From positions 1 through 64,000 of the forward strand of contig NZ_JAFREN010000025.1 of the NCBI RefSeq assembly GCF_017377505.1: a DNA stretch of 64,000 nucleotides, given 5' to 3'. The stretch comes from Enterococcus sp. DIV0212c. Lineage in GTDB: Bacteria > Bacillota > Bacilli > Lactobacillales > Enterococcaceae. The notes beneath the pieces were generated by a model that saw only the letters and a program-made list of their open reading frames with translations, searched no databases and was not told the DNA's origin. The first letter of the stretch is position 1. Each line of letters begins with the position of its first letter. The translations under genes and the position numbers were made by a program. Below, piece after piece: positions 1 through 64,000 of this stretch.

Positions 1-50
1 GTGGGATATGACTCGAAGAGTTATGGCCCACTCACATTCTTTTTTCATTT
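1..50 (+). terminator. Terminator-like hairpin of the gene left of the window
   Basis: GTGGG and GACTC on the left arm face GAGT and CCCAC on the right across a GAA loop, and a T-run follows at about 40-47. The stem has mismatches in its middle. It probably ends a + strand gene that lies outside the window. Confidence 0.45.
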
Positions 51-76
51 GAGTCAAGAAAAAAAGTGACTATTTT

Positions 77-105
77 TTTACAGATATAGATTTTTTCGTT
101 ACAAT
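77..105 (+). promoter_or_regulatory. SigA-type promoter for the AI-2E transporter gene
   Basis: A -35 TTTACA at 77-82 and a -10 TACAAT at 100-105 are separated by 17 bp. The predicted start lies near 112, leaving a leader of about 60 nt before the AAGGAGGG ribosome binding site. Confidence 0.6.
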
Positions 106-170
106 GAAATAGTGAAATTATCTAGCTGCAAGAGCTAGCCTTTCAGTATTTATAATAAGGAGGGAAAACG

Positions 171-1352
171 GTGGAAAAGAAACAAGAAACACGCTGGATC
201 AAATTTCTCGGGGGAAAAAATTTATTATTCACGCTTGTGGCATTATTGTTGCTAGGAGCAGTGATTTTTATTTTTCATCAAGTTGGCTTTATTTTTGGCC
301 CGATCGGGGTTGTTTTTAAAACGATCATTGGACCTACGATTTTAGCACTGATTTTATATTATTTATTCAATCCGGTGGTCAATTGGTTAGAAAAACATAA
401 GATCAAACGGGTATATGGTGTTTCTGCTATTTTTATTGTAGTGATCGCATTGATTGTTATTGGAATCATATTGGTTGTTCCGATTCTACAAAAGCAAGTA
501 GATGGATTGGTCAAGAGTTTTCCGCAGTATATGAATGATTTAAACAAAATGGTGACAGAGTTTTTCCATAATTCTGCTTTGGAGAAACCTTTAGCTAATG
601 CGTTGGACGGTATTCAAAGATGGTTTGATAATGTATCTGACGGAATAGGCAGCTATTTCAGCAAAGCAGTCGAAGGGGCTTCTACAGTATTTTCTACTTT
701 AACAGGATTTGCTTTAGTAATGGTAACAGCACCGATTATTACGTTTTTCCTGTTAAAAGATGATCAAAAGTTTTTTACCTTTGTTCTAAAGATTTTACCT
801 CCTCGTTTTAGAAGCGATGCAAAAGAAATAGGTGCAACAATGAGCAGTCAGGTTGGAGCCTATCTTAAAGGTCAAATTTTAGTATCGATTGCGATTGGTA
901 TTTTAACCTTTATTGGTTTTTGGCTTGTTAAAATGCCTTATTCAGGGACGTTGTCGATCATTGTTGGCGTTACAGCGGTCATTCCTTATATTGGACCTGT
1001 GATTGCATTTATTCCAGCTGCGATCGTTGCATTGATGGTTTCTTTTGGAATGTTTATCAAAATGACGATTGTCTGGATGATCGTGCAAATGTTGAATGGT
1101 CATTTGATCGCTCCGCAAGTAATGGGGAAACGCTTAGTTGTTCATCCCTTGACGATCATCATCGTATTGTTGGTCATGGGAGATCTTTTAGGCATGTTTG
1201 GTTTGATTTTTGGGATTCCGATTTATGCGATCGCAAAAGTTTTAGTTACCTATATTTTCCGTAAGTTTAAGCAACGTTACAATCAATTTTACGGAGATAG
1301 CGGTGAATATGAAGATACTGAATTTTCTAAAGAAGAGTATCTAGACGAGTAA
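171..1352 (+). CDS. AI-2E family transporter (YtvI/PerM-like membrane protein)
   Basis: This 393-residue polytopic membrane protein has the layout of the AI-2E exporter/PerM family. Two or three N-terminal helices (about 17-38, 42-68, 78-105) are followed by a polar extracellular stretch (about 110-165) and then five more hydrophobic segments ending near residue 370. The conserved-looking segment after residue 300 contains NGHLIAPQVMGKRL, which is typical of the family. Members have been linked to autoinducer-2 export or to Na+(Li+)/H+ antiport, so the substrate is open. The start is GTG, chosen because AAGGAGGG sits 6-7 nt upstream. The gene has its own promoter and terminator and appears monocistronic. 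The C-terminal tail is acidic and cytoplasmic. Confidence 0.85.
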   Translation: MEKKQETRWIKFLGGKNLLFTLVALLLLGAVIFIFHQVGFIFGPIGVVFKTIIGPTILALILYYLFNPVVNWLEKHKIKRVYGVSAIFIVVIALIVIGIILVVPILQKQVDGLVKSFPQYMNDLNKMVTEFFHNSALEKPLANALDGIQRWFDNVSDGIGSYFSKAVEGASTVFSTLTGFALVMVTAPIITFFLLKDDQKFFTFVLKILPPRFRSDAKEIGATMSSQVGAYLKGQILVSIAIGILTFIGFWLVKMPYSGTLSIIVGVTAVIPYIGPVIAFIPAAIVALMVSFGMFIKMTIVWMIVQMLNGHLIAPQVMGKRLVVHPLTIIIVLLVMGDLLGMFGLIFGIPIYAIAKVLVTYIFRKFKQRYNQFYGDSGEYEDTEFSKEEYLDE

Positions 1353-1361
1353 AAAAATAAT

Positions 1362-1418
1362 GGATCTTCTAAGCTTTAGCAAGTCAATAGCTGAAGTTTA
1401 GAGGATCTTTTTTTGATT
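1362..1418 (+). terminator. Intrinsic terminator after the AI-2E transporter gene
   Basis: GGATCTTCTAAGCTTTAGC pairs with GCTGAAGTTTAGAGGATC (a few G-U or mismatched positions) and a run of seven T follows. Confidence 0.85.
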
Positions 1419-1465
1419 TTTCTCATAAAAAGTATTGTTATATGAAAAAAGACAATTCGTATCTT

Positions 1466-1494
1466 TTGTAATACTTTTTTTTAGGCGTTACAAT
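1466..1494 (+). promoter_or_regulatory. Promoter of the AmaP/DUF2273/Asp23 operon
   Basis: A -35 TTGTAA (1466-1471) and a -10 TACAAT (1489-1494) have a 17-bp spacer. The predicted start is about 35 nt before the amaP start codon. Confidence 0.6.
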
Positions 1495-1536
1495 TTAATT
1501 AGCATCAAAACAACTAGTCTCAAAGGAGGGAAGTAT

Positions 1537-2100
1537 ATGAAACGGTTGTTAAAACTTATTTTTGCACTAATCATACTCCTATTGTTTGTCGGGACTTTAG
1601 GTTTGCTTAGTCAATTGATCGACATTCCTTGGCTGTCTTATGAAGTTGACGGATGGCTTTATAACTATCCTTGGTTATTTGAGTTCTTTAAAGGGATTTT
1701 ACTTGTTTTGGGTGTTCTTTTATTGCTCAGTTTGGTTGTTGTCCTTTCAGTTTCAGGGCGAAGAAGACGTTTGGTTGTGAAAGAAGGCAAGAATCGAATC
1801 GAAATACCTAAGACTACTGTAGAACAAGTGGTGAAAGAGGCCTATAGCAAAGTTGTCCATCCGGATAAAACCAAAATGTCAGTCAAAATCAAAGGAAAAC
1901 AAAAAGTAGCTGTCAAACTAAGAATCGATGTTCGTAGTAAAGCACGTTTTCAACCAATGGCAGAAGAAATTAAAGAGCAAATACAACTTGCACTGGCTAC
2001 CGCACTAGAATCAGTGGACAGCCATGTGAGCGTTCATTTAAGAGAAAAAGAAGCAACAGATTCTTCAAGTTTCAGCAAAAAACAATCACGTGTGATTTAG
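1537..2100 (+). CDS. amaP: AmaP, alkaline shock response membrane anchor protein
   Basis: This 188-residue protein has two N-terminal membrane helices (about 5-22 and 50-72), a basic RRRRR-type stop-transfer stretch, and a cytoplasmic domain (about 80-170) related to Asp23. In staphylococci AmaP tethers Asp23 to the membrane, and the downstream DUF2273 and Asp23 genes fit that role. The start at 1537 is preceded by AAAGGAGGG; a longer open frame reaching back to 1435 would overlap the promoter and is rejected. It is followed 12 nt later by the DUF2273 gene, and the three genes share one promoter. The role is inferred from family and operon; the C-terminal tail is Ser/Lys-rich and probably disordered. 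Confidence 0.85.
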   Translation: MKRLLKLIFALIILLLFVGTLGLLSQLIDIPWLSYEVDGWLYNYPWLFEFFKGILLVLGVLLLLSLVVVLSVSGRRRRLVVKEGKNRIEIPKTTVEQVVKEAYSKVVHPDKTKMSVKIKGKQKVAVKLRIDVRSKARFQPMAEEIKEQIQLALATALESVDSHVSVHLREKEATDSSSFSKKQSRVI

Positions 2101-2112
2101 GAGGGAAAAGCA

Positions 2113-2346
2113 ATGGATCAAGAGAAAAAAGAACGATGGGCTAAAGAGCTAAAACCTTATCGCTTCCGGATTATTTGGACAACGTTGTTTTTCCTACTAG
2201 CCTTACTTTTATTACTGATTGGTTTTTGGAAAACACTTGTCTTATTGATTTTTGCAGCGGTAGGTTACACTATCGGAAAAATGCGCGATGAAGATTTGGA
2301 TATTTATTCCTTGATAGATACAGTAAGATCTATGATAGGAATTTAA
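2113..2346 (+). CDS. DUF2273 small membrane protein
   Basis: This 77-residue protein has a charged N-terminal segment, two closely spaced hydrophobic helices (about 20-38 and 40-57) and an acidic end. The length and the sequence GKMRDEDLD are typical of DUF2273 proteins encoded between amaP and asp23-like genes. GGAGGG at 2100-2105 precedes the ATG. The function of the family is unknown; operon position suggests it is part of the Asp23 envelope complex at the membrane. Confidence 0.8.
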   Translation: MDQEKKERWAKELKPYRFRIIWTTLFFLLALLLLLIGFWKTLVLLIFAAVGYTIGKMRDEDLDIYSLIDTVRSMIGI

Positions 2347-2373
2347 AAAATTATTTTGAAGGAGCGAATGCAG

Positions 2374-2796
2374 ATGGTAGAGGAAGTACAGAATAATAAC
2401 GGTGGAATGAAGGCAAAATTGACGTTTGACGATGTAGTGATCAAAAAAATCGTAGGTATTGTTATTTCAGATATTGATGGTATTTTAGGACTGAGCGGCA
2501 ACCTTTTTACAGATTTTGCAGATCGTTTCAGAGATAATGAAGATATTACCAAAGGGATCGATGTGGAAGTTGGTACTAAACAGGTAGCAGTTGATGTATC
2601 TGTAATATGCAAATATGATTTTGCGATTGCTAGTGTTTTTGATCAAGCTGTTGAAAAAGTAAAAGAAACCGTGCATTATATGACAGGATTAGATCTTGTA
2701 GAGTTCAATATGAATGTTGACGATGTTATGACAAACGAACAATATTTAGAGAAATATCGCGGTAAAGACAGTGAGGATAATAAAGGTAATAATTAA
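2374..2796 (+). CDS. Asp23/Gls24 family envelope stress response protein
   Basis: This 140-residue acidic protein has the Asp23/Gls24 (DUF322) fold signature: a central region running from VVIKKIVGIVISDIDGI through the GTKQVAVDVSV segment to a VHYMTGLDLVEFNMNVDDV end. In enterococci Gls24 proteins respond to stress and affect virulence. With AmaP upstream it is likely held at the cytoplasmic face of the membrane. The ATG at 2374 is chosen because AAGGAG lies 9 nt before it; the ATG at 2368 is too close to that site and the TTG at 2356 lies upstream of it. The tail is Asn/Asp/Lys-rich. Confidence 0.85.
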   Translation: MVEEVQNNNGGMKAKLTFDDVVIKKIVGIVISDIDGILGLSGNLFTDFADRFRDNEDITKGIDVEVGTKQVAVDVSVICKYDFAIASVFDQAVEKVKETVHYMTGLDLVEFNMNVDDVMTNEQYLEKYRGKDSEDNKGNN

Positions 2797-2837
2797 TATT
2801 TTTTAGGGTAAGCTTCATTCTATTTAACAACAACGAA

Positions 2838-2884
2838 AAAGATGGGAAACAAAACGACTACCGTTTTGTTTTCCATCTTTTTTT
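2838..2884. terminator. Bidirectional terminator between the Asp23 operon and ogt
   Basis: A 15-16 bp stem, GATGGGAAACAAAACG against CGTTTTGTTTTCCATC, is flanked by A-runs and T-runs on both sides, so it can serve both convergent genes. Confidence 0.9.
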
Positions 2885-3353
2885 ATTTTTTTTCGATTAA
2901 TGGTACATTTTCTACATGTAAGAGAAATTTTTTAATATTAAGCCCCTCATGTTCAGAACTGCCCAAATAGCCTGTTAATTTTCCATTTTTACCGATCACT
3001 CGATGACAAGGAACAATGATTGGGATGGGATTTTTACTATTAGCCTGACCGATCGCTCGAACAGCTTTCGGTGAATCAACAGCTTGGGCAATCTCTAGAT
3101 AGCTACGAGTTTCACCATAAGGAATCTGGGACAAGGCATTCCAAACTCTTCTCTGAAAGTCCGTGCCGCTATGAATGGATAAAGGAACAGTAAAAAACGT
3201 TCGCTTTCCTGAAAAATAGTCTGTAAGTTCTTCGGCGGCTTGTTTGGTAAACTGATTTGTTTGATGATCATCGATCTCGTAAAAAGAAAGTGTCGTCAAT
3301 CCTTCGTCATCCGCATCTAACCAGATTGAGCCAAAAGGTCCATTAATTTTCAT
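2883..3353 (-). CDS. ogt: Methylated-DNA--protein-cysteine methyltransferase
   Basis: This 156-residue protein is an O6-alkylguanine-DNA alkyltransferase. It carries the acceptor motif PCHR with Cys at about residue 116, preceded by the helix-turn-helix and arginine-finger region (IPYGETRSYLEIAQA ... AVRAIGQANSKNP). It transfers an alkyl group from O6-methylguanine to its own cysteine in a suicide repair reaction. The usual ...GYAGG... near the C-terminus reads GYLGSSEHEG here, which is a mild departure. The gene is convergent with the Asp23 operon and transcribed alone. The length is normal for Ogt-type enzymes without the Ada N-terminal domain. Confidence 0.92.
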   Translation of the reverse strand: MKINGPFGSIWLDADDEGLTTLSFYEIDDHQTNQFTKQAAEELTDYFSGKRTFFTVPLSIHSGTDFQRRVWNALSQIPYGETRSYLEIAQAVDSPKAVRAIGQANSKNPIPIIVPCHRVIGKNGKLTGYLGSSEHEGLNIKKFLLHVENVPLIEKK

Positions 3354-3444
3354 CTTTTTCTCCTTTTATTGTGCAGTTACTTTATTATACTTCATCTAGA
3401 AGTGTGGTACTATATTTTTATATACTAAAATTGGGGGCGAGACG

Positions 3445-4824
3445 ATGGAAGAAGTCGTCATCTTACATACCAACGATTTACATTCACATTTGGAAAATTG
3501 GCCAAAAATCAGACGCTATTTAATCAGCCAAAAACAACAATACTCAAAAGTTGGTAAAACTGTTGTGACGGTTGACTTAGGTGATTTTATTGATCGCTGG
3601 CATCCATTGACAGAAGCGACAGACGGCCAAGCCAATGTCGAGTTGATGAATCAAGTTCATTATGATGCAGCGACGATCGGTAATAATGAAGGCATCGGGA
3701 ATTCTAAAGAGCAGTTGAATCATCTATACGATCATGCTAATTTCGAGGTCTTGTTAGGAAATCTATTTGATTTAAAAACAAAGAAAGCGCCTGATTGGGC
3801 GAGCTCATACAAAATCATAGAAACAAAAGGAAAAACGAAGATCGGTTTGATTGCATTGACTGCGCCATTTCCTTTAACATACAATCCTAATGGTTGGGAC
3901 ATTCGTTCGACAAAAGAGGTACTACCGGGGTTGATCAGAGAAGTACAGCAAAAATGTGATGTGTTGCTTTTAATGAGTCATTTAGGGATCGACGAGGATC
4001 TCAAAATTGCCAACGAATTTCCTGAAATCAATGTAGTGCTGGGTTCACATACCCATCACCTGTTCAAACACGGGGAAAAGATCAATAATACCCAACTTTC
4101 AGCAGCTGGTAAATTTGGCTATTACATTGGTGAAGTTCATTTGAGGATCGAAAATGATCAGATCATCCATAGTACAGCTGAAGCAATACCAACGGCTGAA
4201 TTACAGGAGCTACCAGAAGATCAACAAGAAATTGAGAATTACTTAGTTTTGGGACACGAGTTGTTACAGTCAAGGCAAATCGCTAAGATTCCTCAGCCTT
4301 TGTCGGTAGATTTAAATGGGGATCAGCCCTTGATCGCAACTACTTTAAAAGCTATAAAAGAAAAAGGTCGGACGAAAGCAGCAATTTTAAACAACGGTTT
4401 GTTTTTGGCGGATATTCCAAAAGGAATCGTTGATCAAGATCAACTGCACAAAACATTGCCTCATCCCATGCATTTGATTCGCGTAACACTAACAGGCGCT
4501 GAATTCATTCGTATGATTAGAGAAATGGAAAAGAATCGTGATTATTTACGCAAATTTCCAATTATGGGAATGGGATTTCGCGGCAAAGTTTTTGGCGAGC
4601 TTTACTATGATGATATCTCTTATGATAAGCAAAAACAGCTAGTCTTGTGGCAGGATCAGCCGATTGATTTAAAACAGATGTATACATTTACCACGGTTGA
4701 TCATTTTATGTTTATCCCTTTTTTCCCAACGATCGAGTTGGCTGGAGAGGTGGAATTTATTTTTCCAGAATTTATTCGAACCGTTTTGGGAGACTACTTG
4801 AACGCACACTATCCAATCCTATAA
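3445..4824 (+). CDS. Bifunctional metallophosphatase/5'-nucleotidase (YunD-like)
   Basis: This 459-residue protein has a calcineurin-like metallophosphatase domain (about 1-240) with HTNDLHSH near residue 8, DLGDF near 46, GNNEG near 77 (usually GNHE), MSHLG and GSHTHH, followed by a 5'-nucleotidase C-terminal domain (about 270-459). There is no signal peptide, unlike secreted UshA-type enzymes, so it should act in the cytoplasm, as predicted for B. subtilis YunD. Nucleotides are the likely substrates. The ATG is preceded by GGGGGCGAG. The next gene, YutD, starts 34 nt downstream; the same neighbours occur in bacilli, which supports the call. Confidence 0.88.
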   Translation: MEEVVILHTNDLHSHLENWPKIRRYLISQKQQYSKVGKTVVTVDLGDFIDRWHPLTEATDGQANVELMNQVHYDAATIGNNEGIGNSKEQLNHLYDHANFEVLLGNLFDLKTKKAPDWASSYKIIETKGKTKIGLIALTAPFPLTYNPNGWDIRSTKEVLPGLIREVQQKCDVLLLMSHLGIDEDLKIANEFPEINVVLGSHTHHLFKHGEKINNTQLSAAGKFGYYIGEVHLRIENDQIIHSTAEAIPTAELQELPEDQQEIENYLVLGHELLQSRQIAKIPQPLSVDLNGDQPLIATTLKAIKEKGRTKAAILNNGLFLADIPKGIVDQDQLHKTLPHPMHLIRVTLTGAEFIRMIREMEKNRDYLRKFPIMGMGFRGKVFGELYYDDISYDKQKQLVLWQDQPIDLKQMYTFTTVDHFMFIPFFPTIELAGEVEFIFPEFIRTVLGDYLNAHYPIL

Positions 4825-4858
4825 AAACAGGGTATAATAAAATCTAGGCGGTGAAAAA

Positions 4859-5518
4859 ATGACAGAAAAAGTAAAGAAACCATACAAAAATACGAAACCA
4901 AACAAACATAAAGAAGAACCGGCAGCTACCTTAACAGAAGAAATCACAGCTGTCCTTGAAGAGATAAAAGAAGAACCTGTCAAGGAAAAGAAAAAAGGCG
5001 AAATCGTAACAGTCATCGATGATATCCATGTGACGATCGGCGAACGCCAGTATCTTTTAGTGAAAAATCATCGAGAAGCATTTGATGCGGAGAGATTAGG
5101 AGAACGTTTTAGTGATGTTCTTTCAAAATATGATTATATTGTCGGCGATTGGGGATACGACCAGCTACGGTTGAAAGGATTCTTTAATGAATCAAATCGT
5201 AAAGCAGCTCCTGAGCAGAGAATTGATACACTGGAAGATTATTTATATGAGTATTGCAACTTTGGTTGTGCTTATTTTGTGATTGAACGAATTGGCGGAA
5301 AACGTGAAAAACAACAAACCCGCCGTAAGAAACCAACTAAAAAACCTGTCCACCAAAATCAAGCGCACACAGAAGAAAAACGTGTACATGTAACAAATAA
5401 GGCAAAACCAGTGATTAAAAATCGTAAAGAAACGGAACCCAAAAAAGCAGTTATCGGTAAACAAGAGAAGGATGCTAGCAAAGGTCGTTCATTTACTATT
5501 CGTCAACGTGAGGAGTAA
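4859..5518 (+). CDS. yutD: YutD family protein (DUF1027)
   Basis: This 219-residue protein has a charged N-terminal extension (about 1-55), a YutD core (about 56-145, with NHREAFDAERLGERFSDVLSKYDYIVGDWG and the YEYCNFGCAYFVI segment) and a strongly basic Lys/Arg-rich tail (about 150-219). The core has conserved Trp/Asp/Tyr positions; its biochemical role is unknown. The tails look disordered and the basic one could bind nucleic acid or acidic partners. It lies between the YunD-like and NagD-like genes and is probably co-transcribed with them, with six nucleotides to the next start. Confidence 0.82.
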   Translation: MTEKVKKPYKNTKPNKHKEEPAATLTEEITAVLEEIKEEPVKEKKKGEIVTVIDDIHVTIGERQYLLVKNHREAFDAERLGERFSDVLSKYDYIVGDWGYDQLRLKGFFNESNRKAAPEQRIDTLEDYLYEYCNFGCAYFVIERIGGKREKQQTRRKKPTKKPVHQNQAHTEEKRVHVTNKAKPVIKNRKETEPKKAVIGKQEKDASKGRSFTIRQREE

Positions 5519-5524
5519 TTATCT

Positions 5525-6295
5525 GTGAAAAAACATTACCAAGGATATTTAATTGATTTAGACGGCACGATTTATTTAGGGAAAGAAGTTATTCCAGCAG
5601 GAAAACGATTCATAGAGCGTCTGCAGGAATTAAAATTGCCGTTTCTTTTTGTGACCAACAATACAACTAAAACACCAAATGCGGTGGCTGAACGTTTAGC
5701 ACAAGAGTTTGATATTCATGTATCGGCTCAAACTGTATATACAGCAAGCCTTGCCACAATTGACTATATGAAAGAACAAGGCAAAGGCAATCGTGTGTAT
5801 GTAATCGGAGAGTCAGGACTTGTGGATTTGATTTTATCTGCTGGTTTTGAATGGGATGAAGAAGCACCTGATTATGTGATTGTTGGATTAGATACGGATA
5901 TCACTTATGAAAAATTTGCTACTGCAGCGCTTTGTATCAGAAATGGTGCAACGTTCATCGGTACTAATCCAGATAAGAGTATACCGACAGAACGCGGCTT
6001 ACTACCAGGAGCGGGTTCATTTATTTCACTCATTCAAACAGCTACTCAGACCGCACCGATCATGATCGGTAAACCCAATGCAATCATTATGAATGAAGCG
6101 CTGAAAGTTATGCAGCTTGATAAAGAAGAAGTGATCATGGTTGGTGACAACTATGAAACAGATATTCAGTCTGGTCTTCAAAATGGAATCGATAGCTTAC
6201 TTGTCTTATCTGGCTTTACGGCAAAATCAGCAGTTCCTAATTTACCTGAAAAACCAACATATATTGTAGATTCTCTAGATGATTGGATTTTTTAA
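5525..6295 (+). CDS. HAD hydrolase, TIGR01457 family (NagD/YutF-like phosphatase)
   Basis: This 256-residue HAD-superfamily phosphatase of the NagD type has motif I DLDGT (Asp11 and Asp13 as nucleophile and acid/base), motif II VTNNTT near 43-48, a C2-type cap in the middle, and motif III/IV GKPNA ... GDNYETDI near 180-205. B. subtilis YutF belongs to the same group; substrates of these enzymes are small phosphorylated metabolites. The start is GTG, with GTGAGGAG about 12 nt upstream overlapping the end of yutD. The gene overlaps the start of the following membrane protein by 17 nt, so the two are likely translationally coupled. Confidence 0.88.
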   Translation: MKKHYQGYLIDLDGTIYLGKEVIPAGKRFIERLQELKLPFLFVTNNTTKTPNAVAERLAQEFDIHVSAQTVYTASLATIDYMKEQGKGNRVYVIGESGLVDLILSAGFEWDEEAPDYVIVGLDTDITYEKFATAALCIRNGATFIGTNPDKSIPTERGLLPGAGSFISLIQTATQTAPIMIGKPNAIIMNEALKVMQLDKEEVIMVGDNYETDIQSGLQNGIDSLLVLSGFTAKSAVPNLPEKPTYIVDSLDDWIF

Positions 6296-6944
6296 GATGG
6301 GTGGAAAAGAAAAAAGCTGGATTTGGTTGGAACGAACGGGTATCGCATGTTTGATTTTGACCATCATCTCTTTGAGCATTACGATCACCATTAATTTTCG
6401 TCTGTTATATGTTTTTGATATCGATTCATTAAAGATATTAGACTACGTAGATATGGACAAGCCAACATTGCTAAAAAACTTTGATCAGTTGATGGCCTAT
6501 TTAAATAATCCGTTTAACCACACGTTGAGATTATCTGATTTTCCATCATCAAAAAGTGGAGCATTTCATTTTTATGAAGTAAAACGTCTTTTTTTACTCT
6601 GTTATGGGGTATTACTCGTAACAGTGATTCCAAGCGGCATCTTTGTTTTCCGTTTAATTAAGGCCAAAAGAGTGTGGCGTTTGATTCGTCCGTTTCAATG
6701 GGGAATGATCATTCCAGTATTTTTTGGTGTTTTAATGGCTATTGGATTCGATCAATTTTTTGTGGCATTCCATGGCGTATTTTTTAATAATGATGACTGG
6801 TTATTTGATCCGGCTACTGACCCGATCATTAATGTTTTGCCGGAACAATATTTTATGCATAGTTTTATTTTGTTTTTCGTTTTACTTGAGTTATTCTTTT
6901 TCATAGGAATTATTTTTGGAAAGCGTGAGTTAAAAAAATTATAA
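6279..6944 (+). CDS. TIGR01906 family integral membrane protein
   Basis: This 221-residue protein has four predicted membrane helices (about 14-38, 105-128, 143-165, 190-214) and a long outside loop after the first helix. It fits the TIGR01906 family of Firmicute membrane proteins, whose function is unknown. The start is uncertain: ATG at 6279 overlaps the preceding gene, ATG at 6297 lies just after its stop codon, and neither has a strong ribosome binding site, so re-initiation after the HAD gene is likely. The family is found in this same gene chain in other enterococci and lactobacilli as far as I recall. Confidence 0.75.
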   Translation: MIGFFKMGGKEKSWIWLERTGIACLILTIISLSITITINFRLLYVFDIDSLKILDYVDMDKPTLLKNFDQLMAYLNNPFNHTLRLSDFPSSKSGAFHFYEVKRLFLLCYGVLLVTVIPSGIFVFRLIKAKRVWRLIRPFQWGMIIPVFFGVLMAIGFDQFFVAFHGVFFNNDDWLFDPATDPIINVLPEQYFMHSFILFFVLLELFFFIGIIFGKRELKKL

Positions 6945-6955
6945 AGAATTTTAAA

Positions 6956-7002
6956 AGTTACAAGGATCAGACTCTAAAAGTTGATTCTTGTAGCTTTTTT
7001 AT
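6956..7002 (+). terminator. Intrinsic terminator of the YunD-YutD-HAD-TIGR01906 operon
   Basis: AGTTACAAGGATCA pairs with TTGATTCTTGTAGCT and is followed by TTTTTT. Confidence 0.85.
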
Positions 7003-7049
7003 TATACAGGTAGCTTTGTAATTGATTTATACTTGTTAATTCACAGATG

Positions 7050-7093
7050 TTGACATTTACAACAGGTACCTTTATAATATAAGAAGGTACCTG
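7050..7093 (+). promoter_or_regulatory. Promoter with perfect inverted-repeat operator for the MarR gene
   Basis: A consensus promoter, TTGACA (7050-7055), 17 bp, TATAAT (7073-7078), is embraced by a perfect 10-bp inverted repeat, CAGGTACCTT (7063-7072) and AAGGTACCTG (7084-7093). The repeat arms are 21 bp apart, so on the same helix face, and each contains the self-complementary octamer AGGTACCT. Protein bound here would cover the -10 box, which fits autorepression by the MarR product encoded 32 nt downstream. Confidence 0.8.
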
Positions 7094-7124
7094 ATATAAA
7101 GTCTATTTTATGGAGGAATAAAGT

Positions 7125-7769
7125 ATGGAAGAACAAACATTAATGGAACAGTTTCTAAGTTTACAAGCAATGATGCAAAGATATTTTATGAAACGTCGCA
7201 GAGAACATGGACCTTTTGGTAATCCACATAGAGGGCAGGGGAGAGTTTTAAATCTGTTAAAACTAAAGCCTGAAACAACCCAAAAAGAGCTATCTTACTT
7301 GTTAGATATGCGTCCGCAATCTTTAGGTGAGCTATTAGGTAAATTGGAGAAAAACGGTTATATCAGTCGTGAACCATTGGAAAGCGATCGTCGTGTGATG
7401 GTGATCCGATTAACCGAAGCGGGAATGGCAGCAGCTGATAATAGTAAGCAAGAAGAAGAAACGATTTTTGATGTATTATCAGAATCAGAACAAGAATCAT
7501 TTAAAATCATCATGAGTAAATTACTCGAAGCGTTAGAGGCTGAAATTCCTGAAGAAGAACGCGATTTTAGAGGTCCGCATATGCGTGGTAGACATGGAGG
7601 TCACGGACATGGACACGGTCATGGTTTTGGTGGAGGTCCTGGTAAAATGGATCCAAGATTTGACCCTCGGGATATGTTTGGATCACCTGATTTTCCAAAA
7701 AGAGGAAAATTTGGCTTTGATTCGTTCAAACAAAATACTGAAGACGACGATGGGTTTAACGATTTTTAA
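7125..7769 (+). CDS. MarR family transcriptional regulator with His/Gly-rich tail
   Basis: This 214-residue protein has a MarR winged helix-turn-helix core (about 20-140): TTQKELSYLLDMRPQSLGELLGKLEKNGYI is the recognition region and the DRRVMVIRLTEAG segment is the wing. The tail from about 148 is unusual: it has alternating His and Gly (HGGHGHGHGHGFGGG at about 158-172), then Asp/Phe/Lys-rich sequence. Typical MarR proteins end near residue 140-150. The tail could bind a transition metal, but that is inference. The gene is alone between its own operator-promoter and a terminator, so its targets, apart from itself, are elsewhere. AGGTACCT sites are the natural place to look. Confidence 0.88.
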   Translation: MEEQTLMEQFLSLQAMMQRYFMKRRREHGPFGNPHRGQGRVLNLLKLKPETTQKELSYLLDMRPQSLGELLGKLEKNGYISREPLESDRRVMVIRLTEAGMAAADNSKQEEETIFDVLSESEQESFKIIMSKLLEALEAEIPEEERDFRGPHMRGRHGGHGHGHGHGFGGGPGKMDPRFDPRDMFGSPDFPKRGKFGFDSFKQNTEDDDGFNDF

Positions 7770-7793
7770 TAAGTATTGATTAGATACGCTAGG

Positions 7794-7827
7794 ACAAGCT
7801 TTCTTAAATGGGAAAGCTTGTTTTTTA
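7794..7827 (+). terminator. Intrinsic terminator of the MarR gene
   Basis: ACAAGCTTTC and GAAAGCTTGT form a 10-bp stem with a short loop, followed by TTTTTT. Confidence 0.9.
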
Positions 7828-7915
7828 TTGCTATTTTCAATCTAGTTTCAACAACTAGATTGAATGTTTTTGAAAAGAATGTTAAACTGTTTTAGTAAAT
7901 AGTAGGAGGGATCTT

Positions 7916-8485
7916 GTGAATGAAATAAAATCCTCTTTAGAAGTTTGGGGAAAGGAACTGGTAGATGTTCATTTGCCAAGATGGCATGAATTACCCGAAA
8001 TAGAGCTATACATGGATCAAGTGATCACCCTAGTTGAGCGTTATTTATCGCCAGTTATTTTAAAAGAAAAACACACATTACTAACATCATCTATGGTCAA
8101 TAATTATGTGAAATTGGGACTGATACCTGCGCCCAAGAAAAAACGTTATAATCAAAAGCATTTGGCTTTTTTAATAGCAATAACTCTGTTAAAGCAAGTG
8201 CTAAGTATACCGGAAATCAAACAAGGCATTCTATTCCAAGGTGCTGTCGTCGGCATTCGTGAAGCCTATAATTTATTTTGTGATGAGCAGGAAGCAGCAT
8301 TAGCTGTAGTCGTTTCGCAAGCATTAGGACAAGAACCAATTGGAGCTTTTGAAAAACCTATTCCTGTTGAATATATGGTCGTAAAAGGTGCAACATTATC
8401 ATTTGCAACTAAATTATTTACTGAAAAAGTAATTGAATTAGAACAAAAATATTTAGAAGAAAATGGAGAGCAAAAGAATGAATAA
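7916..8485 (+). CDS. DUF1836 domain-containing protein
   Basis: This 189-residue protein matches the DUF1836 type: an N-terminal lead, then a MerR-like helix-turn-helix region around 55-100 (LTSSMVNNYVKLGLIPAPKKKRYNQKHLAFL). A helical C-terminal part follows. The KKKRYNQKHLA motif resembles the wing of MerR-type DNA-binding domains, so a DNA-binding role is plausible; no function is established. The start is GTG, chosen for AGGAGGG 6-7 nt upstream. It overlaps the DegV gene by 8 nt, so the two form one operon. Confidence 0.8.
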   Translation: MNEIKSSLEVWGKELVDVHLPRWHELPEIELYMDQVITLVERYLSPVILKEKHTLLTSSMVNNYVKLGLIPAPKKKRYNQKHLAFLIAITLLKQVLSIPEIKQGILFQGAVVGIREAYNLFCDEQEAALAVVVSQALGQEPIGAFEKPIPVEYMVVKGATLSFATKLFTEKVIELEQKYLEENGEQKNE

Positions 8486-9335
8486 AGAAAAAATTGCCCT
8501 ATTAGTTGATTCAGGAACAGATGTCCCGCAAGAATTAGTTGAGCAATACGGGATGTATATGATTCCGTTACAGATTATTTATAAAGACCGGATTTATACA
8601 GATAAAGTGGATATTACTCCAGAAGAGGTTTATGAACGGTTGTCAATAGAAATTCCAAGCACGTCTTTACCCGATGGTGAAACGATTACGAAAATTTTCG
8701 AAAAAATCAAAGCGGATGGATATGAAAAAGTTCTAGCGGCCACGATTTCTAGCGGGTTGAGCGGGACACATAATGTGGTACGTTTGATTGCTGAAGAGTT
8801 TGAAGGATTAGAGACATTTGTTTTAGATACAAAAAATATTGGCATTGGCAGTGGTCTTCAAGCAATCGAAGCAGCAAAATTGATTGAATCAGGTCTTTCT
8901 TGGGAGGATATCAAAACAACACTGACAGCAAACGTAGCAAAAACCAAAGTCTTTTTTAATGTTGCTACACTTGAATATTTGCAAAAAGGCGGAAGAATTG
9001 GTTTAGTTGCATCGATTTTAGGGAATGCGTTAAAATTAAATCCAATCATTTCTTGTAACGGTGAAGGGGTCTATCATACAGTAGCAAAAGCGCGTGGAAG
9101 AAAGAAAAGCTTAGATAAGACTTTTGAATTAGTAAAAGCTTTTGTCGGCGACCATAAGAAATTCGTTTTAGCAGTTGCTCAAGGACAAGCAGTAGAAGAA
9201 GCGGAAAGCTTTTATGAAAAACTGAAAGAACAATTTCCTCAAGCAGAAAAAATTTATTTTGGTACGATCAGTCCTGCTTTAGTCGTTCATACAGGACCAG
9301 GCCTTTTAGGAATCGGAATCCAGCTTTTAGACTAA
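8478..9335 (+). CDS. DegV family protein (fatty-acid binding)
   Basis: This 285-residue DegV protein has the N-terminal DSGTD motif near residue 12, SGLSGTHN near 92-99, the GIGSG loop and a C-terminal domain with YFGTISPALVVHTGPGLLGIG. DegV/FakB proteins bind a fatty acid between two domains and, in Gram-positives, can present it to the kinase FakA. Whether this copy is a FakB cannot be decided here. The ATG at 8478 is preferred over 8463 because GGAGAG lies between the two and the mature start then matches the family. It is coupled to the DUF1836 gene upstream. Confidence 0.88.
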   Translation: MNKEKIALLVDSGTDVPQELVEQYGMYMIPLQIIYKDRIYTDKVDITPEEVYERLSIEIPSTSLPDGETITKIFEKIKADGYEKVLAATISSGLSGTHNVVRLIAEEFEGLETFVLDTKNIGIGSGLQAIEAAKLIESGLSWEDIKTTLTANVAKTKVFFNVATLEYLQKGGRIGLVASILGNALKLNPIISCNGEGVYHTVAKARGRKKSLDKTFELVKAFVGDHKKFVLAVAQGQAVEEAESFYEKLKEQFPQAEKIYFGTISPALVVHTGPGLLGIGIQLLD

Positions 9336-9339
9336 ATGT

Positions 9340-9391
9340 AAATACCAACAAAGGTGCATGTATTAGATGCTTTTTGTTGGTATTTTTTTTA
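9340..9391 (+). terminator. Intrinsic terminator of the DUF1836-DegV operon
   Basis: AAATACCAACAAA pairs with TTTGTTGGTATTT, with a second short pairing inside the loop, and a run of T follows. Confidence 0.85.
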
Positions 9392-9468
9392 TTTTCCTCT
9401 TATGATTATATGTATCAATCAGATTGAGATATTACTCATTAAATTTTCTCTCAATTTTAGTTGAAACT

Positions 9469-9488
9469 ATCATGAAAATTTTCGTGAT
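9469..9488. promoter_or_regulatory. Near-perfect 20-bp palindrome upstream of the aquaporin gene
   Basis: ATCATGAAAATTTTCGTGAT has a perfect central GAAAATTTTC and matching ATCA/TGAT ends, with one mismatched pair. It lies 42 bp before the aquaporin ATG and may be an operator. No good promoter match was found next to it. Confidence 0.35.
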
Positions 9489-9530
9489 TATGGTAATCTG
9501 TTCAATAATTAAGGGAAGGGAGGGAAATAT

Positions 9531-10196
9531 ATGAAAAAAGCAATTGCAGAATGTCTTGGAACATTTATCTTAGTTTTCTTTGGTACAGCGACTGCTGTTT
9601 TAGGAGGCGGAATTGAAGGTATTGGCACTACGGGGATCGCTTTAGCATTTGGTTTGACAATCATTGCAGCGGCGTATAGCATTGGTACAGTATCTGGGGC
9701 GCATTTAAATCCAGCAGTATCATTGGGCATGTGGGTCAACAAACGAATTTCAACAATGGATTTGATTTATTATATTGTAGGACAAATCGTTGGAGGTTTG
9801 ATCGCTTCATTGGCTTTATTATCAATTTTAAATGCCTCAGGAAGAGAAACAACAAACTTAGGCCAAAATGGTTTTGGTGATTTTAGTGCAGTTGGTGCCT
9901 TAACAGTAGAAATTATTTTAACATTTATTTTTGTTTTGGTGATCATGACTGTTACAAGTGCCAAAAAAGGCAATGCGAAACTTGCAGGAATCGTGATTGG
10001 TTTGACATTAACAATGATTCACTTAGTGGGAATTCCGCTAACTGGTACATCTGTCAATCCAGCTAGAAGTTTAGGTCCAGCAATTTTTGTTGGTGGAGAA
10101 GCGTTATCTCAAGTTTGGGTATTTATTGTTGCTCCGCTGATTGGCGGTGTACTTGCAGCTTTAGTAAGTAAATACTTGCTTGATACTGAAGAGTAG
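9531..10196 (+). CDS. Aquaporin (MIP family channel)
   Basis: This 221-residue MIP family channel has six hydrophobic helices and the two half-helix motifs NPA at Asn60 (AHLNPAVSLG) and NPAR at Asn176 (SVNPARSLGPA). The short loops and NPARSLGPA resemble water-specific aquaporins (AqpZ type) more than glycerol facilitators, which carry longer loops and NPARD. So water is the most likely substrate, although small solutes are possible. GGGAGGG precedes the ATG. It is monocistronic, with a strong bidirectional terminator between it and the convergent SDR gene. The membrane location is certain, the selectivity is inferred. Confidence 0.88.
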   Translation: MKKAIAECLGTFILVFFGTATAVLGGGIEGIGTTGIALAFGLTIIAAAYSIGTVSGAHLNPAVSLGMWVNKRISTMDLIYYIVGQIVGGLIASLALLSILNASGRETTNLGQNGFGDFSAVGALTVEIILTFIFVLVIMTVTSAKKGNAKLAGIVIGLTLTMIHLVGIPLTGTSVNPARSLGPAIFVGGEALSQVWVFIVAPLIGGVLAALVSKYLLDTEE

Positions 10197-10216
10197 ACTT
10201 GTAAATTTTAAAATTA

Positions 10217-10270
10217 AATTGAGAAAGGGATATGACTCATAGAGCCATATCCCTTTCTCAATTCTTTTTT
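10217..10270. terminator. Long bidirectional terminator after the aquaporin gene
   Basis: An 18-bp perfect stem, AATTGAGAAAGGGATATG with its complement at 10246-10263, is followed by TTCTTTTTT. The minus strand also has T-rich sequence, so it may serve the SDR gene. Confidence 0.9.
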
Positions 10271-10277
10271 GCTAGCA

Positions 10278-11045
10278 CTACAAATTGATAATTCCAGTTT
10301 GGTAATGGTCAAAAATAGGTCCTGATAAATTGAACTCAAATGTATCGCGGTCAACTAGGCCAACAATTTCTTGACTTTGATAGAGATCAATAAGAAGTTG
10401 CGCCATTTCTTTTGCTGTGTGAAATGTGGTAAAACCTTTGGTATAATCGTAAGATTTTGACCCATTCGCAACTTGAGCGAATTCTGTTTCAGTCGCAGCC
10501 GGAGCTAAAACCTTTGCCTTAAGTGGGGCTTTTTTTGCTTGCAATTCTAAAGCGATAGCTTCAGTAAAGGCACTTACATAAAATTTTGTAGCGCAATACG
10601 TAGCAGCATTAGAGACATTTTTGTATCCGCCAGCAGAAGAAATATTGATCAACTGCGCATTTTCTTTGTCTTTATAGTCTGTGACATAAAGAGAGGATAA
10701 TAAAGTCAAAGCTTCAATGTTTAAATGTAGCATTTGACTAACTTTCTCTAAATCTTGATCAGCTACTGAATGATAGTAGCCAAAACCAGCATTATTGATC
10801 CATGTTTCAATATCATATCCTTTTAGAGAATTGTAAAGAGCCAACACATTTTTGCTTTGGGACAAATCGACTGTTTTAGTCAGGATCTCAAGTGTTGGAT
10901 GTTTGGACAGAATTTCCTCCATTAAGCGAACCAAGCGATCTTCTCTACGAGCAACTAAAATCAAATTTTTCCCGAGATTCCCAAATTTTTTTGCCGTTTC
11001 CAAACCGATTCCTGAACTTGCCCCTGTGATTACAGTGTACTTCAT
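10278..11045 (-). CDS. SDR family NAD(P)-dependent oxidoreductase
   Basis: This 255-residue classical short-chain dehydrogenase has the cofactor motif TGASSGIG at residues 7-14, NNAGFG near 85-90, catalytic Ser in NISSAGG and YCATK (Tyr-x3-Lys) near 150. Arg residues after the second strand (LVARREDRL) suggest NADP(H) preference. The substrate is unknown. It is divergent from a MerR regulator with 153 bp between the start codons, which suggests that the regulator controls it. Confidence 0.88.
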   Translation of the reverse strand: MKYTVITGASSGIGLETAKKFGNLGKNLILVARREDRLVRLMEEILSKHPTLEILTKTVDLSQSKNVLALYNSLKGYDIETWINNAGFGYYHSVADQDLEKVSQMLHLNIEALTLLSSLYVTDYKDKENAQLINISSAGGYKNVSNAATYCATKFYVSAFTEAIALELQAKKAPLKAKVLAPAATETEFAQVANGSKSYDYTKGFTTFHTAKEMAQLLIDLYQSQEIVGLVDRDTFEFNLSGPIFDHYQTGIINL

Positions 11046-11139
11046 ACTGGTTCCTCCTATTATTTAATGATTTTAAAGCTAAATACAATATACTTATTTC
11101 CTTATAAAATGAGCTAATGATAAAAACGAAGCTTGATGG

Positions 11140-11175
11140 TACAATCGAAGTATAAGGTTTAGAGTCTACTCTAAA
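11140..11175 (+). promoter_or_regulatory. Putative MerR promoter and operator dyad
   Basis: The dyad TTTAGAGT-CT-ACTCTAAA (11158-11175) is a perfect 8-bp inverted repeat with a 2-bp gap, the general form of MerR-family operators. A -10-like TACAAT preceded by TGG lies at 11140-11145. The dyad would thus sit just downstream of that start point, or overlap a promoter for the divergent SDR gene. Confidence 0.5.
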
Positions 11176-11198
11176 GCAAGGGAAAATTTAGAAAGGAT

Positions 11199-11582
11199 GT
11201 GAAAAAAATTTACACGATTAGTGAATTTGCAAAAAAGATTGATATCAGCGAACATACACTGCGCTATTATGAAAAAGAGGGATTGATTAAACCATCTAGA
11301 GATGAACATAATTATCGTGTTTATGGAGAGGAAGAGCTTGAGTGGGCGAAATTCGTGAATAAGTTAAAAAATACCGGTATCTCTTTAAAAGAAATCAAAC
11401 GATACACTCAACTGAGAAGCCTCGGGGATTCAACGATTACTGAGCGTAAAAATTTATTATTAGACCATCGAATAAAAATTATGGCTGAATATGACAAAAC
11501 CAAAAGTCATTTAGAGTTACTGGATAATAAAATTATGTTATATGAACAATTGGAAAAAGAATATAAAAAAGAAAGTCTCTAA
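11199..11582 (+). CDS. MerR family transcriptional regulator
   Basis: This 127-residue protein has the MerR N-terminal winged helix-turn-helix (about 1-72: ISEFAKKIDISEHTLRYYEKEGLIKPSRDEHNYRVY) and a coiled-coil dimerisation helix (about 80-120). There is no cysteine in the C-terminal part, so a thiol-bound metal sensor is unlikely. The family AdhR-like/TipAL-like group is closest in look. The start is GTG with AGAAAGGA directly before it; the spacing is short, but the next in-frame residues already belong to the domain. It is divergent from the SDR gene, its probable target. Confidence 0.85.
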   Translation: MKKIYTISEFAKKIDISEHTLRYYEKEGLIKPSRDEHNYRVYGEEELEWAKFVNKLKNTGISLKEIKRYTQLRSLGDSTITERKNLLLDHRIKIMAEYDKTKSHLELLDNKIMLYEQLEKEYKKESL

Positions 11583-11622
11583 TGTTTGCTTCACTTATTT
11601 GTGAAGTCTCTACTAGAGGCTT
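11563..11622 (-). terminator. Minus-strand terminator of the LD-carboxypeptidase gene
   Basis: Read on the minus strand, AAAGCCTCTA pairs with TAGAGACTTT around an inner CTTCAC/GTGAAG hairpin, and TCTTTTTT follows. It overlaps the 3' end of the merR-like gene on the other strand. Confidence 0.6.
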
Positions 11623-11627
11623 TCTGT

Positions 11628-12587
11628 TTAAAAAAAGGTGATTTTTTTCTGAGCTGTGTCAACGGTGGCCTGATCCCCGATCGGAATCGTAAAAATTGGT
11701 TGGGTATGACCAAAGTTCATATCATAAATCACCGGTATTTCTCGTAATAAAGGATATTTTGCTAAAATGGCTAAAAGTCGTTCTTCTGTCATTTCAGTTT
11801 CTTTCGGGAAGCGTCCGATCAATAAAGCCTGCGGATGTTTCACGACTTGCAGTAACGAAGCTAAGCCACGAGCGAAATCATGGTAGTCATTTTCCTCAGA
11901 ATTTTCAACGAATAAAATAGAACGTTCCAGATTTGGTAAAAAGCGAGTACCGAAAAGTAGCTGAAAGGTTCCTAAATTTCCGCCGTAACAAGTTCCGGTC
12001 ACAGGTTTTGAATGACTATAGACTTTCCAATCATTCGCAAATAACATTCGTTTAGGATCAGGTAAATACCACTCATCTTGGCTCCATGATTCAGAAGCAG
12101 ATACCTCAAAGGCTTGTTCATCTGTTGTGGCTTGCAAAAAAGTTTCGGTTTGGTAGTCTTGCAGCTCATCCATTTGAAAACTGGAAAAATGAGGACCAAC
12201 ATAGGTCAATAATTTGGTTTTCGCTGTGATGGCATTACATAAAGCTGTGATGTCACTATAACCGCAAAAAACTTTTGGATGGCGTTTGATTAATTCAAAA
12301 TCAAGATAAGGCAAGAGTTCATTACTATTGAACCCGCCGATCGCTGTTAAAATTCCTTTGACATTTTCATCTGAAAAAGCTTCATGTAAATCTTTCACGC
12401 GGCTCATGATAGAAGACGAACCAAGAATATCTTGTTCATCCGTATGCGCTGAAAAAGTAACAGTAAAACCTAAATCTGTTAATCTTTTAACAGCAGATTC
12501 AATGCCTAGATCTGTTAAACGAGAAAAGCTGCTAGATGGCGCAATGACTCGAATCTCATCACCTGCTTGTAATCGAGGTGCTTTCAT
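11628..12587 (-). CDS. LD-carboxypeptidase / MccF-like S66 peptidase
   Basis: This 319-residue protein is an S66 family serine peptidase. The nucleophile Ser is in GYSDIT at about 111, the Glu is in the FVENSEEND segment and the His in the GHTQP segment near the C-terminus. Family members either trim the D-Ala from muropeptide tetrapeptides (LdcA) or cleave microcin C-like peptide-nucleotides (MccF). There is no signal peptide, so it acts in the cytoplasm, on recycled wall peptides or on toxic conjugates. It stands alone and is divergent from walR. Confidence 0.85.
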   Translation of the reverse strand: MKAPRLQAGDEIRVIAPSSSFSRLTDLGIESAVKRLTDLGFTVTFSAHTDEQDILGSSSIMSRVKDLHEAFSDENVKGILTAIGGFNSNELLPYLDFELIKRHPKVFCGYSDITALCNAITAKTKLLTYVGPHFSSFQMDELQDYQTETFLQATTDEQAFEVSASESWSQDEWYLPDPKRMLFANDWKVYSHSKPVTGTCYGGNLGTFQLLFGTRFLPNLERSILFVENSEENDYHDFARGLASLLQVVKHPQALLIGRFPKETEMTEERLLAILAKYPLLREIPVIYDMNFGHTQPIFTIPIGDQATVDTAQKKITFF

Positions 12588-12759
12588 TTTTATCGCTTCC
12601 TTTTTAATAAAACTTATTCTTAATTATAGTCAGAAAACCTTGATTTTTGCAAGATATAGATAAGAATAAGTAAGGAGACTTTTGTCAAAGGTGAAACAGT
12701 GGACAAAATAAGGTATAATGAAGGAGAATATGGTTAGACTACGAAAAGACAAAAGAAAA

Positions 12760-12773
12760 AAGAGGTGCCTCTT
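12760..12773 (+). promoter_or_regulatory. Self-complementary ribosome binding site of walR
   Basis: AAGAGGTGCCTCTT contains the Shine-Dalgarno AGAGG paired by its own downstream complement CCTCT, ending two bases before the walR ATG. As RNA it could form a 5-bp hairpin with a GUGC loop. It is short, so the effect may be small. A -10-like TATAAT lies upstream at 12714-12719 with a weak -35. Confidence 0.45.
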
Positions 12774-12775
12774 AT

Positions 12776-13480
12776 ATGAAGAAAATACTAGTTGTAGACG
12801 ATGAAAAGCCAATTTCGGAAATTGTGAAATACAATCTTACGAAAGAAGGATACGAAGTTTTTACGGCGTACGATGGTGAAGAAGCCGTTGAAAAAGTGAA
12901 AGAAGTAGAACCGGATTTAATTATCCTTGATTTGATGTTGCCAAAAATGGATGGTCTGGAAGTAGCCAGAGAAGTTCGTAAAACTTATGATATGCCGATT
13001 ATTATGGTGACTGCTAAAGATTCTGAGATCGATAAAGTTTTAGGATTGGAATTAGGTGCAGATGATTATGTAACCAAGCCATTTTCTAATCGTGAACTTG
13101 TTGCCAGAGTGAAAGCAAATTTACGCCGCGGTGCTACAAGTGCTAAAGAAGCGGAATCAACAACTCAATCAGAATTGACGATCGGTGATTTAACGATCCA
13201 TCCAGATGCATATATGGTATCCAAACGCGGCAGTAAAATTGAACTGACTCATCGTGAGTTTGAGTTATTATATTATTTAGCTAAACATATTGGACAAGTG
13301 ATGACACGCGAACATTTATTGCAGACCGTTTGGGGTTATGATTATTTTGGAGATGTCCGCACAGTCGATGTAACTGTTCGCCGTTTAAGAGAGAAAATCG
13401 AAGACAGTCCAAGTCATCCGACATATTTAGTCACACGACGTGGTGTAGGGTATTATCTTCGAAACCCTGAACAGGAGTAG
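12776..13480 (+). CDS. walR: WalR (VicR/YycF) response regulator
   Basis: This 234-residue OmpR-family regulator has a receiver domain (1-118) with the acidic pair DDE at 8-10, phospho-acceptor Asp52 in ILDLMLP, and Lys in VTKPF. The C-terminal winged helix (about 130-230) carries the [21 protein letters not shown] and [17 protein letters not shown] segments typical of WalR. With WalK it controls cell wall hydrolase genes and is essential in most low-GC Firmicutes. It is the first gene of a five-gene cluster; walK starts six nt after its stop. Confidence 0.96.
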
Positions 13481-13486
13481 AGAGTT

Positions 13487-15316
13487 ATGAAGAAAAAAGT
13501 TCACTTTTTTCAGTCTGTAAACTTTAAGATCGCTTTATCCTTTATCTTATTACTGTTGATCGCGATCCAAATCATTGGCGGATATTTTATTCGGGAGTTG
13601 GAATCAACAACAATCAATGATTATAAAAAGAATGTTGACTCACAAGTCATTCAGCTGGCAAGTACATTGAGTACTAAATTAGGCGAAAAAGATCAAGATC
13701 GTACAGAGATCGATGCCAATCTCAAGAAAACATTGAGCGACTTCTCTGCTCCTGAAACAATTGAAGCTCGTATCGTAGATGATAAAGGCATTGTGCGTGC
13801 TACAAGTGATTTAAATCAACAAGGAATCATCGGAAAGAAAAATGATTATCGTGACTTAAATGACTTTAGCGCTAAAAAATATTCAGCAATGGATAAAGAT
13901 AAGCGTGTATATATCAATGTTCAGCCTATCCAATCCCCGACTGGCGACACAGTCATCGGGGTTCTTTACGTTAAAAGTAATATTGAAGGGAAGTATCAGG
14001 AAATTACGGATACTGCTCGGATATTCTTTACTGCGTCAGTTATTGCTGGAGCGATTTCAATCATTGTTACACTTTTGATTGCCAGATCGATTACTCAGCC
14101 GATCGGTGAAATGAGAGAACAGGCACTGCGAATTGCTAGAGGCGATTATAGCGGCAAGGTTCAGGTCTATGGTAAAGATGAACTGGGACAGCTGGCTGAA
14201 ACATTTAATCAACTATCCGAACGGATCGAAGAAGCACAAGAAACAATGGAAGCAGAGCGTAATCGATTAGATAGTGTATTGGCACATATGACCGATGGTG
14301 TTATTGCAACCGATAGACGAGGAAAAGTCATTACAATCAATGAAATGGCGCTTTCTTTATTGAATGTGAAAGATGAAGATGTGATTGGTTCTTCTTTATT
14401 AGAACTTTTAGATATCGAAACAGACTATACATTACGGAAATTATTGGAAGAGCCGGAAGAGATTTTGATTGATCGTTCATTATCATCACTGGAAGAAGAT
14501 CAGATGATCATTCGTGTAGATTTTGCAATGATCCGTCGGGAATCTGGTTTTATAACTGGGCTTGTTTGTGTGCTTCATGATGTAACAGAACAAGAAAAAA
14601 ATGAGCGTGAACGACGGGAATTCGTATCTAACGTATCTCATGAATTACGCACACCTTTAACCAGTATGCGAAGTTACATTGAAGCATTAAGTGAAGGGGC
14701 TTGGGAGAATCCTGAGATTGCTCCGAATTTTCTGAACGTGACTTTGGAAGAGACAGATCGGATGATTCGAATGATCAACGACCTGCTGAATCTCTCAAGA
14801 ATGGATTCTGGAAATAGCGAGCTGCAATTAGAGTATGTGAATTTTAATGAATTGATCAATTTTGTACTGGATCGTTTTGATATGATGGTTGAAGCTAATG
14901 ATAAAAACTACACCATTCATCGTGAGTTTACCAAACGTGATTTATGGGTGGAATTAGATACTGATAAGGTAATCCAAGTTTTGGATAATATTTTAAACAA
15001 TGCTATCAAATATTCTCCAGATGGTGGAGAAATCACTTGTCGTTTACTTGAAACGCATAATAATGTAGTCTTCAGTGTTACCGATCAAGGCTTGGGGATT
15101 CCTAAAAAAGATGTTAATAAAGTATTTGAGCGATTTTATCGTGTAGATAAAGCAAGAGCTCGTGAACAAGGCGGTACTGGACTTGGTTTAGCCATCTCAA
15201 GAGAAGTCGTCAAAGCACACAATGGCGCTATTTGGGTGGAAAGTCAGGAAGGTCAGGGTTCTACCTTTTATATCTCCTTACCTTATGAACCTTATGAGGA
15301 GGATTGGTGGGAATGA
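13487..15316 (+). CDS. walK: WalK (VicK/YycG) sensor histidine kinase
   Basis: This 609-residue membrane kinase has TM1 (about 13-33), an extracytoplasmic sensor domain (about 34-180), TM2 (about 182-202), HAMP (about 203-255), a PAS domain (about 262-370), a HisKA domain with the phospho-acceptor His385 in SNVSHELRTPLTSM, and a HATPase_c domain with N, G1 (TDQGLGIPKKD) and G2 (GGTGLGL) boxes. It has the two-TM form with an extracellular PAS-like domain found in staphylococci, bacilli and enterococci, not the single-TM streptococcal form. It phosphorylates WalR and is held in check by YycH/YycI, which follow directly. Confidence 0.96.
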   Translation: MKKKVHFFQSVNFKIALSFILLLLIAIQIIGGYFIRELESTTINDYKKNVDSQVIQLASTLSTKLGEKDQDRTEIDANLKKTLSDFSAPETIEARIVDDKGIVRATSDLNQQGIIGKKNDYRDLNDFSAKKYSAMDKDKRVYINVQPIQSPTGDTVIGVLYVKSNIEGKYQEITDTARIFFTASVIAGAISIIVTLLIARSITQPIGEMREQALRIARGDYSGKVQVYGKDELGQLAETFNQLSERIEEAQETMEAERNRLDSVLAHMTDGVIATDRRGKVITINEMALSLLNVKDEDVIGSSLLELLDIETDYTLRKLLEEPEEILIDRSLSSLEEDQMIIRVDFAMIRRESGFITGLVCVLHDVTEQEKNERERREFVSNVSHELRTPLTSMRSYIEALSEGAWENPEIAPNFLNVTLEETDRMIRMINDLLNLSRMDSGNSELQLEYVNFNELINFVLDRFDMMVEANDKNYTIHREFTKRDLWVELDTDKVIQVLDNILNNAIKYSPDGGEITCRLLETHNNVVFSVTDQGLGIPKKDVNKVFERFYRVDKARAREQGGTGLGLAISREVVKAHNGAIWVESQEGQGSTFYISLPYEPYEEDWWE

Positions 15317-16623
15317 AAATAATGGAGAAAATCGTACGGATTGGCTTGGTTTTTTTGGTGTTGCTCAGTGTGTATTTTTCAATGAGTATCTGGGTCAGTT
15401 CATCTAAGAAAGAACAACCGGTTACGAGTGATCCTAAACTTGCTACGACAGTAGTGAACGAACGAATCGATACAGATGTATTTTTGCCCCTACGTTTAGT
15501 TCGGATGCAAGATGGAAAATCTGAGATGAATAATAGTGAAAATTTAATCACGAATATCCAAAATGAAATCAAACATAGTACCTTTGGAAAGTTAGAACGA
15601 ATTGTGCAGGGGAATTCAGAACAGTTTGAAAAATATTTATCGATGGATAAAGGATTTGAATTGTTGTATGAAGGACAATTTTTGTTAAGTGAATATATTT
15701 CTGTATATAAGCTAGACCTTGATTTAACAGGTATCAATGATGGTGAGGATATCTTCTTTACATGTATCCAAGTTGATTTAAATCAAAATAAAATTCGTTT
15801 CTTGGATTTTATCCGAAAAGATGTCTATGAAGCGCCGATTTCAATTGATAATGAAAAAGTTCTAACACTGATGAATCGGGTCGGTACCCAATACAATCAA
15901 ATTTCTGATCAGCAGGCGGTTGCTGGAAAGCACTATTATTTGTCTGATGATTTAAAAATGAAAAAATACAGCTATATTTTGGCTTCTCAGCCAGTTACTA
16001 AGTTTCGCAATGCTTTTTTCGCGAATACTGACGATATCCAAACCAATGAAGATAGCAAGGATTTATCCTATACTAGCGGCAATGAGCGATTGATTGCAGA
16101 AGAAAAACTTGGAACGATTCATTTTAATGGCGAATTAACAGCTCGGACCGCTGAAGATAATATTTATTCAGACAGTTTTAATTACGTTAAAAAATTAGGT
16201 ACAAATATGGGGAATATTCGTTACTTTGATCGAAGTGATTCTGAAATCAACTATCGAACGTTTGTAGAAGGCTTCCCAGTCTTTAGCGAAAATGACAAAG
16301 GGCAAGTCCGTGTTACAGTCGGAAACGATAAAGCAGAATCAACCAATGTTGTCATCGAAACAAGTGTAGATACGATTCAAGTACCGATTCCCTCAGAAGA
16401 CGAAGTTGTTTTGAAAAGTACTGAAAGTTTATTAAACCAATTAATTATAAATGGGGCTGACCAGACGAAAATCAATTCAATGATGATCGGCTATACGTGG
16501 CATAAAATCGAAGAAATCACACAGGTTGTTGACCTCACTCCAGAATGGTATATTCGCTATGATAATAAATGGTATCCAGAGCGTGAATTACTAGAAAAAC
16601 TGGCGAATTTGGAGGTGGAATAA
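15313..16623 (+). CDS. yycH: YycH, WalK regulatory protein
   Basis: This 436-residue protein has one N-terminal membrane anchor (about 7-25) and a large outside part with no enzyme motif, as expected for YycH. In B. subtilis YycH and YycI interact with WalK through their membrane helices and restrain it; in S. aureus they activate it. The sign of the effect here cannot be told. The ATG at 15313 overlaps the walK stop codon (ATGA) and has GAGGAGG 10 nt before it; an in-frame TTG at 15304 is rejected. The gene ends one base into yycI. Confidence 0.9.
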   Translation: MKIMEKIVRIGLVFLVLLSVYFSMSIWVSSSKKEQPVTSDPKLATTVVNERIDTDVFLPLRLVRMQDGKSEMNNSENLITNIQNEIKHSTFGKLERIVQGNSEQFEKYLSMDKGFELLYEGQFLLSEYISVYKLDLDLTGINDGEDIFFTCIQVDLNQNKIRFLDFIRKDVYEAPISIDNEKVLTLMNRVGTQYNQISDQQAVAGKHYYLSDDLKMKKYSYILASQPVTKFRNAFFANTDDIQTNEDSKDLSYTSGNERLIAEEKLGTIHFNGELTARTAEDNIYSDSFNYVKKLGTNMGNIRYFDRSDSEINYRTFVEGFPVFSENDKGQVRVTVGNDKAESTNVVIETSVDTIQVPIPSEDEVVLKSTESLLNQLIINGADQTKINSMMIGYTWHKIEEITQVVDLTPEWYIRYDNKWYPERELLEKLANLEVE

Positions 16624-17507
16624 TGGACTTCAAACGAATTGAATGGATTTTTTTCCTCGCCTTTTTAGGATTAAATATGTTCCTGTTTGGTATTTATCAA
16701 GAAGGACTAAAAGAAGAAAATAATGTTTCTTTCTCTGATCAGACAGATAGTATTGAAAAGCGTTTGGGAAAAGATGGAATTACGTATAAAGGAACGCTAT
16801 CTGGTGAAAAGATGGAAGGCTATTACCTGAGCGGTGAGCAAACAAACTTTTATGATGCTATTCAAAAAGAACGGGAAACCAGAGATCGTAATTTCTTTAA
16901 AAACGGAATCGAAATGATTGATAATTCTTTGACTGTTTATCCTCAAATGAATTATGCGCAGACCAGTTATTTTATTGATGAAAAGAATACGAGAAAATCA
17001 TTAGAAGCTTTTTTGAATGACAAAGACAGTGTTCTGTTTGGTAATGAATATCATTACTTACCCAACTTTTCTAGTTTAGAAGGAGAATTTCCAGAAGCGA
17101 TTGTTTCTCAAAGTTATAAGAATATTCCTTTTAAAGATGATACCGCTCAAATTTCATTAAAATTGGAAAAATCAGATGAAACGGACGGCATACACAAAAT
17201 CTACAAATATACACAAACACATATTCAAGGCATTGAAGAATTACGGGATAAGATGGATTTATTTTCAGAGCGTGATGCAATTGAAACCTTGTATATAAAT
17301 AATAAAATCCCAAGTAATTCTAAGATCAACTTTATAGAATTAGCGTATACAAGAATTTATAAAATCCGTGAAAAAAATGTTTATGTTCCTGTATGGTTTG
17401 TGGGGATCAAGTCCAGTGAAAGTAATTTACAGATCGAACAAGTGAATGCCATGAGCAATACGATTATCACAAATAATACGGTACCAAAGGTGGAAAATCA
17501 TTCGTGA
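16623..17507 (+). CDS. yycI: YycI, WalK regulatory protein
   Basis: This 294-residue protein has one membrane helix at residues 7-24 and an extracytoplasmic YycI domain (about 30-280, ending in KNVYVPVWFVGIKSSE, the typical family finish). It is expected to form a complex with YycH and WalK in the membrane. The start codon shares one base with the yycH stop, and GGAGGTGG lies just upstream, so translation is coupled. The last residues after the domain are Asn/Thr-rich. Confidence 0.9.
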   Translation: MDFKRIEWIFFLAFLGLNMFLFGIYQEGLKEENNVSFSDQTDSIEKRLGKDGITYKGTLSGEKMEGYYLSGEQTNFYDAIQKERETRDRNFFKNGIEMIDNSLTVYPQMNYAQTSYFIDEKNTRKSLEAFLNDKDSVLFGNEYHYLPNFSSLEGEFPEAIVSQSYKNIPFKDDTAQISLKLEKSDETDGIHKIYKYTQTHIQGIEELRDKMDLFSERDAIETLYINNKIPSNSKINFIELAYTRIYKIREKNVYVPVWFVGIKSSESNLQIEQVNAMSNTIITNNTVPKVENHS

Positions 17508-17557
17508 TGGTTGTATAATAAGTAGCTGTAGACTAAAGAAGGGAAGCGAATAAAAAA

Positions 17558-18364
17558 ATGAGTCAAGAAAAAGCGTTTAACATCAGCATTCTTGCTAGCG
17601 GTAGTACAGGCAATTCCCTTTATATTGAAACAGAGAACAAAAAGCTGCTTGTAGATGCTGGGCTGAGCGGGAAAAAAATTACCTCTTTACTGGCAGAAGT
17701 GGATCGTAAACCAGAAGATTTAGATGCAATATTAGTGACACATGAGCATCGTGATCATATTCATGGAGTAGGTGTACTTGCTAGAAAATATAAATTAGAT
17801 GTATATGCGAATGAAAAAACCTGGGCAGCAATGGATCCTATGATCGGAAATGTTGCTGTTGAGCAAAAACACATCTTTGATATGGGAAAAGTGCTAACTT
17901 TCGGTGATATGGATATCGAAAGCTTTGGTGTTTCTCATGATGCGGCAGCGCCACAATTTTATCGTTTCTTTAAAGATAATCGTTCATTTGTGATGCTGAC
18001 GGATACTGGTTATTGTAGTGATCATGTTCGAGGAACGATCAAGGATGCAGATGCTTATTTGATCGAAAGTAACCATGAGCTTGAGATTTTACGGATGGGT
18101 CCTTATCCGTGGAGCTTAAAACAGCGAATTCTCGGAGATAAAGGACATTTATCTAATGATGACGGTGCCTTGACGATGGCTGATGTGATTGGAAACCATA
18201 CTAAACGAATCTATTTAGGCCATTTAAGTAAAGAAAACAATACGAAAGAACATGCAAGAATGGCAATGGAGTCGATTTTAACCGAAAAAGGATTAGGGGT
18301 TAATTTTGATTTTAATGTCTATGATACAGATCCTGAATCGGCATCAGAATTATTTGCGATTTAA
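17558..18364 (+). CDS. walJ: WalJ/YycJ metallo-beta-lactamase fold hydrolase
   Basis: This 268-residue protein has the MBL fold metal motif THEHRDHIHG near 60-70, further ligands in FGVSHDAAAP, an Asp in LTDTGYC and His in LGHLSKEN. WalJ is in the cytoplasm; it has been linked to coordinating division with DNA replication and, in YycJ studies, to nuclease activity. It follows yycI by 50 nt with GGGAAGCG as ribosome binding site and completes the wal cluster. No htrA gene follows, unlike in some relatives. Confidence 0.9.
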   Translation: MSQEKAFNISILASGSTGNSLYIETENKKLLVDAGLSGKKITSLLAEVDRKPEDLDAILVTHEHRDHIHGVGVLARKYKLDVYANEKTWAAMDPMIGNVAVEQKHIFDMGKVLTFGDMDIESFGVSHDAAAPQFYRFFKDNRSFVMLTDTGYCSDHVRGTIKDADAYLIESNHELEILRMGPYPWSLKQRILGDKGHLSNDDGALTMADVIGNHTKRIYLGHLSKENNTKEHARMAMESILTEKGLGVNFDFNVYDTDPESASELFAI

Positions 18365-18412
18365 GTGAGCGTAGTTTAAAAAGTGTATCATGATTTATTT
18401 GTTTAGATGATA

Positions 18413-18460
18413 GGGAGCGGCAAAGCTGATTGATAGTTTTGTCTGCTTCTTTTTTGTTTC
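18413..18460 (+). terminator. Terminator of the wal operon
   Basis: GGAGCGGCAAA pairs with TTTGTCTGCTTC (one bulge, G-U pairs) and is followed by TTTTTT. Confidence 0.7.
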
Positions 18461-18503
18461 ATGAGGAATATCTTATAGATGTTTTAATAAATTCTGACTT
18501 ATC

Positions 18504-18597
18504 TTGTTTTTTTTCTAGGGGTGCAGTATAGTTAACTATATTTTTGAATGTTAAAAGAGTCATCGAAAAAGCTGTTTTTGTCGATGGTGTTTTAACA
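18504..18597 (+). promoter_or_regulatory. Promoter with -10-overlapping palindrome and a leader inverted repeat
   Basis: A -35 TTGTTT (18504-18509), 17 bp, and -10 TATAGT (18527-18532) form a promoter. The -10 is the left half of a perfect 14-bp palindrome, TATAGTTAACTATA (18527-18540). A long imperfect inverted repeat follows at 18550-18597 (GTTAAAA, CATCGA, AAAA against TTTTT, TCGATG, TTTTAAC) in the 5' leader. The palindrome is a likely repressor site for the permease pair; its GTTAAC core recalls AdcR zinc-repressor boxes, but the match is not exact. Confidence 0.55.
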
Positions 18598-18611
18598 GTA
18601 GGAGGAATTAG

Positions 18612-19520
18612 ATGTTTCAGTTTTTACCTCATTCAGTTTTGCAGATGGGTACTATTTTTTTGTCAATTGTCATTGAAGCGTTGCCGTTTGTCATGCTTGG
18701 TTGTGTGATATCAGGAGCGTTACATGTGTTTTTAACGCCTGAACGGGTTAAAAAAATATTACCGAAAAATAAATTTTTATCAATCATTGTTGGGAGTCTG
18801 TTGGGGTTCTTTTTCCCTTCTTGTGAATGCGGAATTGTCCCAATCGTTCATCAATTTGTTAAAAAGGACGTGCCGACATATACTGCGTTTGCATTTATGA
18901 TCACAGCGCCGATCATTAATCCGATTGTTCTTTTTTCTACGTATATCGCTTTTAGCAATTCAATTAAATTTGTTATTTGGCGTGTCTTGGGAAGTATGTT
19001 AGTAGCTTTAGTTGTTGGTGTTTGGCTAGCGTATATCAATAAAGAGCCTATTTTACAGAAAACAGCTACGGATACTGCGTGTACAATAGATCATGTGCAT
19101 CAGCATGAACATGAGAATAAAACACTTAAACATAAATATTGGTCTGTTTTAACGCATGGAATTGATGAGTTTTTTGATTCAGGACGTTACTTGATTTTCG
19201 GTTCTCTTTTAGCAGCTGGAATGCAAACATATTTACCGACAGGTGCCATTTTACAACTTGGGCATACAAAAATTTTAGCTATCTTGGTCATGCTTATTTT
19301 AGCGGCAACCTTATCATTGTGTTCTGAAGCAGATGCATTTATTGGTTCTTCATTGTTAAGCTTGTTTGGTAGTGGACCAGTGGTAGGTTTTCTTGTATTC
19401 GGACCTATGGTGGATATCAAGAATTTATTGATGATGAAACGTTATTTCAAAACGTCATTTATGTTAAAATTTGTTGGAATAGTTACAGTTGTTGTCAGTC
19501 TTTATGCGCTAGCAATCTAA
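18612..19520 (+). CDS. Permease, DUF318/YcgR-like (ArsP-type fold)
   Basis: This 302-residue protein has eight or so membrane helices in two halves, joined by a hydrophilic His-rich linker (about 155-175, HVHQHEHEN). Conserved polar motifs lie in the helices: PSCECGIVPI near 73-82 and LCSEADAFI near 236-244, both typical of the DUF318/ArsP permease family. B. subtilis YcgR is the model, and it is encoded next to YcgQ as here. The substrate is unproven; the His-rich linkers of both proteins suggest a metal. The next gene follows after 13 nt. Confidence 0.82.
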   Translation: MFQFLPHSVLQMGTIFLSIVIEALPFVMLGCVISGALHVFLTPERVKKILPKNKFLSIIVGSLLGFFFPSCECGIVPIVHQFVKKDVPTYTAFAFMITAPIINPIVLFSTYIAFSNSIKFVIWRVLGSMLVALVVGVWLAYINKEPILQKTATDTACTIDHVHQHEHENKTLKHKYWSVLTHGIDEFFDSGRYLIFGSLLAAGMQTYLPTGAILQLGHTKILAILVMLILAATLSLCSEADAFIGSSLLSLFGSGPVVGFLVFGPMVDIKNLLMMKRYFKTSFMLKFVGIVTVVVSLYALAI

Positions 19521-19533
19521 GGAGGGAAGACGA

Positions 19534-20379
19534 ATGATTCGATTTTTGATTTTAATTGGATATACAATGCTGATGATGTATTTGCAAGTATCGGGAAGAC
19601 TAAATCAATATATAAATGTACATTACGGCTACTTAGCGATTTTATCGATGATACTTTCGTTTATTTTAGCAATCGTTCAACTGATTCTTTGGAATAAAGA
19701 AGCGGACAAAACGTCGACAGAGCATCATGAGCATGATCATGATCATGACCACGGGTTGACTAAACCTTATCAACGAGGAATCGCGTATCTTTTATTATCT
19801 CTACCTTTGGTTGTTGGATTTATGTTTCCAACTATTAGTTTGGATACATCAATCGTTGAAGCGAAAGGATTTAATTTTCCTTTGAGTAAAGAGTCTGTGG
19901 GTGATCCTGATGTAGAGACGCAGTACTTAAAACCAGATACTAGCATCTATTTTGATAAAACAGATTACGATAAACAGATGAAACAAGCCCTAACGAGATA
20001 TATCAAAGATAACCATGTAGACGTCACCGAAGAAAATTATTTAGAAGTGATGGAATTGATATATACGTACCCTAGTGAGTTTATCGGAAAGACAATCTCA
20101 TATAAAGGCTTTGCTTTTAATTCTACACAAAAGGAACAGCCAGGTATGTTTGTTTTCCGTTTTGGTATTATTCATTGTGTTGCTGATTCAGGTGTTTTTG
20201 GCTTACTGACACATATGCCTGCAGGTCAATCATTCGAAAATAATGATTGGGTGGAACTTACTGGAACGATTCACTCTGATTACTATACGCCATTTAAACG
20301 GGAAATTCCTGTTGTTGATGTGACGAAAGTCAAAAAAGTAGAAGAGCCGAAAAACCAGTATGTATATCGTTCGTTTTAA
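19534..20379 (+). CDS. TIGR03943 family protein (YcgQ-like permease partner)
   Basis: This 281-residue protein has two N-terminal membrane helices (about 3-20 and 30-52), a His/Asp-rich loop (EHHEHDHDHDHG near 65-76), a third helix (about 85-103) and a soluble C-terminal domain (about 110-281) typical of TIGR03943/DUF1980. The soluble part, with FRFGIIHCVADSGVFG, is likely outside the cell. It is always found next to a DUF318 permease, which suggests that the two form one transporter. AAGGAGGG precedes the ATG. Confidence 0.82.
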   Translation: MIRFLILIGYTMLMMYLQVSGRLNQYINVHYGYLAILSMILSFILAIVQLILWNKEADKTSTEHHEHDHDHDHGLTKPYQRGIAYLLLSLPLVVGFMFPTISLDTSIVEAKGFNFPLSKESVGDPDVETQYLKPDTSIYFDKTDYDKQMKQALTRYIKDNHVDVTEENYLEVMELIYTYPSEFIGKTISYKGFAFNSTQKEQPGMFVFRFGIIHCVADSGVFGLLTHMPAGQSFENNDWVELTGTIHSDYYTPFKREIPVVDVTKVKKVEEPKNQYVYRSF

Positions 20380-20380
20380 T

Positions 20381-20420
20381 AAAAAAGTCCCAGCCAAAAA
20401 AATTGGCTAGGGCTTTTTTA
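20381..20420. terminator. Bidirectional terminator between the permease pair and the GNAT gene
   Basis: AAAAAGTCCCAGCCAA pairs with TTGGCTAGGGCTTTTTT (one mismatch), with A and T runs on both sides. Confidence 0.88.
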
Positions 20421-20428
20421 GTTAAAGG

Positions 20429-20857
20429 TTATTTGTTCCAAATCAGTTCGTATTCCAACTCATTGGTGGCATCTATTTGTTTGTTTACTAGTTGAAATCC
20501 TTGTTTCTGATAAAAATGCAAGGCATTCTGATTTTTGGCATAAACAGAAAGAGTCAATGTATTATAATGACTTTTAGCTTCCTGTAAGAGTTGTTGACCG
20601 ATTCCTTGACTTCGGTAAGGAGTTGAAACGAAAATTCCTGCAATATATGTTTCAACCATTCCTAAAAAAGCTATGATTTTATCATTTTTTACATAGACAT
20701 AAATTTCCGCTTGAGGTAATTGCTCTCTTACTGAATTGAGATTTTCCTGCCAATAATTTTCAGGAATAAAAGGATGAGCCTCTATATTAGACGTTAGCCA
20801 AATATTTAGGATTTCTTCTAGTTCCCTCGTTGTTAGATGAGTTATTTTTTTAATCAT
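20429..20857 (-). CDS. GNAT family N-acetyltransferase
   Basis: This 142-residue protein is a small GNAT enzyme. The acetyl-CoA binding motif A reads IFVSTPYRSQGIGQQLLQEAK (about 74-94, with the R/Q-x-x-G-x-G/A signature SQGIG), and motif B contains LSVYAKNQNALHFYQKQGF. It resembles the YjaB/YiiD-type small acetyltransferases; the acceptor is unknown. The ATG is preceded by AGAAAGGA. It is the last gene of a minus-strand series after the ThrE genes and is immediately preceded by an 8-codon leader ORF with an ideal ribosome binding site. Confidence 0.85.
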   Translation of the reverse strand: MIKKITHLTTRELEEILNIWLTSNIEAHPFIPENYWQENLNSVREQLPQAEIYVYVKNDKIIAFLGMVETYIAGIFVSTPYRSQGIGQQLLQEAKSHYNTLTLSVYAKNQNALHFYQKQGFQLVNKQIDATNELEYELIWNK

Positions 20858-20883
20858 ATGATTGTTATCCTTTCTAAATGAAA

Positions 20884-20910
20884 TTATGAAAGAACCGTTG
20901 TCGCACTCAT
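20884..20910 (-). CDS. Putative 8-residue leader peptide upstream of the GNAT gene
   Basis: A nine-codon frame encodes MSATTVLS and a stop codon, 26 nt before the GNAT start. It is preceded by AGGAGGTGA (20915-20923), the full complement of the 16S rRNA tail and the strongest ribosome binding site in this part of the window. Such short, well-translated ORFs upstream of acetyltransferase or resistance genes can act as regulatory leaders. No clear alternative stems were traced, so regulation is inferred from the arrangement alone. Confidence 0.45.
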   Translation of the reverse strand: MSATTVLS

Positions 20911-20944
20911 TTAGTCACCTCCTGAATATATGAATGAAGAAAAA

Positions 20945-21421
20945 CTATTCTTCTTCTTTTTTTCTGATCAAACTTAGGATCTCACGTTTTTCTCTAAAGT
21001 TGCGGATATTATGGTTCAATACTTCAGATAAAACCAATCCCAAAGCAATCGCACCGGCAATCATGACTGCTTGAACAGCTGAATAAACGGCGGTTTCATA
21101 ATTGCCAATAACTAGATTTCGCACCGCTTGATACGCAAGACCTCCAGGAACGAGTGGAACCATTCCAGGGATGTTGAAAATCGTAACGGGTAATTTTAAT
21201 ATTTTTGAACAAACAAAACTAACTGCAGCAACACTTAAAGCACCCAATAAGGAACCTAGTGCAGCGCTAGCGCCTACTTGCACTGAAAGCCAATAAAACA
21301 TCCACCCCGAAGCTCCAGATAATCCACAAGCAATCAGTGAACGTCGAGGAACATTGGTAATAATGGCATATGCTGCAGAGGCTAAAAAGCTAAATGAAAA
21401 CTGAACCATTAGATTGAGCAT
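20945..21421 (-). CDS. Threonine/serine exporter family, C-terminal half (ThrE_2, DUF3815)
   Basis: This 158-residue protein has five hydrophobic segments and the conserved stretch FNIPGMVPLVPGGLAYQAVRNLVIGNY, which is the DUF3815 signature. It represents the C-terminal half of ThrE; in Firmicutes the transporter is encoded as two proteins, the other being the gene just upstream on the same strand. Together they are predicted to export threonine/serine or similar small molecules. AAGGAGG precedes the ATG. The charged tail (FREKREILSLIRKKEEE) is cytoplasmic. Confidence 0.85.
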   Translation of the reverse strand: MLNLMVQFSFSFLASAAYAIITNVPRRSLIACGLSGASGWMFYWLSVQVGASAALGSLLGALSVAAVSFVCSKILKLPVTIFNIPGMVPLVPGGLAYQAVRNLVIGNYETAVYSAVQAVMIAGAIALGLVLSEVLNHNIRNFREKREILSLIRKKEEE

Positions 21422-21493
21422 GGCTAGTAAACCTCCTTAAGTTTAAATAATGAAGCGAGTTGACCGAATATTCTCGATGAGCTTCAATAACCA

Positions 21494-22246
21494 TTAATAA
21501 AATAATTGAAAAACAAAGGCAATTGCAAAACCGATCATCGAAGCCGTCATCATTGCTTCTGTTCCTCTGGAAACACCAGACAAATAGTGTCCAGCAAGTA
21601 AATCGCGTAAAGCATTGGTCATTTGAACTCCAGGGACAAGGGGCATGACACAACCGATAATGATCATATCTTGATTTATCCCTAATCCGATTTGGCTACT
21701 TAAAAGAGCAGCGCAGCCAATGAAAAATGCAGCAATAAATTCGGAGAGAAACTTGATGCGTAAAACTTTTAAACTGGAGTAATAAAGCCCGTAGCCTAAT
21801 CCTCCAATCAAACAGGTTAATGGCAGATCTGACCAGACGCCGCCAAATAAAATCATGATCGTACCGCTCACAACCGCAGCACTAACAAAACGTAGCCACA
21901 GTGGGAAAAATTTCCGTTCTTGCTCTAATGCTTTCAATTGTTCTAATAGTTCTTCAAGTGTGAAAAGTCCAGACACATATTCTCTAGAAAGTTGATTGAT
22001 GCGTGAGACTTTTTCCAAATTGATCGATCTATTTAAAATCTGAACCATTCGAATGGTTGAAGTGCCGTCTAATCCAACGAACAGACCGGTTTGCGTAACA
22101 TAGCTGACTAAGCGATAATCGCCTGAGGCCAAGGCGATGCGACTCATTGTGTCCTCGACTCGATACATTTCAGCGTCACTTTCCAGCATGATTTTACCTG
22201 CTAATAAACAAGTTTCTAAGACTTTTTCTATATCTATAGTTGTCAT
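21494..22246 (-). CDS. Threonine/serine exporter family, N-terminal half (ThrE, DUF1212)
   Basis: This 250-residue protein has a cytoplasmic N-terminal domain (about 1-115, with ESDAEMYRVEDTMSRIA and the TGLFVGLDG segment) followed by five membrane helices, the last containing GCVMPLVPGVQMTNALRDLLAGHYLSG. This is the N-terminal half of the ThrE exporter, paired with the smaller protein 72 nt downstream. The split form is normal for enterococci and bacilli. It is divergent from the DUF554 gene. Confidence 0.87.
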   Translation of the reverse strand: MTTIDIEKVLETCLLAGKIMLESDAEMYRVEDTMSRIALASGDYRLVSYVTQTGLFVGLDGTSTIRMVQILNRSINLEKVSRINQLSREYVSGLFTLEELLEQLKALEQERKFFPLWLRFVSAAVVSGTIMILFGGVWSDLPLTCLIGGLGYGLYYSSLKVLRIKFLSEFIAAFFIGCAALLSSQIGLGINQDMIIIGCVMPLVPGVQMTNALRDLLAGHYLSGVSRGTEAMMTASMIGFAIAFVFQLFY

Positions 22247-22359
22247 TTATTTACCTCACTCTTTAGTGATATCGTATTATCTATGATTAGTATAGTTGAT
22301 AATCACTTTAAAAAATAGCACGAGACGATAAAAATATAAAGAGGAATCAGATAGTTTGC

Positions 22360-22390
22360 ACAAACACTTGAGGGAGTGTGTTGTTTTTTC
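22360..22390 (+). terminator. Terminator-like hairpin in the leader of the DUF554 gene
   Basis: ACAAACACT pairs with AGTGTGTTGT (one bulged G) and is followed by TTTTT on the + strand. No + strand gene lies just upstream, so it could be an attenuator or end a short RNA. A TATAAT for the DUF554 gene lies after it at 22435-22440. Confidence 0.4.
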
Positions 22391-22480
22391 TTGAATTTTT
22401 AGAAGCAGAATTATCGTTTTTTCAGCTCTTATCGTATAATAAGAAAAATGGGTTGGAATAATTAGGAGCGGGTGAGGGAA

Positions 22481-23179
22481 ATGATTCTATTAGGTTCTTT
22501 GATCAATGGGTTAGCAATTGTATGCGGAAGTTTGCTGGGAGCTATTTTACGCAATATTTCCGAACAAATGAAAGATACGGTGACTAAAGGGATCGGTTTA
22601 GGTGTGTTAGTCTTAGGGATTCAAATGGCTTTTAAAACATCTTCTTTTATTGTGATATTAATTAGCTTGTGCTTAGGAGCGATGCTGGGTGAAGCTTTGA
22701 GAATAGAGGAAAAGATGAATGATTTGGGATTAAAGCTAGAAAAAAGTTATGCAAAACCTGGCAGTAATTTTGCTGAAGGATTTGTGACAGCATCATTGAT
22801 ATTTTTAATTGGTTCAATGGGAATCATTGGCGCGATCGAAAGCGGTGTAGCAAACAATCACCAAACGTTGTTTACAAAAGCTGTGATGGATGGTTTTTTA
22901 GCGATCATGTTGACAGCGACATTAGGTGTAGGAGTTCTTTTTTCAGCAATCCCAGTTTTTATTTATCAAGGAATCATTGCTGTATTAGCTAGTGTTTTGA
23001 TGCGTTATATTCCGAAAGAACTTCTTGATTTACTGATGGGTGAAATAAGTGCGATCGGCGGTCTGATGATTTTAGGGATTGGATTGAATATTATGGGACT
23101 AGCCAAAATAAGAGTATCAAATTATCTTCCAGGCATCCTGATTTTGATTGCGATTATTACGGTGCAATTTTATCTATAA
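22481..23179 (+). CDS. DUF554 family membrane protein
   Basis: This 232-residue protein has six or seven membrane helices and the glycine-rich DUF554 pattern: SLINGLAIVCGSLLGAILR at the N-terminus, GLGVLVLGIQMAFK near 40-55 and SAIGGLMILGIGLNIMG near the end. Its function is not known (B. subtilis YdfK/YqgA group). The ATG at 22481 matches the usual family start; an in-frame GTG at 22472 sits only 3 nt after AGGAG and is less likely. Confidence 0.82.
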   Translation: MILLGSLINGLAIVCGSLLGAILRNISEQMKDTVTKGIGLGVLVLGIQMAFKTSSFIVILISLCLGAMLGEALRIEEKMNDLGLKLEKSYAKPGSNFAEGFVTASLIFLIGSMGIIGAIESGVANNHQTLFTKAVMDGFLAIMLTATLGVGVLFSAIPVFIYQGIIAVLASVLMRYIPKELLDLLMGEISAIGGLMILGIGLNIMGLAKIRVSNYLPGILILIAIITVQFYL

Positions 23180-23211
23180 ACAAAGTAAAAAAAATTTATA
23201 TCGCAATAAAT

Positions 23212-23237
23212 GATGACAGAAAGGTGTCATCTTTTTT
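23212..23237 (+). terminator. Terminator after the DUF554 gene
   Basis: GATGACA and TGTCATC form a 7-bp stem, followed by TTTTTT. Confidence 0.7.
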
Positions 23238-23276
23238 GTGTTATGCTCGTCTTATAAAAGTGAAGGAGTGAAACAA

Positions 23277-23666
23277 ATGACAATTCAGTTAACAGAAAAA
23301 ACAATCAAAGGGGAAAAAATACGCACAAATAATCAGTGTTTGGATGAAATTATTGCCTTGTGGAGTAAAGTTCCATCGATGAAGCTAGATGGAGAGATTT
23401 TTGCGGTGTATTCAAACTATGCTAGTAACTTCAAAGGCGATTATGATTTATTAATAGGAAATGAACAAGCTGATTTTCCTGAAAGTGTTGTGATCAATTC
23501 TGGTGTCTATGAAGAAATTCTTGTAAAAAATGCTACCCCTGAAGGTGTCGGTGAAGCTTGGCAAGCAATTTGGGAAGATGAAGATCTGGAGAAAAGACGC
23601 ACCTATCAAAGTGACGTAGAACATTATAAAAAAGATGGTTCAATAGTCATTTATCTTTCTGTTTAA
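23277..23666 (+). CDS. GyrI-like effector-binding domain protein
   Basis: This 129-residue protein looks like a free-standing GyrI-like small-molecule binding (AraC-type effector-binding) domain: IIALWSKVPSMK, a FAVYSNYASNFKGDYDLLIGNE middle part and the end VEHYKKDGSIVIYLSV. Such proteins bind hydrophobic or drug-like ligands, or act as hydrolases of reactive compounds. There is no DNA-binding domain. The ATG at 23277 is preceded by GAAGGAG; the longer frame back to 23238 would start inside the preceding terminator's T-run region. It is monocistronic. Confidence 0.75.
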   Translation: MTIQLTEKTIKGEKIRTNNQCLDEIIALWSKVPSMKLDGEIFAVYSNYASNFKGDYDLLIGNEQADFPESVVINSGVYEEILVKNATPEGVGEAWQAIWEDEDLEKRRTYQSDVEHYKKDGSIVIYLSV

Positions 23667-23676
23667 CTCGTTTAAG

Positions 23677-23719
23677 GATCAGGAATAAAACTCGATGAGT
23701 TTTGTTCCTGATTTTTTTA
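23677..23719 (+). terminator. Intrinsic terminator of the GyrI-like gene
   Basis: ATCAGGAATAAAACTC pairs with GAGTTTTGTTCCTGAT (one mismatch) and is followed by a T-run. Confidence 0.9.
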
Positions 23720-23748
23720 TTCAAATCCAAGGGAATAATCGTGCTTTT

Positions 23749-23787
23749 TATGCATAAATATTTATTTAAATTGAATAAATTAATAAA
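23749..23787. promoter_or_regulatory. Paired ArgR/AhrC (ARG) boxes upstream of argC
   Basis: TATGCATAAATATTTATT (23749-23766) matches the ARG-box pattern at all but one constrained position. A second, weaker box (ATTGAATAAATTAATAAA, 23770-23787) follows after 3 bp, the spacing typical of paired ARG boxes. They lie just upstream of the argC -35, so arginine-responsive control by an ArgR/AhrC protein is expected. Confidence 0.65.
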
Positions 23788-23793
23788 AAACCG

Positions 23794-23822
23794 TTGACTT
23801 GTATGGTGAGAAAACTTATACT
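23794..23822 (+). promoter_or_regulatory. Promoter of the argCBDF operon
   Basis: TTGACT (23794-23799) and TATACT (23817-23822) have a 17-bp spacer; the start would be near 23829, about 37 nt before argC. Confidence 0.75.
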
Positions 23823-23865
23823 GTGTAAAACAATCAAAAAATCAAAAAGAAAAGAAGTGAAGTGA

Positions 23866-24897
23866 ATGAAGGTTTCAATTGTTGGTGTAACAGGTTATAG
23901 CGGATTGGAGCTATTACGATATCTTAGACAGCATCCATTCGTTGAGGTTGTTTCGATCCATAGCCACTCAATGAATAAAAAATCATTAGATACAGTAAAT
24001 CCACATTTGCAGCACCTCATTTCTTTACCCTTAGAAGAAATCAATCCAAAAAAAATTATGGAACAAAGCGAACTCGTTTTTTTTGCGACACCATCAGGGG
24101 TATCCAAGGAATTAGCTGCTCCATTTGTAGAAGCTGATTTTCCTGTCATTGATTTATCAGGGGATTTTCGGTTAAAAGAGCATGGAGCCTATGAGACATG
24201 GTATGGATTGTCTGCAGCACCAAATCATTTGATTGAAAAGTTCGATTATGGGCTAGCAGAGTATCGGCAAAATCCTCGCTCAAAATGGATTGCCAACCCA
24301 GGATGCTATGCTACAGCTGCGGAATTATCTTTGGCTCCATTATTGAGGGAAAATAAAATTCTGCTGGATTCTATTGTGATCGATGCCAAATCAGGTGTTT
24401 CTGGTGCGGGCAAAGGATTATCTCAAAGTACTCACTTTTCTGAAACACATGATAATGTAACGTTGTATAAAATGAACACACATCAGCACATTCCGGAAAT
24501 CATCCAACAATTAAAAGAATGGGCACCAATGCTAAATGCGATTCAGTTTTCAACTTCACTGATTCCGGTAACAAGAGGTATTTTTTTAACCGCTTATGCA
24601 AAGCTAAAAGAACCTATTTCTGACGAGAAATTAGTTCAGTTATATCAAACACAATTTAAAAACGATCCATTTATCCGTATTCAAAAGGTAGGGCAATATC
24701 CTGTACTTAAGCAGGTGATCGGATCAAATTACTGTGATATCGGACTTGCTTATAATCCAGAAACAACAATGGTCACTGTTGTAACAGTCATTGATAATTT
24801 AGGAAAAGGGGCAGCTGGACAGGCCATTCAAAACTTAAATATTTTTGCAGGATTTGACGAACGATGTGGGTTAGATAATCTACCAATTTACCCCTAG
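23866..24897 (+). CDS. argC: N-acetyl-gamma-glutamyl-phosphate reductase
   Basis: This 343-residue NADPH-dependent enzyme reduces N-acetylglutamyl-5-phosphate to the semialdehyde, the third step of arginine synthesis. It has the Rossmann motif VGVTGYSGLELLR at residues 6-18 and the catalytic Cys147 in ANPGCYATAA, plus DAKSGVSGAGK and the C-terminal GKGAAGQAIQNLN. Length is normal for type 1 ArgC. It opens an operon with argB, argD and argF; the usual argJ gene between argC and argB is missing. Confidence 0.94.
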   Translation: MKVSIVGVTGYSGLELLRYLRQHPFVEVVSIHSHSMNKKSLDTVNPHLQHLISLPLEEINPKKIMEQSELVFFATPSGVSKELAAPFVEADFPVIDLSGDFRLKEHGAYETWYGLSAAPNHLIEKFDYGLAEYRQNPRSKWIANPGCYATAAELSLAPLLRENKILLDSIVIDAKSGVSGAGKGLSQSTHFSETHDNVTLYKMNTHQHIPEIIQQLKEWAPMLNAIQFSTSLIPVTRGIFLTAYAKLKEPISDEKLVQLYQTQFKNDPFIRIQKVGQYPVLKQVIGSNYCDIGLAYNPETTMVTVVTVIDNLGKGAAGQAIQNLNIFAGFDERCGLDNLPIYP

Positions 24898-24932
24898 GAA
24901 TAACTAGTAAAAAAGTAAAGGGAGCGACAAGT

Positions 24933-25685
24933 ATGAAGAAGGTCATTGTTATAAAAATGGGTGGAGTAGCCAGTGATAACTTAACAAAATCATTTTTTTT
25001 ACAAGTTGATCAGTGGCAAAAGCAAGGCAAGAAAATCGTGATCATTCACGGTGGGGGACACTATATTTCAGAAATGATGCAGCGCTTAGATGTACCAGTA
25101 CAAATTCAAGATGGATTACGAGTTACGACTGAGGAAACATTGAAAATCACTCAAATGGTGCTGATTGGTCAAGTACAACCAATGATCACTGCACACTTTC
25201 AGCAAGAAGGCTTTTCAGTTGTCGGTTTAAATGCATCTTGCGGTCAAATTATTACAGGTTCATTTTTAGATAAACAAACATTAGGAGCTGTTGGAACAGT
25301 CCAAGAGATAGATACTGAGTTATTGGAGCATTTACTTGAAACAAACCATATTCCGATCATTGCGCCGTTGGGATTGACTGAAGCTGGAGAATGGCTGAAT
25401 ATCAATGCTGATCATGTCGCCTGTAAAGTTGCAGAAGAATTACAAGCAGAAAAATTATATCTCTTAACGGATGTTCCAGGTGTAAAAAAAGAAAATCAAT
25501 GGTTAAAAGAACTTTCTACACACGATATTTCTAAATTGAAAACAGCAAAAATCATCAAAGGCGGTATGTTGCCTAAGTTGGAAAGTGCAGTTGCAGCAAT
25601 CAAGGGCGGTGTGAAAGAAGTCCATATCACCAATAAGATCCAACATGCTGGAACAGTGATCAAGTTAAAGGAGGCTTACGTATGA
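24933..25685 (+). CDS. argB: Acetylglutamate kinase
   Basis: This 250-residue amino acid kinase phosphorylates N-acetylglutamate. It has the N-terminal Lys motif VIKMGG, the glycine loop IIHGGGHYISE near 38-47, the substrate segment GLNASCGQ, NINADHVACKVAEEL and the C-terminal IKGGMLPKLESA. It lacks the N-terminal kinked helix of arginine-inhibited ArgB enzymes, so feedback control by arginine is less likely. The gene overlaps argD by 4 nt. Confidence 0.94.
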   Translation: MKKVIVIKMGGVASDNLTKSFFLQVDQWQKQGKKIVIIHGGGHYISEMMQRLDVPVQIQDGLRVTTEETLKITQMVLIGQVQPMITAHFQQEGFSVVGLNASCGQIITGSFLDKQTLGAVGTVQEIDTELLEHLLETNHIPIIAPLGLTEAGEWLNINADHVACKVAEELQAEKLYLLTDVPGVKKENQWLKELSTHDISKLKTAKIIKGGMLPKLESAVAAIKGGVKEVHITNKIQHAGTVIKLKEAYV

Positions 25686-26866
25686 GTTATCTATTCCCAA
25701 ATTATCAAAGAAAAGAGCTGGAATTGGTCAAAGGAGACAAGAATACGTTGACGGATCGTTCAGGTAAAAGTTATCTTGATTTTACCAGTGGCATAGGCGT
25801 TATGAATTTAGGCTATAATGATTCTGAACTAAACCAAGTTTTAGCTGATCAGGCAAGTCTTTTATGGCATACACCTAATTTGTATGAAAATCATTTACAA
25901 GAACAAACGGCAAAAAAACTAGCAAATAAAAAAGAGTATCTCAGTTATTTTTGCAATAGTGGAGCTGAAGCAAACGAAGCAGCGATAAAATTAGCACGTA
26001 AAGCAACTGGTCGAACCAAAATCATTTCCTTTACTAATTCTTTTCATGGTCGAACATATGGAGCAATGAGTGCAACAGGTCAAGCTAGTATTCATACCGG
26101 ATTTGAACCATTAGTGCCGGATTTTGTTTATTTGCCGTATAATGAACTTGAACCTTTATCAGCAGAAGTCGATCAACAAACAGCTGCAGTGATATTGGAG
26201 TTGATTCAAGGTGAAGGCGGAGTAATACCAGCAAATAAACAATGGATTCAAGACGTTCAGTCTTTGTGCCATAAGTATGGAGCCTTATTGATCATCGATG
26301 AAATTCAAACAGGAATCGGGCGTACTGGAACGCTTTACGCATACGAAAATTATCAGATCAAACCAGATATTTTCACTTTAGCAAAAGGATTAGGCAACGG
26401 CATACCTGTAGGTGCTATGTTAGGGAAAAGTTCCCTTGCGCAGGCGTTTGGACCTGGCAGTCACGGCTCGACATTTGGCGGAAATAAATTAGGAATGCGT
26501 GTCGCTGCTAAAGTGATCGATCGAATCAATCAGCCGGAGTTTTTACATGAGGTTCAAATGAAAAGTGAACAATTATTTTTAGGACTGGAGCAACTTGCCG
26601 AAAAAAATGCAGTGATTCGATCTGTACGCGGCAAAGGATTGATGATAGGAATCGAGTTTTCTGACCAAACCATACTAAACCAAGTAATGGAGCAATTAGA
26701 AGTAGAAGGATTGCTTACCTTAAAAGCAGGTCAAACAGTATTAAGACTGTTACCGCCATTAACAATTACACACGAGGAAATCGCTCAAGGACTGAAAATA
26801 TTTGAAACAGTATTAAGTAACCTAGCTACGCAGACTAGTCTTACGGAACTTGCTGAGCTAAAATAA
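25682..26866 (+). CDS. argD: Acetylornithine aminotransferase
   Basis: This 394-residue class III PLP aminotransferase makes N-acetylornithine from the semialdehyde. It has NSGAEANEAAIKLAR near 97-111, the LIIDEIQTGIGRTG PLP-Asp motif, and the Schiff-base Lys235 in TLAKGLGNGIPVGAM. The start ATG overlaps the end of argB, and GGAGG lies 7-8 nt upstream inside argB, so translation is coupled. The closeness to ornithine aminotransferase means that the acetylated substrate is inferred from the operon. Confidence 0.93.
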   Translation: MSYLFPNYQRKELELVKGDKNTLTDRSGKSYLDFTSGIGVMNLGYNDSELNQVLADQASLLWHTPNLYENHLQEQTAKKLANKKEYLSYFCNSGAEANEAAIKLARKATGRTKIISFTNSFHGRTYGAMSATGQASIHTGFEPLVPDFVYLPYNELEPLSAEVDQQTAAVILELIQGEGGVIPANKQWIQDVQSLCHKYGALLIIDEIQTGIGRTGTLYAYENYQIKPDIFTLAKGLGNGIPVGAMLGKSSLAQAFGPGSHGSTFGGNKLGMRVAAKVIDRINQPEFLHEVQMKSEQLFLGLEQLAEKNAVIRSVRGKGLMIGIEFSDQTILNQVMEQLEVEGLLTLKAGQTVLRLLPPLTITHEEIAQGLKIFETVLSNLATQTSLTELAELK

Positions 26867-26878
26867 GGAGAAAAATAA

Positions 26879-27814
26879 ATGATAAATTCTATGTACGGCA
26901 AAAGTATTTTGGATTTAACTGAATTAACTAAAGAAGAATTTCTCTCGATTATTGAACTGGCTATAGAAATAAAAGCCAAACCAGAAGCGTATCGTGGACT
27001 CTTAGCTGGAAAAATTTTAGCGATGATTTTTGAAAAAAATAGTACGCGGACGCGTGTTTCATTTGAGGCGGGAATTATTCAGCTTGGAGGACAAGCGATT
27101 GTTTTGGATTCAAAAAGCACACAAATGGGACGGGGTGAACCAATTAAAGATACTGCAAATGTCATGTCTAGCTATGTGGATGCGATCATGATCCGTACCT
27201 ATTCAGATCAAATGGTTGCCCAACTAGCAGAGGAAGCATCGATTCCTATTATCAATGGTTTAACAGATAACCATCATCCATGCCAGATACTAGCAGATTT
27301 TCAAACGATTTATGAACAAAAAGGAAAATTGGAAGGAATCAAGTTAGCCTATATTGGCGATGGTAACAATATGGCGCATTCATTTCTGATTGGCGCAAGT
27401 TTAGTCGGGATGGATGTCAGCATCGCAACGCCTAAAGGCTACGAGCCCAAGTCTGAATTTGTTGAGATTGCTAAAAAGAATGCAAAAGAAAGCGGCAGTA
27501 AGATCGAAATTTCAAATGATCCAGATCAAGCGGTAAAGAATGCGGATGTCTTGATAACAGATGTCTGGGCGAGTATGGGAGATGAAGCTGAGCAAAAAGA
27601 CCGTGAAAAGGTCTTTAAAGCCTTCCAAGTCAATAACCGGCTAGCTGTTCAAGCAAAAAAAGATTATCTTTTCCTACATTGTTTGCCTGCACACAGAGGT
27701 GAAGAAGTCACAGCTGACATTATTGATGGGACACACTCTGCGATTTATCAAGAAGCAGCGAATCGTCTCCATGCTCAAAAGGCTTTGATGGTCAAGGTTA
27801 TGACGAATTTATAA
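26879..27814 (+). CDS. argF: Ornithine carbamoyltransferase, anabolic
   Basis: This 311-residue transcarbamylase joins carbamoyl phosphate and ornithine to give citrulline. It has the carbamoyl phosphate motif STRTR (Ser55-Arg59), HHPCQILAD in the middle and the ornithine-loop HCLPAHRG. It lies 12 nt after argD in the biosynthetic operon, so it is the anabolic enzyme and not the arginine deiminase (arcB) copy. It ends the operon; argG/argH and argJ are not in the window. Confidence 0.94.
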   Translation: MINSMYGKSILDLTELTKEEFLSIIELAIEIKAKPEAYRGLLAGKILAMIFEKNSTRTRVSFEAGIIQLGGQAIVLDSKSTQMGRGEPIKDTANVMSSYVDAIMIRTYSDQMVAQLAEEASIPIINGLTDNHHPCQILADFQTIYEQKGKLEGIKLAYIGDGNNMAHSFLIGASLVGMDVSIATPKGYEPKSEFVEIAKKNAKESGSKIEISNDPDQAVKNADVLITDVWASMGDEAEQKDREKVFKAFQVNNRLAVQAKKDYLFLHCLPAHRGEEVTADIIDGTHSAIYQEAANRLHAQKALMVKVMTNL

Positions 27815-27817
27815 AAT

Positions 27818-27860
27818 GAAATGACGCTGAATGATATTTTGTTCGGTGTCATTTTTTTTG
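27818..27860 (+). terminator. Terminator of the arg operon
   Basis: AAATGACGCTGAA pairs with TTCGGTGTCATTT (G-U pairs included) and eight T follow. It overlaps the end of the convergent methyltransferase gene. Confidence 0.85.
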
Positions 27861-28469
27861 AAAAGTATACATAATACATTGATTTGTTTCATGCTCATCA
27901 GTCAATAAGAAACCAAGAGTAGTCAGATATTCTTGGAAATCAGCAGATTTCTTTAATTTAGGTAAAAAGTAATTGATTTTTGCTTTCTCACAAGCAAAAA
28001 CTGCAGTGCCATTTTGTTTAAGAACACGATGAATTTCATTTAAAGCTTGGTCTAAGTCATGCCAATGGAAATGTGTTTGAAAAGCTGTCACAAGATCGAA
28101 CGTTTCAGAAGCAAAAGTCAAACTATGGATATCCATGGTTTCAAAATGAATGTTTTTGTTTGGATGTTTCTTTTTTGCTTGGATAATAGCATCTTCTGAA
28201 ATGTCGATACCCGTTATGGATAATGAATTTCTTTGCTGAAAAAGATAAACACTCGAAGCACCATTGCCGACGCCAATATCTAAAATAGTAAAGTTATCAT
28301 TTAATTTGATCCGACTCGTCGCCCATTTGACTAACGGTAAATAAACCCTATTCCAAAGAAGCATCATCAAAACACCCATTAATCCAGTTGGCATTGTTGA
28401 TTGTTTCAACAAAAATGGAAATAAACTGATTAATAACACAACCACGATGAGACCAATCCAAATAATCAT
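27849..28469 (-). CDS. Class I SAM-dependent methyltransferase with N-terminal hydrophobic segment
   Basis: This 206-residue protein has an N-terminal hydrophobic stretch (about 2-19, possibly a second one near 27-42) and a class I methyltransferase domain: motif I LDIGVGNGASSVYL near 65-78, ITGIDISEDAI as motif II, LTFASETFDLVTAFQTHFHWHD and LNEIHRVLKQNGTAVF. This resembles the UbiE/YcgJ type of family 11 methyltransferases. The membrane anchor suggests a membrane-bound or lipid-like substrate, but this is a guess. It is monocistronic, convergent with argF. Confidence 0.82.
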   Translation of the reverse strand: MIIWIGLIVVVLLISLFPFLLKQSTMPTGLMGVLMMLLWNRVYLPLVKWATSRIKLNDNFTILDIGVGNGASSVYLFQQRNSLSITGIDISEDAIIQAKKKHPNKNIHFETMDIHSLTFASETFDLVTAFQTHFHWHDLDQALNEIHRVLKQNGTAVFACEKAKINYFLPKLKKSADFQEYLTTLGFLLTDEHETNQCIMYTFQKK

Positions 28470-28658
28470 AAAAAAACTCCTTTATCTCCTAAATTTACTC
28501 TTAAAAATAGTATACAATAAAAAAACAGTTGCTAGAAAAAAACTTGAACAAGTCATAACGAAATCGTGGCTAAAATAAGTTTATTGGTCTAATAATCAGT
28601 CGATTTTGTCAAAATTAAAGGAAATCTTTAATATATAGCAGAAAATATTAAGTTTTGT

Positions 28659-28687
28659 TTGTAGTTTCGGCTTGTTTTTAGTAGAAT
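28659..28687 (+). promoter_or_regulatory. Promoter of ireB-ruvX-yrzB
   Basis: TTGTAG (28659-28664), 17 bp, TAGAAT (28682-28687). It lies 38 bp before the ireB ATG. The rest of 28470-28658 shows no gene. Confidence 0.6.
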
Positions 28688-28725
28688 GAAACTGTATGAA
28701 TAGAATAAAAGTGAGGTGTAGATAA

Positions 28726-28995
28726 ATGGGTTTTACAGATGAAACTGTACGTTTTGATTTTGATGACAGTCGCAAGAAGGAAGTAAGTGAGACTCTGGCT
28801 ACTGTATACAAGGCTTTAGAGGAAAAAGGATATAATCCGATCAATCAGATTGTGGGCTATTTACTTTCTGGAGACCCGGCCTACATTCCTCGTTACCAAG
28901 ACGCTCGAAATTTGATTCGTCGTCACGAACGGGATGAGATCATGGAAGAGCTGGTTAAATATTACTTATCTGATCACGGAATTACTATTCGATGA
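28726..28995 (+). CDS. ireB: IreB family regulatory phosphoprotein (DUF965)
   Basis: This 89-residue protein is nearly a textbook Ire[13 protein letters not shown] at the start, [30 protein letters not shown] in the middle. In E. faecalis IreB is phosphorylated by the PASTA kinase IreK on two N-terminal threonines and limits cephalosporin resistance; Thr4 and Thr7 are both present here. It is soluble and cytoplasmic. The gene overlaps ruvX by 4 nt, and lies not far from walRK, another wall-stress system. Confidence 0.95.
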
Positions 28996-29420
28996 GAGTA
29001 ATGGGACTTGATGTTGGCTCTAAGACAGTAGGTATCGCTGTAAGTGATCCATTTGGCTGGACAGCACAAGGTGTGGAGATCATTCGGATCGATGAAGCAC
29101 AGGAAGAATTTGGCTTTGAACGTTTGGCAGAATTAGTCAAAGAATACGAAGTGACAGGTTTTGTCGTTGGTTTGCCAAAAAACATGAATAATTCAATTGG
29201 ACCCAGAGCTGAGGCGTCAATGGCATATGGCAAGAAGATCGAAGACATGTTTCAAATACCTGTTACCTACCAAGATGAACGTTTGACGACGGTTCAGGCA
29301 GAACGCATGCTGGTCGAGCAAGCGAATACATCCAGAGCGAAAAGAAAAAAAGTAATCGATAAAGTAGCTGCTGTCATGATTTTACAAAATTATCTAGATG
29401 GCGCTAGCAATAAAATTTAA
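28992..29420 (+). CDS. ruvX: Holliday junction resolvase RuvX (YqgF)
   Basis: This 142-residue RNase H-fold nuclease has [16 protein letters not shown] at residues 4-19 with the first acidic residue, VVGLPKNMN near 59-67 and DERLTT near 97-102 with the later catalytic acid. Family members have roles in Holliday junction cleavage or pre-16S rRNA processing, the latter being the best-supported essential function. The ATG start overlaps the ireB stop, so it is coupled. Confidence 0.92.
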
Positions 29421-29463
29421 ACGACTTGTACAAACAAGTGTAAGATAAAAGGAGAGCATAATA

Positions 29464-29775
29464 ATGGCAGAAGAGCATAATCACGATCATGATCATGAAG
29501 GACATGAACACATCACTTTAGTTGATGAACAAGGAAACGAAACACTATACGAAATTCTTTTAACCGTTGACGGACAAGAAGAATTCGGCAAAAACTACGT
29601 ACTTCTATATCCAGCTGGTGTTCCAGAAGAAGAAGATGTTGAATTACAAGCCTACGCTTACATCGAAAACAACGAAGGAACAGAAGGCGAATTACAACAA
29701 ATCGAAACAGACGCTGAATGGGATATGATTGAAGAAGTCTTCAATACATTTATGGCGGAAGAAGAAGAAGAATAG
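29464..29775 (+). CDS. yrzB: DUF1292 family protein (YrzB)
   Basis: This 103-residue very acidic protein has a short His/Asp tract at the N-terminus ([15 protein letters not shown]) and the DUF1292 core ([19 protein letters not shown] ... YVLLYPAG ... [14 protein letters not shown]). The function is unknown; the gene is conserved next to ruvX in bacilli and enterococci. The His tract could bind metal. AAAGGAGAG precedes the ATG. Confidence 0.88.
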
Positions 29776-29789
29776 AATTTAAATGAGAG

Positions 29790-29825
29790 CTGAGTCCTTG
29801 ATACATAAGGATTCAGTTTTTTCTC
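29790..29825 (+). terminator. Terminator of the ireB operon
   Basis: CTGAGTCCTT pairs with AAGGATTCAG (one G-U) and is followed by TTTTTT. Confidence 0.85.
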
Positions 29826-29874
29826 CTGCTTTAGTGAATGGTGTTTGTTAAAGATTTAAGTATTTTACTGGGTT

Positions 29875-30296
29875 TTCAAACGTTTACGCGTGTTACTTAT
29901 AAAGCTAGTGGAAGTATTAAAGCGACCAGAGAGCATCGTACAAACGGAGTTAAGGGGAGTAGAAAGGAAATTAGGTTAATGCTATGATCAAATCTATCAA
30001 GAAGAGTCTGAAAAGTTGAAAGAAACCACACTTAATAAACTGGACAATTTTGAATAACTGGCAATACTAGGCAAAGAATTCCGCAAGATCCAGCATAAAA
30101 GAACTTTTAAAAGAATAGCTATTCAAAATAATCACGAAACGAGACACAAAATCACTTATGAATCGCTGATTTAAATTGAGTTTGAATGTCTTTTAAATGG
30201 TGATGAGAAATATAAAAAGGTATCTTCTCATATTAGTAGTATACAGAAACATGTAGTTGATATAATGGAATTTAATAGGAACTATTAAAAAAAGAA
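29875..30296 (+). pseudogene. Decayed coding sequence, unidentified
   Basis: In the frame of 29941 the translation reads as protein for some 140 codons, with single stop codons near 29977, 30055, 30172 and 30286, for example between CYDQIYQEESEKLKETTLNK and LAILGKEFRKIQHKRT. The composition (Lys/Glu-rich, helical) is that of a real gene with scattered stop mutations. No start codon or ribosome binding site is recognisable, and I cannot name the family. Confidence 0.35.
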
Positions 30297-30332
30297 TGGG
30301 AGAAAGTCAAAAAAGGCAATTAATACATTGAT

Positions 30333-30360
30333 TAAGGATTACTTTTGGTAATCCTTTTAC
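30333..30360 (+). terminator. Hairpin after the decayed gene
   Basis: AAGGATTAC and GGTAATCCTT form a 9-bp stem with a TTTT loop, then TTTAC. It fits the terminator of the decayed gene upstream. Confidence 0.55.
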
Positions 30361-30887
30361 ATTTTATTTAGTAAGAAGATGGTGGATAAAGTGGATGTCT
30401 TTGGAAGGCGCTAGAATTTAATAGGATGACAAGTAGTGGCATCTAACCTTAATAAACTTACTTACAAATACTCATATAAAATGTTCAAAAATCCCTTTAT
30501 TATCAGTGTTGGTCAATTTTAACTTATAGCTTGAGGATTCACAAAAAGTGGTTAGTACTAACAGAGCAGAGGTAACCACAAAAATGTGGCGACCCATTGC
30601 ACTAGTGATGTTTAATCTAAAAAAAAATTTTGGTGGTAAGCGTATCGACTAATTTAAGAGAATGTGTCCATAATTTTACAGATGTTTACTATAGTGATTG
30701 TGCGGAAAAGTGGAACATGCTGATGCTCTTCATATCTTGTGAAAGGAGCATTTCAACTGAACTGAGATTTTCAGGGGAGTTAAGAATGAGCTAGAACGTA
30801 GTTAACTAGGTATCGGAATGATACAGTTTTATACCGTTATTCTAATATTGATACGAAAAGGGGCAAAGGATTTTTCAAGTAAATAAA
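30361..30887. other. Gene-free stretch
   Basis: No open frame with a ribosome binding site was seen on either strand. An inverted repeat GTGGTTA ... TAACCAC lies near 30549-30580. Stop codons are dense in all frames, as in long-decayed DNA. Confidence 0.5.
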
Positions 30888-30913
30888 ATAGCCCTCCTGA
30901 TTTGGGAGGGCTT
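30888..30913 (-). terminator. Terminator of the first bacteriocin-like cassette
   Basis: AGCCCTCC and GGAGGGCT form a GC-rich stem; on the minus strand it is followed by ATTTTATTT. It lies 30 nt beyond the last gene of the cassette. Confidence 0.75.
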
Positions 30914-30943
30914 GTACTTAGATTTTTGTGAGAGCTTTCAAAA

Positions 30944-31135
30944 TTAAATATTTTTTCTCTGTTCAATTAGTAGAGCAAGCGCATTACCTAACATAAATCC
31001 TATAAATAAAGAAAATGCAGTGAGTTTATTGGTAATATCTGTTTTAAAAAGGAAATCGCAAAGAGAGGAAACAAGCATAAGGATACCAAGGAACATAAAT
31101 GATCTTACTGTTATTATTCTAAAGAAGTTCTTCAT
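30944..31135 (-). CDS. Small two-helix membrane protein, putative immunity protein
   Basis: This 63-residue protein has two predicted membrane helices (about 12-30 and 40-57) and charged ends (RIITVR; EQRKNI). I do not recognise a family. It follows a secreted, glycine-rich precursor gene by 24 nt and shares its transcript, which is the usual position of a bacteriocin immunity gene. The ATG at 31135 has GGAGGAAA upstream; an in-frame ATG at 31159 contains that site and is rejected. The cassette at 32937-33649 has the same two-gene form. Confidence 0.55.
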   Translation of the reverse strand: MKNFFRIITVRSFMFLGILMLVSSLCDFLFKTDITNKLTAFSLFIGFMLGNALALLIEQRKNI

Positions 31136-31159
31136 AACAAAGTTTCCTCCGTTCTTCAA

Positions 31160-31699
31160 TTATTGATAAACTATAGTTGATAATCCAAAGCCTCTAATTT
31201 TATAAATTACTCCATTGTTGAAAAGTCCATGACCTGCTATAGTAGTTGCAACAACGCTACCTACCGCAGTTCCAATGCCGGGGAGAACAGTTGCTATTAT
31301 AGCGGCTATACCACCTACTCCGATATTTAGCATTCCATTTAATACATTCTTACTTAAGTATACATCAACATTTCCATTTCTTGCAGCACCATGCCAAACA
31401 ATCTTGGATACTCCGTTCGCACGAGTCATTGGTAATTTAAAGTTTGACGTATCAACACCCTGATTTTTTAGTAATTGGATTAAGTCAGAATCAGATATAG
31501 TCACAATAGTATCGTTATTGAAGGAACCTTTGTCGATTTTAAAATAAGGAGAATTTTCATAATAGTCAAAGTTTTCGTTAGAATCTTGTTGTTCAATTCT
31601 TGGAGGATTTGACTTATCCTGGGCAAACGAAGTAACTGGCATAGCAACAAATGACCCTAACAAAATAGTACTAAATAACAAACAAATAGATTTTTTCAT
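31160..31699 (-). CDS. Secreted precursor protein, bacteriocin-like
   Basis: This 179-residue protein has a clear Sec signal peptide (MKKSICLLFSTILLGSFVAM..., cut after TSFA near residue 26), an acidic Asn/Asp-rich middle (about 27-90), and a basic to glycine-rich hydrophobic C-terminal part (about 93-179) with alternating Gly/Ala/Val/Ile over 125-157 and no cysteine. This order (signal, acidic pro-region, hydrophobic or cationic C-terminal module) recalls modular secreted bacteriocins such as EntV and streptococcin A-M57, but I cannot prove homology. The start at 31699 has AAGGAG 9 nt upstream. The small membrane protein gene follows. Confidence 0.5.
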   Translation of the reverse strand: MKKSICLLFSTILLGSFVAMPVTSFAQDKSNPPRIEQQDSNENFDYYENSPYFKIDKGSFNNDTIVTISDSDLIQLLKNQGVDTSNFKLPMTRANGVSKIVWHGAARNGNVDVYLSKNVLNGMLNIGVGGIAAIIATVLPGIGTAVGSVVATTIAGHGLFNNGVIYKIRGFGLSTIVYQ

Positions 31700-31715
31700 A
31701 AAATTCATCTCCTTG

Positions 31716-32006
31716 ATCTTTTAGTATGAAATTATTAATTATAAGTTAAATAAATTGTACTGATGATTATACTGAATGTCAAGTATATTTTTGATAAAAT
31801 GCCTACCATAAAAATAAGATTTGAGAGTTAAAATTAGTAAAAATCTTTTTTTGTCTAGTCTAGATTAAGACATACTTTTATTGCACAACAATGCAATCTC
31901 TCCTCAATACCCACACTCAACAACAATAACCTGTACAATTCTAAAGCTCAAACTTACATCGAGATGCACCGCATCTGTAACCGCTCCTACAACAGTATTA
32001 TTTTAT
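31716..32006. other. Promoter region of the first cassette and unassigned DNA
   Basis: AT-rich DNA just upstream of 31715 should hold the minus-strand promoter of the cassette; no convincing -35/-10 pair was fixed. 31860-32006 contains no open frame with a ribosome binding site and no end of the IS element. Confidence 0.4.
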
Positions 32007-32540
32007 TCAAATTCTTAGATAGTAAAAAATGGTGGGCAAATGAACTAGATTATTTCTAGTCAGTCGATAGTTTGCGTTCTTACGTTCTTCAATAACTAGT
32101 TCTAGAGGCAGTAGTACACAGTCTAATGTTGGTTTCTGTTGGAACTTATAGGCAATGATTTCTCCGTTAAAACCAACTAGAAAAGGGCTAAGGTAGGCTT
32201 TTCTTTTTGTTTTAATTCCTTTGGAATTTATTTCAGTATAGTGGAATTCTGATATATCTGTATAAATCTTTTGTCTCGGAATAGAGCTGAAAAATCGGCG
32301 ATTTACTCTGTTTTTAGCCACGGTTCCTACTTGTCCGGTGGGTAAAACTTGTACACACCAAGTGGTATTTTTACATAATTCGTCGAATCTTCTTCTGATT
32401 TACTTGATAGCCCTTGGTAGCCAAGGCTATCTTGATACGGCGATAGCCATAATTGCACTGATTCTCTTCGAAGATCGCTTTGGTACACACTTCAATAGTG
32501 GGTATTTTTTCTTCATTGAGTAGCCGTTTTTTCCAAAGAA
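32007..32540 (-). pseudogene. IS3-family transposase orfB, broken
   Basis: The remnant includes an HTH_21-like part (EENQCNYGYRRIKIALATKG, about 32400-32470), a stop codon near 32365, then a frame from 32321 that starts in the catalytic domain: KIYTDISEFHYTEI carries the first Asp of the DDE triad. The rest of the domain (second Asp and Glu) is lost after about 32060. Several inactivating changes are therefore visible. Confidence 0.7.
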
Positions 32541-32557
32541 GAAAGCGAACTTCTTTG

Positions 32558-32854
32558 TCAGCGAGAAATCATTGAGCCAGTGGGAAGTTTAAATTTTCTA
32601 GCTGCTTCTCCAAAAGAAGCGCCTTCCGTTTCTATAAAGTGTAATACATCCTGCTTAAATTCACTAGTATATTTTTGGGGGGAACGACGGATCTTTAGAC
32701 CGTCGTTCCCAAATAATTGGTAAAAATGTGTCCAATTGTAAACCAAGGCATTGGACGAAAGGCCACATTTATTTGCCAAGGCATGTCCGCCCAAAGGGCC
32801 TTCAAGGTATTCCTTTACTACGTTCAATTTAAAATCTGCTTCATAAAAGTTCAA
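32558..32854 (-). pseudogene. IS3-family transposase orfA, truncated
   Basis: This 98-residue frame has two helix-turn-helix repeats typical of IS3/IS150-type OrfA: FKLNVVKEYLEG ... ALANKCGLSSNALVYNWTHFYQLFG and YTSEFKQDVLHFIETEGASFGEAARKFKLPTGSMISR. It stops right after the second one, where intact proteins continue with the leucine-zipper region, so the 3' part is deleted or shifted. It reads toward the orfB remnant. Confidence 0.7.
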
Positions 32855-32936
32855 AAAAATGATCTCTCAAAGTTGTATTTTTCATGTACAACTTTTGGGG
32901 GTCACCTCATTCTGTTCCTAAGATAGCTGTATGAAT

Positions 32937-33122
32937 TTATTCTATTCCAGTGGCTTTTGAAAAACATACAATAGACACTATAAATGTCAGTAGCGCTGTT
33001 AAGATATCTATAATATTTTTGGACAGAGTGTTTTCCAATGAAAATATGGAATATATATCCCAAATAGCTAATATTAGTAGAATAACGGATAAAACTAGAT
33101 AGAACGGTGATTTAATTTTCAT
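32937..33122 (-). CDS. Small two-helix membrane protein, putative immunity protein
   Basis: This 61-residue protein has two membrane helices (about 7-27 and 35-55) with a short polar loop and a basic N-terminus. No family is recognised. It follows the secreted precursor at 33146-33649 by 23 nt, so the two are co-transcribed, and its position and size match bacteriocin immunity proteins. AAAGGACG lies about 8-10 nt before the ATG. The gene pair mirrors 30944-31699 in order and spacing although the proteins are not alike in sequence. Confidence 0.55.
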   Translation of the reverse strand: MKIKSPFYLVLSVILLILAIWDIYSIFSLENTLSKNIIDILTALLTFIVSIVCFSKATGIE

Positions 33123-33145
33123 ACAAACAAACGTCCTTTCGTGAA

Positions 33146-33649
33146 TTAGATAAACAACATAATGGTTTTAGTGACAAAGTTAGCAACCCCAGTTGGCATT
33201 CCGACTTTTTTACATGCGTTAAAAATAGCATTTTCCAAAGTTCCAGTGTAGTGCTCAATTAAATTTAAAAACCCATTTATGCCTACGTAACCACCAATAG
33301 TATTTCTAACTCCTGCAGGCAATTTATTCCAAACTTTTCTAATAGCTTTAACTGCCCATGTAAATTTCCCGCGTTGCATATCTAACTGTTCTACACCGTT
33401 AATAAAGGCTGTTCCATTTTCCAAATAGATGCCAGGTGATTCATAATTGTTAAAGGCTTCAATTTCTTTACTAGTAAAGCCATTTTCTTCTAAAATAGAC
33501 CCATTAATTTGAAAATCAGGATCAAATTGTTCATCGTTTCGTTGTTCTGAATTAGTAACGGAATCGGCAAATACGATAGCACTCGGAGAAACGGCAGAGG
33601 CAAGTAAGCCTAATGCGCAAAATAAGATAATATTCTTTTTAAGAGTCAT
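33146..33649 (-). CDS. Secreted bacteriocin-like precursor (EntV/streptococcin A-M57-like architecture)
   Basis: This 167-residue protein has a signal peptide (cut after FA near residue 28), an acidic pro-region (about 29-92) and a cationic C-terminal module (about 93-167) beginning RGKFTWAVKAIRKVWNKL, with EHYTGTLENAIFNACKKVGM and a hydrophobic end KTIMLFI. The amphipathic Trp/Lys/Arg helices and processing-like Arg-Gly-Lys boundary fit a proprotein that releases a helical antimicrobial peptide of about 70-75 residues, as EntV does after GelE cleavage. Only one Cys is left in the mature part, so the EntV disulfide cannot form. Homology is suspected, not shown. Confidence 0.55.
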   Translation of the reverse strand: MTLKKNIILFCALGLLASAVSPSAIVFADSVTNSEQRNDEQFDPDFQINGSILEENGFTSKEIEAFNNYESPGIYLENGTAFINGVEQLDMQRGKFTWAVKAIRKVWNKLPAGVRNTIGGYVGINGFLNLIEHYTGTLENAIFNACKKVGMPTGVANFVTKTIMLFI

Positions 33650-33884
33650 TATAACACCTGTCCTTCATTTTTCTCTCATCGCGATTGAGATAAACATATA
33701 ATACAATATAGTCATAAGGTTGTAAATATTTATTTAATCAAAATCACTTTTATTTTTCTTTTTAATTTAATATATATTTCATTTTAGGCTGTAAGTAAGA
33801 TACGGTGTTATCCCGAAAAATATAGATTTAGGCTCTTACAATAAAAATGTAGTTATATCAAAATGATTTTTTTAAGAGGAGAAA

Positions 33885-33920
33885 ATGAACAAAATTATTT
33901 ATACTGAATTTGAACTCTAA
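33885..33920 (+). CDS. Putative micropeptide ORF (11 residues)
   Basis: ATG at 33885 is preceded by AAGAGGAGAAA, a strong ribosome binding site, and the frame encodes MNKIIYTEFEL before TAA. A TACAAT box lies at about 33832-33837 and a hairpin terminator follows at 33945-33972, so a short transcript is conceivable. It may instead be the surviving 5' end of a deleted gene. Confidence 0.3.
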   Translation: MNKIIYTEFEL

Positions 33921-33944
33921 AAAGCAATCTATCTATAAGTTAAA

Positions 33945-33972
33945 AGCTGAATCTCAAAACAGAGATTCAGCT
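33945..33972. terminator. Bidirectional hairpin terminator of the LCP-SEDS operon
   Basis: AGCTGAATCTC and GAGATTCAGCT form a perfect 11-bp stem with T-rich sequence on both sides. It ends the minus-strand operon at 33986 and could end a short + transcript. Confidence 0.8.
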
Positions 33973-33985
33973 CTTTCCTTATAAC

Positions 33986-35167
33986 TTATCCACTAATCTC
34001 AGTTTTCTCCTTCTGATAATACATAGAAAGTACTAAACCAACCCCGATAAAATTAGCCAAATAAGCTGTACCACCCTGACTGATAAAAGGCAGAGGAATC
34101 CCCGTCAAAGGCAGTAATCCAATATTAGAGCCAATATTTTCAAGAATATGGAACAAGAAATACATAATTACACCCGTTGTAATATATGCATAAAATTCGC
34201 GTTTTGCATTTAATGTACAAATCAGCATTTGATAAATCAGATAAAAGAACAACAAAATCAAAGCACAGGTTCCTACAAAACCATAAGCTTCACCGATCAC
34301 AGTAAAAATCATATCAGATTCTCGCACAGGGACATAGACTTGTAAGTCATTCAGTCCTTTTCCAAGCATTTCTCCAGAACCAATCGCTGTCAGACCTCGT
34401 GCTTGCTGAAAAGAAATTGAATCCGCGTATTCAAAAGGATTGAGCCAAGCATGAATTCGATTAAATTGATAAGGTTTGAAATGAAGATACGAAAGAATTT
34501 TTTGCCCTCTTTCCGTCAATACTAACAAAATCCCACTAATGCCTAACGCACTTAAGATACTAAATCCCACCGTTAAAATTTTCCAAGAACAGCCGGAAAC
34601 AAGCACTATACCAAGAAAAATCGAGATAAAAACCAAGCTTGTGCCAAAATCTTTTTGATAAAACATCAAGCCTAAAATTGGGATGCTAACCAAAAATAAT
34701 TCTCCCAATAAACGGAAATCTTCTTTTAAAGTGGAAGGATAGGATGAATGTTGTCGTCTTCTAGTAACGATATAGGCCAACATTAAAATATAGCCAAGCT
34801 TCATAAATTCTGATGGTTGAAATGAAATTGGACCTAACCGAATCCAGCGTTTTGTTCCTGTTACCTCAGCCATAACAGGATCATGGAATTTTACAAGCAA
34901 TCCCATTAAAATCAGCGATGAACAGTAGAAAAACGGCGTCAGTTTCCATAAATATTTAATAGGAATAAACATGGTGAAAAACATAGCTCCGATGCCTAAA
35001 ATAGTCCATATAAATTGCTTCTTCAATAAAGGAGCAACAGATTCAACAGCAGGGTCAGCATGGAATGCTCCATATTGAGCGATAAATCCAACTAATATCA
35101 AAAGGAAAACAGGTAGAAGAAGAGCGTAATTTATTGCTTCTTTTTTTCGAATTATCGCATTTCTCAT
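33986..35167 (-). CDS. RodA-like SEDS peptidoglycan polymerase
   Basis: This 393-residue protein has ten membrane helices and SEDS signatures: GTKRWIRLGPISFQPSEFMKLGYILMLA in the first half, YQKDFGTSLVF, then GLNDLQVYVPVRESDMIFTVIGEAYGFVG with the catalytic-type Asp before MIF, and GIPLPFISQGGTA. SEDS proteins polymerise glycan strands from lipid II together with a class B PBP. The usual GxGxGxxQKxxxLPxxHTDF motif is altered (VPVRESDM), so it is a divergent member. It overlaps the next upstream gene by 4 nt. It lacks a PBP partner in the operon. Confidence 0.85.
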   Translation of the reverse strand: MRNAIIRKKEAINYALLLPVFLLILVGFIAQYGAFHADPAVESVAPLLKKQFIWTILGIGAMFFTMFIPIKYLWKLTPFFYCSSLILMGLLVKFHDPVMAEVTGTKRWIRLGPISFQPSEFMKLGYILMLAYIVTRRRQHSSYPSTLKEDFRLLGELFLVSIPILGLMFYQKDFGTSLVFISIFLGIVLVSGCSWKILTVGFSILSALGISGILLVLTERGQKILSYLHFKPYQFNRIHAWLNPFEYADSISFQQARGLTAIGSGEMLGKGLNDLQVYVPVRESDMIFTVIGEAYGFVGTCALILLFFYLIYQMLICTLNAKREFYAYITTGVIMYFLFHILENIGSNIGLLPLTGIPLPFISQGGTAYLANFIGVGLVLSMYYQKEKTEISG

Positions 35168-36345
35168 GCTCTGCCTCCTTGCTGTCTAAATGTTTCTCTA
35201 AGCTCTGTCGCATGAGCGTTTAAAGCAATCCCAAGCGTAATGCTCAATATCAGCAAACTAGATCCGCCATAGCTAATAAAAGGAAATGTTAGTCCTGTCA
35301 TCGGAATAAACCCTAACAGACTCCCTACATTTACGGCTACTTGAAGTAAAAGCAACATTCCACAGCCGATAAAAAGATAAGAGCAATAAAGGTTTTTCGA
35401 TTTGATGGCTAGTAAAAACAAACGACCAACAATCAAGAAAACTAAAAATAAAATCCCTAAAGAACAAATTAAACCTAACTCCTCAATGCAAATCGCAAAA
35501 ATAAAATCAGTATCCGCTGCTGGCAGAAAGCCTTTTTTCTGAATACTATTGCCTAAACCTAAGCCCCAAAACCCGCCATTGTGCATAGCGTAGTAAGCAT
35601 TCGATGTTTGGAAGCCTTTGCCTGTGGGGTCGATAAAAGGATTTTGCATTACTTCAAAACGTGTCACTAAATAACCAAATTTTTGTGGCATCCAATGAGT
35701 TGGGATAGACAATAAGAGTAGAGTGCCTAAACGTTTTATCGCAACAAAGCCAATCAACGCTAACGACATAAATAAAGGCGAAAGTCCGCTGGATAAAAAT
35801 AGAACCAAAACAAGGATAAAAATCATCGATGCGCCAGCAATATTTGGCTGTAATGCAACAAAAAACATAAAGAAAAGCGAAACCAATAATGAACGTTTAT
35901 GATTTTTAAAGGTAAAAGGAACTAATGTATCCGTTTTTGCTAAATTTGACGCTAAATAAAGAACCAATACTAAAGGAACTAATTCTGATGGCTGAAACAA
36001 AAGTACGCCTAAATTGATCCAGCGTTTGGCACCGCCTACACTTGTCCCAATCAATGGTAAAGAGATGATTGAAAGAAAGGTCATGATTAAGATAAAATGC
36101 ATCATTTTTGGCTTGCGAAGTACACTCAAATTAAAGCGATAAACAAAAAACATGCAGACTAGACTAAAAATAAAGTACATTGTCTGTTTGATTGCCTTAC
36201 TGGCTGTTCCTAATTCACTGTCTAATAACTGATAAGAGCTAGAACTATAGACCATTAAAATACCGATGATACATAGGATGAAATAAGGGATTAAAATATA
36301 AAAATCTACATAATGCAATTTGGATAATCTGTTGTGCTGTTTCAT
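35164..36345 (-). CDS. FtsW-like SEDS peptidoglycan polymerase
   Basis: This 393-residue protein also has ten helices and classical FtsW motifs: VYSSSSY at the start, GGAKRWINLGVLLFQPSEL, ALQPNIAGASMIF, GLGLGNSIQKKGFLPAADTDFIFAICIEELG with the catalytic Asp in TDF, and MTGLTFPFISYGGSSL. It is nearer the consensus than its neighbour. The start overlaps the LCP gene end by 4 nt, so the three genes LCP, FtsW-like and RodA-like are translationally coupled. Since the main ftsW and rodA of enterococci are expected elsewhere, these may be extra copies. Confidence 0.87.
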   Translation of the reverse strand: MKQHNRLSKLHYVDFYILIPYFILCIIGILMVYSSSSYQLLDSELGTASKAIKQTMYFIFSLVCMFFVYRFNLSVLRKPKMMHFILIMTFLSIISLPLIGTSVGGAKRWINLGVLLFQPSELVPLVLVLYLASNLAKTDTLVPFTFKNHKRSLLVSLFFMFFVALQPNIAGASMIFILVLVLFLSSGLSPLFMSLALIGFVAIKRLGTLLLLSIPTHWMPQKFGYLVTRFEVMQNPFIDPTGKGFQTSNAYYAMHNGGFWGLGLGNSIQKKGFLPAADTDFIFAICIEELGLICSLGILFLVFLIVGRLFLLAIKSKNLYCSYLFIGCGMLLLLQVAVNVGSLLGFIPMTGLTFPFISYGGSSLLILSITLGIALNAHATELRETFRQQGGRA

Positions 36346-37268
36346 TTTGCTGCTCCATCATTCAAGAATTCATGAATGGCTTGTGCATTTTGCGTTTCGT
36401 CGATCTCTAAAACACTTCCAGCCTCAGTGTAATCATTAAAAGTCCAGCTCCCTTTAACTGGTACGGATAACGTTTTGAGATTTTTAACAGTTCCTTTCAG
36501 AAAATCTTTAGCTAAATCTATTAGCAAATCAGCAGGTATATTTGTGTCTAAGTACCCGATAGCTTCACCAGCAATTTTAGGTAGCTGCATGAATGAAACT
36601 GCTTCTTTAGATTGTTTGGCTAAGGCGTCCATGACTTGTTGTTGTCTTCTGACACGACCGAAATCGCCTTCTTCATCCATTCTAAAACGAGCATATTGCA
36701 ACAAGGTATGACCATCCATGATTTGCTTGCCTTTTTTGATATCAACATTGTCTAGGTTGATGTCTTTTTCCGCATCAATTTCAATGCCTTTTGGATACAG
36801 TTCATTGATTAATCGAATAAAGTTATTAAAATCAGCAGAAATATAATAATTGATTGGTAAGTTAAACGAATCGTTTAACACTTTTCTTGTTAATTCTGCG
36901 CCGCCAAAAGCATAAGCAGCATTGATTTTTTCTAAACCATGATCAGGAATCTGCACATAAGAATCTCTCATGATCGAGACTAATTTTGGTTGTTTTGTTT
37001 CGCTATTATAATGGGCGACCATCAACGTATCTGCTCGTCCACCATCTTCATCATCTTCACGTCCGTCATCGCCTATCAACATAATCGTGATTTCTTTTAG
37101 ATTTGTCTGTTGATCACCAGAAAAATTCGTATTCTTAGACTTATTTACTTGAGACTGGGCTGTTTTTTTTCCATTATGAAAGCTAATAGCAATATAACTT
37201 CCAGTAGCAGTAACGACCAATATGCCAAAAAGAACCGTACAAATTAAAAGTTTCTTTACTGTTTTCAT
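36342..37268 (-). CDS. LCP family (LytR-CpsA-Psr) glycopolymer ligase
   Basis: This 308-residue protein has one N-terminal helix (about 8-28), a linker, and an extracytoplasmic LCP domain (about 60-260). It shows the family pattern: GDDGR near 67, GRADTLMV near 77, VSIMRDSYVQIP, LEKINAAYAFGG and YARFRMDEEGDFGRVRRQQ, whose Arg and Asp residues bind the polyprenyl pyrophosphate. LCP proteins attach teichoic acids or polysaccharides to peptidoglycan. Being first in an operon with two SEDS polymerases, it may couple a polymer to newly made wall. GAGGAA lies before the ATG. An M-box riboswitch lies about 290 nt upstream. Confidence 0.9.
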   Translation of the reverse strand: MKTVKKLLICTVLFGILVVTATGSYIAISFHNGKKTAQSQVNKSKNTNFSGDQQTNLKEITIMLIGDDGREDDEDGGRADTLMVAHYNSETKQPKLVSIMRDSYVQIPDHGLEKINAAYAFGGAELTRKVLNDSFNLPINYYISADFNNFIRLINELYPKGIEIDAEKDINLDNVDIKKGKQIMDGHTLLQYARFRMDEEGDFGRVRRQQQVMDALAKQSKEAVSFMQLPKIAGEAIGYLDTNIPADLLIDLAKDFLKGTVKNLKTLSVPVKGSWTFNDYTEAGSVLEIDETQNAQAIHEFLNDGAAK

Positions 37269-37380
37269 TTTTATTCCTCGCTAATCATTTTAATTGATCA
37301 TCAAATAAAGTTTGGCTTTAGGAATTGATTTGGATGACGGTATAAAAAGTTCTTTTTGCTCTGAATAATAGATAAAGGCG

Positions 37381-37449
37381 GTTGTACACTAAAGAAGATA
37401 AGTTACAATAATAACTAGATTTCTTCTTTAGAACTAATTTTCACCTCCT
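37381..37449 (-). promoter_or_regulatory. Candidate internal promoter, inverted repeat and orphan ribosome binding site
   Basis: On the minus strand, TTGTAA (37408-37403), 16 bp, TACAAC (37386-37381) could be a promoter for the LCP operon. A 10-bp inverted repeat CTAAAGAAGA/TCTTCTTTAG spans 37389-37431 and encloses the -35. Just upstream lies AGGAGGTGA (37449-37441), a perfect ribosome binding site without any ATG, GTG or TTG start at the right distance. Confidence 0.4.
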
Positions 37450-37483
37450 AAAGTCCTAATATTTGCCAATAGTATTTATCAAA

Positions 37484-37519
37484 AACAAAAAACCTTCGCT
37501 TAAAATAACTCAGCGAAGG
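37484..37519 (-). terminator. Riboswitch terminator downstream of the minus-strand M-box
   Basis: Read on the minus strand, CCTTCGCT and AGCGAAGG form a stem, followed by TTTTTTG and TTTTT. It lies about 40-60 nt after the M-box core and is the natural expression platform. Confidence 0.85.
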
Positions 37520-37554
37520 GGGATTGATTTCAGCACAAATAGAGCTTTTCATCA

Positions 37555-37712
37555 TTCTCATCGTTGAGTTTTAGCACTATGAAACGTAAAAAGCAGAGCT
37601 TTTAGCTACTTTGTGAAAAGCCTTAATTCGACAATTCCTGTCCTACCCATTACTGTCTTTCGACATTTTTGAGCAGTAGCCTGTGTTTCCATAGGAGCCT
37701 CACCTAACAAGT
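37555..37712 (-). promoter_or_regulatory. M-box (ykoK) Mg2+ riboswitch upstream of the LCP-SEDS operon
   Basis: From GTTAGGTGAGGCTCCTAT through GGCTACTGC, the ATGTCGAAAGAC loop, AATGGGTAGGACAGGAATTG, TTAAGGCTTTTC and AGTAGCTAAAAGC, the minus strand matches the M-box aptamer. It is also nearly identical, block by block, to the M-box in front of the Mg2+ ATPase at 58435 in this window. M-box RNAs fold around Mg2+ and stop transcription when Mg2+ is plentiful. The aptamer, its promoter and its terminator are all intact. The next gene is the LCP-SEDS operon, not a transporter. Confidence 0.88.
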
Positions 37713-37728
37713 TATTCAGATCGCCCTA

Positions 37729-37757
37729 AATATAGTGAAAATATCACTTGAAGTCAA
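37729..37757 (-). promoter_or_regulatory. Promoter of the minus-strand M-box leader
   Basis: On the minus strand, TTGACT (37757-37752), 17 bp, TATATT (37734-37729). The start would be near 37722, about 10 nt before the M-box core, so the riboswitch is probably still transcribed. Confidence 0.75.
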
Positions 37758-38040
37758 TGAGGGAAGTATTAAATTTTTTATAATATAATGAACGGAGTGA
37801 TTACGTGATTAACTTTTTTTTATAATTTTTTAAGTTATAAAATCAAGCATTGTGGGGATTTTGTTTGACCATTTTATTATGAAAAAATCAGAGAAGTTTA
37901 ATATTGAGAATAGATTAAGTTTTATTTTCTTTATACTTTCTTAAGCAGAATTGAAGTGAATCAGAAAATAACGAACTTATATTGGAATAAAAATTAGTAT
38001 CGCAATTGATCGTAAAAAATTGTAAGATTGAATTAGCAAA

Positions 38041-38054
38041 AGAATGCGTTTACT
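38041..38054. promoter_or_regulatory. Candidate CcpA (cre) site before the GH3 gene
   Basis: On the minus strand AGTAAACGCATTCT matches the cre pattern TGWAANCGNTNWCA at its core, with three mismatches at constrained positions. It lies 12 bp before the ribosome binding site, where CcpA binding would block transcription. The remainder of 37758-38040 is AT-rich with no gene seen. Confidence 0.3.
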
Positions 38055-38081
38055 TTTATTTAGAAATAGGAGGAAATCGGA

Positions 38082-40304
38082 ATGACTTACCGAAAAATAG
38101 CTCAAGGAAATTGGACACTTGTTGAAAATGAAAATGGAGCAACCCTTGGATATGCTGAAGCATCTGGTGTGACATTGATAGAAAAAGATGGTTTTGCATT
38201 TAAAGATTTAAATAAAAATGGTATTTTAGATCCTTATGAAGATTGGCGGTTACCAATTGATGAAAGAATCGAGGATTTGGTATCGAAATTATCGATCGAA
38301 CAAATTGCCGGTTTGATGTTATATAGCCGCCATCAAACTGTAGCAAAAAATGACAATCATTTTGTTCAAATGTTTTCTGGAACATATGATGGTAAAACAT
38401 TAAATGACTATACTGGATCACTATCTAATTTAACAGATCAGCAAAAAGAATTTTTGAAAAAAGATCATATTCGTCATGTCTTGTTAACCATTGTTGATTC
38501 TCCACAAATTGCCGCTGAGTGGACCAATAATATACAGGCAATGGCTGAAAGTTTAGATTTAGGCATACCTGTGAATATTAGTTCTGATCCTAGACACAGC
38601 ACAAGTGCAGATACAGAATTTAATGCAGGAGCCGGCGGAGATATTTCTAAATGGCCGGAACAATTAGGTTTAGCCGCAACATTCGATCCTGCATTGGTTA
38701 AGCAATTCGGTGAAATTGCTAGTAAAGAATATCGGGCGTTAGGAATTACGACAGCACTATCGCCACAAATTGATTTGGCGACTGAGCCGCGCTGGATGCG
38801 TTTTTCAGGAACCTTTGGAGAAGGCGTGAAATTAGTCACAGCTTTAGCTAAAGCATATTGTGATGGGTTTCAAACGACTCAGGATGGGAAAAATGGCTGG
38901 GGTCTAGAGAGCGTAAATGCAATGGTCAAGCATTGGCCTGGCGGCGGTAGTGGTGAAGCAGGACGAGATGGACATTATGGTTATGGCAAATATGCTGTTT
39001 ATCCAGGGAATAATTTTAACGAACATTTGCAGCCGTTTTTGCATGGTGCGTTTGAATTAGAAGATGGAACACAAAAGGCTTCTGCCGTTATGCCATATTA
39101 CACTATTTCTTATAATCAAGATCAAAAAAATCATGAGAATGTTGGCAATGGATTTAGCGAGTTTATTATCAATGATTTATTACGTAAAAAATATGAATAT
39201 GATGGCGTTGTTTGTACTGATTGGTCGATTACAGCAGATGCGGTCGAACTAGACCAGTTTATTGGTGGAAAAAGTTGGGGTGTCCAAGATTTAACAGTTG
39301 AAGAGCGTCATTATAAAGCTTTAGCAGCAGGAGTTGACCAATTTGGCGGTAATAACGAGATTGAACCAGTATTAGCTGCTTACGAATTAGGCGTTTTAAA
39401 ACATGGAGAAAAGGTAATGCAGGAAAGGTTTCGCATTTCAGCACGTCGCCTATTAAAAAACATTTTTCAAACAGGACTTTTTGAAAATCCGTATTTACGT
39501 CCAGAACAATCAGAAAAAGTAGTGGGAAATCCTGAGTTTATGGCAGCTGGTTATAACGCGCAACAAAAATCTTTAGTGTTGTTAAAGAATAAAAATCATT
39601 TATTGCCGTTACAAAAGCAGATCAATGTTTATATTCCAAAACAGAAAATAGGCAAATCGGCAGACTGGTTTGGTCATATACAGCCTGCTTGTGAAAAAAA
39701 TCCTGTCAGTTCCGCTGTAGTAGAAAAGTATTTCCAAGTAGTAGATACACCAGAACAAGCAGAAGTTGCTTTGGTATTTTTAGAATCGCCTAAAACTGTT
39801 GGCTATTCTAGGGAAGACAATGAGAACGGTTATTTACCAATAAGTTTACAATATTCATCTTATACGGCTAAACTTGCTCGTAAGGAAAGCTTAGCTGGTA
39901 ACAATCGATCTTATCTAGGTAAAAGCAATCAAGCGGCGAATAATAAAGATCTTGAAACTATTTTGGCATTGAAAAAAGAATATCCTAATTTGCCAATCAT
40001 TATTTCATTAACTATGAAAAATCCAACGATCGTCAAAGAATTTGAACCATTTGTAGAGGCGATCATCGCTGATTTTGGTGTCCAAACACAAGCAATTTTA
40101 AGTGTTTTGAGCGGTGATTTTACACCTTCTGGTTTGTTGCCGTTTCAGATGCCGGCAGATATGGAAACTGTTGAACAACAAAAAGAAGATGTACCATTGG
40201 ATATGAAGTGTTACAAGGATGAATTGGGTCACATATATGATTTTGGTTATGGAATGGATTTTGAAAAACAAATAGAGGATAAAAGAGCAGACTATCGAGA
40301 TTAA
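38082..40304 (+). CDS. Glycoside hydrolase family 3 protein
   Basis: This 740-residue protein is a GH3 enzyme without signal peptide, so it probably acts on imported oligosaccharides or glycosides. The (beta/alpha)8 domain (about 40-430) holds VNISSDPRHS, the VKHWPGGGSGEAGRDGHYG segment and the nucleophile Asp380 in GVVCTDWSIT. A second domain (about 470-740) has LVLLKNKNHLLPL and GLLPFQMP. A C-terminal fibronectin-like domain is lacking. The substrate is most likely a beta-glucoside or xyloside; it cannot be told from sequence alone. The N-terminal FKDLNKNGILDPYEDWRLP resembles the start of related Bacteroides and Firmicute GH3 proteins. It is monocistronic. Confidence 0.88.
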   Translation: MTYRKIAQGNWTLVENENGATLGYAEASGVTLIEKDGFAFKDLNKNGILDPYEDWRLPIDERIEDLVSKLSIEQIAGLMLYSRHQTVAKNDNHFVQMFSGTYDGKTLNDYTGSLSNLTDQQKEFLKKDHIRHVLLTIVDSPQIAAEWTNNIQAMAESLDLGIPVNISSDPRHSTSADTEFNAGAGGDISKWPEQLGLAATFDPALVKQFGEIASKEYRALGITTALSPQIDLATEPRWMRFSGTFGEGVKLVTALAKAYCDGFQTTQDGKNGWGLESVNAMVKHWPGGGSGEAGRDGHYGYGKYAVYPGNNFNEHLQPFLHGAFELEDGTQKASAVMPYYTISYNQDQKNHENVGNGFSEFIINDLLRKKYEYDGVVCTDWSITADAVELDQFIGGKSWGVQDLTVEERHYKALAAGVDQFGGNNEIEPVLAAYELGVLKHGEKVMQERFRISARRLLKNIFQTGLFENPYLRPEQSEKVVGNPEFMAAGYNAQQKSLVLLKNKNHLLPLQKQINVYIPKQKIGKSADWFGHIQPACEKNPVSSAVVEKYFQVVDTPEQAEVALVFLESPKTVGYSREDNENGYLPISLQYSSYTAKLARKESLAGNNRSYLGKSNQAANNKDLETILALKKEYPNLPIIISLTMKNPTIVKEFEPFVEAIIADFGVQTQAILSVLSGDFTPSGLLPFQMPADMETVEQQKEDVPLDMKCYKDELGHIYDFGYGMDFEKQIEDKRADYRD

Positions 40305-40380
40305 ATAAAAACTTTTTAATTGACTGAGACAAAAATCTGGATAAACGGTGTGAAACAGTCAGGTTCTTCGGCAATTTCCT

Positions 40381-40424
40381 AAAAACCGCACAATGCATAA
40401 AATGCATTGTGCGGTTTTTAGTCC
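40381..40424. terminator. Very strong bidirectional terminator after the GH3 gene
   Basis: An 18-bp perfect stem, AAAAACCGCACAATGCAT with its complement at 40402-40419, has an AAA loop and T-runs on both strands. It lies about 80 nt after the stop codon. Confidence 0.9.
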
Positions 40425-40506
40425 AATTGCTCGAACCTAAACGACTTTTGTCACATCTTCTGTGAATTTTTTAAATCATATGATTAAACAAAAAATTGTT
40501 AGCGTG

Positions 40507-40545
40507 CTATAATGAAAAAAAGTGATACAGTATGTTTATCTGTAT
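40507..40545 (+). promoter_or_regulatory. Extended -10 promoter of alsS-alsD and adjacent inverted repeat
   Basis: TGCTATAAT at 40505-40513 is an extended -10 box without a good -35. ATACAG (40525-40530) and CTGTAT (40540-40545) form an inverted repeat right at the expected start, a possible operator. 40546-40644 is a leader without a gene. Confidence 0.5.
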
Positions 40546-40644
40546 TATAAAAAAGTTCTTAATTTTATGTTTTTTAGTTTTAATTCCTTTCTAATAAGGT
40601 TTCTAAAGTTTTGAAACATATGAATAAAAGGAGTGTAACACAAG

Positions 40645-42306
40645 ATGGATAAAAGCAAAAGTGGTGCCGAAGTAATCGTAGAAAGTTTGAAAAATCATCA
40701 AGTTGATTATGTTTTCGGTATTCCAGGAGCAAAAATCGATGGTCTATTTAATGCATTAGTTGATGATGGTCCAGAATTGATTGTGACACGACATGAACAA
40801 AACGCAGCATTTATGGCAGCAGCAGTTGGACGTTTAACAGGCAACCCGGGTGTTGTCGTTGCGACAAGTGGTCCCGGAGCAAGTAATTTGGCAACGGGTT
40901 TAGTAACAGCTACGGCAGAAGGTGATCCTGTATTAGCAATCGGCGGTCAAGTTAAACGCAGAGATTTGTTGAAATTGACACATCAAAGTATGAATAATGC
41001 CGCATTATTTGAACCAATTACGAAATATAGCGCTGAAATCCAAGATCCGGAGACGATTTCTGAAGTTTTAGCTAATGCCTATCGTTTAGCAAAGGCGTCG
41101 AAAAAAGGAGCCAGTTTTATCAGTATTCCTCAAGATGTTGTTGATGGAACGGTCGAATCTGCTAGTATTAAACCTTTGAGCGATCCCAAAATCGGTTCTG
41201 CCTCAAGTGAAGATATTCAATATCTTTCTCAACAAATTCAAGCAGCTGAATTGCCTGTGTTATTAGTAGGTATGCGAGCATCTACTGAAAAAGAAGCCAA
41301 TGCGATTCGTGAAATTGTTGAGAAAACAAACATTCCAGTAGTTGAGACTTTTCAAGCAGCGGGTGTTATTTCTAGAAAATTGGAAGATCATTTCTTTGGA
41401 AGAATCGGATTGTTCCGTAACCAACCGGGGGATATGTTATTAAAACGCAGTGATCTAGTCATTGCTGTGGGCTATGATCCTATTGAATATGAAGCTCGAA
41501 ACTGGAATGCAGAAGGGGATTCAAAAATTATTGTAATCGATGATACTCCAGCAGAAATCGATCAATATTTTCAACCAGAACGGGAATTGATTGGAGATAT
41601 TGGGAAGACATTAACCATTTTATCGCCTAGTATCGAAGCGAAAGTGCTGTCAGAAAAGGCGACAGAATACTTAGATTCATTACATGAAAAGCTCATTCAA
41701 CGAGATAATGTAGAAACATCAGCTGTCAATGGACTGATTCACCCTTTAGAAGTCATTGATACCTTGCAAAATCTTGTGACAGATGAAATGACAGTAACTG
41801 TCGATGTAGGTAGTCACTATATTTGGATGGCTCGCCATTTTAGAAGTTATGAGCCGCGCCATTTGCTTTTTAGTAATGGGATGCAAACTTTAGGAGTCGC
41901 GCTTCCTTGGGCGATATCAGCTGCGTTGGTTCGACCAAATACACAAATCATATCTGTATCAGGCGATGGCGGATTTTTATTTTCAGCACAAGACCTTGAA
42001 ACGGCGGTACGTAAAAAGTTAAAAATCATTCATTTGATTTGGAATGATGGTCGATATAATATGGTTGAATTCCAAGAACAGTTAAAATATCATCGGATTT
42101 CAGGCGTAGATTTTGGACCAGTTGACTTTGTGAAATATGCCGAAGCGTTTGGTGCAAAGGGGTTAAGAGCTACGAGCGCACAAGAATTAAAAGCAGCGAT
42201 TTTAACTGGGATCGAAACAGAGGGTCCTGTCGTAATCGATATTCCAATTGATTACCAAGATAACGAAAAACTTGGCGAAACGATTTTACCAGATCAGTTT
42301 TATTAG
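40645..42306 (+). CDS. alsS: Acetolactate synthase, catabolic
   Basis: This 553-residue ThDP enzyme condenses two pyruvates to alpha-acetolactate. It has the catalytic Glu51 in [11 protein letters not shown], the ThDP motif [33 protein letters not shown] in the C-terminal third, and no regulatory subunit gene nearby. Together with alsD directly downstream this is the FAD-independent, catabolic AlsS of the acetoin/butanediol pathway, used to divert pyruvate and limit acidification. The ATG has AAGGAGTG upstream. alsD starts 13 nt after the stop. Confidence 0.94.
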
Positions 42307-42319
42307 AAAGGTGATAACA

Positions 42320-43033
42320 ATGACAAAAGAAACAGTCTTATATCAGCACGGAACGTTAGGTGCTTTAATGGCAGGCTTGATGGATGGGACTGAAACGATC
42401 GCTAATATTTTAAAAAAAGGCGATTTTGGGATTGGTACTTTATCTGGATTAGATGGAGAATTGATCATTTTAGATGGAAAAGCGTTTCAAGGAAGAGAAG
42501 ATGGCGCCTTGATTGCAGTAAATGAGGAACAAGAAACACCTTATGCTGCAGTAACTACATTTAAACCAACAATTACTTTCCCAGTGGACGGTCCAGTAGA
42601 TAATTTAAAAATCAACACTTTGATCCGTGAGCATTTAAAGAGTGAAAATCTTTTTCATGCAATCAAGATTCATGGGACGTTCAAAAAAGTCCATATTCGA
42701 GTAATGCCCAAGCAACAAAAACCTTATAAACGTTTAGTTGAAGTTTCCAAAGAACAGCCGGAGTTTATAAAAGGGAATGTTACTGGTACGATAGTTGGCT
42801 TTTTTACGCCTGAATTATTTCAAGGAGTGGCCGCAGCGGATCTTCATTTACATTTTATAGACGATGACCAAACATTTGGTGGACATTTGATGGATTTTGA
42901 ATTGGAGTCAGGAACAATTGAGATTGAACCGATGGATTCTTTGTTGCAGCATTTTCCGAAAAACGATGAAACATTCATTCATACAGCAATCGACTATGCT
43001 GATTTAGAGAAAGAAATTCAAGAAGCTGAATAG
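42320..43033 (+). CDS. alsD: Alpha-acetolactate decarboxylase
   Basis: This 237-residue cytoplasmic enzyme decarboxylates alpha-acetolactate to acetoin. It has the metal-binding histidines in the HLHFIDDDQTFGGHLMDF segment and the conserved QGREDGALIAV and YQHGTLGALMAGLMDG parts. The ATG at 42320 is preceded by AAAGGTG; the longer frame would start inside alsS. It is co-transcribed with alsS, as usual in lactic acid bacteria. Confidence 0.94.
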   Translation: MTKETVLYQHGTLGALMAGLMDGTETIANILKKGDFGIGTLSGLDGELIILDGKAFQGREDGALIAVNEEQETPYAAVTTFKPTITFPVDGPVDNLKINTLIREHLKSENLFHAIKIHGTFKKVHIRVMPKQQKPYKRLVEVSKEQPEFIKGNVTGTIVGFFTPELFQGVAAADLHLHFIDDDQTFGGHLMDFELESGTIEIEPMDSLLQHFPKNDETFIHTAIDYADLEKEIQEAE

Positions 43034-43034
43034 A

Positions 43035-43078
43035 AAAATGCCTAAGACATTTTCAAAATCTGTCTTAGGCATTTTATT
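43035..43078. terminator. Bidirectional terminator between alsD and rnhC
   Basis: AAAATGCCTAAGACA and TGTCTTAGGCATTTT form a perfect 15-bp stem serving the convergent genes. Confidence 0.92.
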
Positions 43079-44006
43079 ATTTTGCAGCAATTTTCTTGGC
43101 TTTTTCTGTATTAGCAAAATGAAGTTTTACATATTTACTCAATAATTCCATGCCGCCTTTGGCTAAAACTTTAGCAGCAACTTTATCAGAAGCCGTCCCT
43201 GCGCCGGAAGGAACTTTCATGCCCAATTCTTTTGATTCTTTGTCCAACTCTTCTAAAAACGCTGCTCGGCTAATGATTGAAGCTGCAGCAACTGCTACAT
43301 GATATTGCTCACCCTTTGTGATGAAATACAATTTTTCACTGACTTGATTTTGTTCACTTCGTACATATTTTTTATAATTTGCTTCTGGTGTAAATTGATC
43401 GATCAAAATTGCTTCTGGTTTGACTGGTGCAATCTCATTCAGTAATAAATAAATCGCCTGATTATGCAGCGCAACTTTCATATGCACAGCATTGTATTTA
43501 GGTTGGATCTGATTGTATTTTTCTGGTTCTACAATTAATAATTTATAAGGAATCAATTCTTTGATGACCGCAGAAAGCTGTACGATCTGAGGATCTGTCA
43601 GTTCTTTGGAATCTCTTACACCTAAAGCTTTTAATTTTGTGACCATCGTTTTATCAACGAAAGCCGCACAAACTGTGACTGGACCAAAATAGCTACCGTT
43701 GCCCACTTCATCACTACCTAAAACAGAAAGTTGACTGAAATTTGCTGGTAATGCCGTCGTTTTTTTGGAAGCTGAGGTATTTGATCCTTTACTTTGGAGT
43801 GAGGTGCCCCACTTAGCGGCAATTCGTGCTGCATCGGGCCCTTGGAAAACAACTTTTCCAGAAGTGTAGGCTGTAATCATTGTGCTTCCAGTCTTTGCAA
43901 CAAATTCACTATATGGAACATGTTTGTTTAAACAATTTTTTTCATAGTATGCATGCATTTTTTTCATCGTATCTTTGGTTACTTTGATTACTTGTGTTTG
44001 GGACAT
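43077..44006 (-). CDS. rnhC: Ribonuclease HIII
   Basis: This 309-residue protein has the N-terminal DUF3378 TBP-like domain (about 1-85) that marks RNase HIII, followed by the RNase HII-like catalytic domain with LGSDEVGNGSYFGPVTV (first Asp-Glu), VRDSKELTD, the substrate-binding region and DQF for the other acids. It removes RNA from RNA/DNA hybrids. It is transcribed alone. Confidence 0.93.
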   Translation of the reverse strand: MSQTQVIKVTKDTMKKMHAYYEKNCLNKHVPYSEFVAKTGSTMITAYTSGKVVFQGPDAARIAAKWGTSLQSKGSNTSASKKTTALPANFSQLSVLGSDEVGNGSYFGPVTVCAAFVDKTMVTKLKALGVRDSKELTDPQIVQLSAVIKELIPYKLLIVEPEKYNQIQPKYNAVHMKVALHNQAIYLLLNEIAPVKPEAILIDQFTPEANYKKYVRSEQNQVSEKLYFITKGEQYHVAVAAASIISRAAFLEELDKESKELGMKVPSGAGTASDKVAAKVLAKGGMELLSKYVKLHFANTEKAKKIAAK

Positions 44007-44127
44007 AGAGGGACTCCTTTCAAATCTTCTTATTCATAGTAAAACAAAAGTACTGAAAAGTGAAGTATGTTTCTTTGGGAAAAATTATAGACTGATTGCA
44101 GATAAACGGCTTTATAATAACGAAAAT

Positions 44128-44156
44128 TTGAGTTTTCAGAAAATCTGTGGTAGAAT
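44128..44156 (+). promoter_or_regulatory. Promoter of the rimP-nusA-infB operon
   Basis: TTGAGT (44128-44133), 17 bp, TAGAAT (44151-44156), preceded by TGTGG. The start would be near 44163, leaving a leader of over 380 nt before rimP. Confidence 0.65.
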
Positions 44157-44181
44157 ACATTATAAGTAATGATACTAGTTT

Positions 44182-44212
44182 GAGTGAGCGGATTTCTGCT
44201 CACTCTTTTTAA
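44182..44212 (+). terminator. Leader terminator of the rimP operon
   Basis: GAGTGAGC and GCTCACTC form a perfect 8-bp stem, followed by TTTTT, only 20 nt after the predicted start point. It may act as an attenuator. Confidence 0.7.
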
Positions 44213-44258
44213 TGGAGTAACATAGGCGGAAAGTGTGATGAAAGATTGATAGAATCCA

Positions 44259-44512
44259 CTTTTCATTGTCTAGCTACATGAACCAGCACTTCGGAAAAAA
44301 GATAATTATCGTTGTCGGCAAAAAAACACCGAAAACAATAATTCCTATTTTTCTGTCAGTGCCAAACGGTTCATTCTGCTTTTCATTGTCTAGCTACATG
44401 AACCAGCGCTTCGGGAAAAGATAATTATCGTTGTCGGCAAAAAAACACCGAAAACAATAATTCCTATTTTTCTGTCAGTGCCAAACGGTTCATTCCACTT
44501 TTCATTGTCTAG
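44259..44512 (+). repeat. Tandem direct repeat, 120 bp x 2.1, in the rimP leader
   Basis: Copy 1 (44259-44378) and copy 2 (44379-44497) differ at only a few positions, including a one-base deletion in an A-run, and a third partial copy of 15 bp follows (44498-44512). Each unit contains an imperfect inverted repeat (AATTATCGTTGTCGG against CCGAAAACAATAATT). No ORF is present. Confidence 0.92.
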
Positions 44513-44545
44513 TACGTTACATAAATCTCGAAGGAGGCGAAAATT

Positions 44546-45019
44546 TTGAGTAGTGTTGTGGAAACTGTTACCGAGTTAGTCACACCAATCTTAGAAAAAC
44601 AAAATTTTGAACTTGTAGAAGTAGAGTTTGTCAAGGAAGGAAGAGACTGGTTTCTCCGTGTCTTTATTGATAAAGAAGGCGGTATTGATATCTTAGACTG
44701 TGCACTTGTTAGTGAGCAGCTAGATGAAAAGCTTGATGCTATGGATCCTGATCCGATTCCCCAAGCGTACTTCTTGGAAGTGTCCTCACCGGGAGCTGAA
44801 CGTCCGCTGAAGAAAGAAAGCGACTATGAAAATGCAGTTGGAGAATACATTCATGTTTCACTTTATCAAACGATCGATGGTGAAAAGCAATTTGAAGGTA
44901 TCTTAAAAACAGTAGATAAAGATCAGTTGACCTTGACAGTCAAAATTAAAACAAGAGTCAAAGATTATACATTTGAACGAAAAAACATTGCCAAAGCTCG
45001 TTTAGCAATTCAGTTTTAA
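44546..45019 (+). CDS. rimP: Ribosome maturation factor RimP
   Basis: This 157-residue protein has the two-domain RimP form: an N-terminal alpha/beta domain with [38 protein letters not shown] and a C-terminal SH3-like barrel, with the link [15 protein letters not shown]. It aids 30S subunit maturation. The start is TTG, chosen because AAGGAGG lies 8 nt before it and the upstream sequence has no other start; TTG can limit expression. Confidence 0.92.
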
Positions 45020-45143
45020 TAAGTAAAAACATAAAGCAGAACTTTCCAGTTTTTGCTTATCACGAGATGCAGGAATTGACCTGAAAAAGGTTGATCAGCT
45101 CCGTTCACCTTTCATTTAGACAGTAGGAGGAAATGATAAAAAA

Positions 45144-46325
45144 ATGAGCAAAGAAATGTTAAATGCACTAGATGCATTAGAAGCTGAAAAAGGTATTTCT
45201 AAAGAGATTGTGATTGATGCACTGGAAGCAGCATTAGTTTCCGCATACAAAAGACATTATGGGCAAGCCCAAAACGTTGAAGTAGAATTCGATGGTAAAA
45301 AAGGCAATATTCATGTTTATGCTGTTAAAGAAGTAACGGAAGAAGTTTTTGATTCGCAACTTGAAGTATCACTAAAAGAAGCGATGGAAGTGAATAAAGC
45401 TTACGAAATGGGTGATAAAATCCGTTTTGAAGTAACACCAAAAGATTTCGGACGAATTGCTGCACAAACAGCTAAACAAGTTATTTTACAACGCGTTCGT
45501 GAAGCAGAAAGAAACATTATTTATAACGAATTCAGCGCTTACGAAAATGACATCATGCAAGGAATCGTTGAAAGACAAGACCGTCGCTACATTTATGTAA
45601 ACTTAGGAAAAATCGAAGCTGTTTTATCTAAGCAAGATCAAATGCCAAATGAATTTTACCAACCCCATGATCGTATTAAAGTATACGTTTCAAGAGTTGA
45701 AAATACATCAAAAGGCCCACAAGTTTTTGTAAGCCGTAGTCATCCGGATTTATTGAAGCGATTATTTGAACAAGAAATCCCAGAAGTGTATGATGGAATT
45801 GTAGAGATCGTCAGCATTGCTCGTGAAGCAGGCGACCGTTCAAAAGTTTCTGTTCGTTCAACTGACCCGAATATCGATCCTGTTGGAACTTGTGTAGGAC
45901 CAAAAGGCCAACGTGTTCAAGCAATTGTTAATGAGTTAAAAGGTGAAAACATGGATATCGTTGAATGGAGCGAAGACCCAGCTATTTTCATCAGCAATGC
46001 ATTGAACCCTGCCCAAGTAGTTGATGTTATCTTTGATCCAAATAATAGCAAAGCTTGTACAGTTGTTGTTCCAGATTATCAGTTATCACTTGCGATTGGT
46101 AAAAGAGGTCAAAATGCTCGTTTAGCAGCTAAATTGACTGGTTTTAAAATCGATATCAAACCAGAATCTGAAATGGAAGCTTACTACGCAGAACATGCAG
46201 AAAATCAAGATACTCCTGAAGAAGAAGCACATGATGAAGCAATCGTGGCCTCTGATATGACTGCTGATGATTACGAAAACGTTGAGTTTGAAGAAAAAAC
46301 AGCAGAAGACGAAGAACAAGTTTAA
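45144..46325 (+). CDS. nusA: Transcription termination/antitermination protein NusA
   Basis: This 393-residue protein has the NusA N-terminal RNA polymerase-binding domain (about 1-125), an S1 domain (about 133-200), and two KH domains (about 205-345, with GPKGQRVQAI and IGKRGQNARLAAKLTG). The C-terminal tail (about 350-393) is very acidic, and the acidic repeat domains of E. coli are lacking, as usual in Firmicutes. AGGAGG lies 13 nt upstream; a 4-codon out-of-frame ATG frame (45134-45148) lies between and overlaps the start. Confidence 0.95.
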   Translation: MSKEMLNALDALEAEKGISKEIVIDALEAALVSAYKRHYGQAQNVEVEFDGKKGNIHVYAVKEVTEEVFDSQLEVSLKEAMEVNKAYEMGDKIRFEVTPKDFGRIAAQTAKQVILQRVREAERNIIYNEFSAYENDIMQGIVERQDRRYIYVNLGKIEAVLSKQDQMPNEFYQPHDRIKVYVSRVENTSKGPQVFVSRSHPDLLKRLFEQEIPEVYDGIVEIVSIAREAGDRSKVSVRSTDPNIDPVGTCVGPKGQRVQAIVNELKGENMDIVEWSEDPAIFISNALNPAQVVDVIFDPNNSKACTVVVPDYQLSLAIGKRGQNARLAAKLTGFKIDIKPESEMEAYYAEHAENQDTPEEEAHDEAIVASDMTADDYENVEFEEKTAEDEEQV

Positions 46326-46343
46326 CCATTTGGAGGGAATCAA

Positions 46344-46640
46344 ATGAAAAAAAGAAAAATCCCAATGCGTAAATCTGTTGTTTCAGGCGAAATGAAACCG
46401 AAAAAAGAATTAGTTCGAATCACGCGTTCTAAAGAAGGCGAAGTGGCAATCGATCCTACAGGGAAAATGCCAGGACGTGGGGCTTATATTTCACTTGAGC
46501 CTAAAGAAGTCCAAGATGCTTGGGATAAACATATCTTAGACCGTGTGCTAGAAACGACATTGACAGATACTTTTTATCAAGAATTATTAGACTATGTTGA
46601 ACATCAAAAAGCACGGAATGAGTTGTTCGGCAATGGATAA
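46344..46640 (+). CDS. ylxR: YlxR (RnpM) RNA-binding protein
   Basis: This 98-residue basic protein has the DUF448 signature: PMRKSVVSGEMKPKKELVRITR and GRGAYISLEPKEVQDAW. Recent work on the family links it to modulation of RNase P (name RnpM). The usual start CVxCR motif is SVVSG here, without the two cysteines. The gene overlaps the following one by 8 nt. Confidence 0.9.
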   Translation: MKKRKIPMRKSVVSGEMKPKKELVRITRSKEGEVAIDPTGKMPGRGAYISLEPKEVQDAWDKHILDRVLETTLTDTFYQELLDYVEHQKARNELFGNG

Positions 46641-46935
46641 AGAAAAAATACTGAATTTATTAGGTTTGGCTATGAGAGCTGGAAAACTAGTAACTGGTGA
46701 AGAATTGACTATCGGTGATATCCGCAGCAATAAAGCAAAATTCGTTTTTGTTGCGGCAGATGCTAGTGACAATACAAGAAAAAAAATAAAGGACAAATGT
46801 TCTTATTACAATGTTCCTTGCGATGAGTCGTTTTTACATTCAGAATTAAGTCACGCAATCGGCAGAACGCGTATGGTGATCGGTATTAATGATCAAGGCT
46901 TTGCGACCAAGTTCAAGGAACTAATCAAAGGTTAG
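46633..46935 (+). CDS. ylxQ: YlxQ, L7Ae-family K-turn RNA-binding protein
   Basis: This 100-residue protein is of the ribosomal L7Ae/L30e/YlxQ type: LLGLAMRAGKLVTGEE at the N-terminus, AKFVFVAADASDNTRKKI and VPCDESFLHSELSHAIG. Members bind kink-turn RNA. The ATG at 46633 overlaps the end of ylxR and is the usual family start; the longer frame back to 46594 lies wholly within ylxR. Confidence 0.9.
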   Translation: MDKEKILNLLGLAMRAGKLVTGEELTIGDIRSNKAKFVFVAADASDNTRKKIKDKCSYYNVPCDESFLHSELSHAIGRTRMVIGINDQGFATKFKELIKG

Positions 46936-46947
46936 GAAGGTGATTGC

Positions 46948-49578
46948 ATGGGGAAAAAAAGAATTTATGAATTAGCCAAAGAAATCAATCAATCGAGTAA
47001 AGATGTTGTCGAAAAAGCACATGCTTTAGGTATGGATGTGAAAAATCACATGGGCGCAATTTCTTCTGAGGACGAATCAAAACTTCGTAGCTCATTTGGA
47101 GGAAACAAGCCTGCAAATCCGCAACAAAAACCAGTGGCGAAACCACAAGCAACACAAAACGGTCAGCCACAAACAAAACCAGCAAATCCAAAACCAGCTA
47201 ACCAAAATGGAAATAGACCAAACCAAAACCAACATAGACCGCAACAAAACGGTCAACAAAACCGTCCGCAACAAAATAACCAAAATCAAAACCGTCCAGC
47301 ACAACAAGGACAACAAAATAATCAAAACCGCAACAACCAAAATCGAAACATGCAAGGAAGCAGCCAAAATATGACTCAAAACCGTTCGAATCAAGGACAG
47401 CAAAATCGTCCGCAGCAAAACAACCAGAATCAAAACCGTCCAGCACAACAAGGACAACAAAATAATCAAAATCGTAACACTCAAAACAACCAAAACCGTA
47501 ATACACAAAGCAATACGCAAGGGACGAACCAAAATCGTCCTACACAAAATACAACTCAAAACCGTCCAGCACAAACAGGACAACAAAACCGTCCGCAACA
47601 AGGACAAACGAACCAAAACAGCAACAACACACAAGGTAATCAAAACCGTAACAATACTAACACTGGAAACCGCAACAATAGTTTCGGTGGCGGCGGTGGA
47701 CAAAACCGTAACCGTAATGGCTACAACAACCAAAACCGCAACAGATTCAACAAAAAAGGCAAAAAAGGTAAATACCAAGAATCAACAAAACCAGCAGTGC
47801 CAGCACGTAAATTCCGTGAATTGCCAGATGTATTAGAATATACAGAAGGAATGAACGTAGCAGATATCGCGAAGAAAATTCACCGCGAGCCAGCTGAAAT
47901 CATCAAAAAACTATTCATGATGGGCGTTATGGTCAATCAAAATCAATCATTAGATAAAGAAACGATTGAATTATTAGCAGTTGATTATGGTATGGAACCA
48001 CAAGAAAAAGTTCAAGTTGATGTTGCTGATATCGATAAATTCTTCGAACCAGAAGCGTTAGTTGAAGAAAATCTTGTAACACGTCCTCCAGTTGTAACAA
48101 TCATGGGACACGTTGACCATGGTAAAACGACATTGCTAGATACATTGCGTAATTCACGTGTAACTTCTGGTGAAGCAGGTGGTATCACTCAGCATATCGG
48201 TGCTTACCAAATCGATATCGACGGTAAACCAATCACTTTCTTAGATACACCAGGACATGCTGCCTTTACAAGTATGCGTGCTCGTGGAGCAGGTATTACA
48301 GATATTACGATTTTAGTTGTTGCAGCAGATGATGGCGTAATGCCGCAAACGGTTGAAGCAATCAACCATGCCAAAGCAGCTGAAGTACCAATTATCGTAG
48401 CAGTCAATAAAGTTGATAAACCAGGCGCTAATCCAGATCACGTGAAACAAGAATTAAGTGAACACGGTTTGATTCCAGAAGAATGGGGCGGAGATACGAT
48501 CTTCGTAAACATTTCAGCGAAATTCAATCAAAACATTGACGAATTATTAGAAAATATTCTTTTGATCGCCGAAGTAGAAGATTTGAAAGCTGATCCAACA
48601 CAACGTGCGATCGGTACAGTAATCGAAGCTCGTTTAGATAAAGGAAAAGGACCAGTTGCGACATTACTTGTTCAACAAGGTTCATTACGCGTTGGAGATC
48701 CAATCGTTGTTGGTAATACCTTCGGACGTGTCCGTGTTATGACGAATGATATTGGTCGTCGTGATAAAGCAGTAGGACCTGCAACACCAGTTGAAATCAC
48801 TGGATTGAATGATGTACCACAAGCTGGCGATCGTTTTGTTGTCTTTGAAGATGAAAAAACAGCTCGTCAAGCAGGTGAAGAACGTGGCAAACGTGCGGTT
48901 CTTGAACAACGTTCATCAAACAATCGTGTAACTTTAGATAATCTATTCGAAAGCCTAAAAGAAGGCGAACTGAAAGATGTTAACGTGATTATCAAAGCAG
49001 ATGTACAAGGTACTGCTGAAGCATTAGCAGCTAGCTTACAAAAAATCGAAGTTGCAGGCGTTCGTGTGAAAATTGTTCACTCAGCTGTAGGTGCAATCAA
49101 TGAAAGTGACGTGACTCTTGCTGCAGCAAGTAATGCGATCATCATCGGTTTTAATGTACGCCCTACACCGCAAGCGAAACAACAATCAGATCAAGAAGAA
49201 GTAGACATTCGTTTACACCGTATCATCTACAAAGCAATCGAAGAAATCGAAACAGCTATGAAAGGGATGCTAGATCCTGAATTTGAAGAGAAAATCACTG
49301 GACAAATGACTGTTCGTGAACTTTACAAAGTATCTAAAGTTGGAACGATTGCTGGTTGTTACGTAACAGAAGGCTCTATCCGTCGTGATAGCGGCGTTCG
49401 TGTGATTCGTGACGGAATCGTTATCTTTGAAGGAAAACTTTCTAGTTTGAAACGATTCAAAGATGATGCTAAAGAAGTTAAACTTGGCTTTGAATGTGGT
49501 GCAATGGTTGAAAACTTCAATGATCTTAAAGTTGACGATGTAATCGAAGGCTTTGTTATGGAAGAAATCAAACAATAA
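46948..49578 (+). CDS. infB: Translation initiation factor IF-2
   Basis: This 876-residue GTPase has an N-terminal IF2N-like helical motif (1-55), a long low-complexity Asn/Gln/Arg-rich region (about 55-270), a second IF2_N domain (about 285-340), the G domain (from about 380, with [14 protein letters not shown] and NKVDK), domain II and the C-terminal domains IV-like that bind fMet-tRNA. The G and C parts are standard. The low-complexity region is longer than I recall for E. faecalis IF-2 and contains an internal sequence duplication. Confidence 0.96.
47200..47760 (+). repeat. Asn/Gln-rich repeat region inside infB
   Basis: Units such as [21 protein letters not shown] recur: one copy lies at about 47258-47320 and another at about 47399-47461, nearly identical at DNA level. 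Shorter NQNR units fill the rest, followed by a GGGGG and basic KKGKKGK end. Composition is almost only Asn, Gln, Arg, Thr, Pro and Gly. Confidence 0.85.
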
Positions 49579-49611
49579 AAATAAATAAAAGTAGAGAGAA
49601 GGAGAAACAGT

Positions 49612-49962
49612 ATGGCAAATTATCGTGACCGCCGAGTAGGTCAAGAAATTATGCGTGAGATCAATGATATATTGAGAAAACGCGTAAGAGACCCACGTGT
49701 GCAAGACATTACAATTACAGATGTTCGAGTGACTGGGGATCTACAACAAGCAACGATTTATTACAGTTTGTTATCTGATCTAGCTTCTGATCAACAAAAA
49801 GCGCAACAAGGATTAGATAAAGCCAAAGGATTGATCCGTAAAGAATTAGGCCAACATTTGACGTTATACAAAACGCCAGAACTAATTTTTGAAAAAGATG
49901 AATCTGTTCAATATGGAAATCATATCGATGACCTGATTCGTAAATTGAATCAAGGAGAATAG
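49612..49962 (+). CDS. rbfA: Ribosome-binding factor A
   Basis: This 116-residue KH-like protein has the family start [27 protein letters not shown] and [17 protein letters not shown]. It binds the 30S subunit during late maturation. GAAGGAG precedes the ATG. It ends the first part of the operon; a terminator follows and truB comes only after two unrelated genes. Confidence 0.93.
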
Positions 49963-50034
49963 AATAAAGCACTGTGAAAAGCATTTAGCTAAAAGAGAAA
50001 TAAACTGCTTTTTACTCACGATTTATTCAAATGT

Positions 50035-50081
50035 AAAGCGTAAACCAAAACGGTTATCTAGTTTTGGTTTACGCTTTTTTG
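50035..50081 (+). terminator. Terminator after rbfA
   Basis: AAGCGTAAACCAAAAC pairs with GTTTTGGTTTACGCTT perfectly (16 bp), followed by TTTTT. Confidence 0.93.
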
Positions 50082-50084
50082 TGT

Positions 50085-50530
50085 AACAAAGACTTTCTCT
50101 ATAAAAACCAAATAACGGAATTTAGTATCGCAAAATGGATGAAAAATATTTCTATCGAAGATAATGAGCAACCTCTAATAATTCCAAAATAACTATAAAA
50201 TAAACTGGTATTAAACTTTTTCTATTGTTATATCTAAAACATATGAGAATATATTTAATTTATATGTTTTTTAAAAATCAAATTTGTCATTTTTTTGTCT
50301 TTTTTTGAACTATTATTTCATTTAAAAGGTAGTAAAATAAATTTAGTTAAAAGTTAGTTATATTTTATCGTTTGAGAGTATAAGAAAACTGTTGGTTTCT
50401 AATAATAACCAAAATGGAAATTGGGAGACTAAGATCATTTTTTAGATCAAAAGGAACATTCTTATGGAGATTACGCTTTAGAAAAACAATTAATAAAAAT
50501 GTATCAACTAATTTGAAGGAGTGGATTTAC
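50085..50530. other. Gene-free AT-rich leader of the lectin-like gene
   Basis: No ORF with a ribosome binding site is seen. Very AT-rich DNA at 50200-50400 should hold the promoter, but no clear -35/-10 pair with good spacing was found. Confidence 0.45.
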
Positions 50531-51973
50531 ATGAAAAAATTAATTTTATCATCATTGATCGTTGCGGCGTTCTCTAGCAGTGTTTTTGTTTTGGGGAACC
50601 AAGTAGTTTTTGGGGAAGAAAAAACAGATAGTCGAAACGTAGATATCAACGATTCTGGGGATATTGAACTAAGTGATTACTTTACGGCACATGGTGATGC
50701 TATATTTATTGATAGTGATACTGTGCAGTTGACTTCAAGTGAACCAAATCAGTTTGGTGCCATCACGCTGAATTCAAAGATGACTTTTGACGAAAAAACT
50801 TTGAAAATTGGTTTTGATGTTGTTCACGGAACTGATGCAAAAGCAGGAAATGGAATTGGAGCAGCTTTTCATGATGGAAATATTGGTGAAATCGGCAAAG
50901 CCGGTATTAATGGTAGTGGTTTAGGAATTTTAGGATTGAAAAAAGGTATAGGATTTGAAGTTAATACATATCTTGATCCAGCAATACCAGAGCATGGCGG
51001 AATTGCTCCTACCGGTCCACATTTCGGCTTTGTTGATACTGATAACGGTGATTATTTATTAGGTTACAATATGCTAGATATACCATTAACTGCAGGAATT
51101 GGAAAGTTGTCATTTTACACTCATGATTATGGTGCTGGAATGTTACTTTTGAGGAGTAATTATAATTATGATTCCGTAGTTGGTTCGGCAGTTTCTACTG
51201 GGCAAGAAAAAGCCTTTACTCTAGCTGCAACTACAGGTAAAACAGGTAGCAGACAAATCGTGAAATTAAAAAATCTAACGGCTAGACTCAATATACCGGA
51301 ATTAAAAGCCAATAACATCGAAATTCAACAAGACGAAAAATTTAATGAATTTGATCCAAGAATTGGTTTAGAAGCTACAGATAAGACCACAGGAGATTTA
51401 ACAGATAAGATTCAAGTGATGCCTTATCACCTAAATAGTGCTATTCCAGGTACGTATAAGGTTCCTTATGTAGTAAAGAACAGCCGAAATGAAGTAGCAA
51501 GAAAAACAATTAAAGTCAAAGTAAACGTCAATGATACATGGTCAAATGGTAAAACATCCGGCTGGAAAATGTTTTCTGGTCAAGATATTCAATTGCTTAA
51601 AGATCCAGAAAATGCATTAGTGGGCGATTATGCTTTTTATTCAGATAATCATGCCAGTCTATATAAACATTTTACCGGTGTTGATGCTCTAGAAAAAGGT
51701 GAAGAATATCGTGCCACACTTTATGTCAAACCACAAAATGGTAAACCAGAAAGTAATCGTGTGAAAGTATCGTTGAAAGAAGATCTTGCTGGAAAAGAAA
51801 GCAGAGAACTTATCAATAACTTTCTGCCTAAAGATCAGTTAGATGAAAATGGTTATTACAGAATAAGTCAAACATTCAAAGTAAGCGAAAACGAAACAAA
51901 TCCTTTAATTGTTGTCGAAAACTTTAGTCCTGGATATATTGGTTCTATTAATATATCTAAAATTGTTAAGTGA
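50531..51973 (+). CDS. Secreted lectin-like multidomain protein
   Basis: This 480-residue protein has a signal peptide (about 1-28, cut after VFG), an L-type (legume-like) lectin beta-sandwich (about 40-255, with NGIGAAFHDGNIGE and KKGIGFEVNTYLDPA), a bacterial Ig-like DUF5011-type domain (about 260-340, from LKANNIEIQQDEKFNEFD to the KVNVNDTW segment) and a C-terminal carbohydrate-binding-like beta domain (about 345-480). There is no LPXTG, WxL or transmembrane anchor, so it should be released or wall-bound by affinity. Similar lectin domains occur in surface proteins encoded with WxL clusters. The start has AAGGAG 10 nt upstream; a longer frame from 50414 is rejected because the signal peptide starts at 50531. 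Confidence 0.78.
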   Translation: MKKLILSSLIVAAFSSSVFVLGNQVVFGEEKTDSRNVDINDSGDIELSDYFTAHGDAIFIDSDTVQLTSSEPNQFGAITLNSKMTFDEKTLKIGFDVVHGTDAKAGNGIGAAFHDGNIGEIGKAGINGSGLGILGLKKGIGFEVNTYLDPAIPEHGGIAPTGPHFGFVDTDNGDYLLGYNMLDIPLTAGIGKLSFYTHDYGAGMLLLRSNYNYDSVVGSAVSTGQEKAFTLAATTGKTGSRQIVKLKNLTARLNIPELKANNIEIQQDEKFNEFDPRIGLEATDKTTGDLTDKIQVMPYHLNSAIPGTYKVPYVVKNSRNEVARKTIKVKVNVNDTWSNGKTSGWKMFSGQDIQLLKDPENALVGDYAFYSDNHASLYKHFTGVDALEKGEEYRATLYVKPQNGKPESNRVKVSLKEDLAGKESRELINNFLPKDQLDENGYYRISQTFKVSENETNPLIVVENFSPGYIGSINISKIVK

Positions 51974-52026
51974 ATAAATTTAGTTGATTAGTTAGAGAAT
52001 TTAAACTATAGCTATTAATAGAGATG

Positions 52027-52062
52027 GGAAAGCTGAATGGGATTATTCCTTTTCAGCTTTTC
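52027..52062 (+). terminator. Terminator of the lectin-like gene
   Basis: AAAGCTGAA and TTCAGCTTT form a 9-bp stem followed by TCTTC; a moderately strong terminator. Confidence 0.65.
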
Positions 52063-52217
52063 TTCTTGTTCTAATACTCTTTTGTAATAGACTTATTTTT
52101 TGTAACTATATTGAAAGAAACTGTAATATTTTTAACGATCAAATAAATAAAATCTATGCTATTATGTATAGTACAAGTCCTATCAAAGATACTGTTGAAG
52201 AAAATGGAGGGTTAGTA

Positions 52218-53477
52218 GTGAAGAAAAAGAATTTGTCATTATTAATAGTTAGTATGGTTACAGTTGCAGGAACAATAGTACCAATTAGTTCGTTGGCCGA
52301 AACAACTGATAAAAAAATAGAACAACAAGATAAAGAAATTTCAGCATTAAAAGAAAAACAAAAAGGTGTATCAGCGCAAATTAGCACATTAGAAGCAGAA
52401 ATTTCTTCGATTTTTGATGAAGGTGTTTCTCTGAATAAGCAAAAAACAGCTTTAACTCAAGAATCTGAACAATTAAAAAAAGATATCACCGCATTAGATT
52501 TGCGAATTAATAAACGAACAGAAGCGATCCAAAAACAGGGAAGAAATGTTCAAGTAAATGGACAAGGAACTCAGATTCTTGATATGATTTTAAATTCAGA
52601 ATCAATTACAGATGCAGTCGGTCGAGTGCAAGCAATTTCTTCAATCATGACAGCGAATAATGATTTAGTTAAACAACAAAAAGAAGATAAAGCTCTTGTT
52701 GAAAGTAAAAAATCAACGATTCAAGAGAATTTAGTTGCTGTAGAAAAGGCGCAGAGTCAGCTTGAAAAAGAAAAAGAAAATCTTGTGGCTAAACAAGCAG
52801 ATTTGAATGTTCTAAAAGCAGAAGTAGATTCTGAAACTTCTGGCGCTGAAAGTTCAAAAAGTAAACTTGTAAAAGAACAGCAAGAAGCGCTGAAAGCTCA
52901 ACTTGCAAATGAAGCAAAAGTAAAAGAAGCTAAGAAGGTTGCAGCTTCTAGTAAGTCAGAAAAACAATCTGTTTCAAGTGAATCTACTACTGAAACAAGC
53001 AGTGAGACAAACAATGAAACAACAACAACTACGACGCCTCCAGCTACAAATGAACCTAAAGAGGATGTAAATGATAATAATTCAAACAACCAAGAAAGTA
53101 CGGGCCCATCAGAAAAACCTAGTGATCCAGTAACGCCACCTGTTACTTCTGGTGATGCAACGTTCCAAGCACTGAATGCATTGCGTACCGCGAATGGATT
53201 GAATCCTGTAAGCTGGGATGCTGGACTTGCGGCGGCGGCTAGTGCTAGAGCTTCAATGATGCAAGATTATCAAATACCATCAGATCATTGGAATAGAGGC
53301 GATGAAGTAATTGCCTTCATGTTTGCTCCAGGAAATTCTGTGATCATGGCTTGGTATAATGAGACGAACATGGTATCTCCATCTGGAACAGGACACCGAG
53401 ATTGGGAGATGAATCCTAGTATGACACGTGTTGGTTTTGGTTATGCTGGAGATGTTATTGTGGGACATTCTGCCTAA
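52218..53477 (+). CDS. Secreted coiled-coil protein with C-terminal CAP domain
   Basis: This 419-residue protein has a signal peptide (about 1-28, cut after SLA), a long PcsB/SagA-like coiled coil (about 30-250, with heptad-rich KEISALKEKQKGVSAQISTLEAEI), a Ser/Thr/Asn-rich linker (about 255-310) and a CAP domain (about 312-419) starting FQALNALRTANGLNPVSWD, with HWNRGDEVIAF and GTGHRDWEMNPSMTRVGFGY. Enterococcal SagA and streptococcal PcsB have an NlpC/P60 or CHAP hydrolase in this place. CAP domains are not peptidoglycan hydrolases as far as is known. The start is GTG with GGAGGG upstream. Release of the protein and binding to the wall or FtsEX by the coil are inference. Confidence 0.82.
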   Translation: MKKKNLSLLIVSMVTVAGTIVPISSLAETTDKKIEQQDKEISALKEKQKGVSAQISTLEAEISSIFDEGVSLNKQKTALTQESEQLKKDITALDLRINKRTEAIQKQGRNVQVNGQGTQILDMILNSESITDAVGRVQAISSIMTANNDLVKQQKEDKALVESKKSTIQENLVAVEKAQSQLEKEKENLVAKQADLNVLKAEVDSETSGAESSKSKLVKEQQEALKAQLANEAKVKEAKKVAASSKSEKQSVSSESTTETSSETNNETTTTTTPPATNEPKEDVNDNNSNNQESTGPSEKPSDPVTPPVTSGDATFQALNALRTANGLNPVSWDAGLAAAASARASMMQDYQIPSDHWNRGDEVIAFMFAPGNSVIMAWYNETNMVSPSGTGHRDWEMNPSMTRVGFGYAGDVIVGHSA

Positions 53478-53494
53478 ACATATAAAATCAAGTG

Positions 53495-53540
53495 AGCGTA
53501 AAGCAAAACTGTTATCTGGTTTTGTTTTATGCTTTTTTTA
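53495..53540 (+). terminator. Terminator of the CAP protein gene
   Basis: AGCGTAAAGCAAAAC pairs with GTTTTGTTTTATGCT (two G-U) and seven T follow. Confidence 0.88.
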
Positions 53541-53650
53541 TAATTATGATGGAAAATAGCTTGTATGCTAGATTCCTATTTTTTAAAAATGAAATTCTAT
53601 TACCTTATATGCTATAATAAATAAGTTAGTAAGCAAAATGGAGGAAAACA

Positions 53651-54571
53651 ATGGACGGTATTTTACCTTTATGGAAAGAAGCCGGCATGACTAGTCATGA
53701 CTGTGTTTTTAAACTAAGGAAAATTTTACATACGAAAAAAATTGGTCACGGCGGTACTTTAGATCCTGACGTATCTGGGGTTTTACCTATTTGTATCGGA
53801 AAAGGGACAAAAGTAATTGAATACATGGTTGATTCTGGTAAGACATACGAAGGAGAAATTACGCTTGGTTTTTCTACGACAACAGAAGATGCTAGTGGAG
53901 AAATAGTTGAGAAAATAGCACTATCTAAACCTTTTTCAAATGAAGAAGTTGATGCTGCTATGCAAACGATGACAGGTGTGATCACACAAATCCCACCGAT
54001 GTTTTCAGCAGTCAAAGTTAATGGTAAACGTCTTTATGAATATGCTAGAAATGGTGAAGAAGTTGAACGTCCAGTGAGAAAAGCGACGATTTATTCTTTT
54101 GAACGCACGAGTGAACCCAAATTTGATGCTGAGAATGGCACGCAAAGCTGGTGTTTTAAAGTTGTTTGCGGGAAAGGAACCTACGTTAGAACATTGTCAG
54201 TGGACACGGGTCTTGCGTTAGGAGTACCTGCGCATATGTCTGATTTAACACGCACTGCAAGTGGTGGTTTAACTGCTGAACAATGCTTGACACTAGCACA
54301 AGTCACAGAGATAATGGCCCAAGATGCAATCAATGAAACCTTACTACCAATTGAAACAGCTATCGAGCAATTTCAACGCATCGATCTATCTGATGAACTG
54401 TATCAAAAAGTCAAAAACGGAGTTCGTTTGGCTCCAGCTGAGCTTTCTCTAAATGAAATGCCGCAAGACTTGCTGGCTTTATTTTATCAAGATCAAGTTG
54501 TGAGTCTATATATGGCACACCCGACTAAACCAAATGTATTAAAACCTAGCAAAGTGCTAAGAAATAATTAA
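53651..54571 (+). CDS. truB: tRNA pseudouridine(55) synthase TruB
   Basis: This 306-residue enzyme converts U55 of tRNA to pseudouridine. The catalytic Asp38 is in GHGGTLDPDVSGVLP, and the KTYEGEITLG, PPMFSAVKVNGKRLYEYARNG and GTYVRTLSVDTG motifs are in place. The C-terminal extension (about 250-306) is the PUA-like/TruB_C part. GGAGG precedes the ATG. It starts a new unit with ribF, split from rbfA by two secreted-protein genes. Confidence 0.95.
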   Translation: MDGILPLWKEAGMTSHDCVFKLRKILHTKKIGHGGTLDPDVSGVLPICIGKGTKVIEYMVDSGKTYEGEITLGFSTTTEDASGEIVEKIALSKPFSNEEVDAAMQTMTGVITQIPPMFSAVKVNGKRLYEYARNGEEVERPVRKATIYSFERTSEPKFDAENGTQSWCFKVVCGKGTYVRTLSVDTGLALGVPAHMSDLTRTASGGLTAEQCLTLAQVTEIMAQDAINETLLPIETAIEQFQRIDLSDELYQKVKNGVRLAPAELSLNEMPQDLLALFYQDQVVSLYMAHPTKPNVLKPSKVLRNN

Positions 54572-54588
54572 TAGAAAGAAGTTTTATC

Positions 54589-55530
54589 ATGCAAATCATT
54601 CCAATTCGACATCCATATAACCAAGAGCAAATCCCGGAAGCTGAGGTTGTAATGGTCTTAGGATTTTTCGATGGTGTTCATCGTGGACACCAAAAAGTAA
54701 TTGAAACTGGAAAAAATATTGCGGAAGAAAAAGGCTTGAAATTAGCAGTGATGACCTTTAATCAACATCCTTCAATCGTTTTTCAAAAAGTTCTGCCTGA
54801 AAATATGAAATATTTGAACAGCTTAGAACAAAAAGAACAGTTGATGGAAAAACTGGGTGTTGATATATTATATGTGATCGAATTTACTTCTGCGTTTGCT
54901 CATTTAGCACCGCAAGAATTTGTGGATCAATATATTGTTGGTCTACATGCAGCAGTTGCAGTTTCAGGATTTGATTATACTTATGGTCCTAAAGAGATTG
55001 CTGATGTGGCTCATTTACCAGGATATGCAAACGATCGCTTTGAAGTCGTTACTGTCAGTAAAGAAGAATTAGCTGGAACTAAAATCAGCTCAACACGAAT
55101 TCGTGAACTGATGGAGCAGGGGCGAATGGAAGAAGTCACTGAATTGCTAGGTTATGTTTATGAAACGGACGGAACAGTCGTTCACGGGGATGCCAGAGGA
55201 CGTTTATTGGGCTTTCCAACAGCTAATATCAAAGTGAAAAGTACTGTGCGCCTGCCTAGAATCGGTGTCTATGCTGTGAAAATCCAAATTGGCGATAAAT
55301 GGCATATTGGTATGGGATCGATTGGTCATAACGACACATTTGGTGATGGTCGTGATCTCACAGTAGAAGTCTATATTTTAGATTTTCATCAAGACATTTA
55401 CGGAGAACAAGTAACGGTACGCTGGAATCATTATTTACGGGATCAGGTTAAATTTGATGGAGCTGAAAGTTTGATTGTACAGTTAAAACAAGACGAGCAA
55501 GATACTGCCGATTATTTTTTAGAAAAGTAA
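54589..55530 (+). CDS. ribF: Bifunctional riboflavin kinase/FAD synthetase
   Basis: This 313-residue enzyme makes FMN from riboflavin and FAD from FMN. The N-terminal nucleotidyltransferase domain (about 15-180) has GFFDGVHRGHQKVI and the ISSTRIR segment; the C-terminal kinase domain (about 185-310) has GRLLGFPTANI and LTVEVYILDF. It lies 17 nt after truB and the two are co-transcribed, as is usual. Confidence 0.95.
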   Translation: MQIIPIRHPYNQEQIPEAEVVMVLGFFDGVHRGHQKVIETGKNIAEEKGLKLAVMTFNQHPSIVFQKVLPENMKYLNSLEQKEQLMEKLGVDILYVIEFTSAFAHLAPQEFVDQYIVGLHAAVAVSGFDYTYGPKEIADVAHLPGYANDRFEVVTVSKEELAGTKISSTRIRELMEQGRMEEVTELLGYVYETDGTVVHGDARGRLLGFPTANIKVKSTVRLPRIGVYAVKIQIGDKWHIGMGSIGHNDTFGDGRDLTVEVYILDFHQDIYGEQVTVRWNHYLRDQVKFDGAESLIVQLKQDEQDTADYFLEK

Positions 55531-55630
55531 TAGCACTATAAATAATTTAGGATGGTTCATACTTTCTATTCTGTCATAATTGAAGATAAGCAAAAATAGT
55601 TGCTTATTAATGTTTAGGAGGATGAAGTCC

Positions 55631-55858
55631 ATGAAAAAAATCATTTTAGGAGCAACAGTCTTGTTATGTTCAGTGGCTTTAGTAGGTTGTGGGAAAAATG
55701 CGGATAAGAATAAAGACAAATCCGAAACGCCATCGTCCTCTAAAGTTGAAAAAAGCAGTAGCACTTCAGAATCTAGCAAAAAAGATAGCCGAGAAAAATC
55801 TGATTCCAAAGAGGCTGATAAAAAAACGTCAGAATCTACTGCTAAAAAGAAAAAGTGA
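55631..55858 (+). CDS. Small Ser/Lys-rich lipoprotein
   Basis: This 75-residue protein has a lipoprotein signal peptide with the lipobox VALVGC, Cys at about residue 20, and a mature part made almost only of Lys, Ser, Asp, Glu and Thr (KNADKNKDKSETPSSSK and on). No fold is expected; it is probably a disordered surface peptide of unknown role. AGGAGG lies 7-9 nt before the ATG at 55631; the longer frame from 55580 is rejected. Confidence 0.75.
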   Translation: MKKIILGATVLLCSVALVGCGKNADKNKDKSETPSSSKVEKSSSTSESSKKDSREKSDSKEADKKTSESTAKKKK

Positions 55859-55881
55859 TCCATCATTTTTATTCAAATTTA

Positions 55882-55931
55882 GAGAGCGAAACAAAACTGA
55901 TAGTGAGTTTTTGTTTCGCTCTCTTTTTTTT
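55882..55931. terminator. Terminator after the small lipoprotein gene
   Basis: GAGAGCGAAACAAAA pairs with TTTTGTTTCGCTCTC, followed by TTTTTTTT. It also lies at the 3' end of the convergent LysR gene. Confidence 0.9.
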
Positions 55932-55951
55932 GCATCTAGTTTTTATAAAAG

Positions 55952-56845
55952 TCAATCAAACGCAGCGTTCGTAAAAGAGGATAATACTTGTTTTAGTTGA
56001 GTGCCCATATATTTATTTTTAAGATAATAAACAGACATAACTCTGATTGGTAAACTTTCATGATTGATTGAGACGATGTTTAAATCATCTAAACGACATT
56101 CTAAATACTGTGGAACGATAGAAAAAGTATCAGTGTTGTTTACCATATAAAGGATCAATTCAGTGGAATCAACTTGAATATCGTATTCCTGAGATCTTTT
56201 TGGAAGTTGAATGGCCATCCAATCATAAATTGTTTTTGTTTCAAGGAACTTTTTATTGAAAAAAATAAACGGATAGTTGTTAAATAAGTCCAAAGTGATT
56301 GTCGGGTTGTCTAAAAGCGGATGCCCTTTTCGCATGATAATTTTGTATTCATTTGAATAAATATCTATTTTATTTATCGTAGAAGGTACATTTGTGACGG
56401 AAGGACCAATCCCAATGTCTGACTCCAACGTTTCAAGCGATTTGAAAATGTTATCTGAAATAATCGTATTTACTCTTAAATGTTTATATTCATGAAACAA
56501 TGTAGAAAGAGTGTCATTTAATTTGAATTCTAAATCATTTAAAAAAAGAGAAATCTTGAGCGTTGTTATCGTAGGTTCTTTTGTGGTAGAAAGGTCATTG
56601 ATCTCCTCACAAATATAAAACATTTCTTGTTTGATCCGCCAACAATGCGTTTCTAGTATTTTTCCAGCAGGAGTAAGTTGACAGTCTCCGCCGTTTCTAA
56701 AAAATAATGCCGTTCCAATTTCGTCCTCAAGGTTTTTAATTTGTTTACTTAGTGCAGCCTGTGAAATATTTAGTTTGTTACTGGCTCTGGTGAATTGTTT
56801 TTGTTCGCAGAGTGCCAAAAAGTAATTTAAATGGGTTAGTTCCAT
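55952..56845 (-). CDS. LysR family transcriptional regulator (first of two)
   Basis: This 297-residue LTTR has the N-terminal winged helix-turn-helix (about 1-60: LNYFLALCEQKQFTRASNKLNISQAALSKQIKNLEDEIGTALF) and a substrate-binding domain (about 90-290) of the usual two-lobed type. The ligand is unknown. It lies 27 nt after the second LysR gene and is co-transcribed with it. The two share the N-terminal pattern but differ strongly in the effector domain. Confidence 0.87.
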   Translation of the reverse strand: MELTHLNYFLALCEQKQFTRASNKLNISQAALSKQIKNLEDEIGTALFFRNGGDCQLTPAGKILETHCWRIKQEMFYICEEINDLSTTKEPTITTLKISLFLNDLEFKLNDTLSTLFHEYKHLRVNTIISDNIFKSLETLESDIGIGPSVTNVPSTINKIDIYSNEYKIIMRKGHPLLDNPTITLDLFNNYPFIFFNKKFLETKTIYDWMAIQLPKRSQEYDIQVDSTELILYMVNNTDTFSIVPQYLECRLDDLNIVSINHESLPIRVMSVYYLKNKYMGTQLKQVLSSFTNAAFD

Positions 56846-56872
56846 AATGAGTTGCTCCTTTCAAACTACAAA

Positions 56873-57754
56873 TTAAAAGATATATTGAAGCTGTTCAATA
56901 AGATATTCGTGTGTCTTTGAGAGCGGAGAGCTTGAAGAATAGCCAATAGAAATATTTCTAAAGGGAGCATCAATGATCTCGACAGAGACAACATTTAAGT
57001 AATTAGGAATTGAATCCACTAATGAATACGGAAGAAAAGCTACCCCAAAGTCTTGATCAACCAAATTTAATATTGAAATTGTAGAAGGAAGTTCATAATA
57101 GCGATTATCTTTCAGTTCAGGATGAGTTGTTTCAATCCAAGAATTGATGATTTGTTTTTCGTAAATTATGTTTGTGTAGTTTATTAGTGGCATTTGTCGC
57201 AAATCTTCTGCCGATAATTCATCCAAATCGGATAATTGATTGTTGGTACTGACGAAAACAGCATATGATTCAGAAAAGATCAACTCGCTTTTTATTTGCT
57301 CATTTGTTTCTGACAAAATCCCGATAGCAATGTCGATTTCATTATTTTCTAGTACCTCTTCTAGATTTTCAAAATAGCTATACTCCAGTGAAACGGAAGG
57401 GTGGTGCTGACGGAATTCTGTTAATAATTTAGCGATTAAATAATCAATGTCTGGCAAATTAGTACCGATTTTGATCGTTGCAGTTTCGCCAGTATGAACG
57501 AGTAAGTTGATTTCATTGACTGCCATGTCAAATTCTTGAAAAATTTTTTCTCCTCTAGTTTTTAGAACAAGTCCTTCTGCAGTTAACTTGTTATTACCAT
57601 AATCTCTTGTTATCAATTGAGCATGTAGCTCCAGTTCTAATTCGCGGATATGGGTGCTCAAATAGGGTTGAGAAATACCTAACTCCTCCGATGTTTTTGT
57701 AAAGCTTTTGTTTTTACATAACGCTAAAAAATAATCTAAGTGTTTTAGTTTCAT
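56873..57754 (-). CDS. LysR family transcriptional regulator (second of two)
   Basis: This 293-residue LTTR starts MKLKHLDYFLALCKNKSFTK, with HTH to residue 60 and an effector domain with NEIDIAIGILSE and FGVAFLPYS. The ATG at 57754 is chosen for GAAGGAGATG upstream; the longer frame to 57799 would include that site. LTTRs usually regulate a divergent gene, but none lies within 950 bp on the other strand, where a short hairpin-terminated transcript may be made instead. Confidence 0.87.
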   Translation of the reverse strand: MKLKHLDYFLALCKNKSFTKTSEELGISQPYLSTHIRELELELHAQLITRDYGNNKLTAEGLVLKTRGEKIFQEFDMAVNEINLLVHTGETATIKIGTNLPDIDYLIAKLLTEFRQHHPSVSLEYSYFENLEEVLENNEIDIAIGILSETNEQIKSELIFSESYAVFVSTNNQLSDLDELSAEDLRQMPLINYTNIIYEKQIINSWIETTHPELKDNRYYELPSTISILNLVDQDFGVAFLPYSLVDSIPNYLNVVSVEIIDAPFRNISIGYSSSSPLSKTHEYLIEQLQYIF

Positions 57755-57887
57755 TTCCCCATCTCCTTCACTCAAGTAAAAATAAAATTCTAACCACATA
57801 TAAGATAAAATAATTTTAGATAAAATAGTTCTTTTTTTAAAAAAATATATAAAAATTTAATAGTATATATTATTATTTTGAAATAAC

Positions 57888-57982
57888 TATAATTTGGCCC
57901 ACAGGAGAAAAAGCAGCTTTCAGACAAATAGGAAAAGAGCCTCTTCAATTGGTGATAGCAGACCAATTGAAGAGGCTTTTAT
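57888..57982 (+). ncRNA. Candidate small RNA, ending in a 16-bp terminator hairpin
   Basis: A TATAAT at 57888-57893 (no good -35) precedes about 40 nt of unstructured sequence and a perfect 16-bp hairpin, AGCCTCTTCAATTGGT (57938-57953) against its complement (57962-57977), followed by TTTAT. There is no coding frame. It could be a short regulatory RNA or a stand-alone terminator in the region divergent from the LysR pair. Confidence 0.35.
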
Positions 57983-58131
57983 CAGGATGTTGCTTTCTGA
58001 TAAGAAATGATGAACGTTAAATCATGCACTGTAAATAATTTATTTACTCGTTTATTATATTCGTGCTGATGCATTTAAACCATCCTATTTTACTTATAGT
58101 GCTATTCCTTTTTGTATGGATTCTTGAAAAA

Positions 58132-58168
58132 CAAATCCCACTTCGCAGGAAAGACGAAGTGGGATTTG
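58132..58168 (-). terminator. Strong hairpin with minus-strand T-run
   Basis: CAAATCCCACTTCG and CGAAGTGGGATTTG form a perfect 14-bp stem. On the minus strand TTTTTC follows, so it would end a leftward transcript from about 58300; no gene is visible there. A degenerate copy of the right arm (CGAAGTTGGGATGTTCG) lies near 58210. Confidence 0.55.
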
Positions 58169-58434
58169 TCCGAGTTAATATTGTAAAAAGGAGTATGGAT
58201 TTTGCATAAACGAAGTTGGGATGTTCGTCTACATAACTATCATAAATAGAAATGAGCAAATAAACCATTCCTTTTTGTTTATACCTTTATTCTGTTTTAT
58301 AAATGATTTGATGTTGACTAACAAAAGCTTAAGTAAGCTGATAAAACTATATACAAAAAAAGTTATAGCGGTATAAGTTTTTTAGTCTATAAAAAAATGA
58401 CGTAACTCATTAGAATGATAGTGTAATTCTTCTT

Positions 58435-58632
58435 GTTAGGTGAGGCTCCTATACAAACATAGGCTACTGCCCAAAAACGTCGAGAGACGCCAATGGGTAG
58501 AACAGGAATTGTCGGATTAAGGCTTTTCTTAAGGTAGCTAAAAGCGAATGCTTTTTACGTTGTATAGTGCCAAAACTCAACGATTGCGAAGACTCACGGC
58601 AGAGCGGGCTGAGTTTTCAGTGTGCTTTTTTT
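58435..58632 (+). promoter_or_regulatory. M-box (ykoK) Mg2+ riboswitch of the Mg2+ ATPase gene
   Basis: GTTAGGTGAGGCTCCTATAC, AGGCTACTGCCC, the ACGTCGAGAGACGCC stem, AATGGGTAGAACAGG, GGATTAAGGCTTTTC and AGTGCCAAAACTCAACGA make a full M-box aptamer. Downstream, ACTCA ... TGAGT with TTTTTTT at about 58625-58632 makes the terminator, competing with AAAACTCA upstream. Transcription of the Mg2+ ATPase is thus shut down when Mg2+ is ample. Confidence 0.92.
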
Positions 58633-58712
58633 GTGTGGAAAGGATGTGGTTAGCGTGCCAGAAGATAGTTCGATCAATAAATCAGTAATTAAAAGAAAAG
58701 AGGAAAAGACAG

Positions 58713-61373
58713 ATGCAAAAAGAAATGAAGAACATGATCCATGAAAAAGCGTATCAAAAATTAGCTAACCTATCTATCGATAAAGTATTAGAAAGTTTTT
58801 CATCCTCTTGGGATGGGCTAAAAGCCATAGAAGTACAACGTTCCAAGGATAAATTTGGTGTAAATAAAATCACTGATGATAAAAAGAAATCATTTATTTA
58901 TACAGTGATAAAATCATATGTTACCCCTTTTACAGTTGTATTGATGATTCTTGCGACTATTTCATTTTTTACGGAATATGTTTATGCAGAACCAAGTGAA
59001 AAAGACATTGCCGGCGTGTTGATCATGCTCGTCATGGTTTTGTTAAGTGGAACAATGAGCTTAGTTCAATCAGTAAAATCAAGCAATGCAGTTAGTAAAT
59101 TGCAAAATATGATTCAGATAACTGCAACAGTTACTAGAGAAAATAAAGAAATGGAAATCCCTATGGATGAAGTTGTATGCGGTGATTTAGTTAAACTTTC
59201 AGCAGGTGACATGATTCCAGCAGATTTACGTCTGATTCATGCCAAAGACTTGTTCATCTCACAATCTGCGATGACCGGAGAAAGTTTTCCAGTTGAAAAG
59301 AAAGTAAAAAATACAGTGCATACCAACAATAACCAAACAGATTTTGAAAATTTGTTATTTTTAGGCAGTAACGTGGTCAGCGGCAGCGGCGTTGGTGTTG
59401 CAGTTCGAGTGGGTGACAATACTTTATTTGGAAAAATCGCTCAAGATGTAGCAGATGACGAGAAAAAAACTAGTTTTGAATTAGGTGTGAATAAAACAAC
59501 CTGGCTTTTGATCCGTTTTATGATGGTGATTACACCAGCGGTATTTTTGATTAATGGAATCACTAAAGGCAATTGGAGCGAAGCGTTGATGTTTGCGATT
59601 GCGACAGCGGTCGGTTTGACACCAGAAATGCTGCCAATGATCGTAACGACAAATTTGGTCAAGGGTTCTAGAGATATGGCAAAAGAAGGAACGATCATGA
59701 AAAATGTCAATGCGATTCAAAACTTTGGAGCGATGGATATTTTATGTACCGATAAAACTGGGACATTAACACAAGACAAAGTTATTTTGGAATACCATTA
59801 CAATACGTCGTGTCAAGAAGACCGAAAAGTGCTGCAGTCTGCTTTTTTAAATAGTTATTTTCAAACAGGCCTTCGTAATTTAATCGATAAAGCAATTATT
59901 GAAGCAACATCAAAAGAATTATCCATTGACGAAGAAGATTATTTTAAAATCGATGAGATTCCTTTCGATTTTAACCGTAGAAGAATGAGTGTGGTTGTCA
60001 AAGATAGAAGAGCCAATCAAAGTAGCTTGATCACAAAAGGTGCAGTTGAAGAAATGCTTCAGGCTTGTTCTTATATCAATCAAGGCGGCGAGATTGTTCC
60101 AATCACGTCAGAAATAAAAAAACAAGTGCTAAAAACAGTGAATGACTTAAATGAAGATGGTCTACGAGTGTTAGCAATCGCTGATAAGAAAGTCAATAAT
60201 CAGTTAGATGATTATTCTGTTGAAGATGAAAAAGAACTTGTTTTACAAGGTTATCTAGCTTTTTTAGATCCTCCTAAAGAAACAGCAGCGCAAGCTATCC
60301 AAGCGTTGAAAAATAACGGAGTTTCAGTAAAAATCTTAACGGGTGATAATGAGTTAGTTACGCGATCTGTCTGTAGAGAAGTTGGTCTTGGAACTGAAAA
60401 AATGATCAATGGTTCTGCAATTGCTAAATTAACTGAGACAGAATTAGAAAAAACAGTCAATGAATACAACGTTTTCACAAAAGTAACACCAGATCAAAAA
60501 ACAAAAATCGTTAAAGCTTTGAAAAAGAACGAACAAACAGTTGGTTTTATGGGCGATGGAATCAACGATGCTGGAGCGATGAAAGTTTCCGATGTAGGGA
60601 TTTCTGTGGATACGGCAGTTGATATTGCCAAAGAATCAGCAGATGTTATTTTGTTGCAAAAAGATTTAATGGTTTTAGAACAAGGAATCTTATCTGGACG
60701 TCGAGTGTTCAGTAATACAATGAAATATATTAAAATGACAGCAAGTTCAAACTTTGGAAATGTTTTTTCCGTGATTCCAGCAAGTATCTTTTTGCCATTC
60801 TTACCAGTAGCACCGATTCAATCACTTTTCTTAAACTTGATTTATGATACTTCTTGTATGTCTGTTCCGTGGGATAATGTCGATGCAGAATATGTAGAGA
60901 AACCTAAAAAATGGGAAGCTAAGTCGATTGGTTCGTTTATGAGATGGTTTGGACCAACAAGTTCTGTTTTTGATATTGTTACGTATCTATTTATGTACTT
61001 TATTATTTGTCCAGCTATCTTGGGCGGTAGTTTCTTCTCGTTAACAGCAGATAAACAGTTACTATTTATTGCAATTTTCCACGCGGGTTGGTTTATTGAA
61101 TCATTATGGTCACAAATGTTAGTTCTTCATGTACTAAGAACACCAAAAATTCCATTTCTTCAAAGTAGAGCATCAGGGATTTTAACATTGGTGACTTCGA
61201 TTGGGATTTTAGTTGGAACGGTTTTACCGTTTACCAAGTTAGGGGCAAGTATCGGTTTTGCACCATTGCCGGGAAATTATTTCTTCTACTTAATTCCGAC
61301 AATTATTGCATATTTACTTTTAGTAACAGTAATCAAAAAAATCTATATGAGAAAATACCAAGAGTTACTTTAG
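58713..61373 (+). CDS. mgtA: Magnesium-translocating P-type ATPase
   Basis: This 886-residue P3B-type ATPase imports Mg2+. It has the cation ATPase N-terminal domain (about 15-80), ten membrane helices, the TGES-type actuator motif (SAMTGESFPVEK near 190), the phosphorylation site Asp347 in CTDKTGTLTQD, the KGAVEEML nucleotide-binding site and MGDGINDAGAMKVSDVGISVD hinge. The selectivity for Mg2+ follows from family likeness and from the M-box riboswitch in its leader. AGAGGAAAAG precedes the ATG. Confidence 0.95.
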   Translation: MQKEMKNMIHEKAYQKLANLSIDKVLESFSSSWDGLKAIEVQRSKDKFGVNKITDDKKKSFIYTVIKSYVTPFTVVLMILATISFFTEYVYAEPSEKDIAGVLIMLVMVLLSGTMSLVQSVKSSNAVSKLQNMIQITATVTRENKEMEIPMDEVVCGDLVKLSAGDMIPADLRLIHAKDLFISQSAMTGESFPVEKKVKNTVHTNNNQTDFENLLFLGSNVVSGSGVGVAVRVGDNTLFGKIAQDVADDEKKTSFELGVNKTTWLLIRFMMVITPAVFLINGITKGNWSEALMFAIATAVGLTPEMLPMIVTTNLVKGSRDMAKEGTIMKNVNAIQNFGAMDILCTDKTGTLTQDKVILEYHYNTSCQEDRKVLQSAFLNSYFQTGLRNLIDKAIIEATSKELSIDEEDYFKIDEIPFDFNRRRMSVVVKDRRANQSSLITKGAVEEMLQACSYINQGGEIVPITSEIKKQVLKTVNDLNEDGLRVLAIADKKVNNQLDDYSVEDEKELVLQGYLAFLDPPKETAAQAIQALKNNGVSVKILTGDNELVTRSVCREVGLGTEKMINGSAIAKLTETELEKTVNEYNVFTKVTPDQKTKIVKALKKNEQTVGFMGDGINDAGAMKVSDVGISVDTAVDIAKESADVILLQKDLMVLEQGILSGRRVFSNTMKYIKMTASSNFGNVFSVIPASIFLPFLPVAPIQSLFLNLIYDTSCMSVPWDNVDAEYVEKPKKWEAKSIGSFMRWFGPTSSVFDIVTYLFMYFIICPAILGGSFFSLTADKQLLFIAIFHAGWFIESLWSQMLVLHVLRTPKIPFLQSRASGILTLVTSIGILVGTVLPFTKLGASIGFAPLPGNYFFYLIPTIIAYLLLVTVIKKIYMRKYQELL

Positions 61374-61418
61374 TCGAAAGCAGAAAAGAACCTACTTTTT
61401 TCGCTAGATACTCAGATT

Positions 61419-61466
61419 TTAAGTGTGAAACAAAATGGATTGTTAATTTTGTTTCACACTTTTTAT
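61419..61466 (+). terminator. Terminator of mgtA
   Basis: AAGTGTGAAACAAAA and TTTTGTTTCACACTT form a perfect 15-bp stem followed by TTTAT. Confidence 0.92.
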
Positions 61467-61605
61467 TTATAAAATTAAAGGCTTGGATGAAAAGTTTCAT
61501 AAATCAAATTAGAACATTTTACGATCGAGTATGGTAAGATAAGATGCGCCTTCTATATAATAGTATAAAAAGTAGCGAACTTCTAAATTTGGAGGAAGAA
61601 ATAAA

Positions 61606-62763
61606 TTGAAAAATGATCATCTTAACACTTCAGCATATATACATATTCCCTTTTGCGAACATATCTGTTACTACTGTGACTTCAATAAAGTCTTTTTAGA
61701 AGGACAGCCGGTGGATGAATATATTCAAAGTCTGTTAAAAGAGATTCGTTTAACGCAAGAAAAATATCCTAACAATGATACCAAAACGATCTATATTGGC
61801 GGGGGAACGCCAACGTCATTGTCAGCGAATCAATTGGCTGTTTTATTAGAAGGAATACGAAAATCACTTCCTTTTGATCCTAAAAATGAATTTACAGTAG
61901 AAGCCAACCCTGGAGACTTAACTCAAGAAAAGTTGCATGTGATGAAAGAATATGGTGTAAATCGTTTATCTATGGGCGTCCAAACGTTTGATAATCAATT
62001 ACTGAAAAAAATCGGACGAAAACATACTGCCGAAGATGTCTATGAAACGATGAAGTTTTTAGAAAAAGAAAACTTTTCCAATGTAAGTATTGATTTGATT
62101 TATGCATTGCCTGGGCAAACCTTGGAAGGCTTTAGAGATACTTTGAAACGAGCAATCGAACTTGATTTACCTCATTATTCTTTGTATTCATTGATTCTAG
62201 AAAATAAAACGATGTTTATGAACTGGGTTCGACAAGGTCGTTTACAGTTGCCAGATCAAGAAATAGAAGCGCAAATGTTTGAAGAAACGATCGTTGCGAT
62301 GGAAAAAGGCGGACGGCATCAATATGAAGTAAGCAATTTTGCCTTAAAAGGAAAAGAAAGCCAGCACAATTTAATTTACTGGAATAATGAACATTACTAT
62401 GGATTTGGTGCAGGCGCGAGTGGTTATCTAGGGCATACTCGTTATCGAAATCATGGACCAATCCAACATTATTTAGAACCCCTACGAAATAATCAATTAC
62501 CAACGGTTGAAACGGAAGTTCTGACGTTGAATAACCAAATGGAAGAGCAACTCTTTTTAGGTTTGCGTAAAAAAGATGGGGTTTCTAAACAGCAATTCAA
62601 AGAAAAATTTGGCGTTACACTGGAACAAGTCTATAAAGAAAAAATTCCTCAGTTAGTTGAAAAAGGTTTGTTGATAGAAGACGATACTTGCATTCAACTT
62701 TCTGAAAAAGGCTTATTTGTTGGCAATGATGTATTTGAAGAATTTCTGATCGACAAAGAATAA
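61606..62763 (+). CDS. hemW: HemW radical SAM heme chaperone
   Basis: This 385-residue radical SAM protein has the [4Fe-4S] ligands Cys17, Cys21 and Cys24 (CEHICYYC), followed by GGGTPTSL and a C-terminal HemN_C domain. It lacks the extra N-terminal cysteine residue and length of true coproporphyrinogen oxidase HemN, so it is HemW, a heme-binding chaperone. This bacterium likely does not make heme, so it may serve imported heme. The start is TTG with GGAGG about 11 nt upstream; an ATG nearby is out of frame. Confidence 0.9.
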   Translation: MKNDHLNTSAYIHIPFCEHICYYCDFNKVFLEGQPVDEYIQSLLKEIRLTQEKYPNNDTKTIYIGGGTPTSLSANQLAVLLEGIRKSLPFDPKNEFTVEANPGDLTQEKLHVMKEYGVNRLSMGVQTFDNQLLKKIGRKHTAEDVYETMKFLEKENFSNVSIDLIYALPGQTLEGFRDTLKRAIELDLPHYSLYSLILENKTMFMNWVRQGRLQLPDQEIEAQMFEETIVAMEKGGRHQYEVSNFALKGKESQHNLIYWNNEHYYGFGAGASGYLGHTRYRNHGPIQHYLEPLRNNQLPTVETEVLTLNNQMEEQLFLGLRKKDGVSKQQFKEKFGVTLEQVYKEKIPQLVEKGLLIEDDTCIQLSEKGLFVGNDVFEEFLIDKE

Positions 62764-62769
62764 AACAGC

Positions 62770-62817
62770 AAAAAGTACCAAGGTGTTTCCCTTCAGAAAG
62801 CCTTGCGTACTTTTTCT
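62770..62817. terminator. Terminator of hemW
   Basis: AAAAAGTAC-CAAGG pairs with CCTTG-CGTACTTTTT around a loop that contains CCCTTC. Confidence 0.85.
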
Positions 62818-62828
62818 TTTCCTGTAAT

Positions 62829-62855
62829 TTAGCACTCGACAACAAAGAGTGCTAA
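62829..62855. promoter_or_regulatory. CIRCE operator 1 (HrcA box)
   Basis: TTAGCACTC, 9 bp, GAGTGCTAA matches the CIRCE consensus exactly. It lies upstream of the -35 of hrcA. Confidence 0.95.
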
Positions 62856-62872
62856 AAAAGTGTGTTTTTCTC

Positions 62873-62901
62873 TTGACAATTATACAAGATATTGATATAT
62901 T
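62873..62901 (+). promoter_or_regulatory. Promoter of the hrcA heat-shock operon
   Basis: TTGACA (62873-62878) and TATATT (62896-62901) with a 17-bp spacer; the two CIRCE boxes flank it. Confidence 0.88.
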
Positions 62902-62911
62902 AATAATTGTA

Positions 62912-62938
62912 TTAGCACTTGAACAACATGAGTGCTAA
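62912..62938. promoter_or_regulatory. CIRCE operator 2 (HrcA box)
   Basis: TTAGCACTT, 9 bp, GAGTGCTAA has one mismatch to the perfect inverted repeat. It covers the start of transcription just after the -10. Confidence 0.95.
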
Positions 62939-62953
62939 TGAAGGGTGGTAACT

Positions 62954-63997
62954 ATGATAACTGAAAGACAAAAGAATATTTTGCGACTTATCATCCAAGA
63001 ATACACGAATACAGGAACTCCGGTAGGATCAAAGAAGTTGATGGAAGAAGGAATTAAGTCGAGTTCTGCCACGATTCGTAATGATATGAAAGCTTTAGAA
63101 GAACATGGATTACTGCTTAAGACGCATTCGTCATCTGGTAGAATTCCTTCTATGGATGGTTATCGCTACTACGTGGATCATTTGTTGAGTCCTGCTGAGA
63201 TCGAACATGATGAATTAGAAACAATTCGTCATTCGTTTGGAAAAGAGTTTCATGAAATCAATGACATCATCGAACAATCGGCTGAAATTCTCTCTGATTT
63301 AACAAGCTATACAGCTTTTTCGTTAGGTCCTGAGGTGAAGGAACGACGATTGACTGGTTTTCGGATCGTTCCATTAAATGAACGACAAATCATAGCGATT
63401 ATCGTTACCGATAAAGGCAATGTAGAAAGCCAAGTATTTGCGATTCCTGCATCCGTTTCAAGCCAAGACTTGGAAAAGATGACGCAAATCATCAATGATA
63501 AATTGGTGGGACAACCATTATTGACCGTTTATCATCGTTTGAGAACAGAAATTCCGATGATTTTACATCGTTATTTTCAAACGCCGGACGGCATGATGAA
63601 TTTATTTGATGCAATGCTAGGACATGCTTTTGAAGAAAAAGTATTTGTCAGCGGCCGAATGAATCTTTTAAATTTCGGCGTACAAAAAGACATCGATCAA
63701 TTAAAATCTGTTTATTCCTTTATGCAAAATACAGATGCGATTTCGCATTTGCTGACTGCAGATGAAAAGACTGATACACAAATAGCGATTCGGATCGGCT
63801 CAGAAATAGGCAATGATTTGCTTGATGACATGAGCATGATCACTGCCACCTATGAAGTGGCTGGTCACGGTAAAGGAACGATTGCTTTATTGGGACCTAC
63901 AAGTATGCCTTATTCAAAAATGTTCGGTTTAGTGGACGTTTTCCGGCATGAATTAGCTTCAAAACTTGGTGCTTATTATCGTTTCCTTGATGAATAA
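62954..63997 (+). CDS. hrcA: Heat-inducible transcription repressor HrcA
   Basis: This 347-residue repressor has an N-terminal winged HTH (MITERQKNILRLIIQEYTNTGTPVGSKKLMEEGIKSSSATIRNDMKALEEHG), a GAF-like domain (about 100-230) and a C-terminal dimerisation part. It binds CIRCE, and its activity depends on GroEL. The ATG at 62954 has AAGGGTGG upstream; the GTG at 62945 overlaps that site. Its own operators lie in front, so it is autoregulated; grpE-dnaK-dnaJ should follow beyond the window. Confidence 0.95.
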   Translation: MITERQKNILRLIIQEYTNTGTPVGSKKLMEEGIKSSSATIRNDMKALEEHGLLLKTHSSSGRIPSMDGYRYYVDHLLSPAEIEHDELETIRHSFGKEFHEINDIIEQSAEILSDLTSYTAFSLGPEVKERRLTGFRIVPLNERQIIAIIVTDKGNVESQVFAIPASVSSQDLEKMTQIINDKLVGQPLLTVYHRLRTEIPMILHRYFQTPDGMMNLFDAMLGHAFEEKVFVSGRMNLLNFGVQKDIDQLKSVYSFMQNTDAISHLLTADEKTDTQIAIRIGSEIGNDLLDDMSMITATYEVAGHGKGTIALLGPTSMPYSKMFGLVDVFRHELASKLGAYYRFLDE

Positions 63998-64000
63998 GCA

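Follow-up and report, generated by a model that had tools for sequence, protein, structure and literature searches.

An M-box magnesium riboswitch very probably controls an auxiliary LCP-FtsW-RodA cell-wall operon in Enterococcus

Analysis of a 64,000-nucleotide stretch of DNA from Enterococcus sp. DIV0212c (contig NZ_JAFREN010000025.1, positions 1 to 64,000; hereafter, the window) revealed a full-length M-box in front of a cell-wall operon that holds one LytR-CpsA-Psr (LCP) gene and two SEDS genes. Our comparative data make it very probable that this M-box is a working riboswitch controlling the LCP-FtsW-RodA operon, and the best reading of the sequences is that auxiliary wall polymerases and ligases would be switched on by low Mg2+. 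The features concerned, in window coordinates, are as follows:

37729..37757, minus strand: sigma-70-type promoter of the M-box transcript, TTGACT-17-TATATT, with 10/12 consensus matches
37549..37718, minus strand: M-box (ykoK) Mg2+ riboswitch aptamer, full length, identified by covariance match to RF00380
37561..37570, minus strand: AACTCAACGA, 3' strand of the aptamer and candidate antiterminator strand, invariant in 18 leaders
37507..37516, minus strand: TCGCTGAGTT, 3' half of the antiterminator by leader alignment pairing, overlapping the 5' arm of the terminator
about 37484..37519, minus strand: intrinsic terminator, 8-bp stem CCTTCGCT/AGCGAAGG plus T run, read from the sequence
37442..37449, minus strand: AGGAGGTG, Shine-Dalgarno-like, after the terminator and with no start codon following it, kept in many orthologues
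36342..37268, minus strand: LCP glycopolymer ligase, 308 aa (PF03816, 151.4 bits)
35164..36345, minus strand: FtsW-type SEDS peptidoglycan polymerase, auxiliary copy, 393 aa (PF01098, 258 bits; tree)
33986..35167, minus strand: RodA-type SEDS peptidoglycan polymerase, auxiliary copy, 393 aa (PF01098, 258 bits; tree)
58425..58595, plus strand: second M-box, before a gene for an MgtA-type P-type ATPase (RF00380, 166.1 bits)
58713..61373, plus strand: MgtA-like P-type cation ATPase, 886 aa (domain match)

The initial annotation of this DNA had claimed a complete M-box with its own consensus promoter, read into LCP-FtsW-RodA with no transporter gene between, and each of these points held. More specifically, the aptamer (37718-37549) scored 149.7 bits with RF00380 (gathering score 44; E = 4.4e-34) and spanned positions 1-169 of the 169 in the model, and the promoter was found at 37757-37729. 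The next gene is LCP (37268-36342), no open reading frame of at least 80 aa was found on the same strand between it and the M-box, and LCP, FtsW, and RodA successively overlap by 4 nt each. The usual, though not defining, place of an M-box before a Mg2+ transporter gene is taken at this locus by LCP. Both SEDS proteins combine the PF01098 domain with the aspartate of extracellular loop 4, which we take to be the essential one. The best PDB relative of the LCP protein is MsrR (E = 1e-56), and its motifs GDD...GRAD, MRD, and YARFR...GRVRRQ map, by our inference, onto the pocket arginines and Mg2+-holding aspartates whose roles are described in the accessible part of PMC7831098.

The second M-box was also located as proposed, before the Mg2+ ATPase gene at 58713. 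The two M-boxes are similar, as had been stated, but "nearly block-identical" was a little strong a wording for 142 matches in 174 aligned columns (82%). The source genome holds five M-boxes, with LCP genes downstream of three, and beyond LCP-FtsW-RodA its M-box regulon includes two MgtA-type pumps, a PAP2-LCP fusion, and a further LCP.

Linkage between the M-box and the extra SEDS pair is complete within the genus. An extra FtsW-RodA pair (i.e., four SEDS genes) is present in 17 of 22 same-genus genomes and lies behind an M-box in 17/17, and the remaining five genomes have two SEDS genes and no M-box-SEDS region. The LCP gene has been lost wholly or mostly in 4 of the 17 genomes, with the M-box and FtsW-RodA retained: in G006 and G014 it was excised exactly, such that the leader's start codon now opens FtsW, and in G003 and G001 about 66 and 138 codons of it, respectively, remain ahead of FtsW-RodA. 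A transporter gene between M-box and LCP in relatives had been named as the observation that would mark the leader as a relic; none was found in 14 same-genus M-box-LCP regions, nor between M-box and wall genes in any of the 18 same-genus window-class regions (14 with LCP and 4 with LCP lost or reduced to a remnant). Across the 22 genomes, an LCP domain is encoded on the same strand within 3 kb downstream of 43 of 95 M-boxes. Among named species, an M-box lies upstream of all 14 loci whose LCP shares 61% or more identity with the query; no M-box was found upstream of ten more distant LCP loci (26-47% identity), at least one of which comes from a genome whose M-box LCPs are other genes.

Across 14 orthologous leaders, median identity of the aptamer was 98.2%, and in the same comparison it was 37% for the post-terminator spacer and 47.8% for FtsW third codon positions. 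When four divergent leaders were added (18 in all), aptamer identity was 96.5% (minimum 85.4%). Set against neutral sites close to saturation, the 98.2% identity indicates that the window-class aptamer is under strong purifying selection.

The expression platform is maintained as well. The terminator that the initial annotation had placed at 37484-37519 is visible directly in the sequence as a stem with T run; a simple terminator scan did not report it, its 11-nt loop being longer than that scan permits. Among the 18 orthologues, 94.4% of terminator cells are paired, with 5 double-change cells and 2 pairs changed on both sides, a double-change pair count that was matched in 68 of 500 shuffles. 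For the antiterminator, 84.4% of cells are paired in the 18 leaders versus 28-51% for slid controls; covariation was sought in these leaders and none was found, both strands hardly varying, and an A-C mismatch is present in 15 of them. Each leader retains 6-8 of 8 terminator pairs and 7-9 of 10 antiterminator pairs. The aptamer 3' strand is paired in the predicted minimum-free-energy fold of four orthologues, which show the antiterminator, and not in the window's own fold; the window's segment minus the aptamer is predicted to fold as the terminator. The alignments indicate that the aptamer 3' strand and the intrinsic terminator are in competition and that terminator and antiterminator are mutually exclusive, both being kept across relatives. 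Upstream, TTGAC is invariant in the 18 aligned leaders and the -10 region reads TATA(T/G)T.

From known M-box biology, we infer that sufficient Mg2+ would cause the aptamer to fold and hold AACUCAACGA, with transcription ending at 37484, and that under scarce Mg2+ the AACUCAACGA strand would pair with UCGCUGAGUU, such that the terminator could not form. Read-through would then yield the auxiliary LCP ligase together with a second FtsW and a second RodA, and these products would join the MgtA-type pumps, the PAP2-LCP fusion, and the further LCP of the wider regulon. The likely purpose would be to sustain wall polymer synthesis and anionic-polymer attachment when Mg2+, which serves LCP ligases as a cofactor and rescues rod-complex mutants, is scarce. 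Mg2+-riboswitch control of SEDS/LCP genes, as the initial annotation had envisaged, has strong comparative support in the 17/17 extra pairs, the selection on the aptamer, and the kept platform; selection keeps the M-box before these spare wall genes in many relatives, and it probably lets cells alter their wall machinery at low Mg2+.

Wall genes also follow M-boxes outside the genus. In the family's other genera, 26 of 60 M-box regions have a SEDS or an LCP/PAP2-LCP gene in first place, with differing gene orders, and in four more genera M-boxes are repeatedly followed by FtsW-RodA-LCP or FtsW-RodA-PAP2-LCP. Transporter-first forms were found as well, namely, M-box-MgtA-FtsW-RodA in 6 of 9 regions of a Listeria-like family (f7) and a packed M-box-MgtA-MgtC-MgtE-like-FtsW-RodA operon in a genome outside the order (L352). 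Our class-level survey covered 26 M-box loci with 1.5 kb downstream, within which no SEDS or LCP gene was seen, and five of these were extended to at most 6.5 kb. An expectation that wall targets occur only inside the order proved wrong, since extension of L352 revealed three Mg2+ genes followed by FtsW-RodA. The same extension at fifteen loci of the order with MgtA or GNAT as the first gene (L356-L370) gave no SEDS or LCP. Because AU tests reject a single clade of all M-box RodA rows (p-AU 0.0004) and likewise of all M-box FtsW rows (p-AU 0.0099), the trees indicate that SEDS genes joined M-box transcripts more than once. The same tests reject one ancient M-box-SEDS operon held in common with the Listeria-like family; caution is due, as the rows of that family are long branches. 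In the trees, the window-type SEDS genes group with the core genes of Enterococcaceae and apart from the SEDS of transporter-first loci.

Cell-envelope stress acting at the promoter might instead be the main control, with the M-box as a secondary gate or a high-Mg2+ veto. In Listeria monocytogenes, beta-lactams induce the lmo2689-lmo2686 operon (Mg2+-type ATPase, FtsW2, and RodA3), a member of the CesRK regulon, and a lacZ fusion to the promoter upstream of lmo2689 was responsive to beta-lactams and unchanged by MgSO4 or EDTA (PMC6686043, accessible text), a result that counts against the M-box reading; the text does not state whether the fusion contained an M-box. We consider stress control rather unlikely for the window, where the promoter is a plain sigma-70-type site, the stretch from 60 to 260 nt before the aptamer shows no conservation (33% identity), and the Listeria-like genes represent a separate recruitment. 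A drift of the aptamer variant at LCP/SEDS loci towards sensing another divalent ion, e.g., Mn2+, is very improbable: window-class aptamers do depart from the Rfam consensus (with GGACAG in place of GAACAG and CACAAAG in place of CCUAAUG), but all 18 members still align over the full length of RF00380 with 143.7-151.3 bits, and when M-boxes before Nramp-like genes came under a like suspicion, tests found Mg2+ to be the signal (PMC4072509, accessible text). Next to no probability attaches to the alternative offered by the initial annotation, in which a transporter gene was deleted and a decaying leader no longer controls the wall genes: transporter-first forms exist in f7 and L352, but this reading is contradicted by the aptamer conservation against near-saturated neutral sites, the retention of both terminator and antiterminator, the 18 same-genus regions without an intervening transporter, the wall genes directly behind M-boxes in four other genera, the separate branching of window-type SEDS genes, the 17/17 linkage, and the LCP losses that spared M-box-FtsW-RodA.

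Given low-Mg2+ induction as the preferred reading, the metal sites of the products are of interest. PAP2 enzymes, unlike UppP, are not known to need a metal. Among the 120 homologues listed, the R-x-D position carries Asn in 58/58 PAP2-motif proteins and in 13 without the motif, and Asp in 48/48 others without it (one row is gapped); the 71 Asn rows are the closest among the matches listed, so they represent one clade. M-box-linked PAP2-LCP proteins carry Asn in the place taken by a Mg2+-ligand Asp in other LCPs. The window LCP keeps both Mg2+ aspartates, and single M-box LCPs of its genus have an acidic loop beside the metal site. A metal-site change in M-box SEDS proteins was sought as well, and the loop-4 Asp was kept in 14/14 M-box and 18/18 other rows. 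We tentatively raise the possibility that the enterococcal M-box regulon swaps in a Mg2+-sparing wall set, comprising auxiliary FtsW/RodA, a lipid-carrier-recycling PAP2 phosphatase, and LCP ligases with rebuilt metal sites. If so, isoenzymes needing less Mg2+ would, besides import, answer Mg2+ starvation, as Zur does for zinc.

If control of the operon by the M-box is true, the reach of Mg2+ riboswitches would extend beyond ion transport to the synthesis of peptidoglycan and wall polymers. That Mg2+ rescues B. subtilis strains mutated in MreB, RodA, or related wall genes is an old and unexplained observation, on which the operon would offer a direct genetic handle. No M-box linked to FtsW, RodA, or LCP genes was found in the accessible main-text literature that was searched; the accessible parts of PMC3766115 and PMC2211319 name no such targets, and a term search of PMC2258182 gave no match.

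M-boxes are almost always located upstream of corA, mgtE, or mgtA (PMC4072509, accessible text). The window M-box resembles the B. subtilis mgtE-type M-box (ykoK leader, RF00380) in its full-model aptamer and terminator-antiterminator platform, and differs from such M-boxes of Mg2+ transporters in preceding SEDS polymerases and an LCP ligase. Clostridium NrmT (Nramp-related) M-boxes likewise have a target outside CorA/MgtA/MgtE, and Mg2+ control was tested there; however, NrmT is itself a Mg2+ transporter, whereas the window target is wall synthesis (PMC4072509, accessible text). The Listeria lmo2689-lmo2686 operon shares the auxiliary FtsW-RodA pair, and its MgtA-FtsW-RodA order also follows an M-box in six f7 genomes, among them G182, which carries six SEDS genes and whose FtsW and RodA measure 376 and 369 aa, in agreement with what is reported for Listeria; unlike the window operon, the Listeria operon has MgtA first, lacks LCP, and contains SEDS paralogues that arose separately. 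Neither "riboswitch" nor "magnesium" occurs in the main text of PMC6686043 as accessible, and M-box control may explain the scant FtsW2/RodA3 expression in rich medium described there. Similarly, our finding suggests rereading the repeated ykoK-leader mutations of evolved Listeria biofilms, which were read as acting on mgtA (PMC12824596, accessible text).

Further parallels can be drawn with two other systems, one sharing the riboswitch and one the idea. Mycobacterial M-boxes precede PE/PPE and other non-transporter genes, as the window M-box does, with unrelated targets and in another phylum. Bacterial Zur controls zinc-free paralogues and shares with the window regulon only the idea that scarcity of a metal brings in isoenzymes with fewer ligands for it; it differs in being a protein regulator that responds to another metal and governs other proteins.

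An Rfam scan of the window at the gathering threshold gave two matches, both to the M-box Mg2+ riboswitch (RF00380). As the initial annotation had proposed, one of them, with its own promoter and terminator, lies ahead of genes for an LCP (LytR-CpsA-Psr) ligase and the SEDS polymerases FtsW and RodA, next on the same strand:

37718-37549, minus strand: M-box before the wall genes (RF00380, 149.7 bits)
Upstream of this M-box, minus strand: promoter TTGACT-17-TATATT
About 37519-37484, minus strand: terminator downstream of this M-box
3' of the terminator, minus strand: LCP (308 aa), then FtsW (393 aa), then RodA (393 aa), with 4-nt overlaps
58425-58595, plus strand: second M-box (RF00380, 166.1 bits)

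A P-type ATPase gene (58713) follows the second M-box, again as annotated. The description of the two aptamers as nearly block-identical was a little strong, as 142 of 174 aligned columns agree. The motif AGGAGGTG (37442-37449), 3' of the M-box terminator and with no start codon within reach, recurs at the corresponding position in many of the 18 leaders compared, and is possibly an mRNA-stabilising Shine-Dalgarno-like site. Downstream of rodA, two small, probably secreted proteins without a Pfam match are encoded (33146-33649 and 31160-31708, minus strand), with a transposase-like remnant (32558-32854) between them.

The genome harbors five M-boxes. The first recognisable genes are the MgtA-type ATPase (58713) and the LCP-FtsW-RodA set for the two in the window, and for those elsewhere a PAP2-LCP fusion on contig C27, another single LCP on C4, and another MgtA-type ATPase on C24; thus, three of the five precede LCP genes. 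Five LCP and four SEDS genes were counted in total, the two SEDS genes outside the window being on contigs (C12 and C7) that carry none of the five M-boxes. The second MgtA gene lies 229-847 nt from its M-box across the genus; in this genome, a 129-bp tandem repeat (L074, C24, 6093-6429; 2.6 copies, 96% match, period divisible by 3) is located between the terminator and that gene.

All 22 same-genus genomes contain M-boxes (95 in total). For 43 of these, an LCP domain is encoded on the same strand no more than 3 kb downstream; the genomes have 98 LCP genes, 43 of them so positioned. In the 80 of 95 regions whose genes were assigned by BLAST against own-genome proteins, the order M-box-LCP-FtsW-RodA occurred in 13 genomes, and four further genomes had an M-box followed by FtsW-RodA with no whole LCP gene. 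The start codon of the leader is that of FtsW in G006 and G014, an LCP remnant separates M-box and FtsW in G003 (about 66 codons) and G001 (138 codons), and the corresponding region of G012 has M-box-LCP with SEDS genes absent. Consistent with these assignments, PF01098 counts gave four SEDS genes in 17 genomes and two in five (G007, G011, G012, G013, and G016). All 17 genomes with the additional FtsW-RodA pair have it behind an M-box; being kin within one genus, they are not independent cases. At L036 (G011) and L038 (G007), a PAP2 phosphatase alone follows the M-box, the LCP half being absent. An M-box lies upstream at all 14 named loci whose LCP shares 61% or more identity with the query (E. 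ureasiticus, plantarum, ureilyticus, moraviensis, caccae, quebecensis, crotali, termitis, and Enterococcus sp. 5H), with 127-291 bases between its end and the match; none was found at 10 more distant named LCP loci.

Across 14 leaders of the window type (a set omitting the divergent members L095 and L097-L099), median pairwise aptamer identity was 98.2% (minimum, 94.7%), compared with 33% at 60-260 nt upstream and 37% in the 110 nt after the terminator; FtsW third codon positions reached 47.8%. Adding the four divergent leaders gave an aptamer median of 96.5% (minimum, 85.4%). The terminator stem was paired in 94.4% of cells across 18 leaders, with both-side changes at two pairs; its covariation score was reached by 0 of 500 shuffles and its count of both-side-changed pairs by 68 of 500. 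A candidate antiterminator, AACUCAACGA/UCGCUGAGUU, was paired in 84.4% of cells versus 28-51% when slid; it contains an A-C mismatch in all but three of the 18 leaders (15 of 18) and shows no covariation across them. When the 3' segment was folded in silico by itself, the antiterminator formed in L086, L058, L059, and L060, and was not found in the fold of the window. These comparisons establish, at the sequence level, the parts of the leader and their conservation. High Mg2+ would cause termination and low Mg2+ read-through; less surely, the LCP-FtsW-RodA products might sustain wall synthesis under limiting Mg2+, as extra capacity or as isoenzymes needing less Mg2+. Against an Mg2+ response of the wall operon stands a promoter fusion of Listeria lmo2689 (first gene of an operon with an Mg2+-type ATPase, FtsW2, and RodA3), which, in excerpts of PMC6686043, responded to neither MgSO4 nor EDTA.

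In the family, at least 84 of 88 genomes have M-boxes. Outside the genus, 60 of 94 M-box regions among the matches listed were examined, and wall genes stand first in 26: FtsW in 19, and LCP or PAP2-LCP in seven (one a remnant). In 17 of the 19, FtsW-RodA comes first and then PAP2-LCP, LCP, or PAP2 (alone or together with LCP); among the matches listed, SEDS-first regions occur in genera g5, g6, g10, and g16. One genome (G070, C32, 433178-434119; L145 and L155) has two back-to-back M-boxes separated by 0.6 kb; PAP2-LCP follows one of them and FtsW the other. In the order, at least 140 of 198 genomes have M-boxes. The 57 regions examined outside the family (40, plus 16 short loci, 14 of them lengthened, plus one new; two are the same M-box) include nine with SEDS or LCP genes behind the M-box among the matches listed. 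In family f7, which we infer to be Listeriaceae, M-box-MgtA-FtsW-RodA occurs six times and an LCP once; the other two regions have RodA (f6) and LCP-FtsW (f8). Outside the order, no SEDS or LCP gene was found within 1.5 kb downstream at 26 loci of the class; of five viewed further downstream, one (L352, G314) reads M-box-MgtA-MgtC-MgtE-like (half-length)-FtsW-RodA with gaps of 14-63 nt (FtsW, PF01098, 360.9 bits).

Other gene types were also seen behind M-boxes. By eye, two-domain ABC-type permease-like genes directly follow at L168, L170, and perhaps L267, L268, and L290, and may encode an Mg2+ importer not recognised so far. At L039, MgtC and a GNAT acetyltransferase precede MgtA (by Pfam, at this locus alone); L046-L050, L052-L055, L121, L129, and L232 resemble it in gene length and order, and a GNAT-like gene comes first at L253, L254, and L258.

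SEDS trees were built from 32 proteins of eight genomes jointly, and for the FtsW and RodA halves separately. M-box FtsW proteins of the family and f8 formed a single clade in the FtsW tree (100/99) and two weakly joined clades in the joint tree; M-box RodA proteins of the family formed one clade (100/99). The Listeria-like M-box FtsW and the f6 M-box RodA each clustered with their own core counterpart, FtsW and RodA, respectively. Single clades of all M-box RodA or all M-box FtsW rows were rejected (p-AU 0.0004 and 0.0099, respectively). With L352 added, the family M-box clades remained nested with same-family core genes, and L352 and the Listeria-like rows, both long branches, fell away from them. 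The trees support at least two recruitments of SEDS genes to M-boxes, and there were probably three or more; if the arrangement had no function, such repeated placement behind one kind of riboswitch would be difficult to account for.

LCP ligases are Mg2+-dependent, Asp234 and Asp246 of Cps2A holding the metal (excerpts of PMC7831098). We infer that Asp246 is the R-x-D aspartate, since it lies 21 residues ahead of the PRD arginine (R267), a spacing shared by aligned LCPs. Of the 32 LCP matches listed (eight genomes), 30 were alignable; among these, this position is Asn in all four PAP2-linked LCPs, all behind M-boxes, and Asp in the other 26 (five behind M-boxes, 21 not). Among 120 database homologues listed, Asn occurs in 58 of 58 with the PAP2 motif; without it, 13 have Asn and 48 Asp, one row being gapped. 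The 71 Asn rows are the closest of the matches listed, and so represent one clade. E. faecalis has a fusion of the Asn kind (P0032), whose R-S-N-A-L motif recurs downstream of an M-box in G023 (L147). Both aspartates are retained in the window LCP, which, like other single M-box LCPs of the genus, carries an acidic loop between the two. No change of the loop-4 Asp was found in the SEDS proteins.

A literature search found no link of the M-box to FtsW/RodA or LytR, or of lmo2689 to a riboswitch. Repeated Listeria ykoK-leader mutations arose during biofilm evolution (PMC12824596; compare L223-L227); the excerpted text relates them to mgtA, and ftsW is not mentioned in the paper. As FtsW-RodA lies downstream of M-box-MgtA in Listeria-like genomes, these mutations may also act on FtsW2/RodA3. 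One such genome (G182, f7) has six SEDS genes, including two adjacent pairs, and its FtsW and RodA behind the M-box are of 376 and 369 aa, in agreement with the Listeria set in excerpts of PMC6686043. According to the excerpted text of PMC4072509, the genes downstream of M-boxes are nearly always those of Mg2+ transporters; the window leader is an ordinary M-box, and what is new is the class of its target genes.
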